Positions 1-64,000 of a DNA stretch of 64,000 nucleotides are shown here, piece by piece. The DNA lies in contig PASN01000009.1 of assembly GCA_002711995.1 (NCBI GenBank), positions 1 through 64,000 of the forward strand. The letters run 5' to 3'. Position 1 is the first letter of the stretch. Each line of letters opens with the position of its first letter. This DNA comes from Halobacteriovoraceae bacterium. Lineage in GTDB: Bacteria > Bdellovibrionota > Bacteriovoracia > Bacteriovoracales > Bacteriovoracaceae. The notes beneath the pieces were generated by a model. It ran no database searches, was not told the DNA's origin, and was given only the letters and a program-made list of their open reading frames with translations. Both the position numbers and the translations under genes were made by a program.

Positions 1-210
1 GATCGCCATAATCGACACGAAAATTTGCCATATCTCGGCCAATTGATAGCTCAATCTTAAATAATAGAATCTGCACAACATTTGGGGCGCTTACTTTTAC
101 CCTGTCAGCTTTTTAACAGTAACGGTAATTTTAACAATCTCCATTCGGTTAGATCGGTATGTTTGCAACAATATAAAGATAAAGTTGATAACTACACAAT
201 GGAGAATCCC

Positions 211-837
211 ATGAAAAAATTGTTTATTGCTATCGCAATTCTATCGAGTGTTTGTGTTAACGCTCAATTAATTGGAGGCATGCAAGGCAAGGACTCTCGC
301 ATCTTTATAGATATTTTCGACTACCAAAGCACAGGTACAGTAAGTTTTGAGGTTAGAGTCAACGAGGGCCAGGAAGATCTTAACGATAGGCAGTTGTTTT
401 CTTTAATTCCCGTTGATGGCTATATAGATATGTTCCTTTCAGATAAAGTCGTTGAAGTTTCAGGACAAGAGCTTAGCTATAAAGCATCAGGCACAGTGAA
501 CAATAGGAACATAGAGATAACCCAGGTTTCCTTGGACGACAATGGCGAAATTGCCGCTAAAAAAGTGGCTAAAATCAAGATCAAAGGTGACACGGGCTCA
601 GTTGAAGTAAAGGCCTTTGGTCGCACACAGTTTCTATTTTGGGTTGGAGACCTTAAAGAGAAATCCAGCGCTAAGGCAACAGGACTATCAATTCAAAGAG
701 ATGGAGTGGTGCTTTATGGTGACAATAGAGGCTGGCCTCTAGGCAAGGTAACTACATTAGGAGGTCTTCTTAGAGCCTCTGCGGATACCAGCACTCGTGG
801 TCTTAAAAACGCTTGTGAAGCGGAATGCAATCAATAA
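211..837 (+). CDS. Secreted protein of unknown function
   Basis: A 208-residue protein with a typical Sec signal peptide (MKK start, hydrophobic core, VNAQ cleavage region near residue 18). The ATG at 211 is chosen because GGAG lies 6 bases upstream and because longer in-frame starts would place about 43 non-signal residues in front of the signal peptide. The mature part is polar and probably beta-rich, with no motif I recognise; two Cys lie at the extreme C-terminus. It is first of a tight plus-strand trio (7-base and 2-base gaps to the next two genes), so co-transcription with the secreted hydrolase is likely. Bases 1-210 upstream show no supportable gene. Export is well supported, the function is unknown. 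Confidence 0.7.
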   Translation: MKKLFIAIAILSSVCVNAQLIGGMQGKDSRIFIDIFDYQSTGTVSFEVRVNEGQEDLNDRQLFSLIPVDGYIDMFLSDKVVEVSGQELSYKASGTVNNRNIEITQVSLDDNGEIAAKKVAKIKIKGDTGSVEVKAFGRTQFLFWVGDLKEKSSAKATGLSIQRDGVVLYGDNRGWPLGKVTTLGGLLRASADTSTRGLKNACEAECNQ

Positions 838-844
838 GTAAATT

Positions 845-1882
845 ATGAAAAAAACATACAAAGCTTTATTAGTTCTATTATTTTCCTCAAATGCCCTAGC
901 GTTTGATCTGGATGGTTTCTGTGAACAGGCCAATGCCCAAAGGCTGAAATCAATTGCGGCATCAAAATCAAACGGCAGGTATCGCCAAAAAGTTTTAGGA
1001 CCTGGGGAAGACTTTAGTAAATACGTCTCAAGAAACTATAGGGGATGCCCACATGATATTGGTTGGATGAGTGAAACATTTCAAGAAATTTGTAACGGAG
1101 AAAACTCAAAAGACTCTATATCTCCAATGCAACTCCGGAGGATTACACTTCCAAAACTATTAGTATTTGCTTTTGCTGGGGCCGGAGACTTTAATGCAGA
1201 AAAGGCTAAAAATGCCATAGCCCCTGTCAACATAAGAGGATACGAAGGCAATGACCTAACAGGGCATACAATGAGTCTAGGCTTTTACTATAAAGTTTTC
1301 GGGCGTAGAACGTCTGATATTCAGCTCGCATACTACTCTAGTTCAGGTTTTCATCAAAAAGAAAACTACACATCAGCACTTGCCTGCATGCAACAGAGTG
1401 TAAATCACCTAAATGCGATAGAATACATCACAGGAGAAGAACCTGAAGTTAAATGGGTCTTAATGGGTTATAGCAATGGCGGTGCCCACTCTATTGACCT
1501 TCAAGAAGAACTCGCAGGGATGAACAAGGATGTTGACTTGGTTTTTACCGTCGACCCAATAGTTCAAACCGTCTTTTTTCCCCTGCATACTTTAAAAAGT
1601 GAAATTGGGGAGAGACACCCAAACACAAAGATGTTTGTTAACTATTACCAAAGAGACGACTTTTGGAGTCTTCCTCCCCTTCTACTTAGAGGAAAGCCAG
1701 TTCCAGGGGCGGACTTTAATTACAATGTTACAGGCCATAAAGACCTTCACCCTAAAGGTTATAAAAATCATAACAACATAGTTAAATTAAATATGATTGC
1801 AAATAGAGCAAGATGCGAAATTTCAAAACTTTTGAATGAAGAATGTAAAACAGTAAAAGAAAAATTAGAAGAGATAAAATAA
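845..1882 (+). CDS. Secreted alpha/beta-hydrolase-like protein
   Basis: A 345-residue protein with an N-terminal signal peptide (MKK start, cleavage near residue 19). A GYSNG sequence around Ser210, preceded by a hydrophobic strand (VLM), matches the nucleophile elbow GxSxG of lipases and esterases. A hydrophobic strand ending in TVDP near Asp237 and a His-rich segment near residues 298-309 could supply the other triad members. Two Cys pairs suggest a periplasmic or extracellular enzyme. What I see is the elbow and signal peptide; the hydrolase assignment follows the family logic; the substrate (lipid, ester or peptide) cannot be inferred. It is the middle gene of a secreted-protein trio. Confidence 0.65.
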   Translation: MKKTYKALLVLLFSSNALAFDLDGFCEQANAQRLKSIAASKSNGRYRQKVLGPGEDFSKYVSRNYRGCPHDIGWMSETFQEICNGENSKDSISPMQLRRITLPKLLVFAFAGAGDFNAEKAKNAIAPVNIRGYEGNDLTGHTMSLGFYYKVFGRRTSDIQLAYYSSSGFHQKENYTSALACMQQSVNHLNAIEYITGEEPEVKWVLMGYSNGGAHSIDLQEELAGMNKDVDLVFTVDPIVQTVFFPLHTLKSEIGERHPNTKMFVNYYQRDDFWSLPPLLLRGKPVPGADFNYNVTGHKDLHPKGYKNHNNIVKLNMIANRARCEISKLLNEECKTVKEKLEEIK

Positions 1883-1884
1883 TT

Positions 1885-2508
1885 ATGAAACCTTTATTAA
1901 TGATACTTCCCTTTTTAATGAATATCGCTGCGGCACAAACTTTAAAACACGCACCTCTTGATAGTGACTATGCTGTTGAAACTCAGAACGCGAGAGAAAA
2001 GAACATGCACGTCTGGATGCCTGTGCTTGATAGCAGGATAGAGTTAGTTAAAAACAATAAAGTTGAAGAAGAATTCCAGAGTTACACGAATGAAATCCAA
2101 GACGCCATAAACTTGGAAAGCTTAAAAACGCTTCAAATTCGTGACGTTTATGTGGACCAAAGCAGGGTCTCCATTACTGAAAGTGTAATCAAAATTCCAT
2201 TTGTCGCAAGTGTGAGATACGAAGAAAGCCTTTTAAAGCAAGGAACTCTCAATACTTCAGGCGTGATTACGTTAAAGAATGAATCAGATGTAATTACTGT
2301 GGTAGACTTAGTCTACTTTTCAGATTCCCAGATTCTAGAGGAGTATGGCAGAAACCTTGGAATCCTAGATGCTTATGGGGCGGAATTTCTAGTAAATGTA
2401 TCGTCATCTATTCTACTAGATCACTTTAGCAATCAAAAGCTTCTGAACAAGATTCTAGCTGTTTCAAGCATCTACAAGAAAGAGAACGCCACCCAAATAC
2501 TTTTCTAA
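1885..2508 (+). CDS. Secreted protein of unknown function
   Basis: A 207-residue protein starting two bases after the stop of the hydrolase gene, so translation is probably coupled. The N-terminus (MKPLLMILPFLMNIAAAQ) is a clear signal peptide. The mature part is charged, lacks Cys and shows no family I recognise. Its place in the trio is the only functional clue: it may be a partner or inhibitor of the secreted hydrolase, which is a guess from context only. Confidence 0.65.
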   Translation: MKPLLMILPFLMNIAAAQTLKHAPLDSDYAVETQNAREKNMHVWMPVLDSRIELVKNNKVEEEFQSYTNEIQDAINLESLKTLQIRDVYVDQSRVSITESVIKIPFVASVRYEESLLKQGTLNTSGVITLKNESDVITVVDLVYFSDSQILEEYGRNLGILDAYGAEFLVNVSSSILLDHFSNQKLLNKILAVSSIYKKENATQILF

Positions 2509-2532
2509 TAAAAGTTTATAAGGTCGAATTGC

Positions 2533-2566
2533 ATGGACCATGGATAGGTCCAGAGCATAATTTTAC
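2533..2566 (+). terminator. Possible terminator after the secreted trio
   Basis: GGACC, a 7-base loop and GGTCC form a short stem 25 bases after the stop at 2508, followed by an AT-rich stretch with TTTT. The stem is only 5 bp, so this is a weak call. Confidence 0.35.
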
Positions 2567-2665
2567 TTTCTAAATGTCTAAATTTTAAACACCCTTTTGT
2601 AATCATTTCCTAAGGCCTTAACTCGCCGTTATTATATGAAATAATAGTTCTAAAAAAAGGGCTAA

Positions 2666-3085
2666 ATGAAGACTTTTCTCCTACTATTGACTACATCTTT
2701 GAGTGTTTTTGCCGTTAATACCTACCTAGACGACAGCAAGTTTGTCTACTGGAATGACTCGGCCAATTACGGAAAGACTAGTGATAGTTTTCGTTACTTA
2801 ATTCATGAGGACAGTTCAAAGATTTTAGATGCAAAAGGATATACGCTAAAGCAGTCCCCAGAGGCCATACGCATAAAGATTCACACCAAAGCACAATGTT
2901 TGCACGACACAGCAAAAGGTAAAAATTCTTTCGAACAATGCACTTATCAATTGGTATTGGAGAAAGCAGGAGAATTTGTTTACACAACTCGCTCGGTTTA
3001 CTTTCAAAATCTAAAAAACCTAGAAGAGATTAAGGAGCAAGTGCTTCCCCTTTTTGAGGAGCTACCAGAGGCGAATCGTCTCTAG
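2666..3085 (+). CDS. Small secreted protein of unknown function
   Basis: A 139-residue protein with a signal peptide (MKTFLLLLTTSLSVFA) and a mature part with two Cys (near residues 78 and 92) that could form a disulfide. It has its own intergenic region of about 155 bases upstream, containing an AT-rich TATTATATG segment that could be a -10 element. No family is recognised. The intergenic 3086-3261 after it shows no gene. Confidence 0.6.
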   Translation: MKTFLLLLTTSLSVFAVNTYLDDSKFVYWNDSANYGKTSDSFRYLIHEDSSKILDAKGYTLKQSPEAIRIKIHTKAQCLHDTAKGKNSFEQCTYQLVLEKAGEFVYTTRSVYFQNLKNLEEIKEQVLPLFEELPEANRL

Positions 3086-3261
3086 TCGTTATACTAAGAG
3101 TTATCCAGCTCTCAGGCTCTCCCCTAAAAGGCAGTGGGTAGAGTTTTGTGCTTTGATCTGACTTCCAGAGGTTCAAAGCGTTGGCCGAAAACTTCATTTA
3201 AAAATCTTCCCCAAGTCTCTCAACCAGTTAAGAGTGCTCCGTTTAACGAACTCATTATTTA

Positions 3262-4098
3262 ATGTATAATGAAGAGATGAGAGAGGACAGACTTAAACTT
3301 AAATTTGAATTAGGTGAACTTGAATCTGGAAAGATATTTGTTCCCGTTGACCTAAATAGTAAAAAGTTGGACTTCTTTCTTGACACAGGAGCCACGTTTA
3401 CTGGTTTGAAAGATATTACTCTTCTGAGAAATCCAAAGGTTATTGGCGATCACTCATTTCAAAGTGCTTCAGGTCTAAAATTAAAGGCAAAACAGGTTAT
3501 TTGTGAAAGATTCTCATTGGGAGGCATAGAGCAAGAAAGTAAAAAGATAAGTATTTTCCCTGACGATTTTGAGCATGCCACAACTCTTGGCATTGATGTT
3601 TTTCAGAAAGCACATTTCTCCCTCTCCCCTGATAAAAAAGAACTAACATGCAACCTCAAGAGTATCCCATTGGTTAACACTTTCACATTAACAACAAAAG
3701 GCCATATAGGTGTGGAATGTAAGGTAAGAGATCAAAGTTTTTTAGGTCTCTGGGACACTGGAGCAGAGCTTACGGTGATAAGTAAAGAGCTTAGAAGAAA
3801 ATGCAAAAATTCATTTAGCAATCCTCGGGGGATAAGCAGTGGCACTGACAGTACAGGAGCAAAGGTAAGTTTCACTCTTTGGGATATGGAGTGTATAGAA
3901 ATCACGGGGAAAGTTTTTGAAAATATAAAAGCGCTTGAAATGGACTTTAAACCACTGAAAGAATATTTTCCTGACGAAACAGAGATGATTATTGGCTTTA
4001 ATCTAATTGTTAAAGCAAACTGGAGGTTTGATATGCCCTCTAAAACATTTGATATTGAATTAGCACATACCCCAAAGACAAAGTCTGACTTAATTTAG
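3262..4098 (+). CDS. Two-lobed retropepsin-like aspartic protease
   Basis: A 278-residue protein with two copies of the aspartic-protease core. Lobe 1 has FFLDTGATFTGL (residues about 38-49) and later TTLGIDVF. Lobe 2 has LWDTGAELTVIS (residues about 161-172) and later MIIGFNLI. The pair DTGA plus a downstream LG/IG motif is the signature of clan AA proteases. Bacterial clan AA proteins usually carry one such domain and dimerise; here both catalytic Asp residues sit in one chain, as in pepsin. No signal peptide or membrane segment is visible, so the enzyme is probably cytoplasmic unless exported another way. The start could also be the in-frame ATG at 3277; neither has a strong Shine-Dalgarno. 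Confidence 0.7.
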   Translation: MYNEEMREDRLKLKFELGELESGKIFVPVDLNSKKLDFFLDTGATFTGLKDITLLRNPKVIGDHSFQSASGLKLKAKQVICERFSLGGIEQESKKISIFPDDFEHATTLGIDVFQKAHFSLSPDKKELTCNLKSIPLVNTFTLTTKGHIGVECKVRDQSFLGLWDTGAELTVISKELRRKCKNSFSNPRGISSGTDSTGAKVSFTLWDMECIEITGKVFENIKALEMDFKPLKEYFPDETEMIIGFNLIVKANWRFDMPSKTFDIELAHTPKTKSDLI

Positions 4099-4212
4099 TA
4101 GGCTCCGAAATGCCAGATCTCATTTTTGAAAGACTAAACTAGATTTTTCTATTCTTAATCATGTACAAATAATTTATTAAAGGATTTGTTTTTCCGATGG
4201 AGATTTTGGGAG

Positions 4213-4243
4213 GTAAGAAAAGGAAGCACCAAACGGTGCTCCC
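4213..4243 (-). terminator. Rho-independent terminator of the minus-strand set ending at 4254
   Basis: Read on the minus strand, GGAGCACC, a 4-base loop and GGTGCTTCC form an 8-9 bp stem followed by a T-rich tract (CTTTTCTT), 11 bases after the stop codon at 4254. Confidence 0.75.
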
Positions 4244-4253
4244 TGTAAGTCAT

Positions 4254-4979
4254 TTAGTTCAAGCAGTAGTTTTCTTGGGCCCTAAGCACAATCTTTTTTC
4301 TTGTTAATTTTGCCTCATCAGTGGCTGCGTTTAAGAAGTTATTCTCCACTGAAACTAGGTCTGTTGATCCATCAAACCTATAAGCATTGACCTTTACGCC
4401 TCTTACACTTAGCTCTGCAAGGCCTCCTTTATCATCGGTATAAATCTTTACCTTGCAGCCATTGTTTCTTGTTCTCATTAGTCTGAAGAGAGCTCTACTC
4501 TCGTCTGCCATATTCTTTTTGTATGCTGCCGCGTAGGTTGATGAATATACATAGTTGTCATCATCCAGAATGTTCTGGGATCTTAACGCTTCATGAAGAA
4601 AGAAGATATCATCCACATAGCTTATTGAATTAAGTTTTTCGTTCCATTCGTTCTTCTTTTCGACAGAACAGTCTACTCTTATTTCTCTAGAGTTCTCTTT
4701 AAAGACCCATGCCAGTTTATTGTGATACTTCAGAGTTTTCATTTGCTCATCGGAAGCGCATAAAACATTCATATCAAGTTCAACGACCATCGCTAAAGAT
4801 AGATAGTTGAAGTTTAAAAGTTCTTTGGCGTCTTCTGACATGTATTCGATCTCAGTAACAACATCCTTAATTCTTTCTTTAACCGCGGTCTCAAGTGGAT
4901 GCCCACCACCCTCACCGACTCCAGCGAACACTTTTGCACCCAAAAGAGCTGCGATTACAATTGATTTCATTCTTTTCAT
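4254..4979 (-). CDS. Secreted protein of unknown function
   Basis: A 241-residue protein with a signal peptide (MKRMKSIVIAALLGAKVFA) and a mature N-terminus GVGEGGGHP. AGGAG lies 7 bases before the ATG. It is last in a minus-strand set, starting 9 bases after the TIGR02147 regulator gene ends, and is followed by a terminator. The mature part has Cys residues and no motif I recognise. Sitting in one transcript with a TIGR02147 protein and a secreted DUF4105-like protein, it may belong to the same stage-specific output; that is inference. Confidence 0.65.
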   Translation of the reverse strand: MKRMKSIVIAALLGAKVFAGVGEGGGHPLETAVKERIKDVVTEIEYMSEDAKELLNFNYLSLAMVVELDMNVLCASDEQMKTLKYHNKLAWVFKENSREIRVDCSVEKKNEWNEKLNSISYVDDIFFLHEALRSQNILDDDNYVYSSTYAAAYKKNMADESRALFRLMRTRNNGCKVKIYTDDKGGLAELSVRGVKVNAYRFDGSTDLVSVENNFLNAATDEAKLTRKKIVLRAQENYCLN

Positions 4980-4988
4980 ACTTAACTC

Positions 4989-5801
4989 CTATTTTTGCAG
5001 TGGAAATAATCCTACTTCCAATGCATATACTTTATCTTTATTACCTGACTCCAAAAGCTTTGACATGGCCTCGTTAAACTCAGAGATTAGCTTACGTGCC
5101 TCTGGCATTAGTTCCTCGTCTATACACATGGTCATGCTTGTCATGCTTCTTTTTTCAATCGGAAACTCTTCGATGGCCTCGATGGCCTTTTCTCTAATTT
5201 GAATTTGCTTATTTCTTCTCGCAACAGATGTTGCGGTGTACATTTCAGTAAGTCTTAACTGGTCCTGACTTGCCTTGTAATTTCCATTAACTTCTTCAAG
5301 AAAGCCCAGGTTAAGAAGTCTTTTAATGGCAACCTTCACTTTTAGTTCGTCTACACCAAGCTGCTCTGATATCCACTTAGTGCAGGACTTAAAGTCCTTA
5401 AGCTTAGTCATCTCAAATATAGTAAAACAGTACCACTCGCTGACACTGTGATAGTAGTCGTTTTGAAGCTCTCTAAATTTTAATTTCCCCAGGGTGTTAC
5501 TGTCGACTTTGTACTTTTTGATTGCTGGAGGCACACGCTGCAGGCTTCTTTTCTTTTGAGCAAGAACAATCGAGTCAATAAATCTTTGTCTTTGCTCCAT
5601 ATCAACTGAGAGTTTATCAATTATTTTTTCACCAAACTTTAACGAAGGCGTTCTTTTTGCATTTAGGACAAGTGAAAGCACTCCAGAGTTGACCCCCAGA
5701 GCTTTTGAAAAGGCCCTCATAGAGTAACTTGGATTTTTCTTCTTTCTAAGAAGAAGCTCATTCTCAAGCACTTTAATGTAGTATTTTTCTACTTGTTCCA
5801 T
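4989..5801 (-). CDS. TIGR02147-family (DUF4423) putative transcriptional regulator
   Basis: A 270-residue protein matching the TIGR02147 pattern: an N-terminal helix-turn-helix-like region with MRAFSKALGVNSGVLSLVLN (residues about 25-45, the family's F-S-x-x-LG-xx-SGxLSxVLxG-x-R block), then a KLKFRELQNDYYHSVSEWYC segment, a winged-helix-like region and a C-terminal alpha-helical part with VARRNKQIQ. The family is frequent in Fibrobacter and Bdellovibrio-type genomes and is thought to be regulatory, but targets are unknown. A TTG at 5807 is an alternative start; I prefer the ATG at 5801. It begins 10 bases after the stop of the DUF4105-like gene and precedes another secreted-protein gene. Confidence 0.8.
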   Translation of the reverse strand: MEQVEKYYIKVLENELLLRKKKNPSYSMRAFSKALGVNSGVLSLVLNAKRTPSLKFGEKIIDKLSVDMEQRQRFIDSIVLAQKKRSLQRVPPAIKKYKVDSNTLGKLKFRELQNDYYHSVSEWYCFTIFEMTKLKDFKSCTKWISEQLGVDELKVKVAIKRLLNLGFLEEVNGNYKASQDQLRLTEMYTATSVARRNKQIQIREKAIEAIEEFPIEKRSMTSMTMCIDEELMPEARKLISEFNEAMSKLLESGNKDKVYALEVGLFPLQK

Positions 5802-5811
5802 AACCAACTAT

Positions 5812-7179
5812 TTAGTAAGCATACAAAGCGAATTGACCGTCTTCTTCAATTACTCCACAGCCATTTAAAAATTCCTTAGTTTTTAGATTCACGCATTCTC
5901 TATCTAGAAGCTTTAAAACTTCTCCACTTTTAGTCATTGGGATTTTAACTTTATAGCTTTGGGCCCCACCCGATCCTCGTCTATTCACTTTTACAATATT
6001 AATTGCCATTAATTGCTCATCTAAATCATATTGTCCAAGTGTGAACTTAATCACATCACCTCGTTTCTTTTTGATCCCATTCAATCTCATTTTTTGGGCC
6101 AATGGCCTCGCTGTTTCCGCGACAATTTTATTATGAAGAGTGTAAGGATTTTCTTCCTTTTGTTTTTGGCTTTTCAGATGGCGACTGAAAGCATTTGCGC
6201 TAAATATTTCCTTTGGTAAGTTGCTTCTTTCGTAGTCAATCAGTTTTTGGGCACACACCTCATCTTCACAAAGATTATATTGAGCGGGATTGGCCTCAAA
6301 GCTTGCGGACATTGCCTCCGACTCATACTCTGACTTAAACTTCTCAATCATGACTTTTGTGTATTTAAAATGAAGATAGCGATCAAATGAAAGAAACTTA
6401 ACCACAGAACCAATTCCATACTTGTAGGCGAATTTTGTTAATAATTCTTCGTTAATTTGTTCATATGTTAGGATGTTTTTTTCTTTTAGCTCCTCCAAAA
6501 TTTTTGGAGTATTTTTAGTTGAAGAGGTTACCTTCTCAGATGCCGTGACCGAAACTCCAGCCTTCTTATAATATTTCTTGCTGTTTATTGGAACGAAGGG
6601 CACATTATTTAGCGGAATCCCCGCCGACTTCAATAACTTTGAAACGGCAACGATACAGTTGTTGTTTATGAACTTATACGTTCCTAGAACGGAAGTATCA
6701 GCGTATGCGTTTTTTAATTTATCAAATAAAGAGTTTTTAAGTTCTTCATTTAATGGAATGGTTATTCTTTCAAGAGGTCTTGATTCATTAATAATGTATT
6801 TGTCCCAAAAGTAATAAAAATAGTCTGTGTCAAACTTTAATGGGAAGCTGCCATAGAGACCTTTTGCGTAAAGGGAAAGAATAGACTCTTCAGCATCAAG
6901 CGGAACGTCCGCAACCAAGCTAAGTGCCACATTGTTATAATAGTGTTTTTCGTTTTTATTTATGAAAACCATGAAGGCATGTCCCCAACGACTGAAGATA
7001 GGACCACCTTCATATGAACCAGCAACATGAATATCCACTCCAATAATGTCTTCCTGGCTAGCAAACAATTCATCCATTACGATTTCGGTTGGTGTATCAA
7101 GCCCTGAAGCTTCCACTACAGTGGAAGCACTAAGCATTATAACCAGGGCCAGAGAATATAAGTTCAACAAATTTTTCAT
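5812..7179 (-). CDS. Secreted DUF4105 (Lnb N-terminal)-like protein
   Basis: A 455-residue protein with a signal peptide (MKNLLNLYSLALVIMLSAST). The ATG at 7179 is chosen over an upstream in-frame start because AGGG lies just upstream and the signal peptide starts there. Residues about 55-190 resemble the DUF4105 domain: SRWGHAFMVF early and a later TYKFINNNCIVAVSKLL with the conserved N-C pair, an arrangement suggestive of a papain-like cysteine hydrolase (His from GHAF, Cys from NNC). The C-terminal 250 residues are not recognised. It is first in a set with a TIGR02147 regulator and a secreted protein, and carries the repeated leader element upstream (7301-7490). The enzymatic role is inferred, not shown. 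Confidence 0.55.
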   Translation of the reverse strand: MKNLLNLYSLALVIMLSASTVVEASGLDTPTEIVMDELFASQEDIIGVDIHVAGSYEGGPIFSRWGHAFMVFINKNEKHYYNNVALSLVADVPLDAEESILSLYAKGLYGSFPLKFDTDYFYYFWDKYIINESRPLERITIPLNEELKNSLFDKLKNAYADTSVLGTYKFINNNCIVAVSKLLKSAGIPLNNVPFVPINSKKYYKKAGVSVTASEKVTSSTKNTPKILEELKEKNILTYEQINEELLTKFAYKYGIGSVVKFLSFDRYLHFKYTKVMIEKFKSEYESEAMSASFEANPAQYNLCEDEVCAQKLIDYERSNLPKEIFSANAFSRHLKSQKQKEENPYTLHNKIVAETARPLAQKMRLNGIKKKRGDVIKFTLGQYDLDEQLMAINIVKVNRRGSGGAQSYKVKIPMTKSGEVLKLLDRECVNLKTKEFLNGCGVIEEDGQFALYAY

Positions 7180-7300
7180 TTTAAAATCCCTTGTGTTTAA
7201 GGCCTTCCAAAGTGATCTTGGTAGCAGTATTTGAAAGTTCATAAACATGAATGATTTCTCCCGTTAACTCATGGCCTAATAGTTTTTTGGTCTTGTTAAC

Positions 7301-7490
7301 AGGTTTATACACAAACACGACACTCAGCACAAATCTAAACGAAACATAACGCTTCAGATAAAACCATCTTTTTGAAGCATGGAATTATTTCATGCGTGAG
7401 CACCTAAGTATTTAAATTATAGAGGAATTTGATAGCTGTTAGACTGGCAACAGCGAAATTTTCATAGGCCGTATAAAGTTTGAGCAGTTT
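7301..7490 (-). repeat. Shared leader element, copy A
   Basis: About 190 bp upstream of the DUF4105-like gene that aligns colinearly with 9571-9760 upstream of the tandem secreted family, with about one base of net indel. Shared blocks on the plus strand include AGGTTTATAC at one end and AGGCCGTATAAA at the other. Both copies keep an inverted repeat GCTTCA...TGAAGC (here 7351-7356 with 7373-7378) although the loop sequence differs. It lies entirely in non-coding DNA and precedes genes on the same strand, so it is likely a promoter/5'-UTR element used by both units. The wider gap 7180-7744 holds no gene I can support. Confidence 0.65.
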
Positions 7491-7681
7491 TAAAAGTGAT
7501 GAAGGCTTCAATAGAATTAAAACTGTAGGTAAAAGCACATGGACATGCCAACCTGTTCAGCACAGAAATCCTGTAGCTGCCAAAATTTTTGTGCAAAATG
7601 GTGAGACATAATTGTTATAAAGAAAAGTGACAAGTTTTATTGCATTTACTGAATTAAGTTTGCAAATAAGGGCCTGAGAAT

Positions 7682-7714
7682 ATGGGCAAGAATTTGTTTA
7701 TACTTCTTGCCCAT
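7682..7714 (-). terminator. 11-bp perfect hairpin downstream of the tandem family
   Basis: ATGGGCAAGAA (7682-7692) and TTCTTGCCCAT (7704-7714) form a perfect 11-bp stem with an 11-base loop, about 30 bases beyond the stop of the fourth, truncated family copy. No long T-tract follows on either strand, so it is either an imperfect terminator or an mRNA 3'-end stabiliser for the tandem secreted operon. Confidence 0.5.
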
Positions 7715-7744
7715 TAGAGGGGCTTAGTAATTTAGGTTTTTAAC

Positions 7745-7828
7745 TTATTGGGAAGTTAGACTTTCCTTGGTAGGTCTAACGAAGTCACCATTCTTATTAG
7801 TACAAGCAAGTCGATCATAGTTAATCTG
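7745..7828 (-). pseudogene. C-terminal stub of a fourth tandem-family copy
   Basis: Directly after the stop codon of the third intact paralogue (7834) the minus strand encodes about 27 codons, beginning QINYDRLACTNKNGDF and continuing RPTKESLTSQ before TAA at 7745-7747. This aligns with the C-termini of the three full paralogues (ACT, FFRPT, KESL blocks) but has no start and no N-terminal part. It is best read as the leftover of an unequal-crossover or deletion event within the tandem array. Confidence 0.75.
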
Positions 7829-7833
7829 CTAAC

Positions 7834-8370
7834 TTAGTAAGTTAGGTTCTCTACGACAAGGGACTTAAGACTCTCCTTAGTTGGTCTAAAAAAATCTCCA
7901 TCATCTGTACAAGCAGACACGTCATGATTAACCTGCTTCACCTCTTGGATCACTTCATAATCTGTGGGGATTACAGCATTTGGATCCTGCCCAATTTCTC
8001 TTTTTACATTCTTGATAAAGCTTGCAAGAATTGGTGATTGACCCGGTTCTATTTCATAAATAGCACCATAAATAACCTTGGCCGCATACTCTTCACTTTC
8101 ATTTAAGTCAGTAAAGTAATCATAGGCATGAACTGAGGTTGTCATTGCGCCAAGGCCTAGGTTTAAAGATCCAGCGGCCAGTCCTGAGCCTGCAGCAACA
8201 AACGCACCACTCATCACACTTATTCCACCAGCAACCGTCATATCGTGCTTATTCATCACATCAAAGTCACTATCTATCACTTCTTGGTAGCAATCTGCAT
8301 GGGCCGTGCCTAAACCAAGAGTTAAAACAGACATTGTCGTAAAAAGTATATTCTTAGATTTTGTAAACAT
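7834..8370 (-). CDS. Tandem secreted Cys/Gly-rich protein, copy 3
   Basis: A 178-residue protein starting at the ATG at 8370, preceded by GGAGAATATT; the longer reading from 8385 merely translates this Shine-Dalgarno. It has a signal peptide ending HA/DC, a Cys two residues into the mature protein, a Gly/Ala-rich hydrophobic stretch (residues about 45-80, with GG, SG, AAG spacing like a glycine zipper), an IGQD..AVIPT block, and a conserved tail containing ACT, FFRPTKESL and VVENLTY. The two Cys probably pair. It is a paralogue of the next two genes. A membrane-inserting or oligomerising segment is possible from the Gly-rich stretch, but no function is known to me. Confidence 0.7.
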   Translation of the reverse strand: MFTKSKNILFTTMSVLTLGLGTAHADCYQEVIDSDFDVMNKHDMTVAGGISVMSGAFVAAGSGLAAGSLNLGLGAMTTSVHAYDYFTDLNESEEYAAKVIYGAIYEIEPGQSPILASFIKNVKREIGQDPNAVIPTDYEVIQEVKQVNHDVSACTDDGDFFRPTKESLKSLVVENLTY

Positions 8371-8397
8371 AATATTCTCCATCAATTTTTTAAAAAT

Positions 8398-8949
8398 TTA
8401 GTAACTAAGCTTCTCTACAACAAGAGAATTAAGACTTTCTTTTGTTGTCCTAAAAAATTCTCCGTTTTCATTGGTACATGCAGAAAGGTCATTATTAGCC
8501 TGTTTTACTTCTTGGATAACTTCATACTCCGTAGGGATTACAGCACTAGAGTCTTGTCCAATTTCTCTTTGGACACCCTTTATAAAGCTTGCCATGGTAG
8601 CTGACATATGACTTTCATCTACGCTTGATTGATCTAGTACCTCATAGGCGTAAGCTTCACTTTGGCTCAAATCATCCATGTTGCTGTAGACTAAGACTCC
8701 TGTTGAAGAAAGAGCACCGGCTCCTAAGGAAATTGGCCCACTTGCTAATGCCCCAACCCCAGTAGTTGAAATAGCCGATGCAATTCCAGTTATGGCGGCA
8801 GAGCTAAAAAGTCCATCTTTGTCGTAACTAGATATCTTGTAATCACTGTTGTAAATCTCTGAAACACAACTTGCTTGGGCCGTATTAACTAGATTTACAC
8901 TTAATACAGTAATAGCTACTAGACACAGTTTGCTTGAATTCTTAAACAT
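8398..8949 (-). CDS. Tandem secreted Cys/Gly-rich protein, copy 2
   Basis: A 183-residue paralogue of its two neighbours. The start at 8949 follows the same GGAGAATATT signal seen at copy 3. A signal peptide ends QA/SC; the central Gly/Ala/Ser-rich hydrophobic stretch is present (AITGIASAISTTGVGALA and following), then the acidic DLSQSEAYAYEVLD block, QREIGQDSSAVIPTEYE, and the tail with ACTNENGEFF and LVVEKLSY. Copies 1 and 2 are closer to each other in the SEAYAY and SATMASFIKGVQR region than to copy 3. It lies 24 bases from copy 1 and 27 bases from copy 3, so the three form one transcript. Confidence 0.7.
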   Translation of the reverse strand: MFKNSSKLCLVAITVLSVNLVNTAQASCVSEIYNSDYKISSYDKDGLFSSAAITGIASAISTTGVGALASGPISLGAGALSSTGVLVYSNMDDLSQSEAYAYEVLDQSSVDESHMSATMASFIKGVQREIGQDSSAVIPTEYEVIQEVKQANNDLSACTNENGEFFRTTKESLNSLVVEKLSY

Positions 8950-8973
8950 AATATTCTCCATTATTTTTTTAAA

Positions 8974-9519
8974 TTAGTAAGTTAGGTTCTCTACGACAAG
9001 TGAGTTAAGACTTTCTTGAGTAGGTCTAAAAAATTCTCCGTTTTCATCGGTACACGCAGTAAGGTCATTGTCAATCTGCTTCAGCTCTTCCACAACTTCA
9101 AACTCTGTAGGGATTACAGCACTAGAGTTCTGCCCTATTTGTCTTTGGACACCTTTTATAAAGCTTGCCATAGTCGGAGACATATAGCTTTCATCTATGC
9201 TTGAGTAATCTAATACTTTATAAGCGTAAGCTTCACTTTGGTCTAAATCATCCATTACTGATGCTGCCACAGTAGAACTTGTAATAGCGGCTGCACCTAA
9301 TGGGAATGCTGCTGCTGCCAAACCTTCACCTGCCAAGGTAAAGGTACCCGCAATTCCTAAGACTGCAGCTTGTCCATTTAAATGCTGCATACCGTATTGG
9401 TCAATTTCAAAGTCGCTGTCCGCGATTGCTTCTGTACAAGATGCGTTCGCAAGTTGGCCTAAGTTAATTGTCGATACAGCTAAACCTACAAGAGCTAAAT
9501 TTTTAAATTTCTTAATCAT
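8974..9519 (-). CDS. Tandem secreted Cys/Gly-rich protein, copy 1
   Basis: A 181-residue protein, first gene of the tandem operon. AGGAGAATATT stands directly before the ATG, the same initiation signal as in the other two copies. Signal peptide (MIKKFKNLALVGLAVSTINL, cleavage after NA), mature Cys immediately after, a Gly/Ala-rich hydrophobic middle, QRQIGQNSSAVIPTEFE, and the tail with ACTDENGEFFRPT and LVVENLTY. The tail of copy 1 is nearly identical at DNA level to that of copy 3 (TAGTAAGTTAGGTTCTCTAC on the plus strand), hinting at gene conversion. The upstream region carries copy B of the leader element shared with the DUF4105-like gene. Confidence 0.7.
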   Translation of the reverse strand: MIKKFKNLALVGLAVSTINLGQLANASCTEAIADSDFEIDQYGMQHLNGQAAVLGIAGTFTLAGEGLAAAAFPLGAAAITSSTVAASVMDDLDQSEAYAYKVLDYSSIDESYMSPTMASFIKGVQRQIGQNSSAVIPTEFEVVEELKQIDNDLTACTDENGEFFRPTQESLNSLVVENLTY

Positions 9520-9570
9520 AATATTCTCCTATTCATTTTGACTTTCTAAGTCGTTGTTCGTTTCGTTGAG

Positions 9571-9760
9571 AGGTTTATACAAAACAACGACGCCAGGCAC
9601 AACACTAAGTGAAACATAGTGCTTCAAATAAACATAGAAACTTTGAAGCATGGAGTTATTTCACAGCTGTGTGCGTAAGTCCTTAAATTGTAATGGAGAT
9701 AGGTGCTATATTAGAGATGATAGGTGAAGATTTCACAGGCCGTATAAAATTTAAACAGCA
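9571..9760 (-). repeat. Shared leader element, copy B
   Basis: Homologous to 7301-7490. Conserved features on the plus strand are AGGTTTATAC at 9571, a GTGAAACATAGT block, the inverted repeat GCTTCAAA (9621-9628) with TTTGAAGC (9642-9649), a CATGGAGTTATTTCA block, and AGGCCGTATAAA near 9737. In the sense of the downstream genes the element ends about 50 bases before the start codon, so it covers the likely promoter and 5' leader of the tandem secreted operon. The gap 9520-9837 contains only this element, a short spacer and the nqr terminator. Confidence 0.65.
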
Positions 9761-9780
9761 CTAAGTGACTGAAATTTCAT

Positions 9781-9808
9781 AAAAAAAGGGAAGGCCTTCG
9801 CCTTCCCT
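9781..9808 (-). terminator. Terminator of the nqr operon
   Basis: On the minus strand AGGGAAGGC, loop GAAG and GCCTTCCCT form a 9-bp GC-rich stem followed by seven T residues (9787-9781). It lies about 30 bases after the nqrF stop and is a textbook Rho-independent terminator. Confidence 0.9.
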
Positions 9809-9837
9809 CTCATAAAAAATAAATTTGAATTTTATTT

Positions 9838-11061
9838 TTAGCCGCCGAAATCATCAAGCATGATGTCTTCGCGTTCAACTCCAAGTTCAATAAGCATGTC
9901 AATTACACACTTGTTCATGATTGGAGGTCCACATAGGTAGTACTCACAATCTTCTGGAGCTGGGTGCTTGCTAAGATATTCATCGTGAAGAACTTGGTGA
10001 ATAAAACCAGTGTAGCCTTCCCACTTATCTTCTGGCAGAGCATCAGAAAGAGCAACATGCCAAGTGAAGTTATCATTTTCTCTTTGGATCATGTCAAAGT
10101 CTTCTTCGTAGAACATTTCTCTTTTAGATCTTGCTCCATACCAGAAAGTAACTTTTCTATCTGTCTTGATTCTTCTGAACTGGTCAAAGATGTGAGATCT
10201 CATTGGTGCCATTCCTGCTCCACCACCAACAAATACCATTTCCTTCTTAGTGTCTCTTGCGAAGAATTCACCAAATGGTCCAGAAATAATACACTCATCT
10301 CCTGGCTTCAGGTCAAAGATGTAAGAAGACATCTTCCCTGGAGGAACACTTGGATTATTCGGTGGAGGTGTTGCAATCCTAACATTTAGCATAATGATCC
10401 CCTTCTCTTCAGGGTAGTTTGCCATTGAGTATGCTCTGATCGTTTCATCATCAACTTTTGAACGGTATTGCCATAGGTTGAATTTATCCCAGTCTTCTCT
10501 GTACTCTTCTTCAACATCAAAGTTCTTGAAGTCGATATCAAGTCCAGCAGGTCTTTCAATTTGAATAAATCCACCAGCTCTAAAAGGAACTTCCTCACCT
10601 TCAGGTAGCTCTAGAACAAGCTCTTTAATGAAGGTTGCAACGTTGTGGTTAGACTTAACTTTACAAGTCCACTTTCTAACCCCAAAAACTTCTTCAGGAA
10701 CTTCAATTTTCATGTCTTGCTTACAGTTAACCTGACACGTAAGTCTCCAACCTTCTCTTGCTTCACCTTTTGTGATGTGAGTTTTTTCCGTTGGAAGAAT
10801 CTCTCCTCCACCTTCAAAAACCTTTGCGACACACTGTCCACAAGTACCACCTCCACCACAAGCAGAGGATAAGAAGATTTTTTCAGCGGCTAAAGCATTC
10901 AAAAGTTTGTCACCAGGTGCGACTGTAATGTCTTTTTCGCCATTTACGTTTATCGTAAGATTACCAGTTGCAACTAGTTTAGATCTAGCAACAAGGATCA
11001 GGCCGGTTAGGACCAAGATCACTCCGGTAAACATCGCAACGCCTAATACTATTTCATTCAT
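9838..11061 (-). CDS. nqrF: Na+-translocating NADH:quinone reductase subunit F
   Basis: A 407-residue electron-entry subunit: oxidises NADH and passes electrons via FAD and a 2Fe-2S cluster to the membrane subunits. Visible are one N-terminal membrane helix (residues 3-25), ferredoxin Cys at about 68, 74, 77 and 109 ([11 protein letters not shown] and LTC), the FAD motif RAYSMANYP, the NADH-binding [11 protein letters not shown] and the C-terminal LDDFGG. Length and order match the family. It is last of the six-gene operon and followed by a strong terminator. The presence of the pump points to a sodium-rich habitat. Confidence 0.97.
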
Positions 11062-11090
11062 AATATTTTACCTTTATCTGTTACCTATTA

Positions 11091-11702
11091 TTAAAGTTGA
11101 ATTCCGCCAAAAGACATGAAGCAAATCGCCAAAAGTCCGGAAGTAACAAAAGTTATACCTAAACCTCTAAGCCCTGCAGGCACGTCTGAGTAATCCATTT
11201 TTTCTCTGATACCAGCAAGCAGTGCGATTGCGAAGGCCCAACCAATACCAGAACCAAGTCCATAAGCGACAGATTCGCCAAATGTGTAGTCTCTCTCAAC
11301 CATAAATAGTGAACCACCCAAGATTGCGCAGTTAACAGTAATAAGTGGCAAGAAGATACCAAGAGTGTTGTAAAGAGCTGGAAAGAACTTGTCCAAAGTC
11401 ATCTCTAGGATCTGAACCATGGCGGCGATAACACCGATATAGGAGATCAAACCAAGAAAAGAAAGGTCAGTTCCAGGATATCCTGCCCATGCAAGTGCGC
11501 CCTCTTTAAGAAAGTAGTTATAAAGAAGGTTGTTCACAGGGATTGTAATCGTCTGTACAACGATAACCGCAACACCCAAACCAAGAGAAGTGGCAACTTT
11601 CTTGGAAACGGCCAAGTAAGTACACATACCCAAGAAGTAGGCCAATGCAAGGTTTTCAATAAAAACAGCTTTAATTATTAAATTCGTGTAATGTTCTAAC
11701 AT
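11091..11702 (-). CDS. nqrE: Na+-translocating NADH:quinone reductase subunit E
   Basis: A 203-residue, six-helix membrane subunit of Na+-NQR. The start [25 protein letters not shown] is typical, including the ENxALxxxLG half-motif; related NqrD/NqrE helices cradle an iron-sulfur centre in the membrane. It lies 29 bases before nqrF and 12 bases after nqrD. Confidence 0.96.
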
Positions 11703-11714
11703 TTTCTACTCCTC

Positions 11715-12335
11715 CTAGGCCTGTGGCTCTACCTGGCTAGGATCTTTGGTTCTAAGAATCCAGATGATTAATCCAATAAGAAAAAACGCACTGGGTGGCA
11801 ACAACGCTAAACCGTTTGCCTCATACCATCCGCCATCTTTAGACAGTTCAAATACTGTGTATCCGAAAACCTTTCCTGAGCCAAAAAGCTCACGGAAAAA
11901 GCCAACAAATAGCAAGATGAAAGAGTAACCTAGACCGTTTCCAATACCATCAAAGAATGATGCTACCGGTCCGTTCTTAAGAGCGAAGGCCTCTGTACGT
12001 CCCATAACAATACAGTTTGTGATGATCAAACCAACATAAACCGCCATTGTTTTCCACTGGTCAAAAAGGAATGCTTTAAGAAACTGCTCAGCAATAATAA
12101 CCAAAGAAGCAATAATGGTCATCTGAACGATAATTCTAATACTTCCAGGGATATGATTTCTAATGATAGAAACACTCATGTTTGCAAGTGCAATAACGAG
12201 AGTAACCGCCACACACATTACAACTACGTTTTTCAGCTGAACCGTTACAGCAAGTGCAGAACAAACACCCAAGATTTGCAAAGCAATTGGGTTGTTCTTT
12301 AAAATAGGGTCAAATACCAATTCTTTTATTTTCAT
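11715..12335 (-). CDS. nqrD: Na+-translocating NADH:quinone reductase subunit D
   Basis: A 206-residue, six-helix membrane subunit homologous to NqrE (and RnfE). It has the [21 protein letters not shown] start with the Cys that in this family helps bind the intramembrane iron centre, and the conserved [18 protein letters not shown] block. The start overlaps the nqrC stop by 4 bases, indicating translational coupling. Confidence 0.96.
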
Positions 12336-13108
12336 ATTGTCACCTCGCCGCTTTCAACCATGTCGATGAATTTCCCATATCCATGATCGCTAAACCAGTA
12401 TTTAATAGAAGAGCTAACTCCGTTTGCAGTGATGGTGGCACCACTTAGACCGTCAACTCTGTACTCAGCAACCTTGCCTTCAGTAGGCGCCGTTCCTTTT
12501 GCAAGCTTAAGGGCAACAACTTCATCTTCGTTGAAAACACTTTTGCCAACCCATTGACCTTTCCACTTAGGGTTGTCAACTTCACCACCAAGACCTGGAG
12601 TCTCGCCTTGAGCGTAGTAGCCAAAGCCCTTAACAGTGTTCAGGTCAGCTCCTAAGGCCATGAAGCCATACATTGTGGACCAAAGACCTTTAGAAGTTAT
12701 GTGAAAGATATAAATTTGTGGCTGACCAGCCTCGTCCTTGTAAACAAAGACTTTTCCAAACTTAGCTCTTCTGCTTAGGCCGGCCAAATCAGCGTCAGCT
12801 GGAATGGCAACACTAAGATTTGGCTTCTTTTGAGCTTCTCTTTGGTTATAAGTTTGAGCATCCATATCATCCACGATTTCGCCTGTTTCAAGATTTACAA
12901 GAACAGTTGTGAACTTTGAAAATACCTCGTTTACATCCGTGTCGGCGTTCAAAAGACCGGCCGCGCTTAGGACGTTTTTCTTCATATCAAGTACCGCGTT
13001 TTGAGCTTGCTTATCTTTTAGGCTAACAGCAGTGCTGGAAACCAGAACAGAACAAACCAAGCATAGAGCAAAAGCGACAAATAACGTTTTTCCTACATTA
13101 CTACCCAT
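12332..13108 (-). CDS. nqrC: Na+-translocating NADH:quinone reductase subunit C
   Basis: A 258-residue subunit with one N-terminal membrane helix (residues 8-28) and a periplasmic FMN domain. The flavin-attachment motif SGATIT is at residues 222-227; by family knowledge ApbE attaches FMN covalently to the Thr at about 225. ApbE and the maturation factor NqrM are not encoded in this window. It overlaps nqrB by 8 bases and nqrD by 4. Confidence 0.96.
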
Positions 13109-14300
13109 TTCTGGCCATCCTTCTTTTGATATTGCTGTTAATTACAAAGTAGTCAATTAGTGGACCCATGGCATTCATAAATAGAATCGCCAACATCCAG
13201 CCTTCAGGGAATGCAGGGTTGATACATCTTACGACGATCCCCATTACACCAATCCCAAATCCATAAAACCACTTACCTTTTGTTGTCATACTTGCAGATA
13301 CAGGATCAGTTGCCATAAATACAAACGCGAATGCGAATCCACCCATAACAAAGTGATAGTACCAAGGAATATTGAACATAAAGTTCGTTTCACTTCCAAT
13401 TAGATTTAGACCCATGGAGGTCACGATCATTCCGATTACAACTGAAAGCATAATTGTCCAAGAACCAATCCCTGTGGCAATCAAGTAAACAGCTCCAAGT
13501 AGACAAGCAAGAGTTGAAGTCTCACCCATTGAACCTGGAACAAGTCCAAAGAAAAGCTCGCTCCAAGAATAAGTTACTGCGTCCAGTCCACCAGCTGCTG
13601 CCTGCCCAAGAGCAGTTGCGCCAGTGTAGCCGTCAACCGCAGTCCAAACAGCGTCACCACTGATTTGTGCTGGGTATGCGAAGAACAAGAAAGCTCTAGC
13701 AGTAAGAGCAGGGTTGAAGATGTTTTTACCAGTTCCACCGTAGATTTCCTTTCCTACTAGAACACCAAAGATGATACCTAGGGCAACTTGCCATAAAGGA
13801 ATTGTCGGAGGAAGAATCAACGGATAAAGGATACCTGTTACCAAAAAGCCTTCGTTGATTTCGTGCTTTCTAATTACAGAGAAAATTAATTCAACAGTAC
13901 CGCCAGCAATTTGGGTTACCAAAAATACTGGGAAGAACCAAAGAAATCCATAAACCATGTTCGAAGCGATGTTTGCTGGATCATGAGCTAGGTTTAGCAT
14001 GGCCATAACAGATGCTCTCCAGCCTTCAGCCTCAGCTCCAGTCGAAGCTAAAACCGCATTTGCCTGGTAACCTGTATTATAAAGTGTCCAGATAATAACT
14101 GGAAACAATGCCATAGCAACAGTAATCATCGTTCTCTTAAGATCGATGCCGTCTCTAACGTGTGTTTGACCGGCTGTTACGTCGGCCGGGGTATAAGCAA
14201 AAGTGTCAATCGCTTCATAAAGAGGATACATTTTTTCAAGTTTCCCGCCTTTATGAAAGAGATGCTCTTTGCTATCTAGAAAATCTCTTAAAAACTTCAT
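13101..14300 (-). CDS. nqrB: Na+-translocating NADH:quinone reductase subunit B
   Basis: A 399-residue, ten-helix membrane subunit that carries FMN and riboflavin and forms the sodium path. The FMN-attachment motif appears as [10 protein letters not shown] at residues 223-232 (Thr229 the likely acceptor). The conserved ATDPVSAS and the C-terminal [12 protein letters not shown] are present. It starts one base into the nqrA stop (overlap at 14300). Confidence 0.96.
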
Positions 14301-15637
14301 TATCCTTCCTTCTCAATGGTCTCTAGGTTTTCTCTAAGAACCGGGCCAAAATCGTTTTTGCCTGGATCAACAAAAGTACAAAGTGCCACATCTTCTTCAT
14401 CCAATTCCAAAGCACCAAGCTTAACGGCCATGTCAGTGTTTCTCGCCATGATCGTTCTGATGAAATAAGTTGGAAGGATATCAAGTGGCATAACTTTCTC
14501 GTATGAGCCAATTGGTACGATAGCTCTAAGGCTTCCGTTCTTATTGGTATTCATTGCAAACTTTTTATTGCTGAAAGCTGAAAGATAGATCGACTTCGCA
14601 GAGAATTTGTTAAAACCAGGGCTGTGCCAGCCAAGGAATTCTCTCTCTCTTCCTTCTTTAAGAAGAGAAATTTGATTATGGAATCTTCCAAGGTACGCGA
14701 AAGGACCGCGAGCTTCTCTACCGGCCAAAACAGAACCAGAAACAGGTCTAATTTCGTCAGCTTCAAAAGTTTCGCCTTTGATAAGCTCATCAATTGATGC
14801 TCCAACTCTAGTCTTAACAAGTCTAGGGTTTCTAGCAACAGGACCTGCAAGTGCAACGATTCTGTCAGTGAAAAGCTTGCCTGTCTCAAAAAGTTTACCG
14901 ATAGCGATTACTTCTTGATAGCTGATGTACCAAACAAAGTTTTTCTCACCAACTGGATCTAGGTGGTGAATATGAGTTCCAGCAAGACCAGCAGGGTGCG
15001 GTCCGCTAAATTTCGTTTCAGAAACATTTTCAACATCAGCCCCAACGACACTTGAGCCTTCTCCAGTACAAAGGTGAACCTTTGCCATTTTGCCTAGAAC
15101 TTTTAGTCCATGCTTAAATGCTGTTTCTTGCTCTTTAATTATAATTGCAGGATCTGCGGCAAGAGGATGAGTGTCTATTGCAGTAACAAAAATACTGCTT
15201 GGAGTTTCGTCCGGTCTAGCAGCCTTGGAAAAAGGACGCCTTCTAAGACTTGGCCACATTCCCGACTCTAATAGAAGGGCTCTCACATCAGCGTCTTTAT
15301 AGCCAGAAAGCTCAGAACCCTTGTAAGATTCGAAATCCTGATGGTCATCGCCCTCAACCTTGATAACTACAGATTGAAAAGCTCGCATAGCGCCTCTGTT
15401 TATCTCTACAACCTCACCGCTGGCAGGAGACGTGTATCTCACACCTTCGGTTTTTTTGTCAGTGTAAAGAAGCTGGCCGACTTTAACTTTATCTCCGATT
15501 TGGACTTGCATTGTTGGCTTCATACCAACTACGTCATCCCCTATCAGAGCGACTTTAGATACTTTTGGCCCCTGGTGAACTTTTTGTTCAGGAGTGCCCT
15601 CAATAGGCAAATTAAGGCCCTTTTTTATTTTAATCAT
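14300..15637 (-). CDS. nqrA: Na+-translocating NADH:quinone reductase subunit A
   Basis: A 445-residue peripheral cytoplasmic subunit, first gene of the operon. The start [18 protein letters not shown] and the [18 protein letters not shown] and [12 protein letters not shown] blocks are characteristic. It is divergent from the plus-strand gene at 15777; the 139-bp spacer holds a candidate promoter on the minus strand. Confidence 0.97.
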
Positions 15638-15685
15638 CTCTCGCGCACCTTTTAAGTAAAATTAATTGTCTTGATAAACATTCAC

Positions 15686-15715
15686 TAAATATCATAATTC
15701 AAGCTATAATGACAA
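15686..15715 (-). promoter_or_regulatory. Candidate promoter of the nqr operon
   Basis: On the minus strand TTGTCA (15715-15710), an 18-base spacer and TATTTA (15691-15686) resemble a sigma70-type -35/-10 pair, about 50 bases before the nqrA start. Assigned by eye only. Confidence 0.4.
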
Positions 15716-15754
15716 TGAGGCAAAACAAAGTCTGCAAAAGAAAGTTCCACAACA

Positions 15755-15768
15755 TTGACCGGGGTCAA
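15755..15768. promoter_or_regulatory. TTGACC-GG-GGTCAA palindrome before gene at 15777
   Basis: A perfect 6-bp inverted repeat with a 2-base centre lies 8 bases before the ATG at 15777, where a ribosome binding site would be expected. A TATAAT sequence is at 15705-15710 on the same strand, so the palindrome would lie in the 5' leader. It could be an operator or a small RNA hairpin hiding the start. Confidence 0.35.
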
Positions 15769-15776
15769 ACAATTTT

Positions 15777-16502
15777 ATGAGTTTTCAGGAAAAGATCATT
15801 GAGGGCAAATACAACTACTACCAAGGCGATCAAGTTTATTGCGAAGAGAATTTTTCTGTCTATAAAGAGGATGGATCCCAAGGCCGTTTGATATTCAATG
15901 CAGAGCTCACCTCAAGAGTGGAAACTGGTGAGTTTCTAAAGGTCATTGTCGACTACAAGCTTTCAAAAAAGTTTGAGCCTCTTAATCTTAAAGTAAAAAG
16001 GCTTCTTGGTGGTAATAAAAGCGTTGAGCGCTATGTTGTGGACCTGAAAGATAAGAATGTTCGCTACACTTTCAGAGGAACAGACGGTATCCACGAGACT
16101 GAGAAAATCATCACAGGAAAATTTCATATAGCAGCTCCGGCCTTCTCCACTTCAATGCTTGCAACTGCGGCTAAGAAGCTAGACCCAGTTCACAGAACTT
16201 CATACAATATCATTTCTTCCAATAACGTCTGGGAGTACGAGGGACCCTTCAAGGAGTCGGAAATCTTCATAGAACTCAGCAGCCTAGAGCCTGTTCCTGT
16301 TCACGTGGGAGACACAGAGCTTAATGCCACCCACTGCAAGATATTTGAGGATGACAAGGCAAAAAATCCAAACATTACTGGTTATTCCGTCTATCTAAGC
16401 AAGCATTACCAAATTCCGTACAAAGCAAGCTTTGCGGATGATATTCAAATTGAAGTTCAAAACCTTAAAAACTTTGAGGCCGAGTACAAAGACCTTTTTT
16501 AG
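15777..16502 (+). CDS. Conserved-looking cytoplasmic protein of unknown function
   Basis: A 241-residue protein without signal peptide or membrane helix, rich in alternating hydrophobic/charged segments typical of beta structure. I recognise no family. Its stop overlaps the stop of the convergent dinG-like gene by 4 bases, and its start is divergent from nqrA. No clear Shine-Dalgarno is visible because the start region is occupied by a palindrome. A lipid- or metabolite-binding beta-barrel is conceivable but unsupported. Confidence 0.65.
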   Translation: MSFQEKIIEGKYNYYQGDQVYCEENFSVYKEDGSQGRLIFNAELTSRVETGEFLKVIVDYKLSKKFEPLNLKVKRLLGGNKSVERYVVDLKDKNVRYTFRGTDGIHETEKIITGKFHIAAPAFSTSMLATAAKKLDPVHRTSYNIISSNNVWEYEGPFKESEIFIELSSLEPVPVHVGDTELNATHCKIFEDDKAKNPNITGYSVYLSKHYQIPYKASFADDIQIEVQNLKNFEAEYKDLF

Positions 16503-19375
16503 AGCTTTGACTCAATAAATTCCTGCGCTTTGTCACAAGCATCCTCAAGGTCTAAGAACTCAAGCTCATAAGGATTCATCATCTCTCTAAATGTTTTGAG
16601 AGTTTGCCCCTTCCACCTTTTAATCCTTGGATCAGTTAGGATTATAGCACCAGAGTCATTTTCCCTTCTAATAAGCCTTCCAAGTTTTTGGTGCAGCGAT
16701 CGACATCTATGGGCTAAGAAGTAGTCCACAAACTCGTTTCCGAAGCTTCTTGCATAAAAATCCCTGCGAGAGTCAATCACCATATCTCTTCTGAGGTCAG
16801 GAATTTTATCAATATAGATTAATTTTAGAGCGTCTCCAGGGACATCAATCCCCTCTCCAAATGATTCCATCCCCACAAGAACCCCTCCAGAGGTGTTTTT
16901 AAAGTCTTCAACAACTTGGTTGCCCATCCCCTGAATGAAAAGAGGCATTTCATTTTCAAGTTTGCTCAAAAGAATCTCTATAGCTCTTTCAAACCGTGTC
17001 TTGGCAGAGAACAATAGAAGCGTTTTGCCACCGATGCTCTTTATGACAGGAACAATCTTTTCAAGAACCTCATCAACATAGGTTTGGTCATAAATTTGAG
17101 GAGAATCACTTGAAACAAAAACTTTGGCGTTATTTTTGTAGTCGAACTTGTTGTTTAAAAATAGCCCAGTCTTAAACCTTCTCTCCGGCTCAAGATACTT
17201 ATACCCAGTCATCCATTCAACACTGGCCATGCCTTTGGATCCTTCCTGGTTTGCGAGAGTTGCAGAAGTAAAAACCACAGAGCTGGAGTCTTTAAGAACG
17301 CTCTCATGCAAAAGTTCCCCTGTATCAATTGGAGCGCATGTAAAAACATAGCCATACTCTTCATGATATTTGATGGAATTAACCATCTTGCTATTTGGAC
17401 TAATCATGGCATTTAGCACCGCACTGGACTCTTCTACCTGTGAGAAGGCGCTTTCAAAAGCGGACAAAGCAGTAAGCTTGTTTTCATCCTCACCAAATGA
17501 GTTGATGTCCCATCGATCAGAATAAGGAAATAAAAGGTCGTAAACAGATTTAAATATAAATGCGAGGCTTGCCACGTGATTATAAATGGCACTCTGAAGA
17601 TTATTGTTTAAGGCCTCTTCTTTTACCATTGGGGCTTCGTTCCAGTATATATCGGTGAATCTAGGCAACTGTCTTGCCATTCTTTCAATACTTTCTTGCA
17701 AAGGAGTCACATGGTCGCTCATCATCTGGGCGAATTCCACAGATTGCGCCCTGATTTCTTTAATGAGGTTCTCCTTACCTTGTTCCACGTTACCAAGGAG
17801 GTAAAACAATGGCCCCATCATCTGAGGAAGGTTTTTAGCAAGCTTTTCAAGGTCCTTTTGGGCAAGCTCTATTGTAAACGCGCTGGTAACTTCCCCCTCC
17901 ATTTTATGGGCCTCATCAACCACCACGTACTTAGGACGGTCAAAGCCTCTTGGCCAATTCAAAAGAAGGGAGTGGTTGCCTATAATAAGGTTTGCCTCTT
18001 TCGCTCTTCTTAATCCCTGTAGATAGGTACATGAAGCTGAGAAAGGACACTTATTGCCAGTGCATGCTCTAAAGTCTACTGCAAGGTTCTCTTGCTGTTC
18101 AGATAGTGACTTGTTAAGCCTCTTTAAAACAAATGGAATGCTCTCTCTAGTCAATACATGGTTGTAGTCAGGACTTCTCTGGTTGTAGAATAGAATAGTT
18201 TCTATATAGGCGTTGGCAAATTTCTCTTCAAAGCCGTTCATTTGCCCTAAGAGATCGTCGTGCTCTTGGTTTCTAAATTTAAGCTCGCATAAATGGTTTT
18301 TCGAGCCAAAAAGTCTTATCACGCTAAGTTCAGACTTGTTCAACCCAAGTACTTTATAAATTTGGGGAATATCTTTTTGAACCGCCTGGTTTTGAAGAGT
18401 CTTTGTGCCAGTGCTTATGAGAACCTGCTCTCCTTTGCCTTTGGTCAAGAGAGTACTTGGTAGAAGGTAGCCCATGGTTTTACCGGTACCAGTCGGTGCC
18501 TGGATGAGAGCGTGAATATTATTATTGAATGCCTGTCCGACTTTTAAAGACATCTCTTCCTGGGCCTGACGATATTTGTAACCTGGAAAGTGTTCTGAGA
18601 GGCCTTCTTCATCTCTAAGAATTGTTTGAATGTTTTGACCAGAGAAGTTTAAATCTCTTTTATTTGAGCTTTCCTCAAAGACTTGTTCTTGTTCAGCATA
18701 TTTTTTTTCAGAGTAGGCCATTGCGGTTACTTCAAGCTCAAACTCGATCTGATCAGCTATTTCAATTAGCTCTTCAATCTCGAGCTCTAAAAAGTCTTTG
18801 AACCAGAAGTCTTGCTTGCCAAACTCACTAAATATTCCCCTTAAAAACTGGTAAAACTCTTGATCTTGATGCACAAGCCAACAAGCAGTAAGCATGGCCT
18901 TAAGAAGGTCTTTTGAGTCTTCTAACCCACGATGGTCTTCTTTATCTTTTATTCCAAGCTCAATTAAAAAGCCCTCAAGGTTTAAAGAGTTTTTCTCTGG
19001 AAACATAAGGGCAAGAAAAAGCATTGAGTCATGAAACTTTTCTTCTTCATCACTATCAACGGCATCCAGGTATTTTTTTAGAAATTTTTCCTCAAATAAA
19101 GCGTTGTGGGCAATGAGAGCGTGCTCTTTTAAAGTCTGCAGCTCAAGCTCCACAGTCTTCCATGGAGGAGCATTTTTCAATTGAGATTCATTGATCCCAG
19201 TCAACTTTTGTATAAATTTCGAGACAGGCTGTTCAGTCCTAACAAGGGAGCTGTAGCTTCTTACAAGCTTAGTGCCTTCAAATTGCAAGAATCCCAGATC
19301 GATAATTTGATCGTAGGCTGGATCGATTCCAGTAGTTTCAATGTCTATTACGGCCCATTTCTTTAACTTGTTCAT
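16499..19375 (-). CDS. DEDDh exonuclease-DinG helicase fusion
   Basis: A 958-residue protein. Residues 1-180 are a DnaQ-like 3'-5' exonuclease: VIDIETTG (Exo I Asp/Glu), AHNALFEEKFL (Exo II) and HRGLEDSKDL (Exo III). The rest is an XPD/DinG-type superfamily 2 helicase: APTGTGKT Walker A near residue 295, a Cys cluster CTGNKCPFSASC consistent with a 4Fe-4S cluster, the DEAH box, and the motif VI region HQKLGRLIRR. DinG enzymes unwind R-loops, D-loops and G-quadruplexes; the exonuclease fusion is known from Firmicutes and other phyla. The ATG at 19375 is chosen because the exonuclease motif begins right after it and AGGCAAG precedes it; an upstream in-frame extension of 42 residues has no domain content. 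Confidence 0.92.
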   Translation of the reverse strand: MNKLKKWAVIDIETTGIDPAYDQIIDLGFLQFEGTKLVRSYSSLVRTEQPVSKFIQKLTGINESQLKNAPPWKTVELELQTLKEHALIAHNALFEEKFLKKYLDAVDSDEEEKFHDSMLFLALMFPEKNSLNLEGFLIELGIKDKEDHRGLEDSKDLLKAMLTACWLVHQDQEFYQFLRGIFSEFGKQDFWFKDFLELEIEELIEIADQIEFELEVTAMAYSEKKYAEQEQVFEESSNKRDLNFSGQNIQTILRDEEGLSEHFPGYKYRQAQEEMSLKVGQAFNNNIHALIQAPTGTGKTMGYLLPSTLLTKGKGEQVLISTGTKTLQNQAVQKDIPQIYKVLGLNKSELSVIRLFGSKNHLCELKFRNQEHDDLLGQMNGFEEKFANAYIETILFYNQRSPDYNHVLTRESIPFVLKRLNKSLSEQQENLAVDFRACTGNKCPFSASCTYLQGLRRAKEANLIIGNHSLLLNWPRGFDRPKYVVVDEAHKMEGEVTSAFTIELAQKDLEKLAKNLPQMMGPLFYLLGNVEQGKENLIKEIRAQSVEFAQMMSDHVTPLQESIERMARQLPRFTDIYWNEAPMVKEEALNNNLQSAIYNHVASLAFIFKSVYDLLFPYSDRWDINSFGEDENKLTALSAFESAFSQVEESSAVLNAMISPNSKMVNSIKYHEEYGYVFTCAPIDTGELLHESVLKDSSSVVFTSATLANQEGSKGMASVEWMTGYKYLEPERRFKTGLFLNNKFDYKNNAKVFVSSDSPQIYDQTYVDEVLEKIVPVIKSIGGKTLLLFSAKTRFERAIEILLSKLENEMPLFIQGMGNQVVEDFKNTSGGVLVGMESFGEGIDVPGDALKLIYIDKIPDLRRDMVIDSRRDFYARSFGNEFVDYFLAHRCRSLHQKLGRLIRRENDSGAIILTDPRIKRWKGQTLKTFREMMNPYELEFLDLEDACDKAQEFIESKL

Positions 19376-19434
19376 CTTGCCTATTCCAATCCTTAAGCGC
19401 AGAATATGTCTATTATTAAATAAAGGATATAAAC

Positions 19435-19824
19435 GTGTCTGCAGTGATATTCCAAACCCAATCGGTACTAATCGTGGCGTTAATGCTATACGGTGTTTCA
19501 AAGGTTTTAGGCAAGCGTAAAAACAGATTTCAGCATATAAGAACGATGAAACTCGCCATGATCTGGGATATTCTCCTTATCCTCCAAATTGAACTGACCC
19601 GTGGAGCTATCGCTAAAGCAAGCAAAGCGATGGAAAACACTGCAATTCTCAACATTCACGTATCACTAGCGGTTGCCACAGTGCTTCTGTACATTTTTAT
19701 CTATTCCAGTGGAAAAAAGTTGGACTCTGGCGACGAAAGCAAAAGAGGCAAGCATAAAGTCTTAGGTCTTTGCGCGTTGACTACAAGGATAGCTACCCTT
19801 ATAACAAGCTTTTTAGTACTATAG
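19435..19824 (+). CDS. Small four-helix membrane protein
   Basis: A 129-residue protein starting with GTG after AAAGGA. Four hydrophobic segments (about residues 3-20, 40-55, 70-90, 108-128). Conserved-looking His residues sit near helix ends (QHIRT, NIHVS, KHKVLG), a pattern seen in DUF420/heme-binding-like membrane proteins; this resemblance is weak. It is first in a plus-strand run with bolA and grxD, 18 bases before bolA, which makes an iron/redox theme possible. Confidence 0.6.
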   Translation: MSAVIFQTQSVLIVALMLYGVSKVLGKRKNRFQHIRTMKLAMIWDILLILQIELTRGAIAKASKAMENTAILNIHVSLAVATVLLYIFIYSSGKKLDSGDESKRGKHKVLGLCALTTRIATLITSFLVL

Positions 19825-19842
19825 CCTCCCAAGGGGACGAAT

Positions 19843-20088
19843 ATGACACCGATGCAAGAAGTTGAACAACTTATCAAAAAAAATATCGAAGACGCTCACG
19901 TTGAGGTAAGCGATTTAACTGGGACGATGGACCACCTAAATATTTTTGTCGCAAGCGACATCTTTAAAGGTAAAATGCTAATCGACCAACACCAAATCAT
20001 TATGGATATTCTTAAAGAAGATCTTAAAGATAAAATTCACGCGGTCAAAATTAAAACAATGACCAAAGAAAAATACGACAACCTATAA
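19843..20088 (+). CDS. BolA-family protein
   Basis: An 81-residue protein of the short BolA/IbaG type: VEQLIKKNIEDAHVEVSDLTG, then HLNIFVASDIFKGKMLIDQHQ with the conserved His and the F-x-G-K block, and IHAVKIKTMT. BolA proteins bind monothiol CGFS glutaredoxins through a shared 2Fe-2S cluster. The next gene, 9 bases downstream, encodes exactly such a glutaredoxin, which strengthens both calls. Confidence 0.9.
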   Translation: MTPMQEVEQLIKKNIEDAHVEVSDLTGTMDHLNIFVASDIFKGKMLIDQHQIIMDILKEDLKDKIHAVKIKTMTKEKYDNL

Positions 20089-20097
20089 GGAGAAAAC

Positions 20098-20478
20098 ATG
20101 GATCAAAACAATCCTTTTAAAATATTGAACGAAGACGGTGCCTCAAAAGAAATTAAGGCAGCTGACGTAACTGGTGAACTTAAAGAAAGAATCGAAGCTG
20201 TTATTAAAAGCGACGAGCTAGTTCTTTTCATGAAAGGAAACGAACACTTTCCACAGTGTGGCTTTAGCGCGAACACAGTTGCAATTCTTAAGCACATCGG
20301 CGCAAAGTTTTCTACTTTCGATATTCTTCAAGACATGGACATTCGCCAAGGCCTTAAAGAATACTCAAATTGGCCAACCTACCCTCAGCTTTACTTCAAA
20401 GGTAAGCTTGTTGGTGGAAACGATATCATTACAGAAATGTACGAGTCTGGTGACCTTAAAGACTTGGTTAATTCTTAA
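20098..20478 (+). CDS. grxD: Monothiol CGFS glutaredoxin (Grx4 type)
   Basis: A 126-residue protein with [14 protein letters not shown] (active Cys54), [16 protein letters not shown] and GGNDI blocks of Grx4/Grx5. It carries or transfers 2Fe-2S clusters together with BolA. An N-terminal extension of about 25 residues precedes the glutaredoxin fold, slightly longer than in E. coli Grx4. GGAG stands 7 bases before the ATG. Its stop overlaps the start of the next gene (TAATG). Confidence 0.92.
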
Positions 20479-21743
20479 TGAAAGAAGAGTCCGGTCCTAT
20501 AGGCCAGCTTGGGCTCTTTGATGAAACCCATATTATCGGGGCCGGAATCTCCGGCCTTCTTATGGGCTACTATCTCAAAAAGAATGGCCACTCCGTAAAA
20601 ATTTTTGAAAAACAATCTCATATTGGTGGAAAAATTCGTACAATCAAGGGAGATCTTGGCTTTGCAGAGACTGCCGCAAATGCTGTGTTCACAAACGAAG
20701 ACGCAATAGATTTATTTCAGGAATTAAAAATATCTCCAGTAAAGTCCACCGTAAAATTAAAAAGACTTCTTCAAAGAACCAGCACGCTGAAAAGTTTCCC
20801 ATTTCTTGTTTGGGAAATTCCTTTCATCATCTTGAGCTTATTCAAAAGGCTTCCCAAAGATATGGATAAGATTTCTATCTACGAGTTCTTTAAACCCCTT
20901 CTTGGGAAGAGAGCTTCCTATGAAGTGCTAAGTTCAGTTTTTGGTGGAATTTATGCAACTGATGCAAAGACGCTTAGTTTTAGAAGTGTTTTCAAGCAGA
21001 AATTTAATTCAGTCACATACTTTGGCTTCATAAGGGAGTTAATTAAACAGAGAAAGGCAAGACGGCACAAACCTGAATCCGTTAGTTTCTCAGGAGGAAT
21101 GAGTGATTTAATTCAAGCACTCAGAGAAAAGCTAAAGGACAATATAGTCTGCGACACAAACGCCTCGATCCAATCTAACGTTAACACGATAATATGCACT
21201 GATGCGCATGATGCTTCAAAAGTGGTGGGTGAGCTTCTACCTAAAATTAGCGAGGAGTTGTTAAAAATCAGCTACTCTCCAGTGATTAGCACCACTATGA
21301 TCCTAAAAACACCTGTTTCAAAACTCGAAGGAGCCTTTGGGGCCCTCTTCTCACCAGTTTCGCCTGTTAAGTGTGCTGGCATTTTAAACAACAGCGCGAT
21401 TTTTCCAGAAAGAACGGTGGATCCAAATAAAAGAAGCTACACTTTCATCCACCTTGGAGAATCATACTCAGAGCAAGACGCCTTTCAGGATCTTAAGAAA
21501 ATTGAGCCCTCCACAGACTGGCAAAAAAGCCTGGAGGAGAAGTTTGTCACAAACTGGCAAAGAGGTATCCCACTCTATGACCAGCAGCGCTCTGAATCAA
21601 TAAAGAAAATCAGAAGCCTTTTTCACGGAAGACCTAAAGGCATTGTTTTGTTTGGAAACTATGTTGACGGAATTTCAATAAGAGAGATGATATCTATGGC
21701 GAAAGAGTTTGCCTCAAAAAGTCCTAAAGTAATCTCTTCTTAG
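20478..21743 (+). CDS. FAD-dependent protoporphyrinogen/coproporphyrinogen oxidase-like protein
   Basis: A 421-residue flavoprotein of the amine-oxidase/HemY fold. Residues about 18-50 form the Rossmann FAD motif (GAGISGLLMGYYLKKNG, then FEKQSHIGGKIRT), the central part includes VFGGIYATDAKTLSFRS, typical of HemY-type enzymes, and the C-terminus has LFGNYVDGISIREM, the second FAD-contact motif. It would oxidise porphyrinogens in heme synthesis, fitting a genome with cytochromes. Some residues differ from classical HemY, so another porphyrin- or carotenoid-type substrate is possible. It is translationally coupled to grxD and overlaps the convergent holA-like gene by 30 bases. Confidence 0.75.
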   Translation: MKEESGPIGQLGLFDETHIIGAGISGLLMGYYLKKNGHSVKIFEKQSHIGGKIRTIKGDLGFAETAANAVFTNEDAIDLFQELKISPVKSTVKLKRLLQRTSTLKSFPFLVWEIPFIILSLFKRLPKDMDKISIYEFFKPLLGKRASYEVLSSVFGGIYATDAKTLSFRSVFKQKFNSVTYFGFIRELIKQRKARRHKPESVSFSGGMSDLIQALREKLKDNIVCDTNASIQSNVNTIICTDAHDASKVVGELLPKISEELLKISYSPVISTTMILKTPVSKLEGAFGALFSPVSPVKCAGILNNSAIFPERTVDPNKRSYTFIHLGESYSEQDAFQDLKKIEPSTDWQKSLEEKFVTNWQRGIPLYDQQRSESIKKIRSLFHGRPKGIVLFGNYVDGISIREMISMAKEFASKSPKVISS

Positions 21744-22664
21744 CCTTTGAGTGAGAAGCGGCTTCTTAAGCTTTGCCTCCACTTCAAGTTCCTTGAAGTA
21801 ATCGATTGATCTCATAGCGTCGTCTTTTTTCCAAATTTTAGAGCAGCTCAAGATCTGTCGATCATATTTCGATAACTTCTTCTTTGAATCTAGGTAGCTT
21901 GAGTCACAAATTTTTCCCATGTGTTTTTGCATGAAAGCAAAGAACCTCTGAAGGGATTCATTGGCAGTGGAGACACTTAAAAGTTGCTTGTAAAAAACTG
22001 TGAACTTCTTGGTGGCAAAAAGTTCGGCCAACATAAATTGATCCAGTTTTTCTTTGGATAAGACTTCATCCAGTTTATCTACCGTAATTGACTCATTTTC
22101 AAAGTTGATTTTTAACTGCTCAAGAATATTTAGATAATTTGAACATGTTGCCTCAACTGATTCCTGAAGCTTTTGTGCGGCGGAGTAATCCAAATAACCT
22201 CCTGTGCGAGCTGAGAAAAACTCTAGAAGCTCTCTATTTTCCCAAAACATTGCTGCCTGAATATCAATTCCAAAGACCTCGTCCTTTTTTACAAGCTCTT
22301 TGTAGAAGTCTGTTTCGCGCTCAAAGGAGAGAATGACGTAGCGATCATCCAAAAGAAGATCCTCACTTAACAGCTTTTCTTGAGCATCTTTTGAAAGATC
22401 CTGCGCAAAGTGAACAAGGTATGATTCGCTGTTGCCAAACAACCCTAACGTCTGAAGGTTTTGTTCCATCCAATCTGAAGTCAGATCTTTTGCGGTTAGG
22501 ATATTCAACTTTCCCCCTTCAAGGTCGCTTGAAGGTATTTGGTCTTTGAAAAGTTTCATAACAATAGGATCAAAGCAGTGAACAGCGTAGAGACCCTTCT
22601 TGTCTGGATCAATACTTCTTGGATTCGCTTTAAAAAAGTCCCAGAGTTTCCATTTAGAACGCAT
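21714..22664 (-). CDS. holA: Putative DNA polymerase III delta subunit
   Basis: A 316-residue protein with weak but consistent delta-subunit character: no Walker A, an alpha/beta N-terminal part with LVHFAQDLSKDAQEKLL, a FFSARTGGYLDYSAAQKLQ segment resembling the domain II entry, and an all-helical C-terminus. The strongest support is synteny: it begins inside the 3' end of lptE, the same lptE-holA order known from E. coli. Delta opens the sliding clamp within the clamp loader. The sequence is divergent, so the call rests on context plus length. Confidence 0.65.
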   Translation of the reverse strand: MRSKWKLWDFFKANPRSIDPDKKGLYAVHCFDPIVMKLFKDQIPSSDLEGGKLNILTAKDLTSDWMEQNLQTLGLFGNSESYLVHFAQDLSKDAQEKLLSEDLLLDDRYVILSFERETDFYKELVKKDEVFGIDIQAAMFWENRELLEFFSARTGGYLDYSAAQKLQESVEATCSNYLNILEQLKINFENESITVDKLDEVLSKEKLDQFMLAELFATKKFTVFYKQLLSVSTANESLQRFFAFMQKHMGKICDSSYLDSKKKLSKYDRQILSCSKIWKKDDAMRSIDYFKELEVEAKLKKPLLTQRLRRDYFRTF

Positions 22665-23301
22665 ATAGAATCATATCCTTAAAATTTTGAGCGGCGTTTT
22701 TGGCCATATCATCAATAGTGCTTCTTAAAGCGCTTCGGTTTTGGGTATCAATCACATCAATGGCCGAACCTGAATAGAGCTCACGAGTAAAGCTTGCATT
22801 GAGCGCTATTGTTTCGTTCACAATGATCTTTGGGCCCACAGCAAACTTGCCAAGACTCGACTTCAAAAGCTCTATTTCTTTTTCACTAGGATTCTTTAGA
22901 AGAATAAGTCTTAGGTTGGCCCTAACATTTGTGGTGGCAGGAATATAAAAGTCTTCCCTATTCTCACCAAGGGCGTCTTCTGCGGCGTTTTTAGCGGATC
23001 TCAAATTAGATGCTTCCCTACTTTCTTTTACTTGGGAGGGGGAATCCACAATACCAATAAGAACCGCATCTGCGTTGTTTTTCCCAGACTTTAGCTCAAG
23101 ACCACTGAAAGTGGACAGCATTTGATACATCTCTCGTGTCATTGGAGCAGATACATTGCTGAGATTGCTTTTATTATAAAACATTGGAATCGTTATAGAT
23201 TTAACCCCATATTGGGCAAAGGGATTTTCTTTTTCTTGGAAGCGATAGCCAGCACAAGAACAAAGACCAAATACAGAGCAGAGCATTAAAAATTTTTGCA
23301 T
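22654..23301 (-). CDS. lptE: LPS-assembly lipoprotein LptE-like
   Basis: A 215-residue lipoprotein with a lipobox ending LCS/C16 followed by AGYRFQEKEN, the typical LptE start (C-x-GYRF). KSITIPMFYNKS and the NVRANLRL strand fit the LptE alpha/beta sandwich. LptE plugs LptD in the outer membrane for lipopolysaccharide insertion. It overlaps the downstream holA-like gene by 11 bases. Its presence supports an LPS-bearing outer membrane. Confidence 0.8.
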   Translation of the reverse strand: MQKFLMLCSVFGLCSCAGYRFQEKENPFAQYGVKSITIPMFYNKSNLSNVSAPMTREMYQMLSTFSGLELKSGKNNADAVLIGIVDSPSQVKESREASNLRSAKNAAEDALGENREDFYIPATTNVRANLRLILLKNPSEKEIELLKSSLGKFAVGPKIIVNETIALNASFTRELYSGSAIDVIDTQNRSALRSTIDDMAKNAAQNFKDMILYAF

Positions 23302-23380
23302 GATTTAAAATACCAGAGGTTCTTACGCATAGACAAGGGATTCTCTTGATCGCCTCGATGCTTAGTGGTAAAACTTCGCC

Positions 23381-23923
23381 ATGAAGCATACCAAGTCCTT
23401 GGGAGAAGTCCTGGCGCATGCCGGAGACGAAGAAGAAGTTTACACCACAGACCAAAAGAGACGCCTTAAAAGGGCCGGAAGAGGTCGTTTTTCCAGAACC
23501 AAGGGGTGTTTCGACTTTATTTATTTAATAAGAAGTTGGGACAAAATTGTTGGGGAGTTAATGGCCAAAAACACCATTCCCCACAAAATAATGAGATCCA
23601 CCCTCATTGTGATGACTAAACACAGTATATTTGCTCAAGAGCTCAGTTTCATGGGGCCTCAGATAATTCAGAAAATCGAAGAAAACATTCCCGAACTGAA
23701 AGGAAAAATTCAAAAGATAAAGTTTAGCCACGCCAACTTTTCTTGGGATGAGTTTAAGAACAGCCAGTTTCAAAAGGCTTCAAAGCGCCCTGCAAAACCA
23801 AAGCTTCACCCCCACTCTCCTCACTACAAGCTCAAGATGAAAAGAGCGCAGGAGACTTTTAGCGACATAGAAGATGAAGAGGTTAAAGAGCTTTTAACTT
23901 CTTTATTCATGGATAAAATTTAA
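23381..23923 (+). CDS. DUF721/DciA-like protein
   Basis: A 180-residue basic protein. The central block from IRSWDKIVGELMAKNTIPHK through STLIVMTKHSIFAQELSFM is the DUF721 signature (W-x-x-IVG, then a V-x-x-SxxxAQEL strand-helix). DciA proteins of this family load the replicative helicase DnaB in many bacteria that lack DnaC. The N-terminus is short and Lys/Arg-rich. The 3' end overlaps the convergent methyltransferase gene by 21 bases. Confidence 0.75.
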   Translation: MKHTKSLGEVLAHAGDEEEVYTTDQKRRLKRAGRGRFSRTKGCFDFIYLIRSWDKIVGELMAKNTIPHKIMRSTLIVMTKHSIFAQELSFMGPQIIQKIEENIPELKGKIQKIKFSHANFSWDEFKNSQFQKASKRPAKPKLHPHSPHYKLKMKRAQETFSDIEDEEVKELLTSLFMDKI

Positions 23924-24463
23924 TAAAAGAACATCTTTAAACTGATCAAGGACTTTAAAACCATAGTTCTTTATGAGCTTGTCCACATCAGTGTTTTCCT
24001 TTCTTCCCAGTATGTACAACTCTCCGCCAGGACTCAGAAAACCTCTGGCCATTAAAGCGAAGTCCAACAACCCGTTGTCTTGAAAAGTTCTGCACCTAAG
24101 CCTATTAATATTTTTTGAAGGGCGTGAATCATTTGGGTTAAAGTAAGGAGGATTGCTTAGTATGAGGTCGAATCTTTGATCGCTTTTAAAGTTTTCCAAT
24201 TTACTATTATAAACTTGAACCTTGATGTCTTTTTCGATTAGCTCAAGGTTGTTTTCAATAAATTCTAAAAATTCTGCCTGAGGTTCTATAAGAGAGAGGC
24301 TTTCAGGACTCTTAAGTCTGTTTACCGTTTCAATTCCCACGACTCCACTTCCGCATCCAATATCAAGAATGGAACCAGCGTCAGTTTTTCTATTGGCGGC
24401 AACCTTCGCAAGCCAAAGAGAGTCTTCACTAAAGCGGTAAAATTTGGGTTGAAGGTAGTCCAT
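23903..24463 (-). CDS. tRNA1(Val) adenine-N6-methyltransferase-like (TrmN6/YfiC)
   Basis: A 186-residue class I SAM methyltransferase. The N-terminal QPKFYRFSEDSLWLAKVA is typical of YfiC, followed by LDIGCGSGVVGIE (SAM motif I) and LILSNPPYF (the NPPY catalytic motif of N6-adenine enzymes). It is shorter than E. coli YfiC (about 245 residues), with a reduced C-terminus. The start overlaps the upstream gene by 35 bases. Confidence 0.78.
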   Translation of the reverse strand: MDYLQPKFYRFSEDSLWLAKVAANRKTDAGSILDIGCGSGVVGIETVNRLKSPESLSLIEPQAEFLEFIENNLELIEKDIKVQVYNSKLENFKSDQRFDLILSNPPYFNPNDSRPSKNINRLRCRTFQDNGLLDFALMARGFLSPGGELYILGRKENTDVDKLIKNYGFKVLDQFKDVLLLNFIHE

Positions 24464-25757
24464 GACTTCTAATGGCCAGGAGTTTCAAAAAATACTCCCG
24501 CTGCAAGTCTCCCATTTGGTATAAGTTATAAATTGAAAATAGTATCCCTATGTTGTTTGCGGTATTTGTTTTATAAAACTCTCTTTTTTCTTTGAAAAAA
24601 GGTGTGAAGCCGTCCTTCTTTTTAGAAGAAAAATACCTCAACAAGTCTTTATTCCCAAGAATCTCAAAATACAAGGCCTTGTGCCAAGGTTCGCTGCTAT
24701 TTTCCAACTCAATGAACTTCTTATAGAAATTGGACCTTCTCTCTTTTGATTCAGGCAAGTGAATTTGAAGAGAAGATAGCGTGTCTAGGTTCTTGTCTAT
24801 TTCAATTGAATTAACGGCCTTATTGAAAGCTTTCGAATCCAAGTTAGAGAAGGCCTGTTCCATCCATGCTAAAGGGTATTTAGGACCGAAGTTCGGAGAA
24901 TTGTAAATTGAAGCCAGCTCACTTGATCCGTTTGGAACATCCAATTCGTCTTCGAGCTCTTCTTTAAATTTTTCAGATGCCTCACTGTAAAGCTTAAGCA
25001 AAAATGACTTAAACAACTTACTCTCTTTAAACCTTTCTTCAAGTGCAAGTAGCATTTCAATTAAGTGTTTTCTTATCTTTTTAGCGTCTGCATATGGGTA
25101 CTCTAAAAAGAAGAATTTGTGTATAGAGCTTCTGGATAGATAGGACTTCATCAACTTATCAGCTTGCCCAAGGTTTCCCAAGGAAGAATAAAGAAAGCTC
25201 TTTGCAATTAAAGTGTAAAGATCTTCACGGCCATCCAAGGCATTTAATAGCTCAGTAGTCTTGGATAGATTTAGCTTTTCAGTCCCCAAATTTAATGGCG
25301 TCTCTTTAAGCTTTGTCCAAACCTGATCAATAAGCAATTTGTCTTCTTTGCTTAGCGGAATTTGAATGGCGCCATAGTTCAAAACCCATTCCTTCTGGGT
25401 CATGTCCTTTCTCAGGCACTGATTCATTTTAAGATAAAAGTTTTCATCATTGATGTCGGCCAAAATAAAAGCACTCAAATACATCGGAGTTACAATGTCG
25501 GAGCATAACTCAGGAAGCTCGCCTAGTTTGCTTTGAAGCTCTAGGCCTAAAAGTCCTGGTATAGGTGTAATGGTCGCAAAATCAGATTCTATAGGTTGTA
25601 GTTGAAGAGGATTGTCTGCGCTTCTCCCAGTGGTCTGAGCATGGGCACTTGGCATAATCGCGCTCACGGACACTTCGATAAGTTCCTTAACTATTTTCTT
25701 TCTAAATACAAAGATTGAAAGCGCTAGGGACAAAAGTATAAGAGCGGAAACGATCAA
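24429..25757 (-). CDS. Membrane-anchored protein with helical repeats, unknown function
   Basis: A 442-residue protein. An N-terminal hydrophobic segment (ALILLSLALSIFVF) is preceded by few residues; no ATG is available, and the TTG at 25757 with ACAGG upstream is the most plausible start. Residues from about 45 on are largely helical and probably periplasmic, with TPR-like helix pairs (for example ALDGREDLYTLIAKSFLYSS). No family is recognised. It lies 32 bases after the GYF-like gene, in the same transcript as mlaD, which suggests an envelope role. Confidence 0.6.
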   Translation of the reverse strand: MIVSALILLSLALSIFVFRKKIVKELIEVSVSAIMPSAHAQTTGRSADNPLQLQPIESDFATITPIPGLLGLELQSKLGELPELCSDIVTPMYLSAFILADINDENFYLKMNQCLRKDMTQKEWVLNYGAIQIPLSKEDKLLIDQVWTKLKETPLNLGTEKLNLSKTTELLNALDGREDLYTLIAKSFLYSSLGNLGQADKLMKSYLSRSSIHKFFFLEYPYADAKKIRKHLIEMLLALEERFKESKLFKSFLLKLYSEASEKFKEELEDELDVPNGSSELASIYNSPNFGPKYPLAWMEQAFSNLDSKAFNKAVNSIEIDKNLDTLSSLQIHLPESKERRSNFYKKFIELENSSEPWHKALYFEILGNKDLLRYFSSKKKDGFTPFFKEKREFYKTNTANNIGILFSIYNLYQMGDLQREYFLKLLAIRSHGLPSTQILPL

Positions 25758-25789
25758 GAACCTGTCGTTTCTAGTCTTTCGAGAAGTTT

Positions 25790-26179
25790 TTACTTTTTTT
25801 TTTCTGTCTGAGACTTTAGTTCTGGAGGGCCTTGCTTTTCGGCCTCATTGCTTTTTCTAAGATCATCGAGGCTTAGACCCACCTGGGTGATATCATCAAC
25901 CTCATCATCGATGTCGTCATCAATGCTTAAATCCTCTTGAGTTTTGTCACCCAGCACGCTCTCCGCCTCTGAAACGGGGTTGAATGGTTGTGGCTCAGCT
26001 CCAAGAAGGTATTTATTTAAAAGTTCTTTTTCACGAACATAAAACCAAAAGCCGTTTCCGCTGCAGATCTCATCATCAGCTTTAATGGATCCATTCTCCA
26101 CCAACTCTTTAACCTTACTCTTGGACACAGGTCCAAGTATGTGGTTGTTTTTAGTGCGAATGAGCCAGTTCTTTTCCAT
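25790..26179 (-). CDS. GYF_2 (DUF4339)-like domain protein
   Basis: A 129-residue protein. Residues 3-60 match the GYF_2 pattern: WLIRTKNNHILGPVSKSKV, ELVENGSIKADDEIC and GNGFWFYVRE. GYF domains bind short proline-rich or hydrophobic peptides. The C-terminal half is acidic and disordered (DDDIDDEVDD). The start codon shares one base with the stop of mlaD (position 26179). No signal peptide, so it is probably cytoplasmic, perhaps an adaptor for the neighbouring membrane proteins. Confidence 0.7.
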   Translation of the reverse strand: MEKNWLIRTKNNHILGPVSKSKVKELVENGSIKADDEICSGNGFWFYVREKELLNKYLLGAEPQPFNPVSEAESVLGDKTQEDLSIDDDIDDEVDDITQVGLSLDDLRKSNEAEKQGPPELKSQTEKKK

Positions 26180-27579
26180 TAGTTAGCCAATACTCCAATC
26201 AAGGCCGCCAAGTCATCATCTGTGAACTTAAGGCCAGCGCTTATGACATAACTTTGATCACCAGATTTAGATGCAATGTCCTCTGCCATAAGTTTGGTGT
26301 GAAAAACATTCCAAATTCTAAATTCAGTACCAAATCTGATATTTGGTCCGGCGTCTTCTTGGTAGTCAAATATCTCAAGAAAGTTTGTGTTTCCGTATTC
26401 TGGAAGGTGGTAGTCAAACCCAACACCACCAGTGGTTTCGATAAGGCCTGCTCTCAGTCCCCAATTTCCAATTTTTCTACCAATTTGCACGTTAAACTTG
26501 AACTGAGACTCGTCTATTTCTCTCTCGTTTACAGTGGTCTCCGATCCTCCGTTGGTTGAAGTGAAAGTTGTAGTCTCCTCTTCATTTATAGGGCCGTAAT
26601 CAGACAACACAACTCCGAGCTTAAAGAACCTTTCAGGTGATGGAACAATATCTATGTTCAAGTCAGTTCTTCCGCCAAACTCAGTGTTATATCCAGTGTA
26701 AATTGATAGGTCGGTTTTAAAGTTATTAATTCTATTAACAAGTCTATTTACGCCTGCAAGGGTTTCGTTAACTTGGTCAACAACTTCTTCGTCGCGCAAA
26801 AGCTTTCCAACAGTTCCCTTTCCGCTTTTAACATCAGACATAATGGATCTTAGATCATCTGTGGCCTCTCTAACATTTGCAAGAATTGGCTTAACACCTT
26901 CCATGTCGTTCATTAATGATCCATCAGCATATCTGTCAGTCTCATACGCAAGCTGTTCAGCAACTTTTTGAAGGTTTTGAATCGTATCGTTGAGTCTACC
27001 CTCGTTTCCGGAAATTATATTTTTAAGAGAAACTGAAACATCCTTTGCATTTTCAGCAAACGCCCTCGCGTCATCCATAATTCCCTTAATCATGTTTTTT
27101 CTATCTTTATCGTAAAGAGCTTCTTTTATTGCTTGAGAAATCTCTTTTACATCTGCAAGTACATCAGCTGCATTTTTACCAAGCTGTTCAAATCCTGCTC
27201 CACCTTCAACTTTAACGTACTGTCCCTCCTCTAAACGAGGAGCATTTGGATCACCTAAGTAAATATCCAAATACTTGTCTCCAAGGAAACCAATGGTTTT
27301 AATTCTAAGAATAGAAAATTGTGTAATTTTAATGGATTTCAATACTTCAAAGGTAACCACGGCCTGAGAGCCTGCAAGTTCAATGGCCTTAATTCGACCA
27401 GCAACAATACCCGCGACCTTGATTGTACTCTTTTCATAAATGCCAGTAGCGTCATTTAGGATCGCTCTATATGTGACATACTCTCCGAAACCAGCTTGAT
27501 TGGATGTAATTTTCAAAGAAACTATAACCAAACTCGCAATGGCCAATAATGTAAGCAAACCTACTTTTAACTCGTTCAA
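26179..27579 (-). CDS. mlaD: MlaD-family (MCE) lipid-transport protein with extended C-terminus
   Basis: A 466-residue protein: an N-terminal membrane helix (residues 7-24), an MCE domain (residues about 32-120, with DATGIYEKSTIKVAGIVAG and IKTIGFLGDKYLDIYLG), a helical coiled segment (about 125-280), then about 170 residues of alternating polar/hydrophobic strands with aromatic girdle-like spacing (SPERFFKLGVVLSDYG and following), ending GLKFTDDDLAALIGVLAN. The tail looks like an outer-membrane beta-barrel. E. coli MlaD is only about 180 residues. Together with mlaF and mlaE upstream this is the inner-membrane lipid transporter; no mlaA, mlaB or mlaC is present, consistent with one protein bridging the envelope. 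Confidence 0.88.
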   Translation of the reverse strand: MNELKVGLLTLLAIASLVIVSLKITSNQAGFGEYVTYRAILNDATGIYEKSTIKVAGIVAGRIKAIELAGSQAVVTFEVLKSIKITQFSILRIKTIGFLGDKYLDIYLGDPNAPRLEEGQYVKVEGGAGFEQLGKNAADVLADVKEISQAIKEALYDKDRKNMIKGIMDDARAFAENAKDVSVSLKNIISGNEGRLNDTIQNLQKVAEQLAYETDRYADGSLMNDMEGVKPILANVREATDDLRSIMSDVKSGKGTVGKLLRDEEVVDQVNETLAGVNRLVNRINNFKTDLSIYTGYNTEFGGRTDLNIDIVPSPERFFKLGVVLSDYGPINEEETTTFTSTNGGSETTVNEREIDESQFKFNVQIGRKIGNWGLRAGLIETTGGVGFDYHLPEYGNTNFLEIFDYQEDAGPNIRFGTEFRIWNVFHTKLMAEDIASKSGDQSYVISAGLKFTDDDLAALIGVLAN

Positions 27580-27682
27580 GCCAACTCCAAACTAATAATT
27601 TTACTCTATTTTAACCGTTCAACCGGCAAAAATCTTATACACTAGAGATAGGAAAGGTTTTCCCCACTCTTTTTGTCCAGTT

Positions 27683-28429
27683 CTAAGTGGACAACTCTAT
27701 AAACTTCTTAATCACCGGGTGATCTGACTTTCTAAACTCCTCCACAGGAGCGTGCACCACAGTTTTTCCTTTCTCTAAAAAGGCAACATAATCAGAAATG
27801 CGAAGCGTCGCGGCAATATCATGGGAGATAATCACTGACGTCATTGGCAAATGAGCGTTGTGATTATGAGTCGAGGTTATAAGATCATCAACCATGTGGG
27901 TGGTGATAGGATCCAAACCAGTGGTTGGCTCATCATAAAGCATGACTTTTGGCTGCAAGGCCAAAGCGCGCGCAAGACCAACTCTCTTTCTCATCCCGCC
28001 CGAAATCTCAGAGGGAAGCTTGTGGAAAGCAAATTCATCCAGTCCAACCTGCTTCATGAGCCCTATGGCCTTCTCTTCAATTTCTTCTTTTGTATAATTG
28101 GTGAACTCTTTCATAGGAAAGGCCACGTTTTCAAAGTTTGTCATGGAATCAAATAAAGCTGCGTATTGAAAAACCATGCCGAAGTTTGTTCTAAACTCCC
28201 TGATCTGTCCTTCATTCATCTTTTCCATATCCTGCCCGAGAACCTTCACCTGGCCCTCAGTTGGATGATAGATGCCCAATATATGTTTTAAAACAGTCGA
28301 CTTCCCCGCTCCTGAGAATCCTAGGATTGTTGTGATCTTTCCTTCATGGATATTAAAATTTAGATCATCCAAGACGGTATGATTTCCGAATCTTTTTGTT
28401 AAATGATTGAATTCGATTGCGTAACTCAT
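27683..28429 (-). CDS. mlaF: ABC transporter ATPase MlaF
   Basis: A 248-residue ABC ATPase: Walker A GFSGAGKST, signature SGGMRKRVGLARAL and Walker B VMLYDEPTTGLDP. The SGGMRKR form and neighbours identify the Mla/Ttg2A class that powers phospholipid movement across the envelope. The ATG at 28429 lies two bases after the mlaE stop; the longer in-frame reading from 28501 merely translates the end of mlaE in another frame. Confidence 0.92.
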   Translation of the reverse strand: MSYAIEFNHLTKRFGNHTVLDDLNFNIHEGKITTILGFSGAGKSTVLKHILGIYHPTEGQVKVLGQDMEKMNEGQIREFRTNFGMVFQYAALFDSMTNFENVAFPMKEFTNYTKEEIEEKAIGLMKQVGLDEFAFHKLPSEISGGMRKRVGLARALALQPKVMLYDEPTTGLDPITTHMVDDLITSTHNHNAHLPMTSVIISHDIAATLRISDYVAFLEKGKTVVHAPVEEFRKSDHPVIKKFIELST

Positions 28430-28431
28430 AT

Positions 28432-29226
28432 TTATCCTAAAACCTTGGCAAGTATTGCAGTTAAGAAAAAGTCCATGATCAAAACAATAATCATGCCCCA
28501 AACAACGGCCATGTTGGTGCCTTTACCAACACCCTCAGCTCCGCCTTTAACCGCGAACCCTTGATATGTGCCAATGATAGATATTAAGTATCCAAATACC
28601 GCGGCTTTAATTAACCCCTCAACAAGCATGTTGAGATTCATGAAGTCACCTAATTTTGCAAAGTAGATTGCCTCGTCAATTCCCAAGAGCTTAACCCCAA
28701 CTAACCATGATCCAGCATTTGCAACCAGCATGAAAACGCCAGTTAGCATCGGCATGGTGACAACAGTGGCAAAAACTCTTGGAACTCCCAAATATTGAAT
28801 GGAGTTAACGCCCATAACTTCCAGAGCGTCGATTTGTTCAGTTACTTTCATCGATCCAATTTGCGCGGCCATGGCGGCTCCACAACGTCCGGCCACAACA
28901 AGGCCTGTAAACACGGGAGCAAGTTCTTTAACAACAGCAATCGCAACTATGGGACCCACAAATGAATCAACACTAAATGCGGTAAAGCCCAAGTAGATTT
29001 GATAAGCGAAAACTGCACCACTAAACGACGAGGTGAGAAAGACAATAAACAAGCTTTTGTTGCCCATAAACACCATCTGCTCAAAGAACAGACGCTTTCT
29101 TACAGGAGGTCTAAAAAACCACTGGAAATTAGAAATTGCATATAACGTAAATCTTCCCAAGGCCGGGGTAATAGACATTACCCACCTTCCCAACCATTCA
29201 ATGGAAGATTTTAGTAGCTTGATCAT
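28432..29226 (-). CDS. mlaE: Lipid ABC transporter permease MlaE
   Basis: A 264-residue permease of the MlaE/YrbE family with five to six membrane helices and the family blocks VVKELAPVFTGLVVAGRCGA, EQIDALEVMG and LGVPRVFA. Three successive ATG codons follow AAGG; the third (29226) has the right spacing and is chosen, with a GTG at 29247 as a less likely alternative. First gene of the mlaEFD transcript; the 80-bp spacer to alr must hold its promoter. Confidence 0.92.
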   Translation of the reverse strand: MIKLLKSSIEWLGRWVMSITPALGRFTLYAISNFQWFFRPPVRKRLFFEQMVFMGNKSLFIVFLTSSFSGAVFAYQIYLGFTAFSVDSFVGPIVAIAVVKELAPVFTGLVVAGRCGAAMAAQIGSMKVTEQIDALEVMGVNSIQYLGVPRVFATVVTMPMLTGVFMLVANAGSWLVGVKLLGIDEAIYFAKLGDFMNLNMLVEGLIKAAVFGYLISIIGTYQGFAVKGGAEGVGKGTNMAVVWGMIIVLIMDFFLTAILAKVLG

Positions 29227-29306
29227 CATCATCCTTAATTTGATCACTTAATAAAAGTGTATCGATTAAAGTGTAAACAAAATGAAAAGCAATGAAAACG
29301 ACTTAT

Positions 29307-30425
29307 TTAAACTATATAGCTTCTTGGGACCCTTGGATTAATGGCGGTGAACACTTGGTACGGCACTGTTTTGGCGGCCATGGCAAGACGAGTCACACTA
29401 AAACGATCATGATCCCATATTCTGACTATTTGCCCTCTTTTAAAACTTGTTTTAGCGTCTTTTGGAAACCAAATTGCGGCCATGTCCATATTTACGCGAC
29501 CCATGACTTTTCCAACTTCCCCTTCAATCTCAATTTCTGACTTTGAATAGTAGCTAAGAAGTCCATCACCGTAGCCAATTGGAAGATAAACAATGAATCC
29601 ATCGGCGTGGCACACATGGCCGCCATAGCCTATTGGAGTTCCTTTTTTTATGGAAACGCATTTGATTACATAGGTTTTTAATGAGGACACATTTTTTCCA
29701 GTCCAACCATTCTTATCCATACTAATTCCTGGGCCATAGAGCATAAGCCCAGGTCGGATGTGGGACTCACCTAGTCCAATTCCCTGTTCAATTGCGCCTG
29801 AGTTTGCGCAGCTTGTCTTATTTATCGAAATACTCTCATCCCGGATTTGTTTTTTTATCTTTTGGAAGAGCTTATTTTGTTTATCTGTCTTGTCCCCTTC
29901 TCTAAACTTCTTATAAGAACAGGCAAAGTGAGTCATAAGATGTTCAATTGAACGGCGTCCATGGGCCTTCATTAACGAACACGCCTTGTCGACTTCCGTG
30001 GGCAAAATTCCAAGCCGATTCATCCCAGTGTCCACTTTTAATAAGAGTGGGGCATGCTGAAACCTTTTATCCTCTAGAAAGTCTTTTAAGTCCTCAATTG
30101 ATGAGAGCACTGGTGAGATATTGTAATCAAGATACAGCTCTCTGACATGATTAAACATCATGCCTGTGTCGCTTAAGACCAAAATATCTGTATTCATTGA
30201 AGGAAGTGACTTTCTTAAGTGAACCGCTTCCCCAAGACTTGCAACCCCGAGTGAGTCCACATCGAGCTCTTCAGAGGCAAACTTTGAGCATTCTAAAAGT
30301 CCATGGCCGTAAGCGTTTGCCTTGACCATGAACACAACTTTATTTGATGGAGTCAATTCTCTTAATAGGTCGAAGTTTTCTTTTAATACTCTAAAATCAA
30401 CTTCAAGTTCAGAGCGATATCTCAT
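29307..30425 (-). CDS. alr: Alanine racemase
   Basis: A 372-residue PLP enzyme that makes D-alanine for peptidoglycan. KANAYGHG with the PLP lysine at residue 35 is at the N-terminus, GMNRLGI and RPGLMLYGPG follow, and the C-terminal part has GYGDGLLSYYS with the catalytic Tyr region. The ATG overlaps the stop of the upstream regulator-like gene by 4 bases. Confidence 0.93.
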   Translation of the reverse strand: MRYRSELEVDFRVLKENFDLLRELTPSNKVVFMVKANAYGHGLLECSKFASEELDVDSLGVASLGEAVHLRKSLPSMNTDILVLSDTGMMFNHVRELYLDYNISPVLSSIEDLKDFLEDKRFQHAPLLLKVDTGMNRLGILPTEVDKACSLMKAHGRRSIEHLMTHFACSYKKFREGDKTDKQNKLFQKIKKQIRDESISINKTSCANSGAIEQGIGLGESHIRPGLMLYGPGISMDKNGWTGKNVSSLKTYVIKCVSIKKGTPIGYGGHVCHADGFIVYLPIGYGDGLLSYYSKSEIEIEGEVGKVMGRVNMDMAAIWFPKDAKTSFKRGQIVRIWDHDRFSVTRLAMAAKTVPYQVFTAINPRVPRSYIV

Positions 30426-31867
30426 GCATCCAGAGTTCTTTCTCTTCTTCCTCTTACAGCTCTGTTGAGTGAAATATCTTCAGGTTGAGAGAGAGTTTGA
30501 GTTTTAGTGTTTCTAAGATAATTAACCGAAGAAGGAGCTATCATCTTCACTTCCGGCCTCATGGAAGTAGTCATAACACTTGAGGTGTCTTGAAAGTATC
30601 TCCAGTACTGGAAGTCTCCAGTGATCGCTTTAAGTCTTTGGTAGTCTTCTTCGATGTATCTTTTGTCCAAAAAGACCATAAGTCTTTCCGTTCCGTACAT
30701 TGAAAGTTTAAAATCACCAGACAGAGTGGATTCAATCTCATTGATAAAGTCGGCAAAGAAAGAATTCCAGAAAAAACGATTGCTGTTTTTCTCTTTTATC
30801 TTGTTTAAGAGATTTGAAAGATCCACGTCCACAAGCTTATGGCCTGTGCTTGCCTGATGAAAATGCATATCATCCAAGTAATTGAATGCTTCCCAAACAC
30901 TAAGTTGCCTGCTTGTTGTGTCGGAGACGCTATTTGAAACATGCATAAGCTTTGAAAGTCTAAGAGATAGTCTTTCCTCAAACAGCTCCCACGCGAATCC
31001 TTCCATTTCTTTTTCATCAAATTTGGCAACTAGTATGATTTCAGGATTATTTCTTATCCCTTTAACAAATATTGCTCTGGCGTCATGATCGAAAAGATCA
31101 AACGCCACTTCACACGCCATATCGATGGCATACTCTTCAATGCCTTTGTTGCCTGGTCGTGTCAGCCAAAGCTCAGGAAGCTTTTCATAGTTTGGTTTAA
31201 TAAATTTAGGAGACACAAGTTTTTGATCGCTTGAATTTAAAGTGTAAATTCCATAGCGTTTACACGCGTCCCACTCGCTCATAAGGGACATTAGGTTATT
31301 TACAAACTCTTCTTGAGTTTTAGGCTCTCCTAGACGTGAAGACACTTCCATCATTTTAGAAAAGTGACTTTGAAATTTGAAACTCTTCCCCGCGTCCTCC
31401 ATTACTTTATTGGCGCGAGTTTGAAGTCTTTGTACTCTTTCCTGGAGTTTCTTTTTTTCTAAATCACTTTTGATTTCTCTATCAATCTTTTCCAGCACAG
31501 AGTTAAGCTGCCCAGTCAGGTCTAGCTCGGAGGTCACCAACCCATAGTGTCCCATCCCAAATGTGGAATTTACTAAGATCTTGGATGACTTAGTATAGAA
31601 AAAGCCAAACTTTAGGGCGCCGCTTTTAACTTTTGGATGGTTTTTAAACAGAAGATTGCCCTGAGACATTCTTTTAACATCCACCAGTAGAAAGTCTGGA
31701 GTTTCAGCATTCGCCGCCACCCAAAATTCATCTAGATTATTGTAGTAATGAGCATAGATGCCCATATTTCTTAGAGCGTCAGAAACTTCCTTGGCCTCTT
31801 GGATATCTTCTATAAGCAAGGCCACTTCGAATTTATTGAAATTTGTAGATGTATAATCTGCCTGCAT
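30422..31867 (-). CDS. Receiver-like regulator of unknown function
   Basis: A 481-residue cytoplasmic protein. Residues about 14-125 have a CheY-like alternation, with FLLVDVKR placing an Asp where receiver domains are phosphorylated. A coiled coil follows (about 128-165, KKKLQERVQRLQTRANKV), then a region that may be GAF-like and a C-terminal alpha/beta part. No DNA-binding or kinase motif is visible. The ATG at 31867 has GGAG 6 bases upstream; a GTG six bases earlier is possible. It is coupled to alr. The receiver assignment is by pattern only. Confidence 0.55.
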   Translation of the reverse strand: MQADYTSTNFNKFEVALLIEDIQEAKEVSDALRNMGIYAHYYNNLDEFWVAANAETPDFLLVDVKRMSQGNLLFKNHPKVKSGALKFGFFYTKSSKILVNSTFGMGHYGLVTSELDLTGQLNSVLEKIDREIKSDLEKKKLQERVQRLQTRANKVMEDAGKSFKFQSHFSKMMEVSSRLGEPKTQEEFVNNLMSLMSEWDACKRYGIYTLNSSDQKLVSPKFIKPNYEKLPELWLTRPGNKGIEEYAIDMACEVAFDLFDHDARAIFVKGIRNNPEIILVAKFDEKEMEGFAWELFEERLSLRLSKLMHVSNSVSDTTSRQLSVWEAFNYLDDMHFHQASTGHKLVDVDLSNLLNKIKEKNSNRFFWNSFFADFINEIESTLSGDFKLSMYGTERLMVFLDKRYIEEDYQRLKAITGDFQYWRYFQDTSSVMTTSMRPEVKMIAPSSVNYLRNTKTQTLSQPEDISLNRAVRGRRERTLDA

Positions 31868-31946
31868 ATCCACTCCTTAGATGCCGAGGCGTTCCATTTT
31901 AGATATTATGTCACTGTGCCATACAATCTGACAAGGGCTGTCGGTA

Positions 31947-32402
31947 TCAGGGAAGAACCTTCTCAAAATTCTTATAAAGGGGCTCTCGCTCTAAGTAAAG
32001 TTCTCTAAGTGCCTGTTTTCCCTTTTTAACAAGAGGTCTGTTAGTGTCCCCTTCTATTCTGCTCCAACAGGTCTCGAAGTCAGTGTTCAGCCAAAAACCT
32101 TTAATGTTCTCATAGCTCTTGAGTTTTTTGACTAAGTCTTGGGTTAAAGTCCCCCCACCCAAGGCCACCCAAACATTCTCTCTATTTAATAGTTCCATTA
32201 GTTTGCTCTGCTCAGTTGAGCGAAACCACTCCCAACCTTTATCTTCTATTGCCTCTCCAAGTCCTGAATATCCGGTTAGACTCGAGAATATATAGTCGTC
32301 CAAGTCATAAAACTGGTAATTCTTATACTGTTCAGAATTGCTAAGCTCTTTTAAATACTGGCTTTTACCTGCTCCAGAGAATCCACATAGAAAATAATTC
32401 AT
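31947..32402 (-). CDS. aroK: Shikimate kinase
   Basis: A 151-residue P-loop kinase with all the diagnostic pieces: GFSGAGKS Walker A, FYDLDDYI (substrate Asp), FRSTEQ (shikimate-contact FRxxE), VALGGGT (GGG loop), NRPLV lid and EREPLYKN (RxPLY). It phosphorylates shikimate in aromatic amino-acid synthesis. The ATG at 32402 is used because the P-loop strand begins immediately after it and AAAGG precedes it. Slightly shorter than typical (about 170). Divergent from yceD with a 64-bp spacer. Confidence 0.85.
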   Translation of the reverse strand: MNYFLCGFSGAGKSQYLKELSNSEQYKNYQFYDLDDYIFSSLTGYSGLGEAIEDKGWEWFRSTEQSKLMELLNRENVWVALGGGTLTQDLVKKLKSYENIKGFWLNTDFETCWSRIEGDTNRPLVKKGKQALRELYLEREPLYKNFEKVLP

Positions 32403-32466
32403 TTCAAACCTTTTCACTTTAATCACATTGCGTTATAAGTCGCTATCAGATTTTTAAGAGGTAATT

Positions 32467-33015
32467 ATGCATCAGCATACAGAAAATAGTTTAGACGCAA
32501 AAGTTAATTTAACTCAACTAGCACCCGATAGGAGCTACACTTTCAACTTAAACCAGTCTGAAGAGTGGGTTCGTGAGCTATTGATGGAACTTAACGAAAA
32601 AGCGACTTCAAGAAATCCTGAGGATTACCTTGGAGAAACCAACTTAACAGTGACAATCGAACTAAAAAAGAAGAACAACGCTACTTTTGGCCCTATTCTT
32701 CTTGCGACTGGAAAAGTTGAGGCGGAATTCATGACTGAGTGCGTGAGAACTTTGCAAGAAATGAAAGATCAGGTTGAGGCGGAATTCAAATCTGTATTTA
32801 TAGAGAATATTTTCGCTGAAGATGACGAATACGCCGACACTGTGGAGCTATTTGTAGAGAATGAGCTATATGATCTGCACTTTTATGAACTTAACCGCGC
32901 GAATATTAAAGAGATGGTTCATGAGACTATTTTCTTAAATATCAACGAGTATCCGGTAGCATGCCATGATACCCCGTTGGAATACGCGGATGACAGCAAT
33001 AATACTAAACAATAA
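32467..33015 (+). CDS. yceD: DUF177/YceD protein (rRNA accumulation)
   Basis: A 182-residue protein of the DUF177 family, recognised by its acidic C-terminal part and by its position directly before rpmF, the near-universal arrangement. YceD proteins influence 23S rRNA accumulation. A 16-base direct repeat (GTTGAGGCGGAATTCA at 32716 and 32773) encodes VEAEF twice. The spacer to rpmF is 95 bases. Confidence 0.75.
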   Translation: MHQHTENSLDAKVNLTQLAPDRSYTFNLNQSEEWVRELLMELNEKATSRNPEDYLGETNLTVTIELKKKNNATFGPILLATGKVEAEFMTECVRTLQEMKDQVEAEFKSVFIENIFAEDDEYADTVELFVENELYDLHFYELNRANIKEMVHETIFLNINEYPVACHDTPLEYADDSNNTKQ

Positions 33016-33110
33016 ATTTAAGAAAACTATTGGCATTAGGCAGTATTTATATTACATAGTTAGTCTTAAATTTTTGATTAAAAAGATTCAATAAATATTT
33101 GGAGGATATC

Positions 33111-33323
33111 GTGGCAGTTCCTAAGAAGAAAACATCAGTATCAAGAAAAGGCCTTAGAAGAGCCGGTCAACATCATAAAGAGTACAGAAAGCATCCAATG
33201 TCTTGTCCTAACTGTGGTGACCTAACTATGCCTAATCACGCATGCCCAAGTTGTGGTACGTACAAAGGCAAGCAAGTATTCGAAATCAAAGTAAAAGCAG
33301 ACGAAGAAGAAACTGCTGAGTAA
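33111..33323 (+). CDS. rpmF: 50S ribosomal protein L32
   Basis: A 70-residue protein: AVPKKKTSVSRKGLRRAGQ start and a four-Cys zinc ribbon (CPNCGDLTMPNHACPSCG). The GTG at 33111 is the start, with GGAGG 5 bases upstream; an in-frame TTG at 33099 is inside the ribosome binding region. The C-terminus is acidic. Confidence 0.95.
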   Translation: MAVPKKKTSVSRKGLRRAGQHHKEYRKHPMSCPNCGDLTMPNHACPSCGTYKGKQVFEIKVKADEEETAE

Positions 33324-33381
33324 TTAGATTTTCGTTTGACGTTAAAAACGTCCTTTGGTTAAATTCAAAAATAAATTTTAG

Positions 33382-33419
33382 GCCATCAATTAATCTAATT
33401 AGTTGATGGCATTTTTTTT
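33382..33419 (+). terminator. Terminator between rpmF and fabH
   Basis: GCCATCAA and TTGATGGC form an 8-bp stem around a 13-base AT-rich loop, followed by eight T residues. It separates yceD-rpmF from the fab genes or sets their ratio. Confidence 0.85.
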
Positions 33420-33443
33420 GGAAACAACGCCAAGGATTTCACA

Positions 33444-34445
33444 ATGAAGCTTTACAAGACAAAGATCCAGGGAACTGGAAAATACCATCCCGAAAAAGTA
33501 CTTACCAACGAAGAACTCTCTAAAACAGTAGACACTTCTGACGAGTGGATCACTCAAAGAACCGGAATTAAAGAAAGAAGAATCTCAGACCTCTCTAAAG
33601 ACGAGCACCCTAGTGGTATGGCCGCAAGAGCTGCCAAAGAGGCCATGAAAAATGCAGGCTGGGAACCAAATGATGTTGATTGCATTCTTTTCGCAACAAC
33701 CATTCCGGATATGATGCTGCCAAATACAGCAAGTATGCTTCAAGCTGCTCTTGGCATCACTAACAATTGTGCCTGTTTAGATGTAAACGCCGCTTGTACT
33801 GGATGGCTGTATGGCCTTCAAATGGCAAACTCTTTAATTCAAACAGGTGTTTATAAAAAAGTTCTTCTTGTAGGAACTGAAATGGCATCTGGATTCAACA
33901 ACTGGGAAGATAGAAGCACTTGTGTTCTTTTTGGAGATGGCTCAGGTGTTACTGCCCTTGAAGCTCAAGAAGGCGATAGTGAATCATTTATTCTTGATAG
34001 TATCCTTGGAAGTGACTCTTCCAAGAGAATGGCCCTTGCCATGCCTAATGGCGCTGCAATGTCCCCTATCACTCATGAGATTTTAGATAATAAAGAACAA
34101 TACATCACAATGGATGGCCAGGTAGTATTCAAAAATGCTGTTAAGACCATGGCAAGCCACTGCTCTACACTTTTAAGGAGAAATGGTCTTACTAATGACG
34201 ACATTGATTGGTTCATTCCTCACCAAGCAAATTTAAGAATTATAGAAACAGTTGGAAAGCTTTTGGATTTCCCAGCTGAAAGAGTAATCACAAACGTACA
34301 AAAATATGCCAACACTTCTTCCGCAACAATTCCAACGGCCATGCATGAAGCTGTAATGGATGGAAGAATCAAAAGAGGTCAAAAGGTAATGCTTGCGGCA
34401 TTTGGCGCAGGTCTCACTAGTGGCGCGGCGATTTTACAGTTCTAG
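33444..34445 (+). CDS. fabH: Beta-ketoacyl-ACP synthase III
   Basis: A 333-residue condensing enzyme that starts fatty-acid synthesis from acyl-CoA and malonyl-ACP. Catalytic Cys118 in VNAACTGWLYGL, His in HQANLRI and Asn in ANTSSATIP are all present. First of the fab cluster; fabD follows after 9 bases. The plsX gene usually found between rpmF and fabH is absent. Confidence 0.96.
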   Translation: MKLYKTKIQGTGKYHPEKVLTNEELSKTVDTSDEWITQRTGIKERRISDLSKDEHPSGMAARAAKEAMKNAGWEPNDVDCILFATTIPDMMLPNTASMLQAALGITNNCACLDVNAACTGWLYGLQMANSLIQTGVYKKVLLVGTEMASGFNNWEDRSTCVLFGDGSGVTALEAQEGDSESFILDSILGSDSSKRMALAMPNGAAMSPITHEILDNKEQYITMDGQVVFKNAVKTMASHCSTLLRRNGLTNDDIDWFIPHQANLRIIETVGKLLDFPAERVITNVQKYANTSSATIPTAMHEAVMDGRIKRGQKVMLAAFGAGLTSGAAILQF

Positions 34446-34454
34446 GAGAAACGC

Positions 34455-35405
34455 ATGAAAGTAACTCTTATTTTTCCAGGACAAGGTTCACAGTATGTGG
34501 GAATGGGTAAAAACCTCACAGAGCTTCCTGAGTGCAAGGAAGTCTTTGAGCAAGCTGATTCCGCATTTGATTTTTCATTGACTGACCTAATGTTTGAAGG
34601 GCCAGAGGACAAGTTAAAGCTCACAGAGTTTACACAACCAAGTATTGTTACTCACTCTTATGCCCTATTTAAAGGTCTTAAAACTTTCTTAGATAAAGAA
34701 GGAATTGAGATTGAAAGAGTATTAGGACACTCTGTTGGTGAATACTCAGCACTTGCAGCAGCTGGAGCAATTGACTTTAAAGACGCGGTGAAAGCTGTTC
34801 AACTTAGAGGCAAGTATATGCAGGAAGCTGTCGCGCCAGGCGATGGCAAAATGTATGCAATTCTTAGAGTGCCAAAAGAAGAAGTGCAAAAAGCCTGCGA
34901 AGCGGTATCCACAGATGCAGAGAAAGTGATGCCTGCAAACTTCAATGAGCCGGGACAAACTGTTATTTCAGGGCACTCTGAAGCTTGCGACAAAGCTGTA
35001 GCTTGGCTTAAGGAAAACTACGAAGGAAAGCAGATGGCAATTCCTTTAAAAGTGTCCGCTCCATTTCACAGCTCACTTATGAAGCCTGCGGAAGAAAAGC
35101 TTTCAGCCCACTTAGACTCAATTGAATTTAAATCAAGTGAAGTTCCTTATGTGGCCAATATTGATGGTAAAGAATATAGCAAAGGCACTGACGGACAAAT
35201 TATTAAGAAGAATTTGGTCGATCAAGTTTGCGGGTCAGTTCTATGGGCGCAAAGTATTGAAAAGCTTCCAGAGGACACTGTCTTTATTGAGGTTGGCCCT
35301 GGCAAAGTTCTTACAGGACTTAATAAAAAGATAAATAAAAACTTCAAAACTTACACGCTTGATTCTGAAGCTGGGTTTGAAGGATTGAAGGAGTTTCTAG
35401 CATGA
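34455..35405 (+). CDS. fabD: Malonyl-CoA:ACP transacylase
   Basis: A 316-residue acyltransferase that loads malonate onto ACP. FPGQGSQYVGMG at the N-terminus, the nucleophile elbow GHSVGEYSA (Ser93) and the catalytic His in APFHSSLM are present. The stop overlaps the start of fabG by 4 bases. Confidence 0.95.
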   Translation: MKVTLIFPGQGSQYVGMGKNLTELPECKEVFEQADSAFDFSLTDLMFEGPEDKLKLTEFTQPSIVTHSYALFKGLKTFLDKEGIEIERVLGHSVGEYSALAAAGAIDFKDAVKAVQLRGKYMQEAVAPGDGKMYAILRVPKEEVQKACEAVSTDAEKVMPANFNEPGQTVISGHSEACDKAVAWLKENYEGKQMAIPLKVSAPFHSSLMKPAEEKLSAHLDSIEFKSSEVPYVANIDGKEYSKGTDGQIIKKNLVDQVCGSVLWAQSIEKLPEDTVFIEVGPGKVLTGLNKKINKNFKTYTLDSEAGFEGLKEFLA

Positions 35406-36163
35406 CACCTACTTATTCAGACCTAGAAAACAAAATTGTATTGGTTACTGGCGCTTCAAGAGGCATTGGAAACACGATCGCTAAAGCGTTGGCATCTCAA
35501 AAAGCTCATGTGGTTTTCAACTACAGAGGTGATGAGACTAAGGCAGCCGCTCTTAAAGAAGAGCTAGAGGCATGTGGTGCAAGTAAAGTAAGCGCTCTTA
35601 ACTTTGATATCACTGACTATGACAAGATGAAGGAGTCAATTGATGCCTTCATTAAAGAGAATGGAAACATCTCAGGCCTTGTTAACAATGCTGGTATTTC
35701 GAAAGATCAGCTTGTAATGAGAGTAAAGTCTGAGGATATTGATTCTATTTTAGACGTAAATCTTAAAGCGACCATGATGCTTACAAATCATTTGAGTAGA
35801 AACTTTCTAAGAGCAAAAGATGTTTCTGTGGTTAACATGAGCAGTATTGTTGGCCTTATGGGCAATGTATCTCAGTCAGTTTATGCGGCTTCAAAAGCAG
35901 GACTTATTGGGTATACGAAGTCATTTGCAAAAGAACTGGCTTCAAGAAAGATTCGCTGCAACGCAGTGTGTCCTGGATTTATTTCTACTCAGATGACTGA
36001 CGAGCTTTCAGACAAAGCTCGCGAAGAATACCAAAAGTCAATCCCAATGGGCGATTTCGGCTCTTCAGAGGATGTGGCCAACCTTACTCTTTTCCTTTTG
36101 AGCCAGGCCTCAAGATATATTACAGGAGAGGTTATTAAGGTTGACGGTGGTCTATATATTTAA
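35402..36163 (+). CDS. fabG: 3-oxoacyl-ACP reductase
   Basis: A 253-residue short-chain dehydrogenase that reduces beta-ketoacyl-ACP with NADPH. TGASRGIG cofactor loop, NNAG, catalytic Ser in NMSSIVG and the Tyr-x3-Lys of YAASKAG are visible, and the C-terminal GEVIKVDGGLYI is typical of FabG. Confidence 0.94.
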   Translation: MTPTYSDLENKIVLVTGASRGIGNTIAKALASQKAHVVFNYRGDETKAAALKEELEACGASKVSALNFDITDYDKMKESIDAFIKENGNISGLVNNAGISKDQLVMRVKSEDIDSILDVNLKATMMLTNHLSRNFLRAKDVSVVNMSSIVGLMGNVSQSVYAASKAGLIGYTKSFAKELASRKIRCNAVCPGFISTQMTDELSDKAREEYQKSIPMGDFGSSEDVANLTLFLLSQASRYITGEVIKVDGGLYI

Positions 36164-36194
36164 TTAGAATAACGTTAAATTTTTGGAGGATATA

Positions 36195-36428
36195 ATGGAA
36201 ATGCAAGAAAAAGTTATCAAAATTGTAAGTGACGCAACAAAAGTAGAAGCTGGCAATATTAAAGGTGAAACTAACTTCGTTGACGACCTAAACCTAGACT
36301 CTCTAGATATGGTTGAAATGATGATGAAGATGGAAGAAGAATTTGGCGTAGAGATTCCGGAAGACAAAACGGAAGAGTTGAAGACAATCAACGACGTAAC
36401 AAACTTCTTGAAAAGCAACGCAAACTAA
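36195..36428 (+). CDS. acpP: Acyl carrier protein
   Basis: A 77-residue acidic protein with the phosphopantetheine Ser in LNLDSLDMVEM. The ATG at 36195 has GGAGG 6 bases upstream, the same signal as rpmF; an in-frame TTG at 36183 lies within that signal. Followed by a strong terminator. Confidence 0.96.
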   Translation: MEMQEKVIKIVSDATKVEAGNIKGETNFVDDLNLDSLDMVEMMMKMEEEFGVEIPEDKTEELKTINDVTNFLKSNAN

Positions 36429-36437
36429 AAATCCGAC

Positions 36438-36464
36438 GGCCTCCTTTTCGGAGGCCTTTTTTTT
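36438..36464 (+). terminator. Terminator after acpP
   Basis: GGCCTCC, loop TTTTC and GGAGGCC followed by eight T residues. Partial termination here would give more acpP than fabF mRNA. Confidence 0.9.
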
Positions 36465-36510
36465 ATAAGCGGCTTCATTAAAAATCTTCGTCTTACGGCA
36501 AGGAGCAATT

Positions 36511-37752
36511 ATGAATCGTGTAGCTGTAACAGGAATAAGCGCCATGTGTGGCGCGGGGAACAACCTAGAAGAGGTTTGGTCCAATTTAATCGCTGGTAAA
36601 AGCGGTATCTCAACACTTGAAGATGTTGATGAAAAAATGTGGCCTATTCGCATAGCAGGCCAAGTTAAAGACTTTGAGATCTCAGAAGATCTTTTGGCTG
36701 CAAAAGAACAATCAAGATACGATCTGTTTATACACTTTGGCCTTCACTGTACTGATGAAGCGCTTAAACAGTCTGGACTTCTTGAGGAAAAATTCGATCC
36801 ATTAAAAGTTGGAGCAATCTTAGGAACCGGCCTTGGAGGCTTTCCTTTTATTCAGTCAAGCACACAAACATACTGGAACAGAGGTCCAAGAAGGGTATCT
36901 CCTTTCTTCATTCCTTCGTTCATTCCAAACATGGCAACTGGCAAGATCAGCATGAAGTATGACTTTAAAGGTGTTAACTACACTGTATCAAGTGCATGCG
37001 CTTCCGCAGCCCACGCCATTGGCGCAGGGGCCACAGAGATCATGCTAGGTCGTCACGACGCTATGGTTGTAGGTGGATCTGAGGCCGTCATTACAGGGCT
37101 TCCATTTGCTGGGTTTAACAACATGAAAGCTCTAAGCAAGAGAAACGATGATCCAACAAAAGCATCAAGACCTTTTGACAAAGACAGAGATGGATTTGTT
37201 ATGGGAGAAGGTGCTGGGATTTTAATTCTTGAAAACCTTGAAAAAGCAAAAGCAAGGGGTGCCAAGATTCTAGCTGAAGTTGTGGGATTTGGAGCTACTG
37301 CAGATGCCTACCATATCACTGCACCTCACCCAGAGGGCGAAGGAACTATTCCTTGCATGCAGCAAGCTCTTGATATGGCCGGAGTTAAAAAAGAAGAAAT
37401 AGACTATATCAACGCTCACGGGACAAGTACTCCAGTTGGAGATGTTGCCGAGACAAAAGCAATCAAGTCTGTGTTTGGTGATCACGCTAAAAACATTGAT
37501 GTTAGTTCAACAAAGTCTATGACTGGACACCTTCTTGGAGCTGCAGGTGGATTAGAGTCTGTAGTCTGTGTTAAGAGTTTAGTTGATGGAGTTCTTGCTC
37601 CAACGATTAACCTTGATAATCAAGACGAAAACTGCGATCTAAACTACGTTCCAAATGAAGCAAAAAAGAGAGATATCCAATACGCTCTTAACAACTCATT
37701 TGGCTTTGGCGGAACCAACTCCACCACTCTATTCAAAAAATACGAAGCTTAA
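36511..37752 (+). CDS. fabF: Beta-ketoacyl-ACP synthase II
   Basis: A 413-residue elongating condensing enzyme. Catalytic Cys163 in VSSACASAAHA and the two His in HGTSTPVGD and MTGHLLGAAGG are present. AAGGAG precedes the ATG. The last 100 bases (37653-37752) are repeated 881 bp downstream at 38534-38633, flanking a toxin-antitoxin pair; the stop and last residue differ between the copies (KYEA here, KYEQ there). Confidence 0.96.
   Translation: MNRVAVTGISAMCGAGNNLEEVWSNLIAGKSGISTLEDVDEKMWPIRIAGQVKDFEISEDLLAAKEQSRYDLFIHFGLHCTDEALKQSGLLEEKFDPLKVGAILGTGLGGFPFIQSSTQTYWNRGPRRVSPFFIPSFIPNMATGKISMKYDFKGVNYTVSSACASAAHAIGAGATEIMLGRHDAMVVGGSEAVITGLPFAGFNNMKALSKRNDDPTKASRPFDKDRDGFVMGEGAGILILENLEKAKARGAKILAEVVGFGATADAYHITAPHPEGEGTIPCMQQALDMAGVKKEEIDYINAHGTSTPVGDVAETKAIKSVFGDHAKNIDVSSTKSMTGHLLGAAGGLESVVCVKSLVDGVLAPTINLDNQDENCDLNYVPNEAKKRDIQYALNNSFGFGGTNSTTLFKKYEA
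37653..37752 (+). repeat. fabF 3'-end repeat, copy 1 (within fabF)
   Basis: 100 bp forming the 3' end of fabF. It aligns without gaps to 38534-38633 with 9 mismatches by my count, including a 45-base identical run. The two copies are in direct orientation and bracket brnT-brnA. Confidence 0.9.
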
Positions 37753-37757
37753 TAACA

Positions 37758-37784
37758 ATGCCCTTCACACTTGAAGGGCATTTA
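37758..37784 (+). terminator. Terminator after fabF
   Basis: ATGCCCTTCA, a 4-base loop and TGAAGGGCAT form a perfect 10-bp stem followed by TTATTAAT. The T-tract is short but position and stem are convincing. Confidence 0.7.
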
Positions 37785-37898
37785 TTAATATCCTTCTAAA
37801 ATTCCACAGACCTAAATCAACCTTTCAGTTTATAGTCCCGAGAAAGGCCACGGACTCAATTAAATCAAACACTTAGATGACTTCTTTAAATTCATTTG

Positions 37899-37915
37899 GT
37901 AGTGTGATACACTAC
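37899..37915. promoter_or_regulatory. Palindromic operator candidate of brnTA
   Basis: GTAGTGT-GAT-ACACTAC is a perfect 7-bp inverted repeat, 17 bases before the brnT start. Its middle (TGTGATACACT) overlaps a likely -10 region. BrnA-type ribbon-helix-helix antitoxins repress their own promoter at such palindromes, so autoregulation is expected. Confidence 0.6.
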
Positions 37916-37932
37916 TAAACGGGAGATCGAAT

Positions 37933-38262
37933 TTGGCTAAATTTAAATATATTGAGTGGTTATTAGAGTTCCTCCTCTCTAGCTCTGGTTTCTTATTTGA
38001 ATGGGATGAGGGGAATATTGAAAAAAGTGAGAAAAAGCATGGCGTCTCGACGACGATCGTCGAAAGCGCTTTTGAGGATATTAATATTTTGGCATTAGGA
38101 GAGCAATACCAACCCAAGTGTGAAGAGGACAGATATGGAATTCTTGCTAAGACTTTTACAAGTGAAGTCCTATTTGTTTGCTTTACTATAAGAGAAGGTA
38201 AAATTAGACCCATAAGTGCCAGACTGGCCAATAAGAAAGAAAGGAGCATTTATGACGAGTAA
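37933..38262 (+). CDS. brnT: BrnT-family ribonuclease toxin
   Basis: A 109-residue protein with BrnT (DUF497) hallmarks: LFEWDEGNIEKSEKKHGVS, EDRYGILAKTFTSEVLFVCFT and a tail matching the family's ISARxAxxKERxxY pattern. BrnT is a RelE-like mRNA-cleaving toxin. The start is TTG with GGGAG upstream, giving about 19 residues before the usual BrnT start; a weak start codon would keep toxin low. The gene overlaps brnA by 11 bases. Inserted after fabF between copies of its 3' end. Confidence 0.85.
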   Translation: MAKFKYIEWLLEFLLSSSGFLFEWDEGNIEKSEKKHGVSTTIVESAFEDINILALGEQYQPKCEEDRYGILAKTFTSEVLFVCFTIREGKIRPISARLANKKERSIYDE

Positions 38263-38482
38263 ACATGCAAAGTCTTTACCTGAATATGAAGAGGTTGAGT
38301 TTGATAAAAAGGCGGTAAAAAACTCTAGACGCGTAGGTCGTAAAATGCCGACCAGTGTATCTCTTCCACCAGAAGTGGTTGAGGAGCTCAAGGAAGTTGC
38401 AGCTAAAAAAGGCATTCCTTACCAAGTACTTATGAGAAGCTTCATAATCGAGGGTCTTGAAAGTTTGAAGAAGGCCTCTTAA
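38252..38482 (+). CDS. brnA: BrnA-like ribbon-helix-helix antitoxin
   Basis: A 76-residue protein. The ATG at 38252 is preceded by AAGGAG and overlaps the 3' end of brnT. After a charged toxin-binding N-terminus comes VSLPPEVVEELKEVAAKKGIPYQVLM, a classic CopG/Arc ribbon-helix-helix sequence. It should neutralise BrnT and repress the palindrome at 37899-37915. Confidence 0.82.
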   Translation: MTSKHAKSLPEYEEVEFDKKAVKNSRRVGRKMPTSVSLPPEVVEELKEVAAKKGIPYQVLMRSFIIEGLESLKKAS

Positions 38483-38533
38483 GGTTGTTCTACCTCTAAA
38501 AGGTGCCTTCCATTGAGGAAGTCTAAATGGGGT

Positions 38534-38633
38534 AAATGAAGCAAGGAAGAGAGACATCCAATTCGCTCTTAACAACTCATTTGGCTTTGGCGGAACCAAC
38601 TCCACCACCCTATTCAAAAAATACGAGCAATAA
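38534..38633 (+). repeat. fabF: fabF 3'-end repeat, copy 2 (orphan fragment)
   Basis: Direct repeat of 37653-37752, 91 of 100 positions identical by my count. It keeps the reading frame for the FabF C-terminus (NEARKRDIQFALNNSFGFGG, then TNSTTLFKKYEQ and TAA at 38631) and is followed by its own terminator, but has no start or upstream fabF sequence. Either it is the displaced original fabF end after insertion of the toxin-antitoxin segment, or the residue of a second fabF gene. Confidence 0.85.
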
Positions 38634-38644
38634 TTCTTATCGTA

Positions 38645-38676
38645 TCCCCCTGAACGTTTGTCGGGGGGACTTTTTC
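38645..38676 (+). terminator. Terminator after the orphan fabF fragment
   Basis: TCCCCCTGA, a 7-base loop and TCGGGGGGA form a 9-bp stem (with one T-G pair) followed by TTTTT. It may be the original fabF terminator. Confidence 0.8.
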
Positions 38677-38759
38677 AAGCTACAAAATCAAATACTTAGA
38701 ACCCCTCCTTAAAACCTTTGTCTTTAAAGTATTTCCCTAAATCTTCCGAATATTAATTT

Positions 38760-39113
38760 ATGAATTTAGTTTCACTTACATTCATTTTAATATTAATGAG
38801 CACAACTATCCATGCCTGCATCAAAGCAGATATTCAATCTTACATGAAAGATATTGAGGTTGAAGAATACGAAGAGCAAAAATCTAAGCGTCACACACTC
38901 GTACATTCCAAAGATTCCTGTGGGGTATCCGGTTGTGAATATTTCATTTTTTCAGAAGTTTTTCCGGGATGTACGAAGGTCACTTTTAACGAAGTTGGCT
39001 TTTTGATTCCCAATTCTTTTAAGGAACGCTCTATTTCCTTAAGAAAAGCGGGAAATGTCGAAAGGTACAAATATAAATTCAAGTCTTCTAAGTTTAAAAG
39101 GGTTGGTCCGTGA
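38760..39113 (+). CDS. Small secreted Cys-containing protein
   Basis: A 117-residue protein with a signal peptide (MNLVSLTFILILMSTTIHA) and a mature part starting at Cys20, with further Cys in SCGVSGCEYF and PGCTKV. No family is recognised. The Shine-Dalgarno is weak. It overlaps the next, interrupted gene by 4 bases, so they were probably one transcript. Confidence 0.55.
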   Translation: MNLVSLTFILILMSTTIHACIKADIQSYMKDIEVEEYEEQKSKRHTLVHSKDSCGVSGCEYFIFSEVFPGCTKVTFNEVGFLIPNSFKERSISLRKAGNVERYKYKFKSSKFKRVGP

Positions 39114-41350
39114 AGTTTTATTTTTTCATTTTAACCCAAATCGCTTTGATAGGACACACTCGGGCCTATCCTATCTTTTATACATGCCAAGACGAGCAAC
39201 TAAAAACAGCCGAGCGCCTAAATACTGAGGACTTATTTGAAAAGATTATTCGAATGAGTAAGGCAGACCAAATAGACCTTGCAAATCAATGGTGTAAGGG
39301 AAAAGAGGAATGTCTCAATAACTTAAAGCTTATCATGAGCTTTTCATCGAGCTCTTACGAAGTGGCAAAAGAGCTATTCCTACAAGAGTTGAACAAGATC
39401 AAAAAGGATATAAATGGAAGAGTAGAAGATGTAGGTCTTTTAAACTCCCTACAAAGCATAAAGTCATCCTTTGCATCTCTACAAGCATGTCAAATGGTCT
39501 CAGAGAAATTAAATCCAGAAGACTTCGTTAATAACGAAGACTTACTAATTTCTTATCCCTACCACAACAACTACATGTATGTGACAGGTTGTTACAGTGT
39601 AAATGGCAAAAGGTGCTCACCGATACAAAAAAGCAACATGGACAAAGTGATAGAAGAATCTATTTCAATGGGCACCGATCCCTACCTCACCATTGGGTTA
39701 ACTTTAATGGAAGAAGGACCCAGAATGGGAGGTCTCTACCTTGACCCTATTGGTGTAATGGATGCAGTGGGATGCTCAGCTCGACAAGTTAAAAATAATA
39801 AGGCAGGTGCTTTAAATTCATACTGAACTAGCTATGTGGTAAATTCTTCAGTAATTGAAAATGACGAACTATCTGACAGCTTAAACTCCTTTATAAGTCT
39901 GCACTCTTCACAAGATATTCAAACAGGTGAAAGCTTTTACTGTTACGACACCTTAGGAGAAAAAAAACCCCAACTATATGATAGCCTTCAAAGCAACAGC
40001 TGCTGTTTAAAATTAAATTTCCAAAGTAAAAGCGATAATTCTTGGCCAATAACAGATAGGATTTCAGATGGTTTGACCTATGAGTTTATTAATAAGCGAC
40101 TCAGTTCAAGCTTCAGAGGAAGAAGTGAACCTGAATGGAAGATTCAAAGATTCAATGGATACACAAACTTAATGGGTGCCGCTGAAGGTGTACCTTCCTG
40201 GAGAATGGGTGTTAATTACTATAAAAACCCAGGCTATGGTCAACAAGTTATGGACTATATTCTCAACTCACTCATGTTTAACCCTTATATTTCCCAAAAG
40301 ATCAAAGAGGAAACTGCCAAGCAAAACAAGCAATGGAAAAGTATTATTTGCAAAGGAAGAGAAGACGGTACGTACTATTACGACTCAGAACATTACCACA
40401 CTCTCGTAAAGAATTCTGCTCGACTTGAGGATATTAAAAATAAATATGATGAAGGAGCAACTCTTGAGGATTTCTCAGAGAGGGAGAAAAAGGTTCTTTT
40501 AAGAGAGTTGGAGGAAACGTCATCTAAAAATCCGCACATGAATAACCTTTTGAAGAAAGCAGTTTGGAATAAATATGAAAGAATTGTCTCTGACGCGATT
40601 GCAGTTGATGTAGAGGATTTATTCCTTAAAGAAAAAAGAAGCAATATTGAAGTCTATAATACCTTTAAGGGTAGAATGAAAATTAGCAAAGAGGAACTAT
40701 TTTTTGTTCTGGACCTCTACAACACTCAAGATGAGCTAGAAGAGAAGGCGAAATTAATAGAAGATAAGAGATATAAAATCGAAAATAAGATTAATGATTT
40801 ATGCAATCAGCTATATGATGAATATACAAAAATAAGCTCAGATAATTCTTACCAGGATGAGAAACAATCCAAATACGATACCTATTCCAGGTGTCAATCT
40901 CGCGAACTAGACAAAGACCCGATTCTCAAACCTTTTCACAAAAGCTGGATAGAGATTTCGGAGAAGTTAAAAACTACTGAGACAAAAATAGAAAACTTGT
41001 GGAAGGGGCAGAATTTAAGAAAAGCTGAGACAGTATATGAAAAAGACCCTTCGACCATAAGAAGTCTTTATGGAAGTAGATATCAGGTCTCAGAGAGCAT
41101 TAACGAAGCTCTAAAAAGACTAAGTGTAAAAGAGGGTTACACAAGTGACCTTAGGAATAAAATCATTGCTCTATACAACCATGAAAAAAATCAAAGCAAG
41201 GGGTTAGGACTAAGCAATGAAGCTCTTAAGGAGTATTTCGAAAATATTTACCCGACACGCAAGACCCTCTATCAAACTTCAGACTACACTTGGGAACGAC
41301 TAAACGAAGCTCAAGTGGAAAAGATTATAAAAAAGCTAAAGTCACCATAA
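39110..41350 (+). pseudogene. Large secreted protein split by an in-frame TGA
   Basis: One continuous reading frame of 747 codons apart from TGA at 39824-39826. It starts with GTG overlapping the previous stop and has a signal peptide ending in RAYP. The first part (238 residues) includes TIGLTLMEEGPRMGGLYLDP, which could be the catalytic-Glu region of a lysozyme/lytic-transglycosylase-like domain (weak resemblance); the second part has RFNGYTNLMG and YGQQVMDYILNSLMFNP, also hydrolase-like, then a long coiled-coil-rich tail. The downstream part has no Shine-Dalgarno at its first possible start (GTG at 39836), so separate translation is unlikely. Nonsense mutation, sequencing error or readthrough are the options. 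Confidence 0.65.
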
Positions 41351-41414
41351 TTTAATCTATAGACCTTTCACTCTTTCACTTGTCACACACGACTACAAAA
41401 ATTCCGCACAAGGT

Positions 41415-41633
41415 TTAATCCATAGATTTTCTTTTCATACAAGAGTGAACCACGCCATAGCATATGCTCTTACCAGAACCAATTGATTCTTTTTTAGCCT
41501 CGTAGCCTATACAATCGCATTCAGTAATGTAGCAGGATGGACATACCCCACCTTTCATACTTTCCTTGGGATAAAAAAAGAATACTAGGAAAGAAACAGT
41601 GATAATTAGTGTTATTAAAATATTCTTGCTCAT
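41415..41633 (-). CDS. Small Cys-rich membrane-anchored or secreted protein
   Basis: A 72-residue protein from the ATG at 41633: one N-terminal hydrophobic helix (ILITLIITVSFLVFFF) and a short exported part with seven Cys (including CPSCYITECDC). The Cys density suggests disulfides or metal binding. It opposes the preceding split gene. No family recognised. Confidence 0.5.
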   Translation of the reverse strand: MSKNILITLIITVSFLVFFFYPKESMKGGVCPSCYITECDCIGYEAKKESIGSGKSICYGVVHSCMKRKSMD

Positions 41634-41696
41634 TAAACACTCTCTCAAGTTTACTCTTAAGGCTTTTGCAAGCTTCTTAACAAAATTGTTTTCAGG

Positions 41697-41930
41697 TTAA
41701 GACTTCCTTGTAGCTAGATAAACATCATTTGAAGGTTGCTTACAGTAAGGACTTAGCAACTCTACAAGTTGGTACTTGCTTAAAAGGTTTTGGTTCTGGA
41801 GTTCAACAGTCAATTTTGGAGATTGAATTACCCCCACTCCACTTTTTGCCACTTCAAGCGCTGTTTCAAGCATTTCAAATTGGTCACCTGTGAGGTACTT
41901 AGTCAGCTTAGATGAAACTGTTCGTTGTGA
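41697..41930 (-). pseudogene. Degenerate ORF, probable C-terminal gene fragment
   Basis: An open frame of 78 codons between an upstream in-frame TAG (41933-41931) and TAA at 41697, without ATG until mid-frame. The translation (KYLTGDQFEMLETALEVAKSG and later LVELLSPYC, DVYLATRKS) looks protein-like and not random. The ending resembles the C-terminus of some methyltransferases, but that is too weak to assign. Best read as the remnant of a lost gene. Confidence 0.4.
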
Positions 41931-41973
41931 CTATTATAGAATTAGTGTTAGTGCCACAGTGGAGGTAAAATTA

Positions 41974-42051
41974 ATGTGCCTAAAGGACCCTTGCTGTGAC
42001 ACTCCAAGTCGATATTGTGAGAATGGATGTTGTGATCAAAGCACGCTTTAA
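41974..42051 (+). CDS. 25-residue Cys-rich mini-ORF
   Basis: ATG at 41974 is preceded by a strong GGAGGT 8 bases upstream, and TATTAT stands about 40 bases before it as a possible -10. The peptide MCLKDPCCDTPSRYC continues to a second CC pair and ends at TAA 42049-42051. Six of 25 residues are Cys, with two CC pairs, a spacing reminiscent of small disulfide-rich or metal-binding peptides. No signal peptide, so a cytosolic metal-binding or regulatory leader peptide is as likely as a secreted one. A long hairpin follows 15 bases later. Confidence 0.45.
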   Translation: MCLKDPCCDTPSRYCENGCCDQSTL

Positions 42052-42066
42052 AATCAGCTTATACAA

Positions 42067-42102
42067 ATAACCTGTTTTTAAGCTTTGATAAAAACAGGTT
42101 AT
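42067..42102. terminator. 14-bp perfect hairpin after the mini-ORF
   Basis: ATAACCTGTTTTTA (42067-42080) pairs perfectly with TAAAAACAGGTTAT (42089-42102) around an 8-base loop. No T-tract follows on the plus strand; only TTT follows on the minus strand. It may be a bidirectional terminator or a regulatory hairpin between the mini-ORF and glyA. Confidence 0.5.
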
Positions 42103-42239
42103 AAGCAAACGCTTTAAGTGATTTCGGTAAGTTGTATATTTCTAAAGAGTTGGAGAATTCGCAACCAATATTCAGATCTTGCTCTATGAAAAGCATGCAA
42201 AATTCATTAGCATACTAAAAAAGCTAGTAAGAGGTGCAT

Positions 42240-43469
42240 ATGCTTAAAGATATTGATCCACAGATCCAATAAATTATTAATAAAGAACAACAACGCCAAG
42301 AAGAAGGCCTTGAACTTATTGCTTCGGAGAACTACTGCTCTCAAGCTGTAATGGAAGCTCAAGGTTCTTGTCTGACTAACAAGTACGCTGAAGGATATCC
42401 TGGAAAGAGATATTACGGCGGATGCGAGTTCGTGGATCAATCTGAAGCTCTTGCAATTGAAAGGCTAAAAAAGCTATTTGGAGCTGAGTACGCTAATGTT
42501 CAGCCTCACTCAGGTTCACAAGCAAACATGGCCGTGTATTTTGCGGTTCTAAAGCCAGGTGACACTGTTCTTGGAATGGATTTAAGTGAAGGTGGACACC
42601 TTACTCACGGCTCCCCTGTTAACTTCTCTGGAAAGTTATTCAACTTTGTAAGCTATGGGCTAAATCATGAGACTGAACTCATTGACTATGACAAAATGGA
42701 AGAGCTTGCAAAAGAGCACAAACCAAAGCTAATCGTTGGTGGAGCAAGTGCATATTCTAGAACAATTGATTTTAAAAGAATGAAAGAGATTGCCGACAGT
42801 GTTGGCGCTCTTTTCATGGTGGATATGGCACATATTGCGGGACTCGTTGCTGCAGGCCTTCACCCAAGTCCAGTGGGGCTTGCTGACTTTGTAACATCCA
42901 CTACTCACAAAACTCTTAGAGGGCCTCGTGGTGGTATAATATTGGCCATTGAAGAGTGGGGAAAAAAGATTAACTCAAACATTTTTCCGGGAATTCAAGG
43001 TGGCCCTCTTGAGCATGTAATTGCGGCAAAAGCTGTTGCTTTTCACGAAGCTCTTCACCCAGACTTTAAAGATTATCAAACTCAGGTTGTTAAAAATGCC
43101 CAAGCTCTTGCAGCTGAACTTGAGATTCAAGGGATTGAGATTGTTTCTGGCGGAACTGACAACCACCTAGTGATGCTTAAAACAGATAGTGTGAATATGA
43201 GCGGCAAAGACGCTGAAGCTCTTCTTGAGAAAGTTCACATTACAACTAACAAAAACATGATTCCTGGTGACAAGAGATCTCCGTTTGTTACCTCAGGGAT
43301 TAGACTCGGAACTCCTGCTCTTACAACAAGAGGATTCAAAGAAGAGCATATGAAGCTTCTTGCAACTTGGATGGTAAAAACTTTGAAAAATCCAGAAGAT
43401 GAGAGTCTTCACGCTCAAGTTAAAGAAGAAATAATAGCTCTTTGCAAAGAGTATCCAGTTTATAAATAA
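42240..43469 (+). pseudogene. glyA: Serine hydroxymethyltransferase gene with in-frame stop at codon 11
   Basis: The full GlyA frame starts at ATG 42240, with GAGGTG just upstream, and reads MLKDIDPQIQ, then TAA (42270-42272), then [20 protein letters not shown] and on to the end. All later features are intact: [26 protein letters not shown], the PLP lysine in [12 protein letters not shown] and the C-terminus. Starting at the next ATG (42351) would remove the LIASEN substrate loop, so that start is not credible for a working enzyme. The stop replaces a residue that is plausibly Glu (GAA to TAA). GlyA makes glycine and methylene-THF from serine and is normally important; see findings for alternatives. 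Confidence 0.8.
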
Positions 43470-43476
43470 GGAATAT

Positions 43477-43716
43477 ATGAAGATACTAGTTATATTTGCG
43501 TTTCTATTAATGGTCTCATGCAATGAAAATGAGACCAAAACTTCAGAGGTTCAGAAAGCTCCAACAAATTCTATTGTTGAAGAGAACGACAGGTGCATCT
43601 GTACAAAAGAGTTTAATCCAGTTTGTGGATCTAATGGAATTACCTACCCTAACCCATGCCAAGCTGGCTGTGATGGGGTTACTGAATTTTCTCAGGGGTC
43701 TTGTCAGGGGAACTAG
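43477..43716 (+). CDS. Kazal-type serine protease inhibitor lipoprotein
   Basis: A 79-residue lipoprotein: signal sequence MKILVIFAFLLMVSC with lipidated Cys15, a linker, then one Kazal domain (residues about 38-76) with the pattern C-x-C-x6-PVCGSNGITY-x2-PC-x3-C-x9-C. Kazal domains inhibit serine proteases; in bacteria they are uncommon and typically surface-exposed. It begins 7 bases after glyA. In a predatory or host-contacting bacterium it could protect against foreign proteases. Its last 38 bases overlap the convergent gene. Confidence 0.85.
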   Translation: MKILVIFAFLLMVSCNENETKTSEVQKAPTNSIVEENDRCICTKEFNPVCGSNGITYPNPCQAGCDGVTEFSQGSCQGN

Positions 43717-44014
43717 ATGTTTTCTTTTCAGCAGAATTAGACTTCTTCCCGCATTCGCCATTGGCAAACTTGCAAAACTCTTTTGAGGTGTCTAAATCAT
43801 CAATACAGACAATTGGGCCTAGGTCTTTGAGCTTTAGGCCCTTACTCTTACAGAGATCTTTTGCCGACTTTTCCAATAGCTCTCTTGAGCATCGATTCGA
43901 CTTATCACTTACTTGGCATTTAAGCCTAAAGCTTCCCTCATTGTAAAAGAGAGTCCTAATCTGGACCCCAGAGGCAAATTGGACAAGGATAAATCCTAAA
44001 ACTAGAGCCTTCAT
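43679..44014 (-). CDS. Small secreted protein of unknown function
   Basis: A 111-residue protein with a signal peptide (MKALVLGFILVQFASG), a mature part with six Cys (KCQVSDKSNRC, DLC, VCIDD, FCK, ECGK) and a Ser/Lys/Pro-rich tail. The Cys number suggests disulfide bonds. It follows two bases after a 25-codon hydrophobic ORF. No family recognised. Confidence 0.55.
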   Translation of the reverse strand: MKALVLGFILVQFASGVQIRTLFYNEGSFRLKCQVSDKSNRCSRELLEKSAKDLCKSKGLKLKDLGPIVCIDDLDTSKEFCKFANGECGKKSNSAEKKTSSSPDKTPEKIQ

Positions 44015-44015
44015 G

Positions 44016-44093
44016 TTAAAAAGTGAGTGTAAACGCCTGTCCAGCGATTAACAACATGGCAACCACTAGAATAAAATGCTTGATGATGTACAT
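44016..44093 (-). CDS. 25-residue hydrophobic mini-ORF
   Basis: ATG at 44093 with AGAGG 4 bases upstream; the peptide MYIIKHFILVVAMLLIAGQA ends TLTF and stops at 44016, two bases before the start of the secreted-protein gene. A single membrane helix or a signal-like peptide; close spacing suggests coupled translation. Real expression is uncertain. Confidence 0.35.
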   Translation of the reverse strand: MYIIKHFILVVAMLLIAGQAFTLTF

Positions 44094-44277
44094 AAAGCCT
44101 CTCGTTTTTTTGTGTATGTGTGGGTTCAAACTAGCACTTGTAAAATATTCCAGTCAAGCCAACAATCAGTAGAAAATCCTTACAGGGTAACGCAAAGCAA
44201 AGGCTTCGAATACTCAATGTTTCTTGCCATATTCAAAGGGAGAAGCTATTTTGCCAACCATTAATTAAGAGGTTTAG

Positions 44278-44745
44278 ATGAAGTGTCCCTTCTGTGAAAA
44301 AAATGAAACAAAAGTCGTTGATTCCAGACTTTTAAAAGAAGGTTTTTCTGTTCGTAGAAGAAGGAAGTGCGAAGGCTGCGCAAGAAGATTCACGACCTAC
44401 GAGACTATTGAAATCCAGATGCCAGCAGTGGCAAAAATGGATGGCAGACGCGAATCATACCGAAGAGACAAAATGCGTTCAAGCCTTGATAAAGCTTGTC
44501 AAAAAAGACCAATTTCCACTGATCAAATAGAGCGGGTTGTGGAGAATCTTGAAAAGAATATCCTGGAAATATCCGATAAAGAAGTCACAACCAAAGAAAT
44601 TGGAAACTTGGTAATGAAATATCTTAGAAATCTTGACCCTGTGGCATATGTGAGGTTTGCCTCGGTTTATAGAAAGTTTCAAGATGTTGACGAGTTTGTT
44701 AATGAGCTTAAGGGCGACGAAACCAATTACAATATAGATAAATAA
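44278..44745 (+). CDS. nrdR: Transcriptional repressor NrdR
   Basis: A 155-residue protein with the zinc ribbon CPFC...CEGC, the DSR and RRRRKCEGCARRFTTYE blocks and the ATP-cone domain. NrdR represses ribonucleotide reductase genes in response to ATP/dATP. It is followed 14 bases later by nusB, a common arrangement. The 184-bp gap 44094-44277 before it shows no gene and should hold its promoter. Confidence 0.95.
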   Translation: MKCPFCEKNETKVVDSRLLKEGFSVRRRRKCEGCARRFTTYETIEIQMPAVAKMDGRRESYRRDKMRSSLDKACQKRPISTDQIERVVENLEKNILEISDKEVTTKEIGNLVMKYLRNLDPVAYVRFASVYRKFQDVDEFVNELKGDETNYNIDK

Positions 44746-44759
44746 CAAGAGGTATAACA

Positions 44760-45209
44760 GTGAACAAGAAAAGTGCTGCAAGAGAGTTTTGCTTTCAATA
44801 TTTTTTCCATATGCAACTTCCAATCTTTAAAGAGCTTAGGGAAGAAAGTGCTAAAAGCAATGAGGCAATCGTGTCTTCCATCAGTCAGTTTAAAGAAAGC
44901 ACCGACACTCTTTTAGAGAAGAATTTGTATCAGTATGTAATCAATCAGGTTGAAAACACTCTAAAAAACTATTCCGAACTTGAAGCGAAGATTGAGCAAT
45001 ACCTGACCAATTGGAAAGTGAACAGACTCTCCAAAGTTGATCACACAGTGCTTCTTTTGGCATTTTCAGAATTGATGTATCATAAGGACACACCTCCTAA
45101 AGTGGTTATTAATGAATTTGTCGAACTTGCCAAAAAATATGGGGCCAAAGAGTCAGCATCTTTTGTAAATGGAGTGATCGACAAGTTCGCGAAAAGCGAG
45201 ATTTTATAA
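44760..45209 (+). CDS. nusB: Transcription antitermination factor NusB
   Basis: A 149-residue helical protein starting at GTG (44760) with AAGAGG upstream. The first block SAAREFCFQYFFHMQ corresponds to the NusB start (R-x-A-x-Q-x-LY), and the C-terminal VVINEFVELAKKYGAKESASFVNGVID block is diagnostic. NusB with S10 supports rRNA antitermination. Confidence 0.9.
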   Translation: MNKKSAAREFCFQYFFHMQLPIFKELREESAKSNEAIVSSISQFKESTDTLLEKNLYQYVINQVENTLKNYSELEAKIEQYLTNWKVNRLSKVDHTVLLLAFSELMYHKDTPPKVVINEFVELAKKYGAKESASFVNGVIDKFAKSEIL

Positions 45210-45210
45210 A

Positions 45211-45627
45211 GTGAGCGACTCCGGAATTGAATATTTATCACAGCTGATTACTCCCAACACATGCGGAATAGTATGGTTGACGGACGATCTCCTTGATTAT
45301 CAATCTCCCGGAGCTTACGAAGTAAATTATCTTTTAAATGGATCCCTTACACGATCTTTGGCAGAAAATGATCACGAGGACAAGTTCAGCACAAACTTCT
45401 TTCTAGGCGATAGCTTTGGCAAACCCTTCTTTGTCACCCACACAGTTATTAAAACAAAAGATGACTTTAAACTTGTGTTCGAGCCGTTGAATGTGGCAAA
45501 GCCTTTCATGCGTGAGGGCTCTCAGGTTTACATACTAAATAAAAGCAAAAACACTGCAAATATTAATGTGCTCAAAGAGCTTAAAAGCAAACATAAGAAT
45601 GTAACTTTTGAGCACTTAACAATATAG
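45211..45627 (+). CDS. Small cytoplasmic protein of unknown function
   Basis: A 138-residue protein beginning with GTG one base after the nusB stop. No signal peptide, no membrane helix, no family I recognise. The sequence has mixed alpha/beta character. Coupling to nusB suggests a housekeeping context only. Confidence 0.6.
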   Translation: MSDSGIEYLSQLITPNTCGIVWLTDDLLDYQSPGAYEVNYLLNGSLTRSLAENDHEDKFSTNFFLGDSFGKPFFVTHTVIKTKDDFKLVFEPLNVAKPFMREGSQVYILNKSKNTANINVLKELKSKHKNVTFEHLTI

Positions 45628-45637
45628 GAGAACACTT

Positions 45638-46198
45638 ATGCAAATTTTGATTGCTTTACTTCTGACAATGGCAAATGTTTATGCTGAAGATTGCTCTTTT
45701 ACAACTGACTCCTCAAAGTTCAATGTTAGTTGGACAGCTTTTAAAACACCTGCGAAGATTGGTGTTGGCGGAAACTTCAAAAGCCTGGGAATTCAAAAAG
45801 CAAAGACCAGCTCTTCAAACCTACAAGATCTTTTTGAAGGGGTTGAGTTTGGGATTGAAACATCATCGGTAAACACAAATAACGCTCCAAGAGACAAAAA
45901 AATTCACAAGTTCTTCTTCCAAAACGTTGAGAAGCTTGAAGGTAAAGTTTTAGAGGCTGACGACTCGTCAATGTTGATTTCACTAAAGATGAATGGAGTC
46001 CAAAAGGAAATCCCTTTAACTGGCGGAATTGATCAGAATGGAACTTACTCTATGAGCGGAACAATCGATGTGTTTGACTTTAATATGATGACGCATCTAA
46101 AGGGCATTACAGAGGCCTGCAAGGCCCTTCACGCAGGAAAGACATGGAATGATGTAAACATTAGGTTCACTGTCCCTGTTACAAAAACATGTAAGTAG
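45638..46198 (+). CDS. YceI-like periplasmic protein
   Basis: A 186-residue protein with a signal peptide (cleavage after VYA). The YceI-like beta-barrel pattern is seen in SKFNVSWTAFKTPAKIGVGG, the NAPRDKKIHKFFF block (the family's R-D-x-H-L-x-s-x-dFF) and VFDFNM near the end. YceI proteins bind isoprenoid-type lipids. The match is partial, so it belongs to a divergent branch. GGAG precedes the ATG. Confidence 0.7.
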   Translation: MQILIALLLTMANVYAEDCSFTTDSSKFNVSWTAFKTPAKIGVGGNFKSLGIQKAKTSSSNLQDLFEGVEFGIETSSVNTNNAPRDKKIHKFFFQNVEKLEGKVLEADDSSMLISLKMNGVQKEIPLTGGIDQNGTYSMSGTIDVFDFNMMTHLKGITEACKALHAGKTWNDVNIRFTVPVTKTCK

Positions 46199-46210
46199 AA
46201 TTTCAAACTT

Positions 46211-46238
46211 GCTCTGGCATAATCAAGCATGCCAGAGC
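46211..46238. terminator. Hairpin between convergent genes
   Basis: GCTCTGGCAT and ATGCCAGAGC form a perfect 10-bp stem with an 8-base loop between the stop codons at 46198 and 46249. No strong T-tract on either side; position suggests a bidirectional terminator. Confidence 0.6.
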
Positions 46239-46248
46239 TGTGGACTTG

Positions 46249-47928
46249 TTACAGGTCTACAAATCTATCCTCATTAAGATGCTCGGGATCTCTTGGTAGA
46301 TTCAAAATCTTAGCTTCTTTTTGTTCTGAAGCTTCATCAGTGCTTACATGGGAGTTTCCAGTTATAACGCTCAACAACTCTTCTATGGCACTATTTAATT
46401 CCTCGGCCTGAGCATTTAATTTTTCAGCATTTTGAGAGGAAGATCTAGCTATGTCAGAATTTTGATGAGTGGTCGAATCAAGCTGCTGCATGGCCTTTGT
46501 AACCTCTTGCACACCTTGGGATTGTTCATGAGAAGCAGAAGCAATTTCAGTGACCATTTCATTAACAGAGTTAACATTTAAAAGGATTTCTTCCAGAACT
46601 TCATTACATTCATTCGCTGTCTTTGTTCCATTTTCAACTTTTACCTTACTTTCCTTAATTAAGTTCCCTACCTGCTTCTTAGCATTTTCGACTACTTCAT
46701 TTACATCTTTAATTGAAGATTCAAGCATTTCTGTAATTTCCAAAGCGGCCTTTCCAGACATTGCAGCAAGATTTCCAACTTCTTCGGCCACCACAGCAAA
46801 CCCTTTTCCATTCTCACCAGCTCTAGCAGCTTCAACAGAAGCGTTAAAGGACAATAGTTTAGTCTGGAAAACTATATCATTAATGACTTTAGTCTTCTCC
46901 CCAATCTCATTGATTACTTCTACAATTTTTGAGAAGTCTTTATTGTTCTTTTCCATTGCCACAACCACATCGTCATTCCCTTTAGAGATTTCTGTGATGG
47001 AATCGATCATGGCCTGAACTGCACTCTTTCCTCTCATTGCAACTTCAGTGGAGTTCGCTGAAACCTGTGTTGATCTTTCAGCGGACTCTGAGTTTCTCTG
47101 GATCATAGAGCTAATCTCATCAATAGATGAAACTGTCTCTTGAAGTGAGGCGGCTGAATCAGAGGCTGCAACACTCAGTTTCGAGCTACTCTCCAACAGA
47201 GACTGGCTGGTATCGGCAACTTCATCGGCTGTACCTGAAAGCTTCTGTGAGAGGCTTTGAATAGTTTTGGCCAATCGACTTGAAAAGAATAGGCCTTGAA
47301 GCAATGATACTAAGATTGTTAGAGCGACAACTCCTATCACAATATATCTTACAAGCTCGCCCTCTCTCTGGGCCTCTATCACGGCATTTGAAGTCTTCTT
47401 ACTCTGAAGTGCTACAAATTTTTCAGCAACACTCATCCAAGCTTTTGCCTTAACAGGACAAATAGAGCGTATCATATGCGCCCCCTTAACAAGACTTTCC
47501 TCAGAAGGATTTAGATACTGTGATAAAAGGTCTTTACCAAACGTAAAAAAGTTCTCCCATTCCCTATCCAGATCTTTAACGAGAAGCTTTTCTTCCTCAG
47601 AAAACTCCAGTTTATTAAACTTACTCTTCTCTTCAAGAAAAGACTGTATTGCGGTTTTAGTCTCAATGATATATTTATCTTGAATTTCTTCACTGTTTCC
47701 GATCACGGCCAAACTTCTAACTTTGATTCTTATTAGCCTAAATTTTGCAACCATTCTTGAGGCAATTTCTACTTTTGGAAATTGCTCAGTCGAGACTTCT
47801 CTATACTTCGATGCGACACCTTCTAGACTCAGAACAGCGTATAAAAGAACACCTGAGAACAAAATACATGTCATTACGGTTTGATGAATTAGTTTTTTTT
47901 GTAACCCTAGTGCTTTGAACTTGAACAT
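46249..47928 (-). CDS. Methyl-accepting chemotaxis protein
   Basis: A 559-residue chemoreceptor: a first membrane helix (residues about 14-34), a helical periplasmic sensor of the four-helix-bundle type (about 35-190), a second helix (about 190-215), and a cytoplasmic coiled coil with the hairpin tip [20 protein letters not shown] and [20 protein letters not shown] that binds CheW/CheA. A canonical HAMP domain after the second helix is not evident. GGAGGGG precedes the start. The 262-bp gap 47929-48190 holds its promoter and a hairpin, no gene. Confidence 0.92.
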
Positions 47929-48155
47929 TAAAACCCCTCCGATTTGGTAGAACTATTTGATCGGTATTAATAATATATTCTAAATGCTACTTGTTAAGAT
48001 TTATTTAACCTTCACACAAAGCAAACAAAATCTTCACAAATGAGCAAATTCAAGCACTTAAGTAGTCCAAATGGTGCAAAAATGATAATTATCAATAGTT
48101 TCTTCAAAAAAAACGCTGATTAGTCTGGAAAGTTGCTTTGATTTTTAGGGAAATA

Positions 48156-48173
48156 TGCCCTCAAAAGAGGGCA
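48156..48173 (-). terminator. Hairpin after the E1 dehydrogenase gene
   Basis: On the minus strand TGCCCTC, loop TTTT and GAGGGCA form a 7-bp GC-rich stem about 17 bases after the stop at 48191, followed by TATTTCCC. The T-tract is poor. Confidence 0.55.
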
Positions 48174-48190
48174 GTTGAATAATGAATTGT

Positions 48191-50230
48191 TTAGTAATTA
48201 AGAAGGTCCCTTGCGGCGTCTTCAATCTTCTGAGCATTTGGTAGAATTGCCTTCTCAAGGATTCTATTAAATCCAACAGGAGTGAATGGAGATCCAATTC
48301 TTCTAACAGGAGCATCCAATTCTTCAAAAGCAATCTCATTGATTGTTGCAACAATTTCTCCACCAAAACCGGAGAACACTTTGTCCTCGTGAGCTACCAA
48401 CACTCTATGAGTCTTTTTAACAGTCTCATAAATTGCGTCAGTATCAAGAGGGTTCAAACTTCTAAGGTCTAAAACTTCAACATCGTAGCCATCCTCAGCA
48501 AGCTTTTCAGCCGCTTCTAAAGAGTGGTGAACAGTATTTCCAAAAGTAATGATGGAAAGGTCCTTTCCTTCTCTTCTAAGTCTAGCTTTTCCAAATGGAA
48601 CTTCAAATCCTTCAGGAACAACACTCATAGCGTACTTAGCGTTGTAACAAGTCTTTGGCTCTAGATATAGGATTGGCCCTCTACTTCTCATTGCAGTTCT
48701 AAGCATACCGGCAGCGTCGTCAGCAAATGCTGGATAAACCACTCTTAGTCCTGGGAATGTTGTAAGTACGGCCTCAATTGTTTGAGAGTGGTAAAGCCCA
48801 CCACCGATGTAACCACCTGAAGCAAGTCTTATGACAACGTTTGGAGCGAAGGCCCCATTGGATCTCCAGTAGTCATGAGAACACTCTACTAATTGTTCCA
48901 TTGCTGGCCAGAAGTAGTCAGCGAATTCAGCACCTTCAACAACGATTCTTATTTTTTCATCAAAACGGCTCATACCGTTTGCGGTACCAACAATAAAATC
49001 TTCAGCGATTGGAGCGTTGAATACTCTTTCTTTGCCAAACTCTTGTTGCATACCTTTAGAAACATTGAAGATACCGCCTTTGTCCCCATTGGCCATATCT
49101 TGTCCCCAAATATAAGTGTCTGGGTTATGTCTGAATTCTTCTTTTAAAGTTGTATTTAAAGCAGTGATAAACTTAATTGGCTCGCCCTCTTCATTGTGAG
49201 TTCCGTCGCCAAACTTGTCTCCAGGATAAGCTTCCGGAACAACGAAGTCATAGATTGATTCTGGATCCGGATTTGGAGCTTTAACACCAGCTTTGTGAGC
49301 TTCCATAAGAGTTTCTTTACATTCTTTTTCAATCTTTTCGATATCTTTCTCAGTAAAGATCCCCTCTTTAATTAGAGATTTTTTGAAAGCAGGAATAGGA
49401 TCTTGCGCCTTTGCCTCCTCTCTCTCTTTTTCATCTCTATAGAGTTCGTGCTTGTCGGAGTTTGAGTGATTGCCGATTCTCACACACTGAGCGTGAACAA
49501 TTACCGGCTCACTTTTCTCCATTGCGTGTTTTTTAGCAGCGAGCATTGCGTTCATTGAATCAAATGGATCTTTACCGTCACAGTGAATAATCTGGAGGTT
49601 TTTAAATCCTGAAAAGTTGTCTGCAACAAACTCGTTAGCTGTTTGATCACGCTTTGGAACAGAAATTCCATAACCATTGTCTTGGAATACAAAAATAACT
49701 GGAAGTTTTTCATTTGAAGCACCATTGATCGCTTCATAACAGTACCCTTCAGACACAGAGGACTCACCCTGAGAAGAGATAGAAACACCTTTGTGCTTGT
49801 AAGTCTTCATACCTCTACCAACACCCACTGCGTGAAGAGTGTGGTTACCTGTACATGAAGATACGTTGTGGATATTCCAATCTGGTTTTGCAAAGTGATT
49901 GGACATGTGACGTCCACCACTAGCTAGGTCGTCCTTTTTAGAAAGGCCGTTTAAAATAATCTCTTCAGCTGTAAGTCCAGCACTGAGTGCTGTCAGCATA
50001 TCTCTATAATAAGGGAACAGGTGATCTGTTTCTTTATCAAATACCTGTCCTATAGCTAATTGAATACCGTCATGGCCTGCGTAAGGTGCGTGGTAAGACC
50101 ATCCCAAGGCCTGCTTTAAATAATTGGGAGCTCTTTCATCCAACATTCTTCCCAGCGTTAACAGTTTCAACCACTTTTCCAACGTCTTCTTATCTGTTTT
50201 CTTAAGACTATGAGTTTTAGCCACTTTCAT
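48191..50230 (-). CDS. 2-oxoacid dehydrogenase E1, fused alpha and beta subunits
   Basis: A 679-residue fusion. Residues about 1-335 are the E1 alpha half with thiamine-diphosphate contacts (SSQGESSVSEG and QDNGYGIS); residues about 345-679 are the E1 beta half (VEGAEFADYFWPAMEQ, RLASGGYIGGGLYHSQ, EPKTCYN). The type is closest to branched-chain 2-oxoacid/acetoin dehydrogenases rather than PDH AceE. It decarboxylates a 2-oxoacid and hands the acyl group to an E2, which is not in this window. Branched-chain acyl-CoA made this way would suit FabH primers, but substrate choice is inference. The GxGES form replaces the usual GDG. Confidence 0.88.
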   Translation of the reverse strand: MKVAKTHSLKKTDKKTLEKWLKLLTLGRMLDERAPNYLKQALGWSYHAPYAGHDGIQLAIGQVFDKETDHLFPYYRDMLTALSAGLTAEEIILNGLSKKDDLASGGRHMSNHFAKPDWNIHNVSSCTGNHTLHAVGVGRGMKTYKHKGVSISSQGESSVSEGYCYEAINGASNEKLPVIFVFQDNGYGISVPKRDQTANEFVADNFSGFKNLQIIHCDGKDPFDSMNAMLAAKKHAMEKSEPVIVHAQCVRIGNHSNSDKHELYRDEKEREEAKAQDPIPAFKKSLIKEGIFTEKDIEKIEKECKETLMEAHKAGVKAPNPDPESIYDFVVPEAYPGDKFGDGTHNEEGEPIKFITALNTTLKEEFRHNPDTYIWGQDMANGDKGGIFNVSKGMQQEFGKERVFNAPIAEDFIVGTANGMSRFDEKIRIVVEGAEFADYFWPAMEQLVECSHDYWRSNGAFAPNVVIRLASGGYIGGGLYHSQTIEAVLTTFPGLRVVYPAFADDAAGMLRTAMRSRGPILYLEPKTCYNAKYAMSVVPEGFEVPFGKARLRREGKDLSIITFGNTVHHSLEAAEKLAEDGYDVEVLDLRSLNPLDTDAIYETVKKTHRVLVAHEDKVFSGFGGEIVATINEIAFEELDAPVRRIGSPFTPVGFNRILEKAILPNAQKIEDAARDLLNY

Positions 50231-50489
50231 GCGCTTCCCCTAATGCTAATGATATTATGAACTTATAGGTCCACTTAATACCATAAATAATCGTTATTTC
50301 AAAAATCTATTAAGATATATTACTCGGAAACTTGAATATCAACCTTTAATTAATACAAATAATCAATCACTTAACTAAGGTTAATTACATCTCTGTAATG
50401 TGCGCCGAAGCAAAACAATTAAATCTTTTACTATTTTTATTCATACTGGCCGGCATTCACCTTGCAACCTTATCAGGCAAGGAGGAATC

Positions 50490-50993
50490 ATGGAAAACAT
50501 TGAACAGCCATTCGAGCAAGAGGACTTTCCCTATGAAGACCAAGACTACGAGAGGGTTGAAGACTTAATTATGTGGGAGCACCATCAGATTGAAGACAAG
50601 CTTGTTAAGGCCATCTCTGGCGAGGGCTTGTCAGTAAACGAAAGAAGAGACCTGTTCAATGATGTGAAAAAAGAGATTCTTCACCACATGAACGCTGAAG
50701 AATACACTTACTATCAAGAGATTCCAGGCGTTAATGACATATCAAAAGATCAAATTAGAGAAAGCAAGCAAGAGCATCATCAAATGAAACTTATAATGAG
50801 TGAAATTGATGATGTCGCGGTGGAGCATCCTGACTGGAAAGCAAAGCTCCAGGTTTTATGTGAGGATGTAAAACACCATCACCGCGAAGAAGAAGAGGAG
50901 TTTTTGCAGCACACCAAGGAAGAGTGGAGCGACGAAAAGTCCCAAAAAATTTGCCAAGATTTTCTAAAGGCAAAGAAGAAAGCGAATTTTTAG
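50490..50993 (+). CDS. Hemerythrin-like HHE-domain protein
   Basis: A 167-residue helical acidic protein. His/Glu residues repeat in WEHHQIEDKL, ILHHMNAEEYTYY, EHHQMKLIM and HHHREEEEEF, the spacing of a di-iron hemerythrin-type bundle. The ATG at 50490 has AAGGAGG 5 bases upstream; the longer in-frame start at 50400 lacks one. Possible roles are oxygen, NO or iron handling. The 259-bp gap 50231-50489 upstream contains no gene. Confidence 0.8.
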   Translation: MENIEQPFEQEDFPYEDQDYERVEDLIMWEHHQIEDKLVKAISGEGLSVNERRDLFNDVKKEILHHMNAEEYTYYQEIPGVNDISKDQIRESKQEHHQMKLIMSEIDDVAVEHPDWKAKLQVLCEDVKHHHREEEEEFLQHTKEEWSDEKSQKICQDFLKAKKKANF

Positions 50994-50998
50994 CTATT

Positions 50999-51040
50999 GG
51001 CCGGGACACCTCAAGGCAGAGAACTCCCGGCCTTTATTTC
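50999..51040 (+). terminator. Terminator after the hemerythrin-like gene
   Basis: GGCCGGG (50999-51005) and CCCGGCC (51026-51032) form a 7-bp GC stem around a 20-base loop, followed by TTTATTT. The hairpin covers the last codons of the convergent gene ending at 51011. Confidence 0.7.
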
Positions 51041-51457
51041 AACAAGATCCGACAAAACCCTAATCATAAACTTGCTTGCTTTAACTTCAACCGAATAAGC
51101 GTCTGGTCGCAGTTCTATTCTACGTTCAAGTATCTTGTACAACCCAGTCGGGTGATAGACTTCCAAATCAGATGAGTGCCCCACCCTTTTAAATCTCATC
51201 TCCAATATCTGAGACCTGATCGTATCTGCGTACCATTGCATAGATTTTTGAGGGTCACGGTTCTCAGAATTAACTACTAGTGTGGATGTTTTTAAAAACC
51301 TAGACATAAACCCTAAACAAAAAAGGCCGTATGCAACGCCTGCGACACCTCCCATAACGATGGCCTCATTTATAGGGAAGAAAATGACGAACCCCGCAAA
51401 AAAAATTGCAAAACCAATCGCAGTGCCTATTATAAAATACTTGAGAGCTCTAAACAT
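51011..51457 (-). CDS. Two-helix membrane protein of unknown function
   Basis: A 148-residue protein with two N-terminal membrane helices (residues about 8-28 and 33-52) and a basic cytoplasmic-looking C-terminal domain of about 90 residues. No family recognised. Divergent from the aminotransferase gene. Confidence 0.55.
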   Translation of the reverse strand: MFRALKYFIIGTAIGFAIFFAGFVIFFPINEAIVMGGVAGVAYGLFCLGFMSRFLKTSTLVVNSENRDPQKSMQWYADTIRSQILEMRFKRVGHSSDLEVYHPTGLYKILERRIELRPDAYSVEVKASKFMIRVLSDLVEIKAGSSLP

Positions 51458-51573
51458 ACAACCACCTCATCTTAGAACCACTAATTATCAATTTTTTCAG
51501 AAAAAGTGTCGATAAAGTGCTTATATCTTGTTAATTTGCGCGTAAATTGAATATTCATAAAATGGAGAATGCC

Positions 51574-52962
51574 ATGTCTAAGAAAACTATAGGTGAACAA
51601 TATCTAGAGGACTCAAGAATTGAACAAGCTCAAAAGCTTATTCAAGAAGCACTTGCAGAGCACTCAAGTAAGATCACAGGTGTAAAAGGCAGTGATCCTG
51701 AGCTTGTGGAAGAATACGAAAAGACTCTTAAAGAATTTAGCGAATATAGAGGCGGAAAGCTTTTTTACGACTATGTGGGATCCGGAATTGGAAAAGGCGC
51801 TTTAGTTGAGCTGTGTGACGGTTCAGTTAAGTACGATTTTATTACTGGTATCGGTGTTCACTACTTTGGTCACTCTCACCCAGGCGTTGTGGCCGCTGAA
51901 ATCAAAGGGAGTGCCACAAACACAACAATGAGTGGGAACCTTCAGCAAAACAGCGACTCCCCAAAGCTATTCAAGCTAATTTTAGACCAAGCAAATAAAT
52001 ATGATGCAGGCTTTGACCACATGTTCATGACTTCCTCCGGGGTTATGACGGCAGAAAACGCTCTTAAGATGGCCTTTCAAAAAAGAGCACCCGCTCATAG
52101 AGTTTTGGCCTTTGAGAAATGCTTCATGGGCAGAACTATGGCCGTGTCTCAAATCACAGACAAGGCGGCCTACAGAAAAGGTCTACCACCAACATTGGCG
52201 GTTGATTACATTCCTTTCTATGATGAGAATGACCATGAAGGCTCAATTGAGAGAGCTGTCTCAATGCTTGAAAAATACTTTAATAGACACCCTGGCGATT
52301 ATGCGGCCATGTGTATGGAGCTAATTCAAGGCGAAGGCGGCTACTTTGTAGGAAATGAGGAGTTCTTCAAGGCAATTTGCGACACATGTAAAAAGCATGA
52401 TGTTTCAATCATTGTTGATGAAGTTCAAACCTTCATGAGAACCAAAGAGATGTTTGCATTTCAATACTTCAACCTTGATAAGCATGTTGATTTCGTGAAC
52501 ATTGGAAAGAACTCTCAAGTTTGCGCAACTATTTATAGAAACGATCACAAACCTCAGCCTGGTCTTATCAGCCAGACTTTCACCTCATCGGGATCAGCTA
52601 TTAATGCCGCTTATTACATGATTAATGAAGTGGCCAATGGTGGGTATCTTGGTGATGATGGAAAGATTGAGAAAATTCACGCAAGGTTCAAAGCAAACCT
52701 AATTAAGTTGAATAAAAAATACCCAGAACTAATTGAAGGCCCTTGGGGTATTGGCGCGATGGTGGGAATGACCATCTTTAAAGGCGACACTGCAAAGTCC
52801 AAAGACTTCACTTTAAGACTCTTTAAAAATGGAGTGCTTTCATTTATTGCAGGAGCATCACCCACTAGAGTTAGATTTTTGGTTCCAGCAGGCGCTGTCG
52901 AGTTAGAAGACATCGACAAAGTTTGTGAGATTATAGAAACAACTTTAAACGAGTGTAAGTAA
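51574..52962 (+). CDS. Class III PLP aminotransferase
   Basis: A 462-residue enzyme of the ornithine/lysine omega-aminotransferase class. GVHYFGHSHPGVVAA, MFMTSSGVMTAENALKMA, IIVDEVQTFMRT (PLP Asp) and NIGKNSQVCA with the likely PLP lysine are visible; the GKxxQVC form resembles lysine 6-aminotransferases. The ATG at 51574 follows GGAGAATGCC. The gene is 3 bases before astA, so an arginine/ornithine-succinyl route (AstC-like) is the contextual reading, but the sequence alone does not fix the substrate. Confidence 0.8.
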   Translation: MSKKTIGEQYLEDSRIEQAQKLIQEALAEHSSKITGVKGSDPELVEEYEKTLKEFSEYRGGKLFYDYVGSGIGKGALVELCDGSVKYDFITGIGVHYFGHSHPGVVAAEIKGSATNTTMSGNLQQNSDSPKLFKLILDQANKYDAGFDHMFMTSSGVMTAENALKMAFQKRAPAHRVLAFEKCFMGRTMAVSQITDKAAYRKGLPPTLAVDYIPFYDENDHEGSIERAVSMLEKYFNRHPGDYAAMCMELIQGEGGYFVGNEEFFKAICDTCKKHDVSIIVDEVQTFMRTKEMFAFQYFNLDKHVDFVNIGKNSQVCATIYRNDHKPQPGLISQTFTSSGSAINAAYYMINEVANGGYLGDDGKIEKIHARFKANLIKLNKKYPELIEGPWGIGAMVGMTIFKGDTAKSKDFTLRLFKNGVLSFIAGASPTRVRFLVPAGAVELEDIDKVCEIIETTLNECK

Positions 52963-52965
52963 TAG

Positions 52966-53994
52966 ATGTTTGTAATTAGACCAATTAAAAATAAAGACCT
53001 TGATGGCCTGATGGAGCTTTTAAAAGTCTCAGGCCATGGGCTAACTTCTCTTCCTAAAGACGAAGAGATTATTAAGCACAAAATTTTAATCTCAGAACGA
53101 AGCGTTGCACATCGCGGAGATCGTCCTGGCGGAGAGGCCTACCTTTTCGTAATGGAAGAGCTCTTTACTGGAAAGATCGTAGGTGTGAGCGGCATTATCT
53201 CAAAGATTGGCGGCTTCGAAGCATACTACTTTTACCACTTAAAGACTGAGATGATGCAATCTAGAAGTTTAAGTGTGGAGAAAGAAGTAAAAAGCCTTCA
53301 TTTTGAAAAGACTCACTCTGGGCCTGCGGAAATATGTTCTCTTTTCCTATCCCCTGAGTTTAGAAGTTCTCAAAACGGAAGATTCTTATCTCTTTCCAGA
53401 TTCCTATACATGGCGGAAAACAGAAAGCACTTTGAAGACAATGTAATTGCAGAGATGAGAGGCCGTGTGAATGACGAAGGCCATTCTCCTTTCTGGGACG
53501 CTGTAGGGCAGAAGTTTATGAACATAGACTTCGTTCAGGCAGACTATCTCCAAATGAAGAGTAGAAAGTTTATTGATGAACTTCTTCCAAAATACCCAAT
53601 TCTTGTCGATCTTCTTCCTAAAGAGGCCCAAGATGTTGTGGCGCAAGTTCATCCAAACACTGAACCAGCAAAAAGAATTCTTGAGCAAGAGGGATTCCAG
53701 TTCAATGGACTGGTTGGCATATTTGAGCCTGGCCCTGTGCTTGAAGCGCCTCTTGATGAAGTAAGGGCCCTAAAGGAGTCTAAAGTTTTAGAAGTTGGAG
53801 AAATTGTTGACGCTGACTTTGATTCTGACGTCTTTATTATTTCAAACTCTGGAAAAATAGATTTCAAGGCATGTCTTGGAAAACTAAAGGTTCTGGACAA
53901 TGGCAAAGCGCAAGTGAGTGCAGTCACTGCCACGGCCTTGAAGCTTCGCTTCGGCGACAAATTAAGATACGTATCTCTTAAGGCGAAGAAGTAG
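52966..53994 (+). CDS. astA: Arginine N-succinyltransferase
   Basis: A 342-residue acyltransferase of the AstA family: IRPIKNKDLDGLMEL start, LFLSPEFRSSQNGRFLSLSR, AEMRGRVNDEGHSPFWDAVG and KEAQDVVAQVHPNTEPAKRI all match the family layout. AstA transfers succinyl from succinyl-CoA to arginine, the first AST-pathway step. astB, astD and astE are not here. Its 3' end overlaps the convergent regulator-like gene by 17 bases. Confidence 0.85.
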   Translation: MFVIRPIKNKDLDGLMELLKVSGHGLTSLPKDEEIIKHKILISERSVAHRGDRPGGEAYLFVMEELFTGKIVGVSGIISKIGGFEAYYFYHLKTEMMQSRSLSVEKEVKSLHFEKTHSGPAEICSLFLSPEFRSSQNGRFLSLSRFLYMAENRKHFEDNVIAEMRGRVNDEGHSPFWDAVGQKFMNIDFVQADYLQMKSRKFIDELLPKYPILVDLLPKEAQDVVAQVHPNTEPAKRILEQEGFQFNGLVGIFEPGPVLEAPLDEVRALKESKVLEVGEIVDADFDSDVFIISNSGKIDFKACLGKLKVLDNGKAQVSAVTATALKLRFGDKLRYVSLKAKK

Positions 53995-55567
53995 GGTCTT
54001 CGCCTTCCCCATCCTCTTCCTCATCAGAAACTTCCTTAGGCTCTTCTAAAGACTTGTTTACGAGCCTTCTAAGCTCATTTTCTTGAAGTTCTCCAATACC
54101 ATTTATCAACGCTCTATAAACAGGGATACTTGAGCTAATATTCTCTTTTAAAGGAATAACTGTGATAAGGGCCTTTAACGGAGCCTCTAATATGAGTGTG
54201 GTCCACATAGGAATTTCAAGTCTTGATGCAAACAGCATTTCACTTTGGCTAAATTTTAGAATCTCACCTTCATGTAGAATAGTTGCAACTGATTTTGGAT
54301 TGGTGGTTTTAAGAAACACTTTCCCCTTGGTATTTGCGATATTCAGCTTATTGCTTAAGGCCATGGCCATCTTGTTAACGAGTTCGATATGAACACTCTC
54401 GCTTGAGGTCATAATTTGATCGTAATCCACGATTTTTCTCAACTCTTCGCTCGTCTCTTTGCAGTTTAAGGCCAAAAGGCTTGGTGTATATTCTTCAAGA
54501 TTTTGGATTTCAGTGACAACTTGCTTAAGAGTCTCAAGTCCGCCACTTCCCTCTTCCATGTGAATCAGTATCAGGTGCGGCCTAAATCTCTTAATCTGAT
54601 AGAAGTCTTTTGAAAGCTTCGTTTGAAAATTAATAGAAAACGGAAAATTTTTAGGGTCTTTGGCGTATTCTTCAAAGATCTCCAAACTCTCATCTACAAC
54701 TAGGACCTTGAGCTGTTTAGGAACAACAGTTGGAGCATTTTCTTGAAGCCAATCATTGACTTCGTCCTTTACTGGTTGATACAGACGAACTCTCTCCTCC
54801 ACGTCTTCAAGAACATATGGCAGATCTTTTCTCTCTTGAAGGTTCAACTTCTTTCTAAGGTTGGTTTTCTTATAGTTTACCCATGATTGTTCACTTGCTC
54901 TAAAGAACTCATCATCAATGTAGGTAAATCGAAGATTATAGCTGAAACGCTGATTGTAATAGAGGTCACTATCGCTAAACTTCTCAACTAAAAATCTTTT
55001 TGAAGGCATCATAAAAGACAACGGGTGAGTGTCCAATTGAACAATACTTTCCTCTTTTAGCTTGCAGTTTGTTTCTATACGGTAGTGATCTTCAGCAACA
55101 TAACCAATTCTAAGAATTTGTTTAAAGAATAAACCTTTTAGGTTTGTGCCTGCTGCGTACTCATCTCCAGAGTCTAAGCTCGCGTCAATTAACATTAAGG
55201 GATGTGCCACCACCTCTTCAGGCTCTGCACTTTTATAGAAGTTAAGTCTGGCACCGCTTAAAACACCTTTGATCAAGCTGTCCATTCCTTCATTTTGATC
55301 ATGAATTAAAACGGTGCTTATTAGGCGAGTTTCGTTGTTTCTGCAAAGGAGTTTACAAAGACTAAGTCCCTTTGCCGGTTCGAAAAACAAATCAATATAG
55401 ATGATGTCAGGCTTCTGATCGTAAAGGCTTTTAAAGGCTACTGCTGGAACAAAATCCTCATGAATATCAAGTTGAATATACTCGACATCATCGCCTACTT
55501 TTTCTTTAAATACCGATTTTAAATGATCAATAAATCTCTGGTCATTACCTACGTATCCAATTCTCAT
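53978..55567 (-). CDS. Large protein with two receiver-like regions
   Basis: A 529-residue cytoplasmic protein. Residues 1-125 resemble a CheY-like fold with DIIYIDLFFEP giving an Asp at the phosphorylation position. Residues about 145-230 look PilZ-like (beta-rich), and residues about 290-400 repeat a receiver-like pattern (KVLVVDESLEIFEEY, then HLILIHMEEGSGG, where Asp is replaced by His/Met). The C-terminus is acidic. No output domain is recognised. Possibly a scaffold or c-di-GMP-linked regulator. Confidence 0.5.
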   Translation of the reverse strand: MRIGYVGNDQRFIDHLKSVFKEKVGDDVEYIQLDIHEDFVPAVAFKSLYDQKPDIIYIDLFFEPAKGLSLCKLLCRNNETRLISTVLIHDQNEGMDSLIKGVLSGARLNFYKSAEPEEVVAHPLMLIDASLDSGDEYAAGTNLKGLFFKQILRIGYVAEDHYRIETNCKLKEESIVQLDTHPLSFMMPSKRFLVEKFSDSDLYYNQRFSYNLRFTYIDDEFFRASEQSWVNYKKTNLRKKLNLQERKDLPYVLEDVEERVRLYQPVKDEVNDWLQENAPTVVPKQLKVLVVDESLEIFEEYAKDPKNFPFSINFQTKLSKDFYQIKRFRPHLILIHMEEGSGGLETLKQVVTEIQNLEEYTPSLLALNCKETSEELRKIVDYDQIMTSSESVHIELVNKMAMALSNKLNIANTKGKVFLKTTNPKSVATILHEGEILKFSQSEMLFASRLEIPMWTTLILEAPLKALITVIPLKENISSSIPVYRALINGIGELQENELRRLVNKSLEEPKEVSDEEEDGEGEDPTSSP

Positions 55568-55610
55568 ATGGATATTTTATCATATTTTGAAAAATATCAA
55601 CATTTTAAGT

Positions 55611-57293
55611 TTAAATAGGCCCTCCGTCGGTGATTGCCCAGTTTAGAGTCTCTAACACAGATACTGCTGCGGCGGCATCTCCCCCAGATGTATATTGAGT
55701 TGTCCCCACCCCCAGCTCAACATCACTCGTTGTAACTGTCTCTTCAAGACGTACTAAAAGTTTGTCATAATTTGCTTTTGATAAATCTCCAGCCGTAAAG
55801 AAATCTCGCATATCGGTAACTGAAGAAAAGTTCCAACTCGAAAGATCGAGATCCAATGAAGTGTTGGAAAACATATGGACCATTGTAGAGACATTACTCA
55901 CATCAAATGAACTAAGGTTTAGGTCGGTTGCAGGAGAATAGGAAAACATAAAGCTCATATCTTCAGCAGAGGACGTGTGCCATTGTGTAAAATCCCTATT
56001 ACTCAAGTTTGAATAACTAAACATATGGCTAAAGGTGGTAACCTTTGATACATCCCAATTGCTAATATCAGGGTCAGCATTACTTGCATTAGTAAACATA
56101 TAGCTCATATCGGTTACATTGGATGTGTTCCAGTTTGAAACATCTGGGTTTGCATTTGTTGCACCAAAAAACATTTCTTTCATATTGTTGGCACTGCTAG
56201 TATCCCACTTAGACACATCCGGATCCCCTGAAAAAAAACTTCCGAAAGTATACATAAACATCCCGGCAAAGTTCTTCACCTTAGATGTATTCCAATTACT
56301 TGTATCTGGGTCGGCACTCCTCGCTCCTTTAAACATCTCACTCATGTCAGTCACCTTTGATGTATCCCATGCTCCTGTTTCTGGCTCCACGTTGTAGGCC
56401 ATTTTAAACATACTGGACATATTTGTTACATTTGAAGTGTTGAAATGTGCTGAATTTAGTAAAGTAGCCTTCTGAGAGGCATTAAAAAGACCTTCCATCG
56501 TTTCAACCCTAGAGGTATCCCATGTTCCAGCATCAACGACCATTGGAGTGGAAAACGATGTAAGGGCAAAGACGTTGCTCATATCCTTCACACTAGAAGT
56601 ATCTCCCCCCGCAACACTCGTAAGTTTCATACACCCAGAAAACATAGAATTAAGGCTAGTCCACCCCACACGTCCGAGATCTACCACTTCCGTTATGTTT
56701 GAAGGTACATTAAGCTTTTCCACTAGGCCTGAGATGGTCACCGTCATAACTCCACTTGAACCGTAGGTGTAGCTTCTGTCATCGTCATCAAAAGATGTTA
56801 CAGACACAATATCGCTCCCATCCCCCCAATCAATAGTGAAATCATATTTAAATCCGTCTGTTAAACCTAATGTATATTCAGTTCCAGATGCCACATTCAT
56901 TTTAAAAACAAATGGTACTACTTTTTTCACTGGAGCCTCAACCACAGCTACATCGGCCGTGAGTCCTCCCCCTGTCACTATATAGGCCAAGCTTGCATCA
57001 CCTGTAGAGTCTGGAGTAATGGCAACTGAACACTCACCCGAAACATCACAAATACAAGCACCAGTAGACGTTATGTTTTCAGTAGCAGTAACCTCGCAGG
57101 CCTCCCCCAGATTTCCATCAAGGTTATATGAAAGGTTAATAGTCTGTTCCTTACCTGGAATTAGGTTTCCTCTATTATTAGGAGCAAGCTTGGTGGTGGC
57201 CTTTAGTGAGTCAATATCACTCTTTGCAGCTCCACAACCAGATAGAATCAATCCACCCATAATAAGAATTATGTTTTTTATGTTTAAGTTCAT
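55611..57293 (-). CDS. BspA-type DUF285 repeat surface lipoprotein
   Basis: A 560-residue lipoprotein: lipobox LSG/C20, a beta-sandwich-like N-terminal domain of about 100 residues, then about ten DUF285 (BspA-like) repeats with the core WDTSKVTDMSEMF, WNTSNVTDMSYMF and similar from about residue 210 to 510. Such repeats occur in Mycoplasma, Bacteroidetes and other surface proteins and mediate adhesion. The C-terminus is a short non-repeat domain. The protein is probably on the outer membrane surface. The 155-bp gap upstream shows no gene. Confidence 0.85.
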   Translation of the reverse strand: MNLNIKNIILIMGGLILSGCGAAKSDIDSLKATTKLAPNNRGNLIPGKEQTINLSYNLDGNLGEACEVTATENITSTGACICDVSGECSVAITPDSTGDASLAYIVTGGGLTADVAVVEAPVKKVVPFVFKMNVASGTEYTLGLTDGFKYDFTIDWGDGSDIVSVTSFDDDDRSYTYGSSGVMTVTISGLVEKLNVPSNITEVVDLGRVGWTSLNSMFSGCMKLTSVAGGDTSSVKDMSNVFALTSFSTPMVVDAGTWDTSRVETMEGLFNASQKATLLNSAHFNTSNVTNMSSMFKMAYNVEPETGAWDTSKVTDMSEMFKGARSADPDTSNWNTSKVKNFAGMFMYTFGSFFSGDPDVSKWDTSSANNMKEMFFGATNANPDVSNWNTSNVTDMSYMFTNASNADPDISNWDVSKVTTFSHMFSYSNLSNRDFTQWHTSSAEDMSFMFSYSPATDLNLSSFDVSNVSTMVHMFSNTSLDLDLSSWNFSSVTDMRDFFTAGDLSKANYDKLLVRLEETVTTSDVELGVGTTQYTSGGDAAAAVSVLETLNWAITDGGPI

Positions 57294-57448
57294 GAATCTA
57301 TTTTAGTACTAAGAACTTAGCGCAATAAACAAATGTTAAGTTTTTACATAATGACGGGTAGTTAGGAGATTATATAAATAGAGTTGAATATCAGGTCTTT
57401 GGGAATAAAGCTTTAAAATCGAAGTAATTTGCCTCTAAAGCTTGGCGT

Positions 57449-58135
57449 CTAGCATATTAGTTCACTTTCAATCGCCATCATGACTTTGTAAATAAGAGTC
57501 CCTAGACCCAGCACAAGGTACAATACGGCCATTACCTTTTGGCCATTCACACCAAACTTAGTTGTTTGCTTTCTAATAAAGGAGACTCCAAAAATCATAG
57601 CAGGCAGTGTACCCGCACAAAAGAATACAATTAAGATTAACGCCTCATAGCTCTGAGTAAGAGAAAGCGCTGCAAGTATAAAACCATTGGAAATTGCACA
57701 CGGCAAAAGGATTGAACCAGCACCTATGCCGAAACTTCTTCCAAACTTTGCATGATAGAAATTTTTAAATAAAGAATCATAGAGTTTTCTAAAGATAGGA
57801 ACTGACAAGCTTAGCTCTCTCCCCTTTATGCTCACTAAACCATTAACTATTAAAAACGCTGCTATGAAGATGCCTCCAGCAAAACTCACTACTTCTTTAA
57901 TCAAAGGGTCTGTGAAAAAACTTCCAAACACAGCAAAGAGCAGGCCAAGAACCAAGTAGCCACACAGCCGGCCTACATTATATAGCCAAAATTCATTTTG
58001 AGTTCTATTGATCGCTAAGGAAAGTCCACCGCACATACCAACGCAATGAATGGATCCCACAGCGCCAATTAAAAAGGCAAATAATGGGAGCAAGCTCTTT
58101 GAGACCTGAGAAAATGATTCATAGAGGTCCGACAA
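57449..58135 (-). CDS. SafE/UreH_2-type membrane transporter in cbb3 locus
   Basis: A 228-residue protein with about six membrane helices and the HCVGMCGG motif near the first helix, typical of the sulfite-exporter-like TauE/SafE (DsbD_2-related) proteins found in cbb3 oxidase clusters. The Cys/Met/His motif suggests copper handling for oxidase assembly. It overlaps ccoG by 17 bases. Confidence 0.8.
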   Translation of the reverse strand: MSDLYESFSQVSKSLLPLFAFLIGAVGSIHCVGMCGGLSLAINRTQNEFWLYNVGRLCGYLVLGLLFAVFGSFFTDPLIKEVVSFAGGIFIAAFLIVNGLVSIKGRELSLSVPIFRKLYDSLFKNFYHAKFGRSFGIGAGSILLPCAISNGFILAALSLTQSYEALILIVFFCAGTLPAMIFGVSFIRKQTTKFGVNGQKVMAVLYLVLGLGTLIYKVMMAIESELIC

Positions 58136-59513
58136 TTCCCACCTCCGTCATTGTTTCCTCTACAGAATCTCCATCTCTAACAATTAACTTAAGAGGTAAA
58201 GAGAGCACACCATTTTTTAACAGCTGCTTCTTGAACTTTACAAAAATTACAAAGCTCTCCCGGTCTTTGCTAATCAAAAGGGGTAATTGTCCACTAACTA
58301 TCTCAACATTACTATCCATAGATTCAACTGAAAGAGTTCTACCTTTTCTACCAATAACTTGAACTTTGGTCTCAAAACGATTGATATACAGTTCCTTCTC
58401 ATCCTCCACAATCTTTGTAAAAGGAGGCCCAGGCATTCTTAAAAATTGTGCTTTAATTGAAGATCTCTTTGATAGGCCGACGACTGCGCCTGCCATGACA
58501 ACCACAAGGAGTGAGAGATAAACAAAGCTGCGAATCCCGACTTTACGTTTTTGTCCAGTCAACTCCTTCTCACTAGTGTATTTAATAAGTCCTTCAGGCC
58601 TTTTCATTTTGCGCATAATTTCATCACAAGCATCTATGCACATAGTGCAAGCGATGCACTCCATTTGGGTGCCTCTTCTGATGTCTATTCCTGTGGGGCA
58701 AACCTTTACGCATTTGAAACAATCAATGCAGTCGCCTTCTTCCCCTGGCGCTTTCGCCACATTACGTCTGGGCTCCCCTCTCTTTTCATCGTATGCAACA
58801 ACAAGAGAGTTCTCATCCATCAACACACTCTGAAATCTGCCATAAGGACAAGCTATTATACAAAACTGCTCCCTAAACCAGCCAAAATCGAAAAGTGTAA
58901 TCCCGGTAAGAATCAACATAGTTACAAATAAGAACCAGTTTTCCGATGGGGCCTGGAAACTAATGTTCACAAGATTTCTAGTTCCAACGAAGTAACCTAG
59001 AAAGGAATGTACAATGTGCAAAGAGACAACCAAGTATAAAAACCACTTTGAGAATTTTTTAAATATTTTCTCAAAGGATATTGGAGAACGATTAAGCGCT
59101 TTACGCTTTCTCGCATTGCCTTCAACAAATCTTTCAATCTTTCGATAAATTTGATCTATAAACACAGTCTGAGGGCAGGCCCAACCACACCATGCTCTCC
59201 CCCAAACGCTCGTAATAAATGCAATTAAAAGCATAAAGCCAAGAAGAACAAATATTAGGTAGATGCTGTCATAGGCGTGAAAGATATGACCAAAAAGGGT
59301 AAACTCCCTTTTTGGGATATTCAAAAGAACCCATTGCTTTCCGTCAACATAAATCCAAGGAAGTATGAGATAGACAGCGATTAGGAAAGTATAAAATAGA
59401 GAGCGTCTATTCTTCCATTTGCCATTCACATCATCCGGTTGAGGCATAATTCTTCTGCCCTTTTCATCAGTAGTGCCAAGTCTGGTTGAATGTAGCTCTC
59501 TATTACTGGACAT
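58119..59513 (-). CDS. ccoG: Cytochrome cbb3 oxidase accessory protein CcoG (FixG)
   Basis: A 464-residue membrane protein with four to five helices and two ferredoxin-like Cys sets (CIDCFKCVKVCPTG and CIACTMCIDAC), plus another CGWACPQTV motif near the first loops. The C-terminal Ig-like FixG domain is present. CcoG reduces Cu(II) for oxidase metallation. It follows ccoP by 4 bases. A separate ccoH was not seen. Confidence 0.93.
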   Translation of the reverse strand: MSSNRELHSTRLGTTDEKGRRIMPQPDDVNGKWKNRRSLFYTFLIAVYLILPWIYVDGKQWVLLNIPKREFTLFGHIFHAYDSIYLIFVLLGFMLLIAFITSVWGRAWCGWACPQTVFIDQIYRKIERFVEGNARKRKALNRSPISFEKIFKKFSKWFLYLVVSLHIVHSFLGYFVGTRNLVNISFQAPSENWFLFVTMLILTGITLFDFGWFREQFCIIACPYGRFQSVLMDENSLVVAYDEKRGEPRRNVAKAPGEEGDCIDCFKCVKVCPTGIDIRRGTQMECIACTMCIDACDEIMRKMKRPEGLIKYTSEKELTGQKRKVGIRSFVYLSLLVVVMAGAVVGLSKRSSIKAQFLRMPGPPFTKIVEDEKELYINRFETKVQVIGRKGRTLSVESMDSNVEIVSGQLPLLISKDRESFVIFVKFKKQLLKNGVLSLPLKLIVRDGDSVEETMTEVGIVGPL

Positions 59514-59517
59514 ACTA

Positions 59518-60117
59518 TTACTCTACCAATTCACCTTGGGGTTCTTTGCCTTTTACGAACTTATTTTTGAACTTTAAGACATAGTCAGTCACGGCCATCA
59601 TTTCATCTTCGCTTAAAGATTGTTTCCAAGCTGGCATACCCTTTGATCCCACCCCATTTTTAATGACTTCATAAACCCCGGCAAGTTTACCTTCTCCATG
59701 AAGCCAATACTTATCAGTTAAGTTTGGCCCAATACCACCTTGCCCTTTTTGGCCGTGGCATGCGGCACAGGAGGCATTGAAAACTTTCTTGCCAAGCTTT
59801 TTGGCCTGCTCGGTAAGAATAAACTGGTTGTACTTGTCGATATTAAATCCACCTTGTTTTGCTTCGTATTCATCCTGAATTTTGTGAATCTTAGCGAGCT
59901 CTTCCTTCATCTCATCTCTAATGCTAGGCCCGCTAGCATGGGTGTAATAAAAGTAGTAAGGGATCGCAAAAACTATGGTGGCGATAAAGATAAACACCCA
60001 CCAGGCCGGCAGCGGATGATCCAGCTCCTTGATGCCATCATAATTATGATCAAGAACCAACTCTTTTTCGTCTTCCAATACTTCAACTTCTTTTTTGTCG
60101 TTATCTATATTGCTCAT
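59518..60117 (-). CDS. ccoP: cbb3 oxidase subunit CcoP, single-heme short form
   Basis: A 199-residue subunit: DHNYDGIKELDHPLPAWW start and one membrane helix as in all CcoP, then a single cytochrome c site CAACH (Cys117, Cys120, His121) with GPNLTDKYWLHG and a likely axial Met in GMPAW. Canonical CcoP has about 300 residues and two heme sites; the second is missing here. The start overlaps the ccoQ stop by 4 bases. Confidence 0.9.
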   Translation of the reverse strand: MSNIDNDKKEVEVLEDEKELVLDHNYDGIKELDHPLPAWWVFIFIATIVFAIPYYFYYTHASGPSIRDEMKEELAKIHKIQDEYEAKQGGFNIDKYNQFILTEQAKKLGKKVFNASCAACHGQKGQGGIGPNLTDKYWLHGEGKLAGVYEVIKNGVGSKGMPAWKQSLSEDEMMAVTDYVLKFKNKFVKGKEPQGELVE

Positions 60118-60275
60118 AACTTCTCCGAATCTTCCAATGGCATCTTTGAAGCGTTGTCAAATGTGGACTTGTTTTTCCGTCTAAAAGCTTCAAAAAATAT
60201 ATATCCAAACATAAGAGCGAAAATCACAAGAACCGCCATTCCTATGATTGGACTCTCCTGAATACTACTCAACAT
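60114..60275 (-). CDS. ccoQ: CcoQ-like small membrane subunit
   Basis: A 53-residue protein from ATG 60275, with one membrane helix (PIIGMAVLVIFALMFGYIFF) followed by EAFRRKNKS, the usual CcoQ layout (helix, then Arg/Lys-rich tail). It overlaps the ccoNO stop by 11 bases and ccoP by 4 bases. CcoQ stabilises CcoP in the complex. Confidence 0.8.
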   Translation of the reverse strand: MLSSIQESPIIGMAVLVIFALMFGYIFFEAFRRKNKSTFDNASKMPLEDSEKL

Positions 60276-62484
60276 TTGCCGCATCACGATCGGCCTCCTT
60301 TTCTTTGTCTTTTTCTAGTTCATCAGATTTTTCATCGCCAAGAATTTTTACTTTTGGGGCATCTTCAATTTTCTTCCCCAATCTCTGAAGATAGGCCACA
60401 AGCGCAACAATTTGCTTGTCTTTCATATCGATCTTGACACCGGCAGAGGCCATGTTTCTCGTAATTTGTTCTGCCTGGGCCTGCGCCATTGCCTTGGCAT
60501 TTTTAATAACCTCTTCGTCATATGGAGCGCCAAGGGCCTTAAGAACACTCATCTTTTTAGGAAGAGCGTCCAGCTTCATCTTCTTTTTAAAGAGCCACTT
60601 GTATTCAGGCATAATAGATCCAGGCACAACTTCTCTTGGATCGTACATGTGTCTATAGTGCCAAGAGTCCGGATATTTTCCCCCAACCTTTTGAAGGTCT
60701 GGGCCAGTTCTCTTTGATCCCCATTGAAATGGACGATCATAGATAAACTCTGAAGCTTCTGACACTTCACCATAGCGAAGCTGGTCCTCAGGGAGCTGAC
60801 GAATCATTTGAGAGTGACAGTTGTAACAGCCTTCTCTTACATAGATATCTCTACCCACGACCTCAAGCGGAGTGTAGGGTGCAACAACTACTTCTTTCTT
60901 AATATAAGAGTTGGAAAGAACCGCAGGAATAATCTCTATTGCCGAACCAACCAGTACGGCCACGAGCGCTAAGATGGAGAAAATAAATCCAAGACCTTCA
61001 AGCTTTCTGTGTCCTTCCTCGCTCTCTTCGCTTTTTTCTCTCCAAAAAGCTTTTGGAACTTTGTAAACAGGCTCTTCCGCATTTTTAGGCGCCAGACGAA
61101 CTGTTTTGTATAGGTTGTACATCATGATCAACATCGATCCGAAAACGAGAGCGCCACCAACAAGTCTGACCCAATACATAGGAACAATCTGAGCAACTGT
61201 TTCCATAAAGTTTGGATATGCTAGCTGACCTTTATCATTGATCTCTCTCCACATTAGACCTTGAGTAATACCGGCCACAGTCATAGAGATGTAGTAAAGT
61301 AGAAGACCAATGGTTGCTGTCCAAAACTGAGTGTTCGCAAGTTTTTCTGAATAAAGTTTTGTTTGCCATAGTCTTGGAGTTAGCCAAAGCGCAACCGCAG
61401 CTAAAAGCATATAGTTCCAACCAATACCGCCACCATGCACGTGACCGATGATCCAGTCGGTGTAGTGCGCTAAACTGTTAAACCATTTAATAGAAAGAAG
61501 TGGACCTTCAAATGTGCTCATGCCGTAAAAAGTTAGAGCTGTAACAAATAGTTTTAATATAGGATCTTTTCTGACTTTTCCCCAAGCACCCCTAAGAGTA
61601 AGAAGGCCGTTGATCATCCCTCCCCACGATGGTGCCCATAGCATTACAGAGAAAACAACACCAAGAGTCTGTGCCCAATCAGGAAGAGTGGTGTTTAGCA
61701 AATGGTGTGGTCCGGCCCATATATAGATAAAGATTAAAGACCAAAAGTGAATTATAGACAGTCTGTAAGAGTAGACTGGTCTGTTGGCTATTTTTGGAAG
61801 GTAGTAATACATCATACCCAATATTGGTGTCGTCAAAAAGAACGCAACTGCATTATGTCCATACCACCATTGAACAAGAGCATCTTGAACACCCGCAAAG
61901 ATCGGATAAGACTCCATCAAGCTTACAGGAATTGCCAAGTTATTAACGATGTAGAGCATCGCCACGGTAAGAATTGTGGAAATATAAAACCAGATGGCAA
62001 CATACAGGTGTTTTTCTCTTCTATTTGCCAGTGTCATAAAGAAGTTCACGGCAAATATGACCCAAACGGCCACAACAGCGATATCAATTGGCCATGAAAG
62101 CTCCGCATACTCCTTTGACTGACTCATACCTAAAGGCAAAGTCACAGCAGCGGCTACAATGATTAATTGCCATCCCCAGAAGTGAAGGTTCGACAACACA
62201 TCACTAAACACACGCGTTTTACATAGTCTTTGAGTTGAATGGTAAACTCCTGCAAAAATACCATTGCCGACAAATGCAAAAATAATTGCGTTTGTGTGTA
62301 GAGGTCTAAGCCTTCCAAAGGTCAGCCACTCCAAGCCAAAGTTAAATCCCCAGTCGGCCAATTGCGCGGCCAAGAGAAGACCAACCAACATTCCCACTGC
62401 CCCCCAAATAACGGTGGCAACAAGAAACTTCTTAACAACACTGTCGTTGTAGACAACGGTGTCGTAACTCTTACTTTGTTCCAT
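60265..62484 (-). CDS. ccoNO: Fused CcoN-CcoO cbb3 oxidase catalytic and cytochrome c subunits
   Basis: A 739-residue fusion. The N-terminal about 490 residues are CcoN with its heme b/heme b3/CuB His set (RPLHTNA, WWYGHNAVAFFLT, GPHHLLN, IGHVHGGGIGWN). The C-terminal about 230 residues are CcoO with heme c site CYNCHSQM and an axial Met candidate in SIMPEY. CcoN reduces oxygen at high affinity. The ATG at 62484 follows AAGGAAAAG and overlaps ccoS by 14 bases. Separate ccoN and ccoO genes are the rule in Proteobacteria; the fusion is a lineage marker. Confidence 0.95.
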   Translation of the reverse strand: MEQSKSYDTVVYNDSVVKKFLVATVIWGAVGMLVGLLLAAQLADWGFNFGLEWLTFGRLRPLHTNAIIFAFVGNGIFAGVYHSTQRLCKTRVFSDVLSNLHFWGWQLIIVAAAVTLPLGMSQSKEYAELSWPIDIAVVAVWVIFAVNFFMTLANRREKHLYVAIWFYISTILTVAMLYIVNNLAIPVSLMESYPIFAGVQDALVQWWYGHNAVAFFLTTPILGMMYYYLPKIANRPVYSYRLSIIHFWSLIFIYIWAGPHHLLNTTLPDWAQTLGVVFSVMLWAPSWGGMINGLLTLRGAWGKVRKDPILKLFVTALTFYGMSTFEGPLLSIKWFNSLAHYTDWIIGHVHGGGIGWNYMLLAAVALWLTPRLWQTKLYSEKLANTQFWTATIGLLLYYISMTVAGITQGLMWREINDKGQLAYPNFMETVAQIVPMYWVRLVGGALVFGSMLIMMYNLYKTVRLAPKNAEEPVYKVPKAFWREKSEESEEGHRKLEGLGFIFSILALVAVLVGSAIEIIPAVLSNSYIKKEVVVAPYTPLEVVGRDIYVREGCYNCHSQMIRQLPEDQLRYGEVSEASEFIYDRPFQWGSKRTGPDLQKVGGKYPDSWHYRHMYDPREVVPGSIMPEYKWLFKKKMKLDALPKKMSVLKALGAPYDEEVIKNAKAMAQAQAEQITRNMASAGVKIDMKDKQIVALVAYLQRLGKKIEDAPKVKILGDEKSDELEKDKEKEADRDAANVE

Positions 62485-62647
62485 GTTCTTTTCCTTCACT
62501 GTTTTGTTTTTTATCTTCAAATATTGCTCTAGAACCAGAGCTTTCTACTTCTTCAAATTGACCTTTGCTTACAGAAAACACAAAAAGCCCCACAAACATG
62601 GAGGCAATTAGCAATGTTGCTGGCAATAAAATAAATAAGACTTCCAT
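62471..62647 (-). CDS. ccoS: cbb3 oxidase assembly protein CcoS
   Basis: A 58-residue protein: one helix (ILLPATLLIASMFVGLFVF) and the family block SVSKGQFEEVESSGSRAIFED. CcoS is needed for heme and copper incorporation into CcoN. ATG 62647 has GAGG upstream. It overlaps ccoNO. Confidence 0.9.
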   Translation of the reverse strand: MEVLFILLPATLLIASMFVGLFVFSVSKGQFEEVESSGSRAIFEDKKQNSEGKEHGTK

Positions 62648-62692
62648 AAGCACCTCTATCCTTAAGCTAAACTAAAGTGGTGTTTAAAAACA

Positions 62693-62704
62693 TGATGAAT
62701 ATCA
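62693..62704. promoter_or_regulatory. FNR-like palindrome before ccoS
   Basis: TGAT-GAAT-ATCA on the plus strand (TGAT-ATTC-ATCA in the gene sense) matches the core of the FNR/FixK consensus TTGAT-N4-ATCAA without the outer bases. It lies in the 68-bp spacer between ccoI and ccoS, about 45 bases before the ccoS start, where an oxygen-responsive activator would be expected. Confidence 0.4.
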
Positions 62705-62715
62705 GGTTAAAAGTT

Positions 62716-64000
62716 CTATTTCCTCAAAACTCGATCAAGTCTTGAGAGCATGAAAAAAGACACCCCTAGAAGGGTCAGTGAACTTAAAGGCATAAGAACC
62801 GCTGCGGAAAATGGTGATATGAACCCAATCATCGCTAAGAAAATGAAGATAATGTTGTAAAGAAGGGCAATAAAGACGTTTGTTTTAAGAATAGAGACTA
62901 TCTGATCACAACCTTGATATAACCGTCTTAAGGACTCCAGTCCTCCTGAGCAAAAATAAATATCCGAAGAAGACAGCGCCAAGTCCACTCCTCCATTAGC
63001 GGCAATTCCAACACTTGCATTTTTTAAGGCCAAGGCATCATTTACCCCATCCCCGAGCATCACAGATTTAGAATAGTCATTCACAATCTTTTCTTTATCT
63101 TCAGGTGATACTTCATAAAATGATCTTTCTATTTTGCCCAATGCTGATTTTGAGGCCTTCAGCACCCTTTGTTTGGAGTCTCCAGACAAGAGAAAGACCT
63201 TCTTGCCTTTAGCAGTCAAATAATCCACCACGTTGGAGAAATTAACATCCAATTCATCCACGACATTGGCCTTTAGAATAAGCTTCTCATTTTTAAAAAG
63301 ACCAAAGCTTGTGTTTTCACTTCTTAGAGGTCGTATACTAAACTCGTCTCCATTATATTTTGCCCTTGGCCCACTTCCAGGAACTTCATGAAAATCTTCT
63401 AATTCCACTTCTTGAACATCATAACCGGCCTTAATGGCGGCCACAACTTCCTTGCCTAGAGGATGAACAGAGCGCAATTCCAAGGAGTAAAGCACATTTG
63501 CCTCAGGTTCTTCTGTCCACTCTAGCTTTATATCTCTGGAGCCGGATGTAATTGTTCCTGTTTTATCCAAAAATACGTGCTTGCTTTCTTTTACATTTTC
63601 AACAACGCTGTCATCTTTAAGGATGATTCCAAATCTTGCAAGCTTCCTCATCCCTATCATAACCGCCAGTGGTATGTTGAAACCCAAAGCACACGGACAG
63701 GTTATTATAATCATGGCCAAGGCCCTCTGAAATCCAATCTCTGGCCTTCCTAGGAAGTGAAAATATATGTAGACTCCCAATGCAAGAAGAGTTACCACAA
63801 TGACAATCTTCTTTGAGAAGCTATCAGATATCCTTGAAAGTTTGGTTTTTCTTCCCCAATTGCTTTGCAGCTTTTCCAAAATTCTTCCCATCTTGGATTC
63901 TGAAGAGCTAGCAATAACCTTAACCTGGATGCTCTCACTTTGATTTTCTGAGCCAGCGAAAACCATATCTCCGATGTTTTTTCGCACGGGAAAAGACTCT
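62716..64000 (-). CDS. ccoI: Copper-transporting P-type ATPase CcoI, partial
   Basis: The frame is open to the right edge of the window, so the gene is truncated there; an apparent GTG start at 63987 is internal, since PVRKNIGDMVFAGS is the family's conserved internal block. Visible are the ion-channel CPCALG, the phosphorylation site DKTGTITSG, an HP motif (SVHPLGKE), and GDGVNDALAL. CcoI exports or delivers copper for cbb3 assembly. It lies upstream of ccoS on the same strand with a 68-bp spacer. Confidence 0.92.
   Translation of the reverse strand, partial: ESFPVRKNIGDMVFAGSENQSESIQVKVIASSSESKMGRILEKLQSNWGRKTKLSRISDSFSKKIVIVVTLLALGVYIYFHFLGRPEIGFQRALAMIIITCPCALGFNIPLAVMIGMRKLARFGIILKDDSVVENVKESKHVFLDKTGTITSGSRDIKLEWTEEPEANVLYSLELRSVHPLGKEVVAAIKAGYDVQEVELEDFHEVPGSGPRAKYNGDEFSIRPLRSENTSFGLFKNEKLILKANVVDELDVNFSNVVDYLTAKGKKVFLLSGDSKQRVLKASKSALGKIERSFYEVSPEDKEKIVNDYSKSVMLGDGVNDALALKNASVGIAANGGVDLALSSSDIYFCSGGLESLRRLYQGCDQIVSILKTNVFIALLYNIIFIFLAMIGFISPFSAAVLMPLSSLTLLGVSFFMLSRLDRVLRK

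What the first reader, a model, noticed from the sequence alone, without database searches (positions are those of the whole stretch)
7301..9760. A ~190-bp leader element shared by two neighbouring secreted-protein units
Sequence shows: 7301-7490 and 9571-9760 align end to end in non-coding DNA, and each lies upstream of a minus-strand unit of secreted proteins. A small inverted repeat (GCTTCA...TGAAGC) is kept in both although its loop has diverged, which argues for a selected RNA hairpin or operator. Inference: a common promoter/5'-UTR module that co-regulates the DUF4105-like gene, the TIGR02147 regulator and the tandem family.
Basis: partly seen in the sequence, partly recalled or inferred. 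Interest (0 to 1): 0.72.

Follow-up and report, generated by a model that had tools for sequence, protein, structure and literature searches.

The report
Duplicated promoter of a secreted-protein operon
Two similar stretches of non-coding DNA in a Bacteriovoracaceae genome are most likely two copies of one ordinary gene switch (a promoter with an upstream protein-binding site); the copy arose when a piece of an operon was duplicated in place and its gene was lost, so this is a tidy but fairly ordinary case of an operon being split in two.

Summary
Minus-strand stretches 9775-9555 and 7487-7287 align at 69% (E 5e-15) and are the only two copies in the genome. A congeneric genome (G001) carries one copy only, in front of one operon that holds everything the window splits between two: tandem genes, DUF4105/Lnb_N gene, TIGR02147 gene and a secreted protein. 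The window's second copy is therefore best read as a local duplicate of the operon's 5' end. It still carries a ribosome-binding site and ATG at the tandem genes' distance from the -10 box (61 against 60 nt), and now sits directly before the DUF4105 gene.

The 'leader' reading is probably wrong. All three copies share TTGTGC-N17-TATAAA, a constant-length, diverged-spacer pattern typical of a sigma-70 core promoter. That puts the GCTTCA...TGAAGC dyad at about -83 to -54, always 18 bp before the -35 box: an operator position, not an RNA hairpin. The dyad arms show no covariation, and the element is not coding. Co-regulation of the two units is plausible but unmeasured. No dispersed regulon was found in the own genome or in 128 family relatives.

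The parts
9519..9795 (-). Upstream copy (W_up): regulatory region of the tandem-gene operon, from just after the nqrF terminator to the start codon
   Evidence: blastn within genome, alignments, upstream boundary
7246..7530 (-). Downstream copy (W_down): duplicate of the same region, now in front of the DUF4105 gene
9621..9650 (.). Dyad TGCTTCA-N-TGAAGC(A), proposed operator of W_up (about -83 to -54)
   Evidence: pattern search; alignment
7351..7379 (.). Dyad of W_down, proposed operator
   Evidence: pattern search; alignment
9574..9602 (-). Core promoter TTGTGC-N17-TATAAA of W_up
7304..7332 (-). Core promoter TTGTGC-N17-TATAAA of W_down
7246..7262 (-). Leftover ribosome-binding site (GGGAGAA) and ATG of a lost tandem gene; the ATG (7248) is in frame with the DUF4105 ORF
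   Evidence: 61 nt from -10 against 60 nt in W_up; anchored alignment beaten by 7 of 5000 shuffles
7721..7834 (-). C-terminal remnant of a fourth tandem gene, with in-frame stops
7834..9519 (-). Three tandem secreted-protein genes behind W_up
4254..7179 (-). DUF4105/Lnb_N gene, TIGR02147/DUF4423 regulator gene and secreted-protein gene behind W_down
   Evidence: syntenic order in G001
9784..9808 (-). Terminator-like hairpin with T-run after nqrF, separating W_up from the nqr operon
   Evidence: fold; a homologous terminator is found in G001

Best explanation
The two copies are duplicates of one promoter-operator region. In the ancestor, as still in G001, one promoter after the nqr terminator drove one operon: tandem secreted proteins, then a DUF4105/Lnb_N enzyme, a TIGR02147 regulator and another secreted protein. 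In the window's lineage the 5' end of the operon (promoter, 5'-UTR and at least the start of a tandem gene) was duplicated in place, and the gene behind the inner copy was lost. That promoter was left directly upstream of the DUF4105 gene, so the operon became two units behind the same switch. Proposed mechanism: sigma-70 RNA polymerase starts at the conserved TTGTGC-N17-TATAAA (predicted +1 near 9567 and 7297), and a DNA-binding protein binds the dyad at about -83 to -54. Because the -35 box is weak, it is probably an activator; the operon's own TIGR02147 protein is the first candidate. Shown: homology, copy number, synteny, conserved boxes and fixed spacings. Inferred: direction and order of the duplication, promoter use, identity of the regulator, and co-expression.
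For: Two copies only in the own genome by blastn, pattern and covariance model. One copy and one operon in G001. The window's tandem proteins are closer to each other (59 and 46%) than to those of G001 (31-33%), and the region upstream of the dyad is more alike between the two window copies (54%) than to G001 (43%); both fit duplication after the split. Leftover RBS and ATG in the inner copy at the right distance and a decayed tandem gene tail beside it. TTGTGC-N17-TATAAA identical in all three, the only site among the six best promoter scores of every copy, with one further occurrence in the genome and none in the reversed control. Dyad end to -35 start gives 18 bp in all three (coordinates). 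Substitutions unique to the inner copy are no more numerous than those unique to the outer one (9 against 15 in the core), so it is not visibly decaying.
Against: Only three sequences exist, so the conserved blocks rest on little divergence data. TTGTGC matches the -35 consensus at only three of six positions. A second -10-like box (TACAAT/TATAAT/TATAAT) lies upstream of the dyad, and if it is the one used the dyad would be transcribed. The RBS/ATG match is only modest without the positional anchor (15 and 63 of 1000 shuffles). The older state with two copies, one lost in G001, is not excluded.
Confidence: 0.66

Rival explanations
1. Transcribed leader: transcription starts at the upstream TATAAT-like box (about 9692 and 7421), the 5'-UTR is about 170 nt, and the dyad forms an RNA hairpin that controls translation or transcript stability.
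For: TATAAT-like box kept in all three; a consensus two-tier hairpin can be drawn (21-28/69-76 and 35-41/59-65) with one compensatory pair between the two window copies; W_up folds better than shuffles (z -2.9).
Against: No shared -35 for that box. The inner stem has no compensatory change: six of seven pairs invariant, one G-U. The best folds of the individual copies differ and W_down is not better than shuffles (z -0.4). No Rfam match.
Confidence: 0.2
2. The second copy is a passive fossil: the duplication is real but the inner promoter no longer matters, and the DUF4105 unit is served by read-through or another promoter.
For: Gene decay all around it (remnant 7721-7834, lost gene after it); no canonical terminator found between the tandem genes and the inner copy.
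Against: Both promoter hexamers, their 17-bp spacing, the dyad and the 18-bp dyad spacing are all intact in the inner copy, and it has not changed faster than the outer copy.
Confidence: 0.12
3. The stretch encodes a conserved small protein starting at ATGCTTCAA.
For: Open for 40 codons in W_up and 36 in G001 (frames).
Against: Substitutions between W_up and G001 fall evenly on codon positions 14/16/14; W_down stops after eight codons; no clear ribosome-binding site.
Confidence: 0.02

Closest known systems
Sigma-70 promoter with an upstream dyad operator (class I activator position, about -70)
   Same: Two hexamers with a 17-bp spacer whose sequence varies but whose length does not; A at the predicted +1 in all three; dyad at a fixed distance upstream; weak -35 box.
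   Different: The operator sequence matches none known to me and its regulator is unidentified; promoter use is unmeasured.
Operon splitting by local duplication of a promoter and gene loss
   Same: Related genome has one operon behind one copy; the window has the same genes in the same order behind two copies, with gene remnants at the seam.
   Different: Nothing essential; the order of events is inferred from two genomes only.
FliA-type attack-phase promoters of Bdellovibrio (TTAAG-N16-CCGATA; PMC3627812)
   Same: Related predatory bacteria and, in part, secreted or surface proteins (setting from general knowledge and PMC3627812).
   Different: The conserved boxes here are TTGTGC and TATAAA, not the FliA consensus.

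Membership tests
Sigma-70 core promoter | -10 hexamer close to TATAAT | tested here: met
   TATAAA (5 of 6) in all three copies
Sigma-70 core promoter | -35 hexamer close to TTGACA | tested here: inconclusive
   TTGTGC, 3 of 6 matches, but identical in all three
Sigma-70 core promoter | Spacer of 16-18 bp, length kept while sequence varies | tested here: met
   17 bp in all three with diverged spacers
Sigma-70 core promoter | Transcription start 6-8 nt after the -10 box | not testable with these tools
   No RNA data are held; A is conserved 7 nt after TATAAA
Structured cis-regulatory RNA leader | Compensatory base changes in the helix | tested here: not met
   Inner stem: 0 of 7 pairs with changes on both sides; outer stem: 1 pair
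Structured cis-regulatory RNA leader | Same fold predicted in each copy, better than shuffled sequence | tested here: not met
   Folds differ; z -2.9, -0.4, -2.8
Structured cis-regulatory RNA leader | Match to a described family | tested here: not met
   Only a sub-threshold mir-16 match at E 0.67, outside the copies
Dispersed regulon element | Further copies before other genes | tested here: not met
   Two copies in the own genome, one in G001, none convincing in the rest of 129 family genomes
FliA (sigma-28) promoter | TTAAG-N16-CCGATA boxes | tested here: not met
   Read from the conserved blocks of the alignment

The most novel reading that the evidence does not exclude
The dyad TGCTTCA-N15-17-TGAAGC, with outer TGAAA...TTTC half-sites, is the operator of the TIGR02147/DUF4423 regulator encoded in the same operon. 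It would be a first candidate target site for a regulator family that is numerous in these bacteria and has no described binding site in the papers that could be searched. After the duplication one regulator would control two units.
Probability: 0.25. Interest if true: 0.45.

Novelty: new member of a known kind. Interest (0 to 1): 0.27.

Why it matters
It is a readable snapshot of an operon being split: the undivided version survives in a relative, and the seam still carries remnants of lost genes. It also narrows the possible operator of a TIGR02147 regulator to a testable 30-bp site; nine genes of that family lie in this genome, and only one paper in the searched library mentions the family's domain at all.

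Tried and rejected
RNA leader with selected hairpin: no covariation in the inner stem, inconsistent folds, no Rfam match. Small protein: no codon-position signal. Dispersed element: blastn, exact pattern and covariance model find no further convincing copy. A weak hit at G000:C8:145531 (E 0.42) shares only GTGTGC-N17-TATAAA-like letters and no dyad; best hits in other family genomes (E 0.09 and above) are what 129 searches give by chance. More relatives: the genome-contig scan returned only the G001 record again, viral contigs none; the nqrF-downstream region of G002 and eight other family genomes shows other genes. AlphaFold of the tandem family gave a low-confidence model (mean pLDDT 57.6), so no fold search was made. 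The tool's terminator scan reported none near nqrF, but the hairpin with T-run at 9784-9808 is plain in the sequence and fold.

Full report
What is there. They lie in gaps between genes. The outer copy (W_up) follows a terminator-like hairpin behind nqrF (9784-9808) and precedes three tandem genes for small secreted proteins of no known family (9519-7834). The inner copy (W_down) precedes a DUF4105 (Pfam Lnb_N) gene, a TIGR02147/DUF4423 regulator gene and a further secreted-protein gene (7179-4254).

The related genome. Among 59 genomes searched (own and relatives), one other than the own, G001 of the same genus, has the element, once. It is the genome of a Bacteriovoracaceae metagenome bin: the genome-contig scan returned a contig of the same length, 23,794 bases, under that title. 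There the order after nqrF is: one copy, tandem gene, tandem gene, DUF4105, TIGR02147 and secreted protein, with only about 10 nt between the second tandem gene and DUF4105. So G001 has one operon behind one copy where the window has two units behind two copies. Nine other family genomes, including the second congener held (G002), have other genes after nqrF. The tandem family is not found with confidence outside G000 and G001 in 129 family genomes.

Origin of the second copy. The inner copy aligns with the outer one beyond the stated limits: upstream as far as the 3' arm and T-run of the nqrF terminator, downstream through the ribosome-binding site to an ATG. That ATG (7248) is 61 nt from TATAAA; the true start of the first tandem gene is 60 nt from its TATAAA. 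An alignment anchored at TATAAA is beaten by 7 of 5000 shuffles; without the anchor the match is weaker (15 and 63 of 1000). The leftover ATG is in frame with the DUF4105 ORF, which could therefore also be read with a 23-residue extension; the likely start is 7179, as in G001. Beside the inner copy, 7834-7721 is the decayed tail of a fourth tandem gene with in-frame stops. The window's tandem proteins are nearer to each other than to those of G001, and so are the outer parts of the two copies (54% against 43%). Together this fits a duplication in the window's lineage followed by loss of the gene behind the inner copy. The reverse history, with loss of one copy in G001, needs more events but is not excluded.

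What the element does. Three-way conservation is in blocks: AATAAYTCCATGCTTCAAA, TGAAGC, TGTTTC, TTGTGC, TGTATAAAC, and the ribosome-binding site. TTGTGC and TATAAA are 17 bp apart in all three copies while the spacer between them has diverged. This is the only promoter-like site among the six best of each copy, and the exact pattern occurs three times in the genome, two of them here, with none in the reversed control. An A is conserved 7 nt after TATAAA, where transcription would begin. I therefore place the core promoter at 9602-9574 and 7332-7304. The dyad then lies at about -83 to -54, and its end is 18 bp from the -35 box in all three copies (coordinates). A fixed phase to the promoter, a symmetric sequence and a weak -35 box suggest a DNA operator for an activator. 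That step is inference, and so is the candidate regulator, the TIGR02147 protein of the same operon.

RNA hairpin or not. The inner stem pairs in all three copies, but six of its seven pairs never vary and the seventh changes on one side only; an outer stem has one compensatory pair and two pairs broken in G001. Predicted folds differ between copies, and only two of three are better than shuffled sequence. No Rfam family matches. A TATAAT-like box upstream of the dyad keeps the transcribed-leader reading alive, though it has no shared -35. The element is not a small gene: substitutions are spread evenly over codon positions.

Is the inner copy active. Its promoter boxes, dyad and both spacings are intact, and it has not changed faster than the outer copy relative to G001, which argues against a dead fossil. 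No expression data could be consulted. An inverted repeat at 7684-7712 lies between the tandem remnant and the inner copy; it lacks a T-run, so it is not a canonical terminator.

Known relatives. DUF4105 proteins have been identified as lipoprotein N-acyltransferases (Lnb) in Bacteroides, within the permuted NlpC/P60 group with catalytic His and Cys (stated in PMC12994826). The window protein keeps RWGHAF and NNNCIV motifs that fit this, also in G001. Attack-phase promoters mapped in Bdellovibrio are mostly FliA-type (PMC3627812), which the conserved boxes here are not. A DUF4423 protein is listed among proteins raised during growth in prey (PMC12546842), with no binding site given.

Verdict. 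It is a shared promoter region, but most likely a local duplicate of one promoter with an upstream operator, not an RNA leader or a dispersed regulatory module.

Noticed in passing
window 7684-7712: Perfect 9-bp inverted repeat GGGCAAGAA-N11-TTCTTGCCC (11 pairs in the fold, z -4.5) right after the decayed tandem gene; no T-run, found once in the window.
   Followed up: partly
window 7721-7834: Remnant of a fourth tandem gene (C-terminal part with in-frame stops).
   Followed up: yes
L047:6606-8389 (G000 contig C10): A DUF4105 paralogue followed at once by a gene for a small secreted Ala/Gly-rich protein; only very weak similarity to the tandem family, but a similar pairing of genes.
   Followed up: partly
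L084:1122-4031 (G004; coordinates on the reverse complement of the locus): In the few kilobases after nqrF another family member has a DUF4105-like gene flanked on both sides by nearly identical 105-residue secreted-protein genes.
   Followed up: no
window 7834-9519: The tandem secreted family is confined to two congeneric genomes among 129 of the family and diverges fast (31-59% identity), with a conserved C-terminal half predicted to be helical.
   Followed up: partly
G000, nine places: Nine TIGR02147-family genes in this genome and none in 14 well-known control genomes.
   Followed up: no
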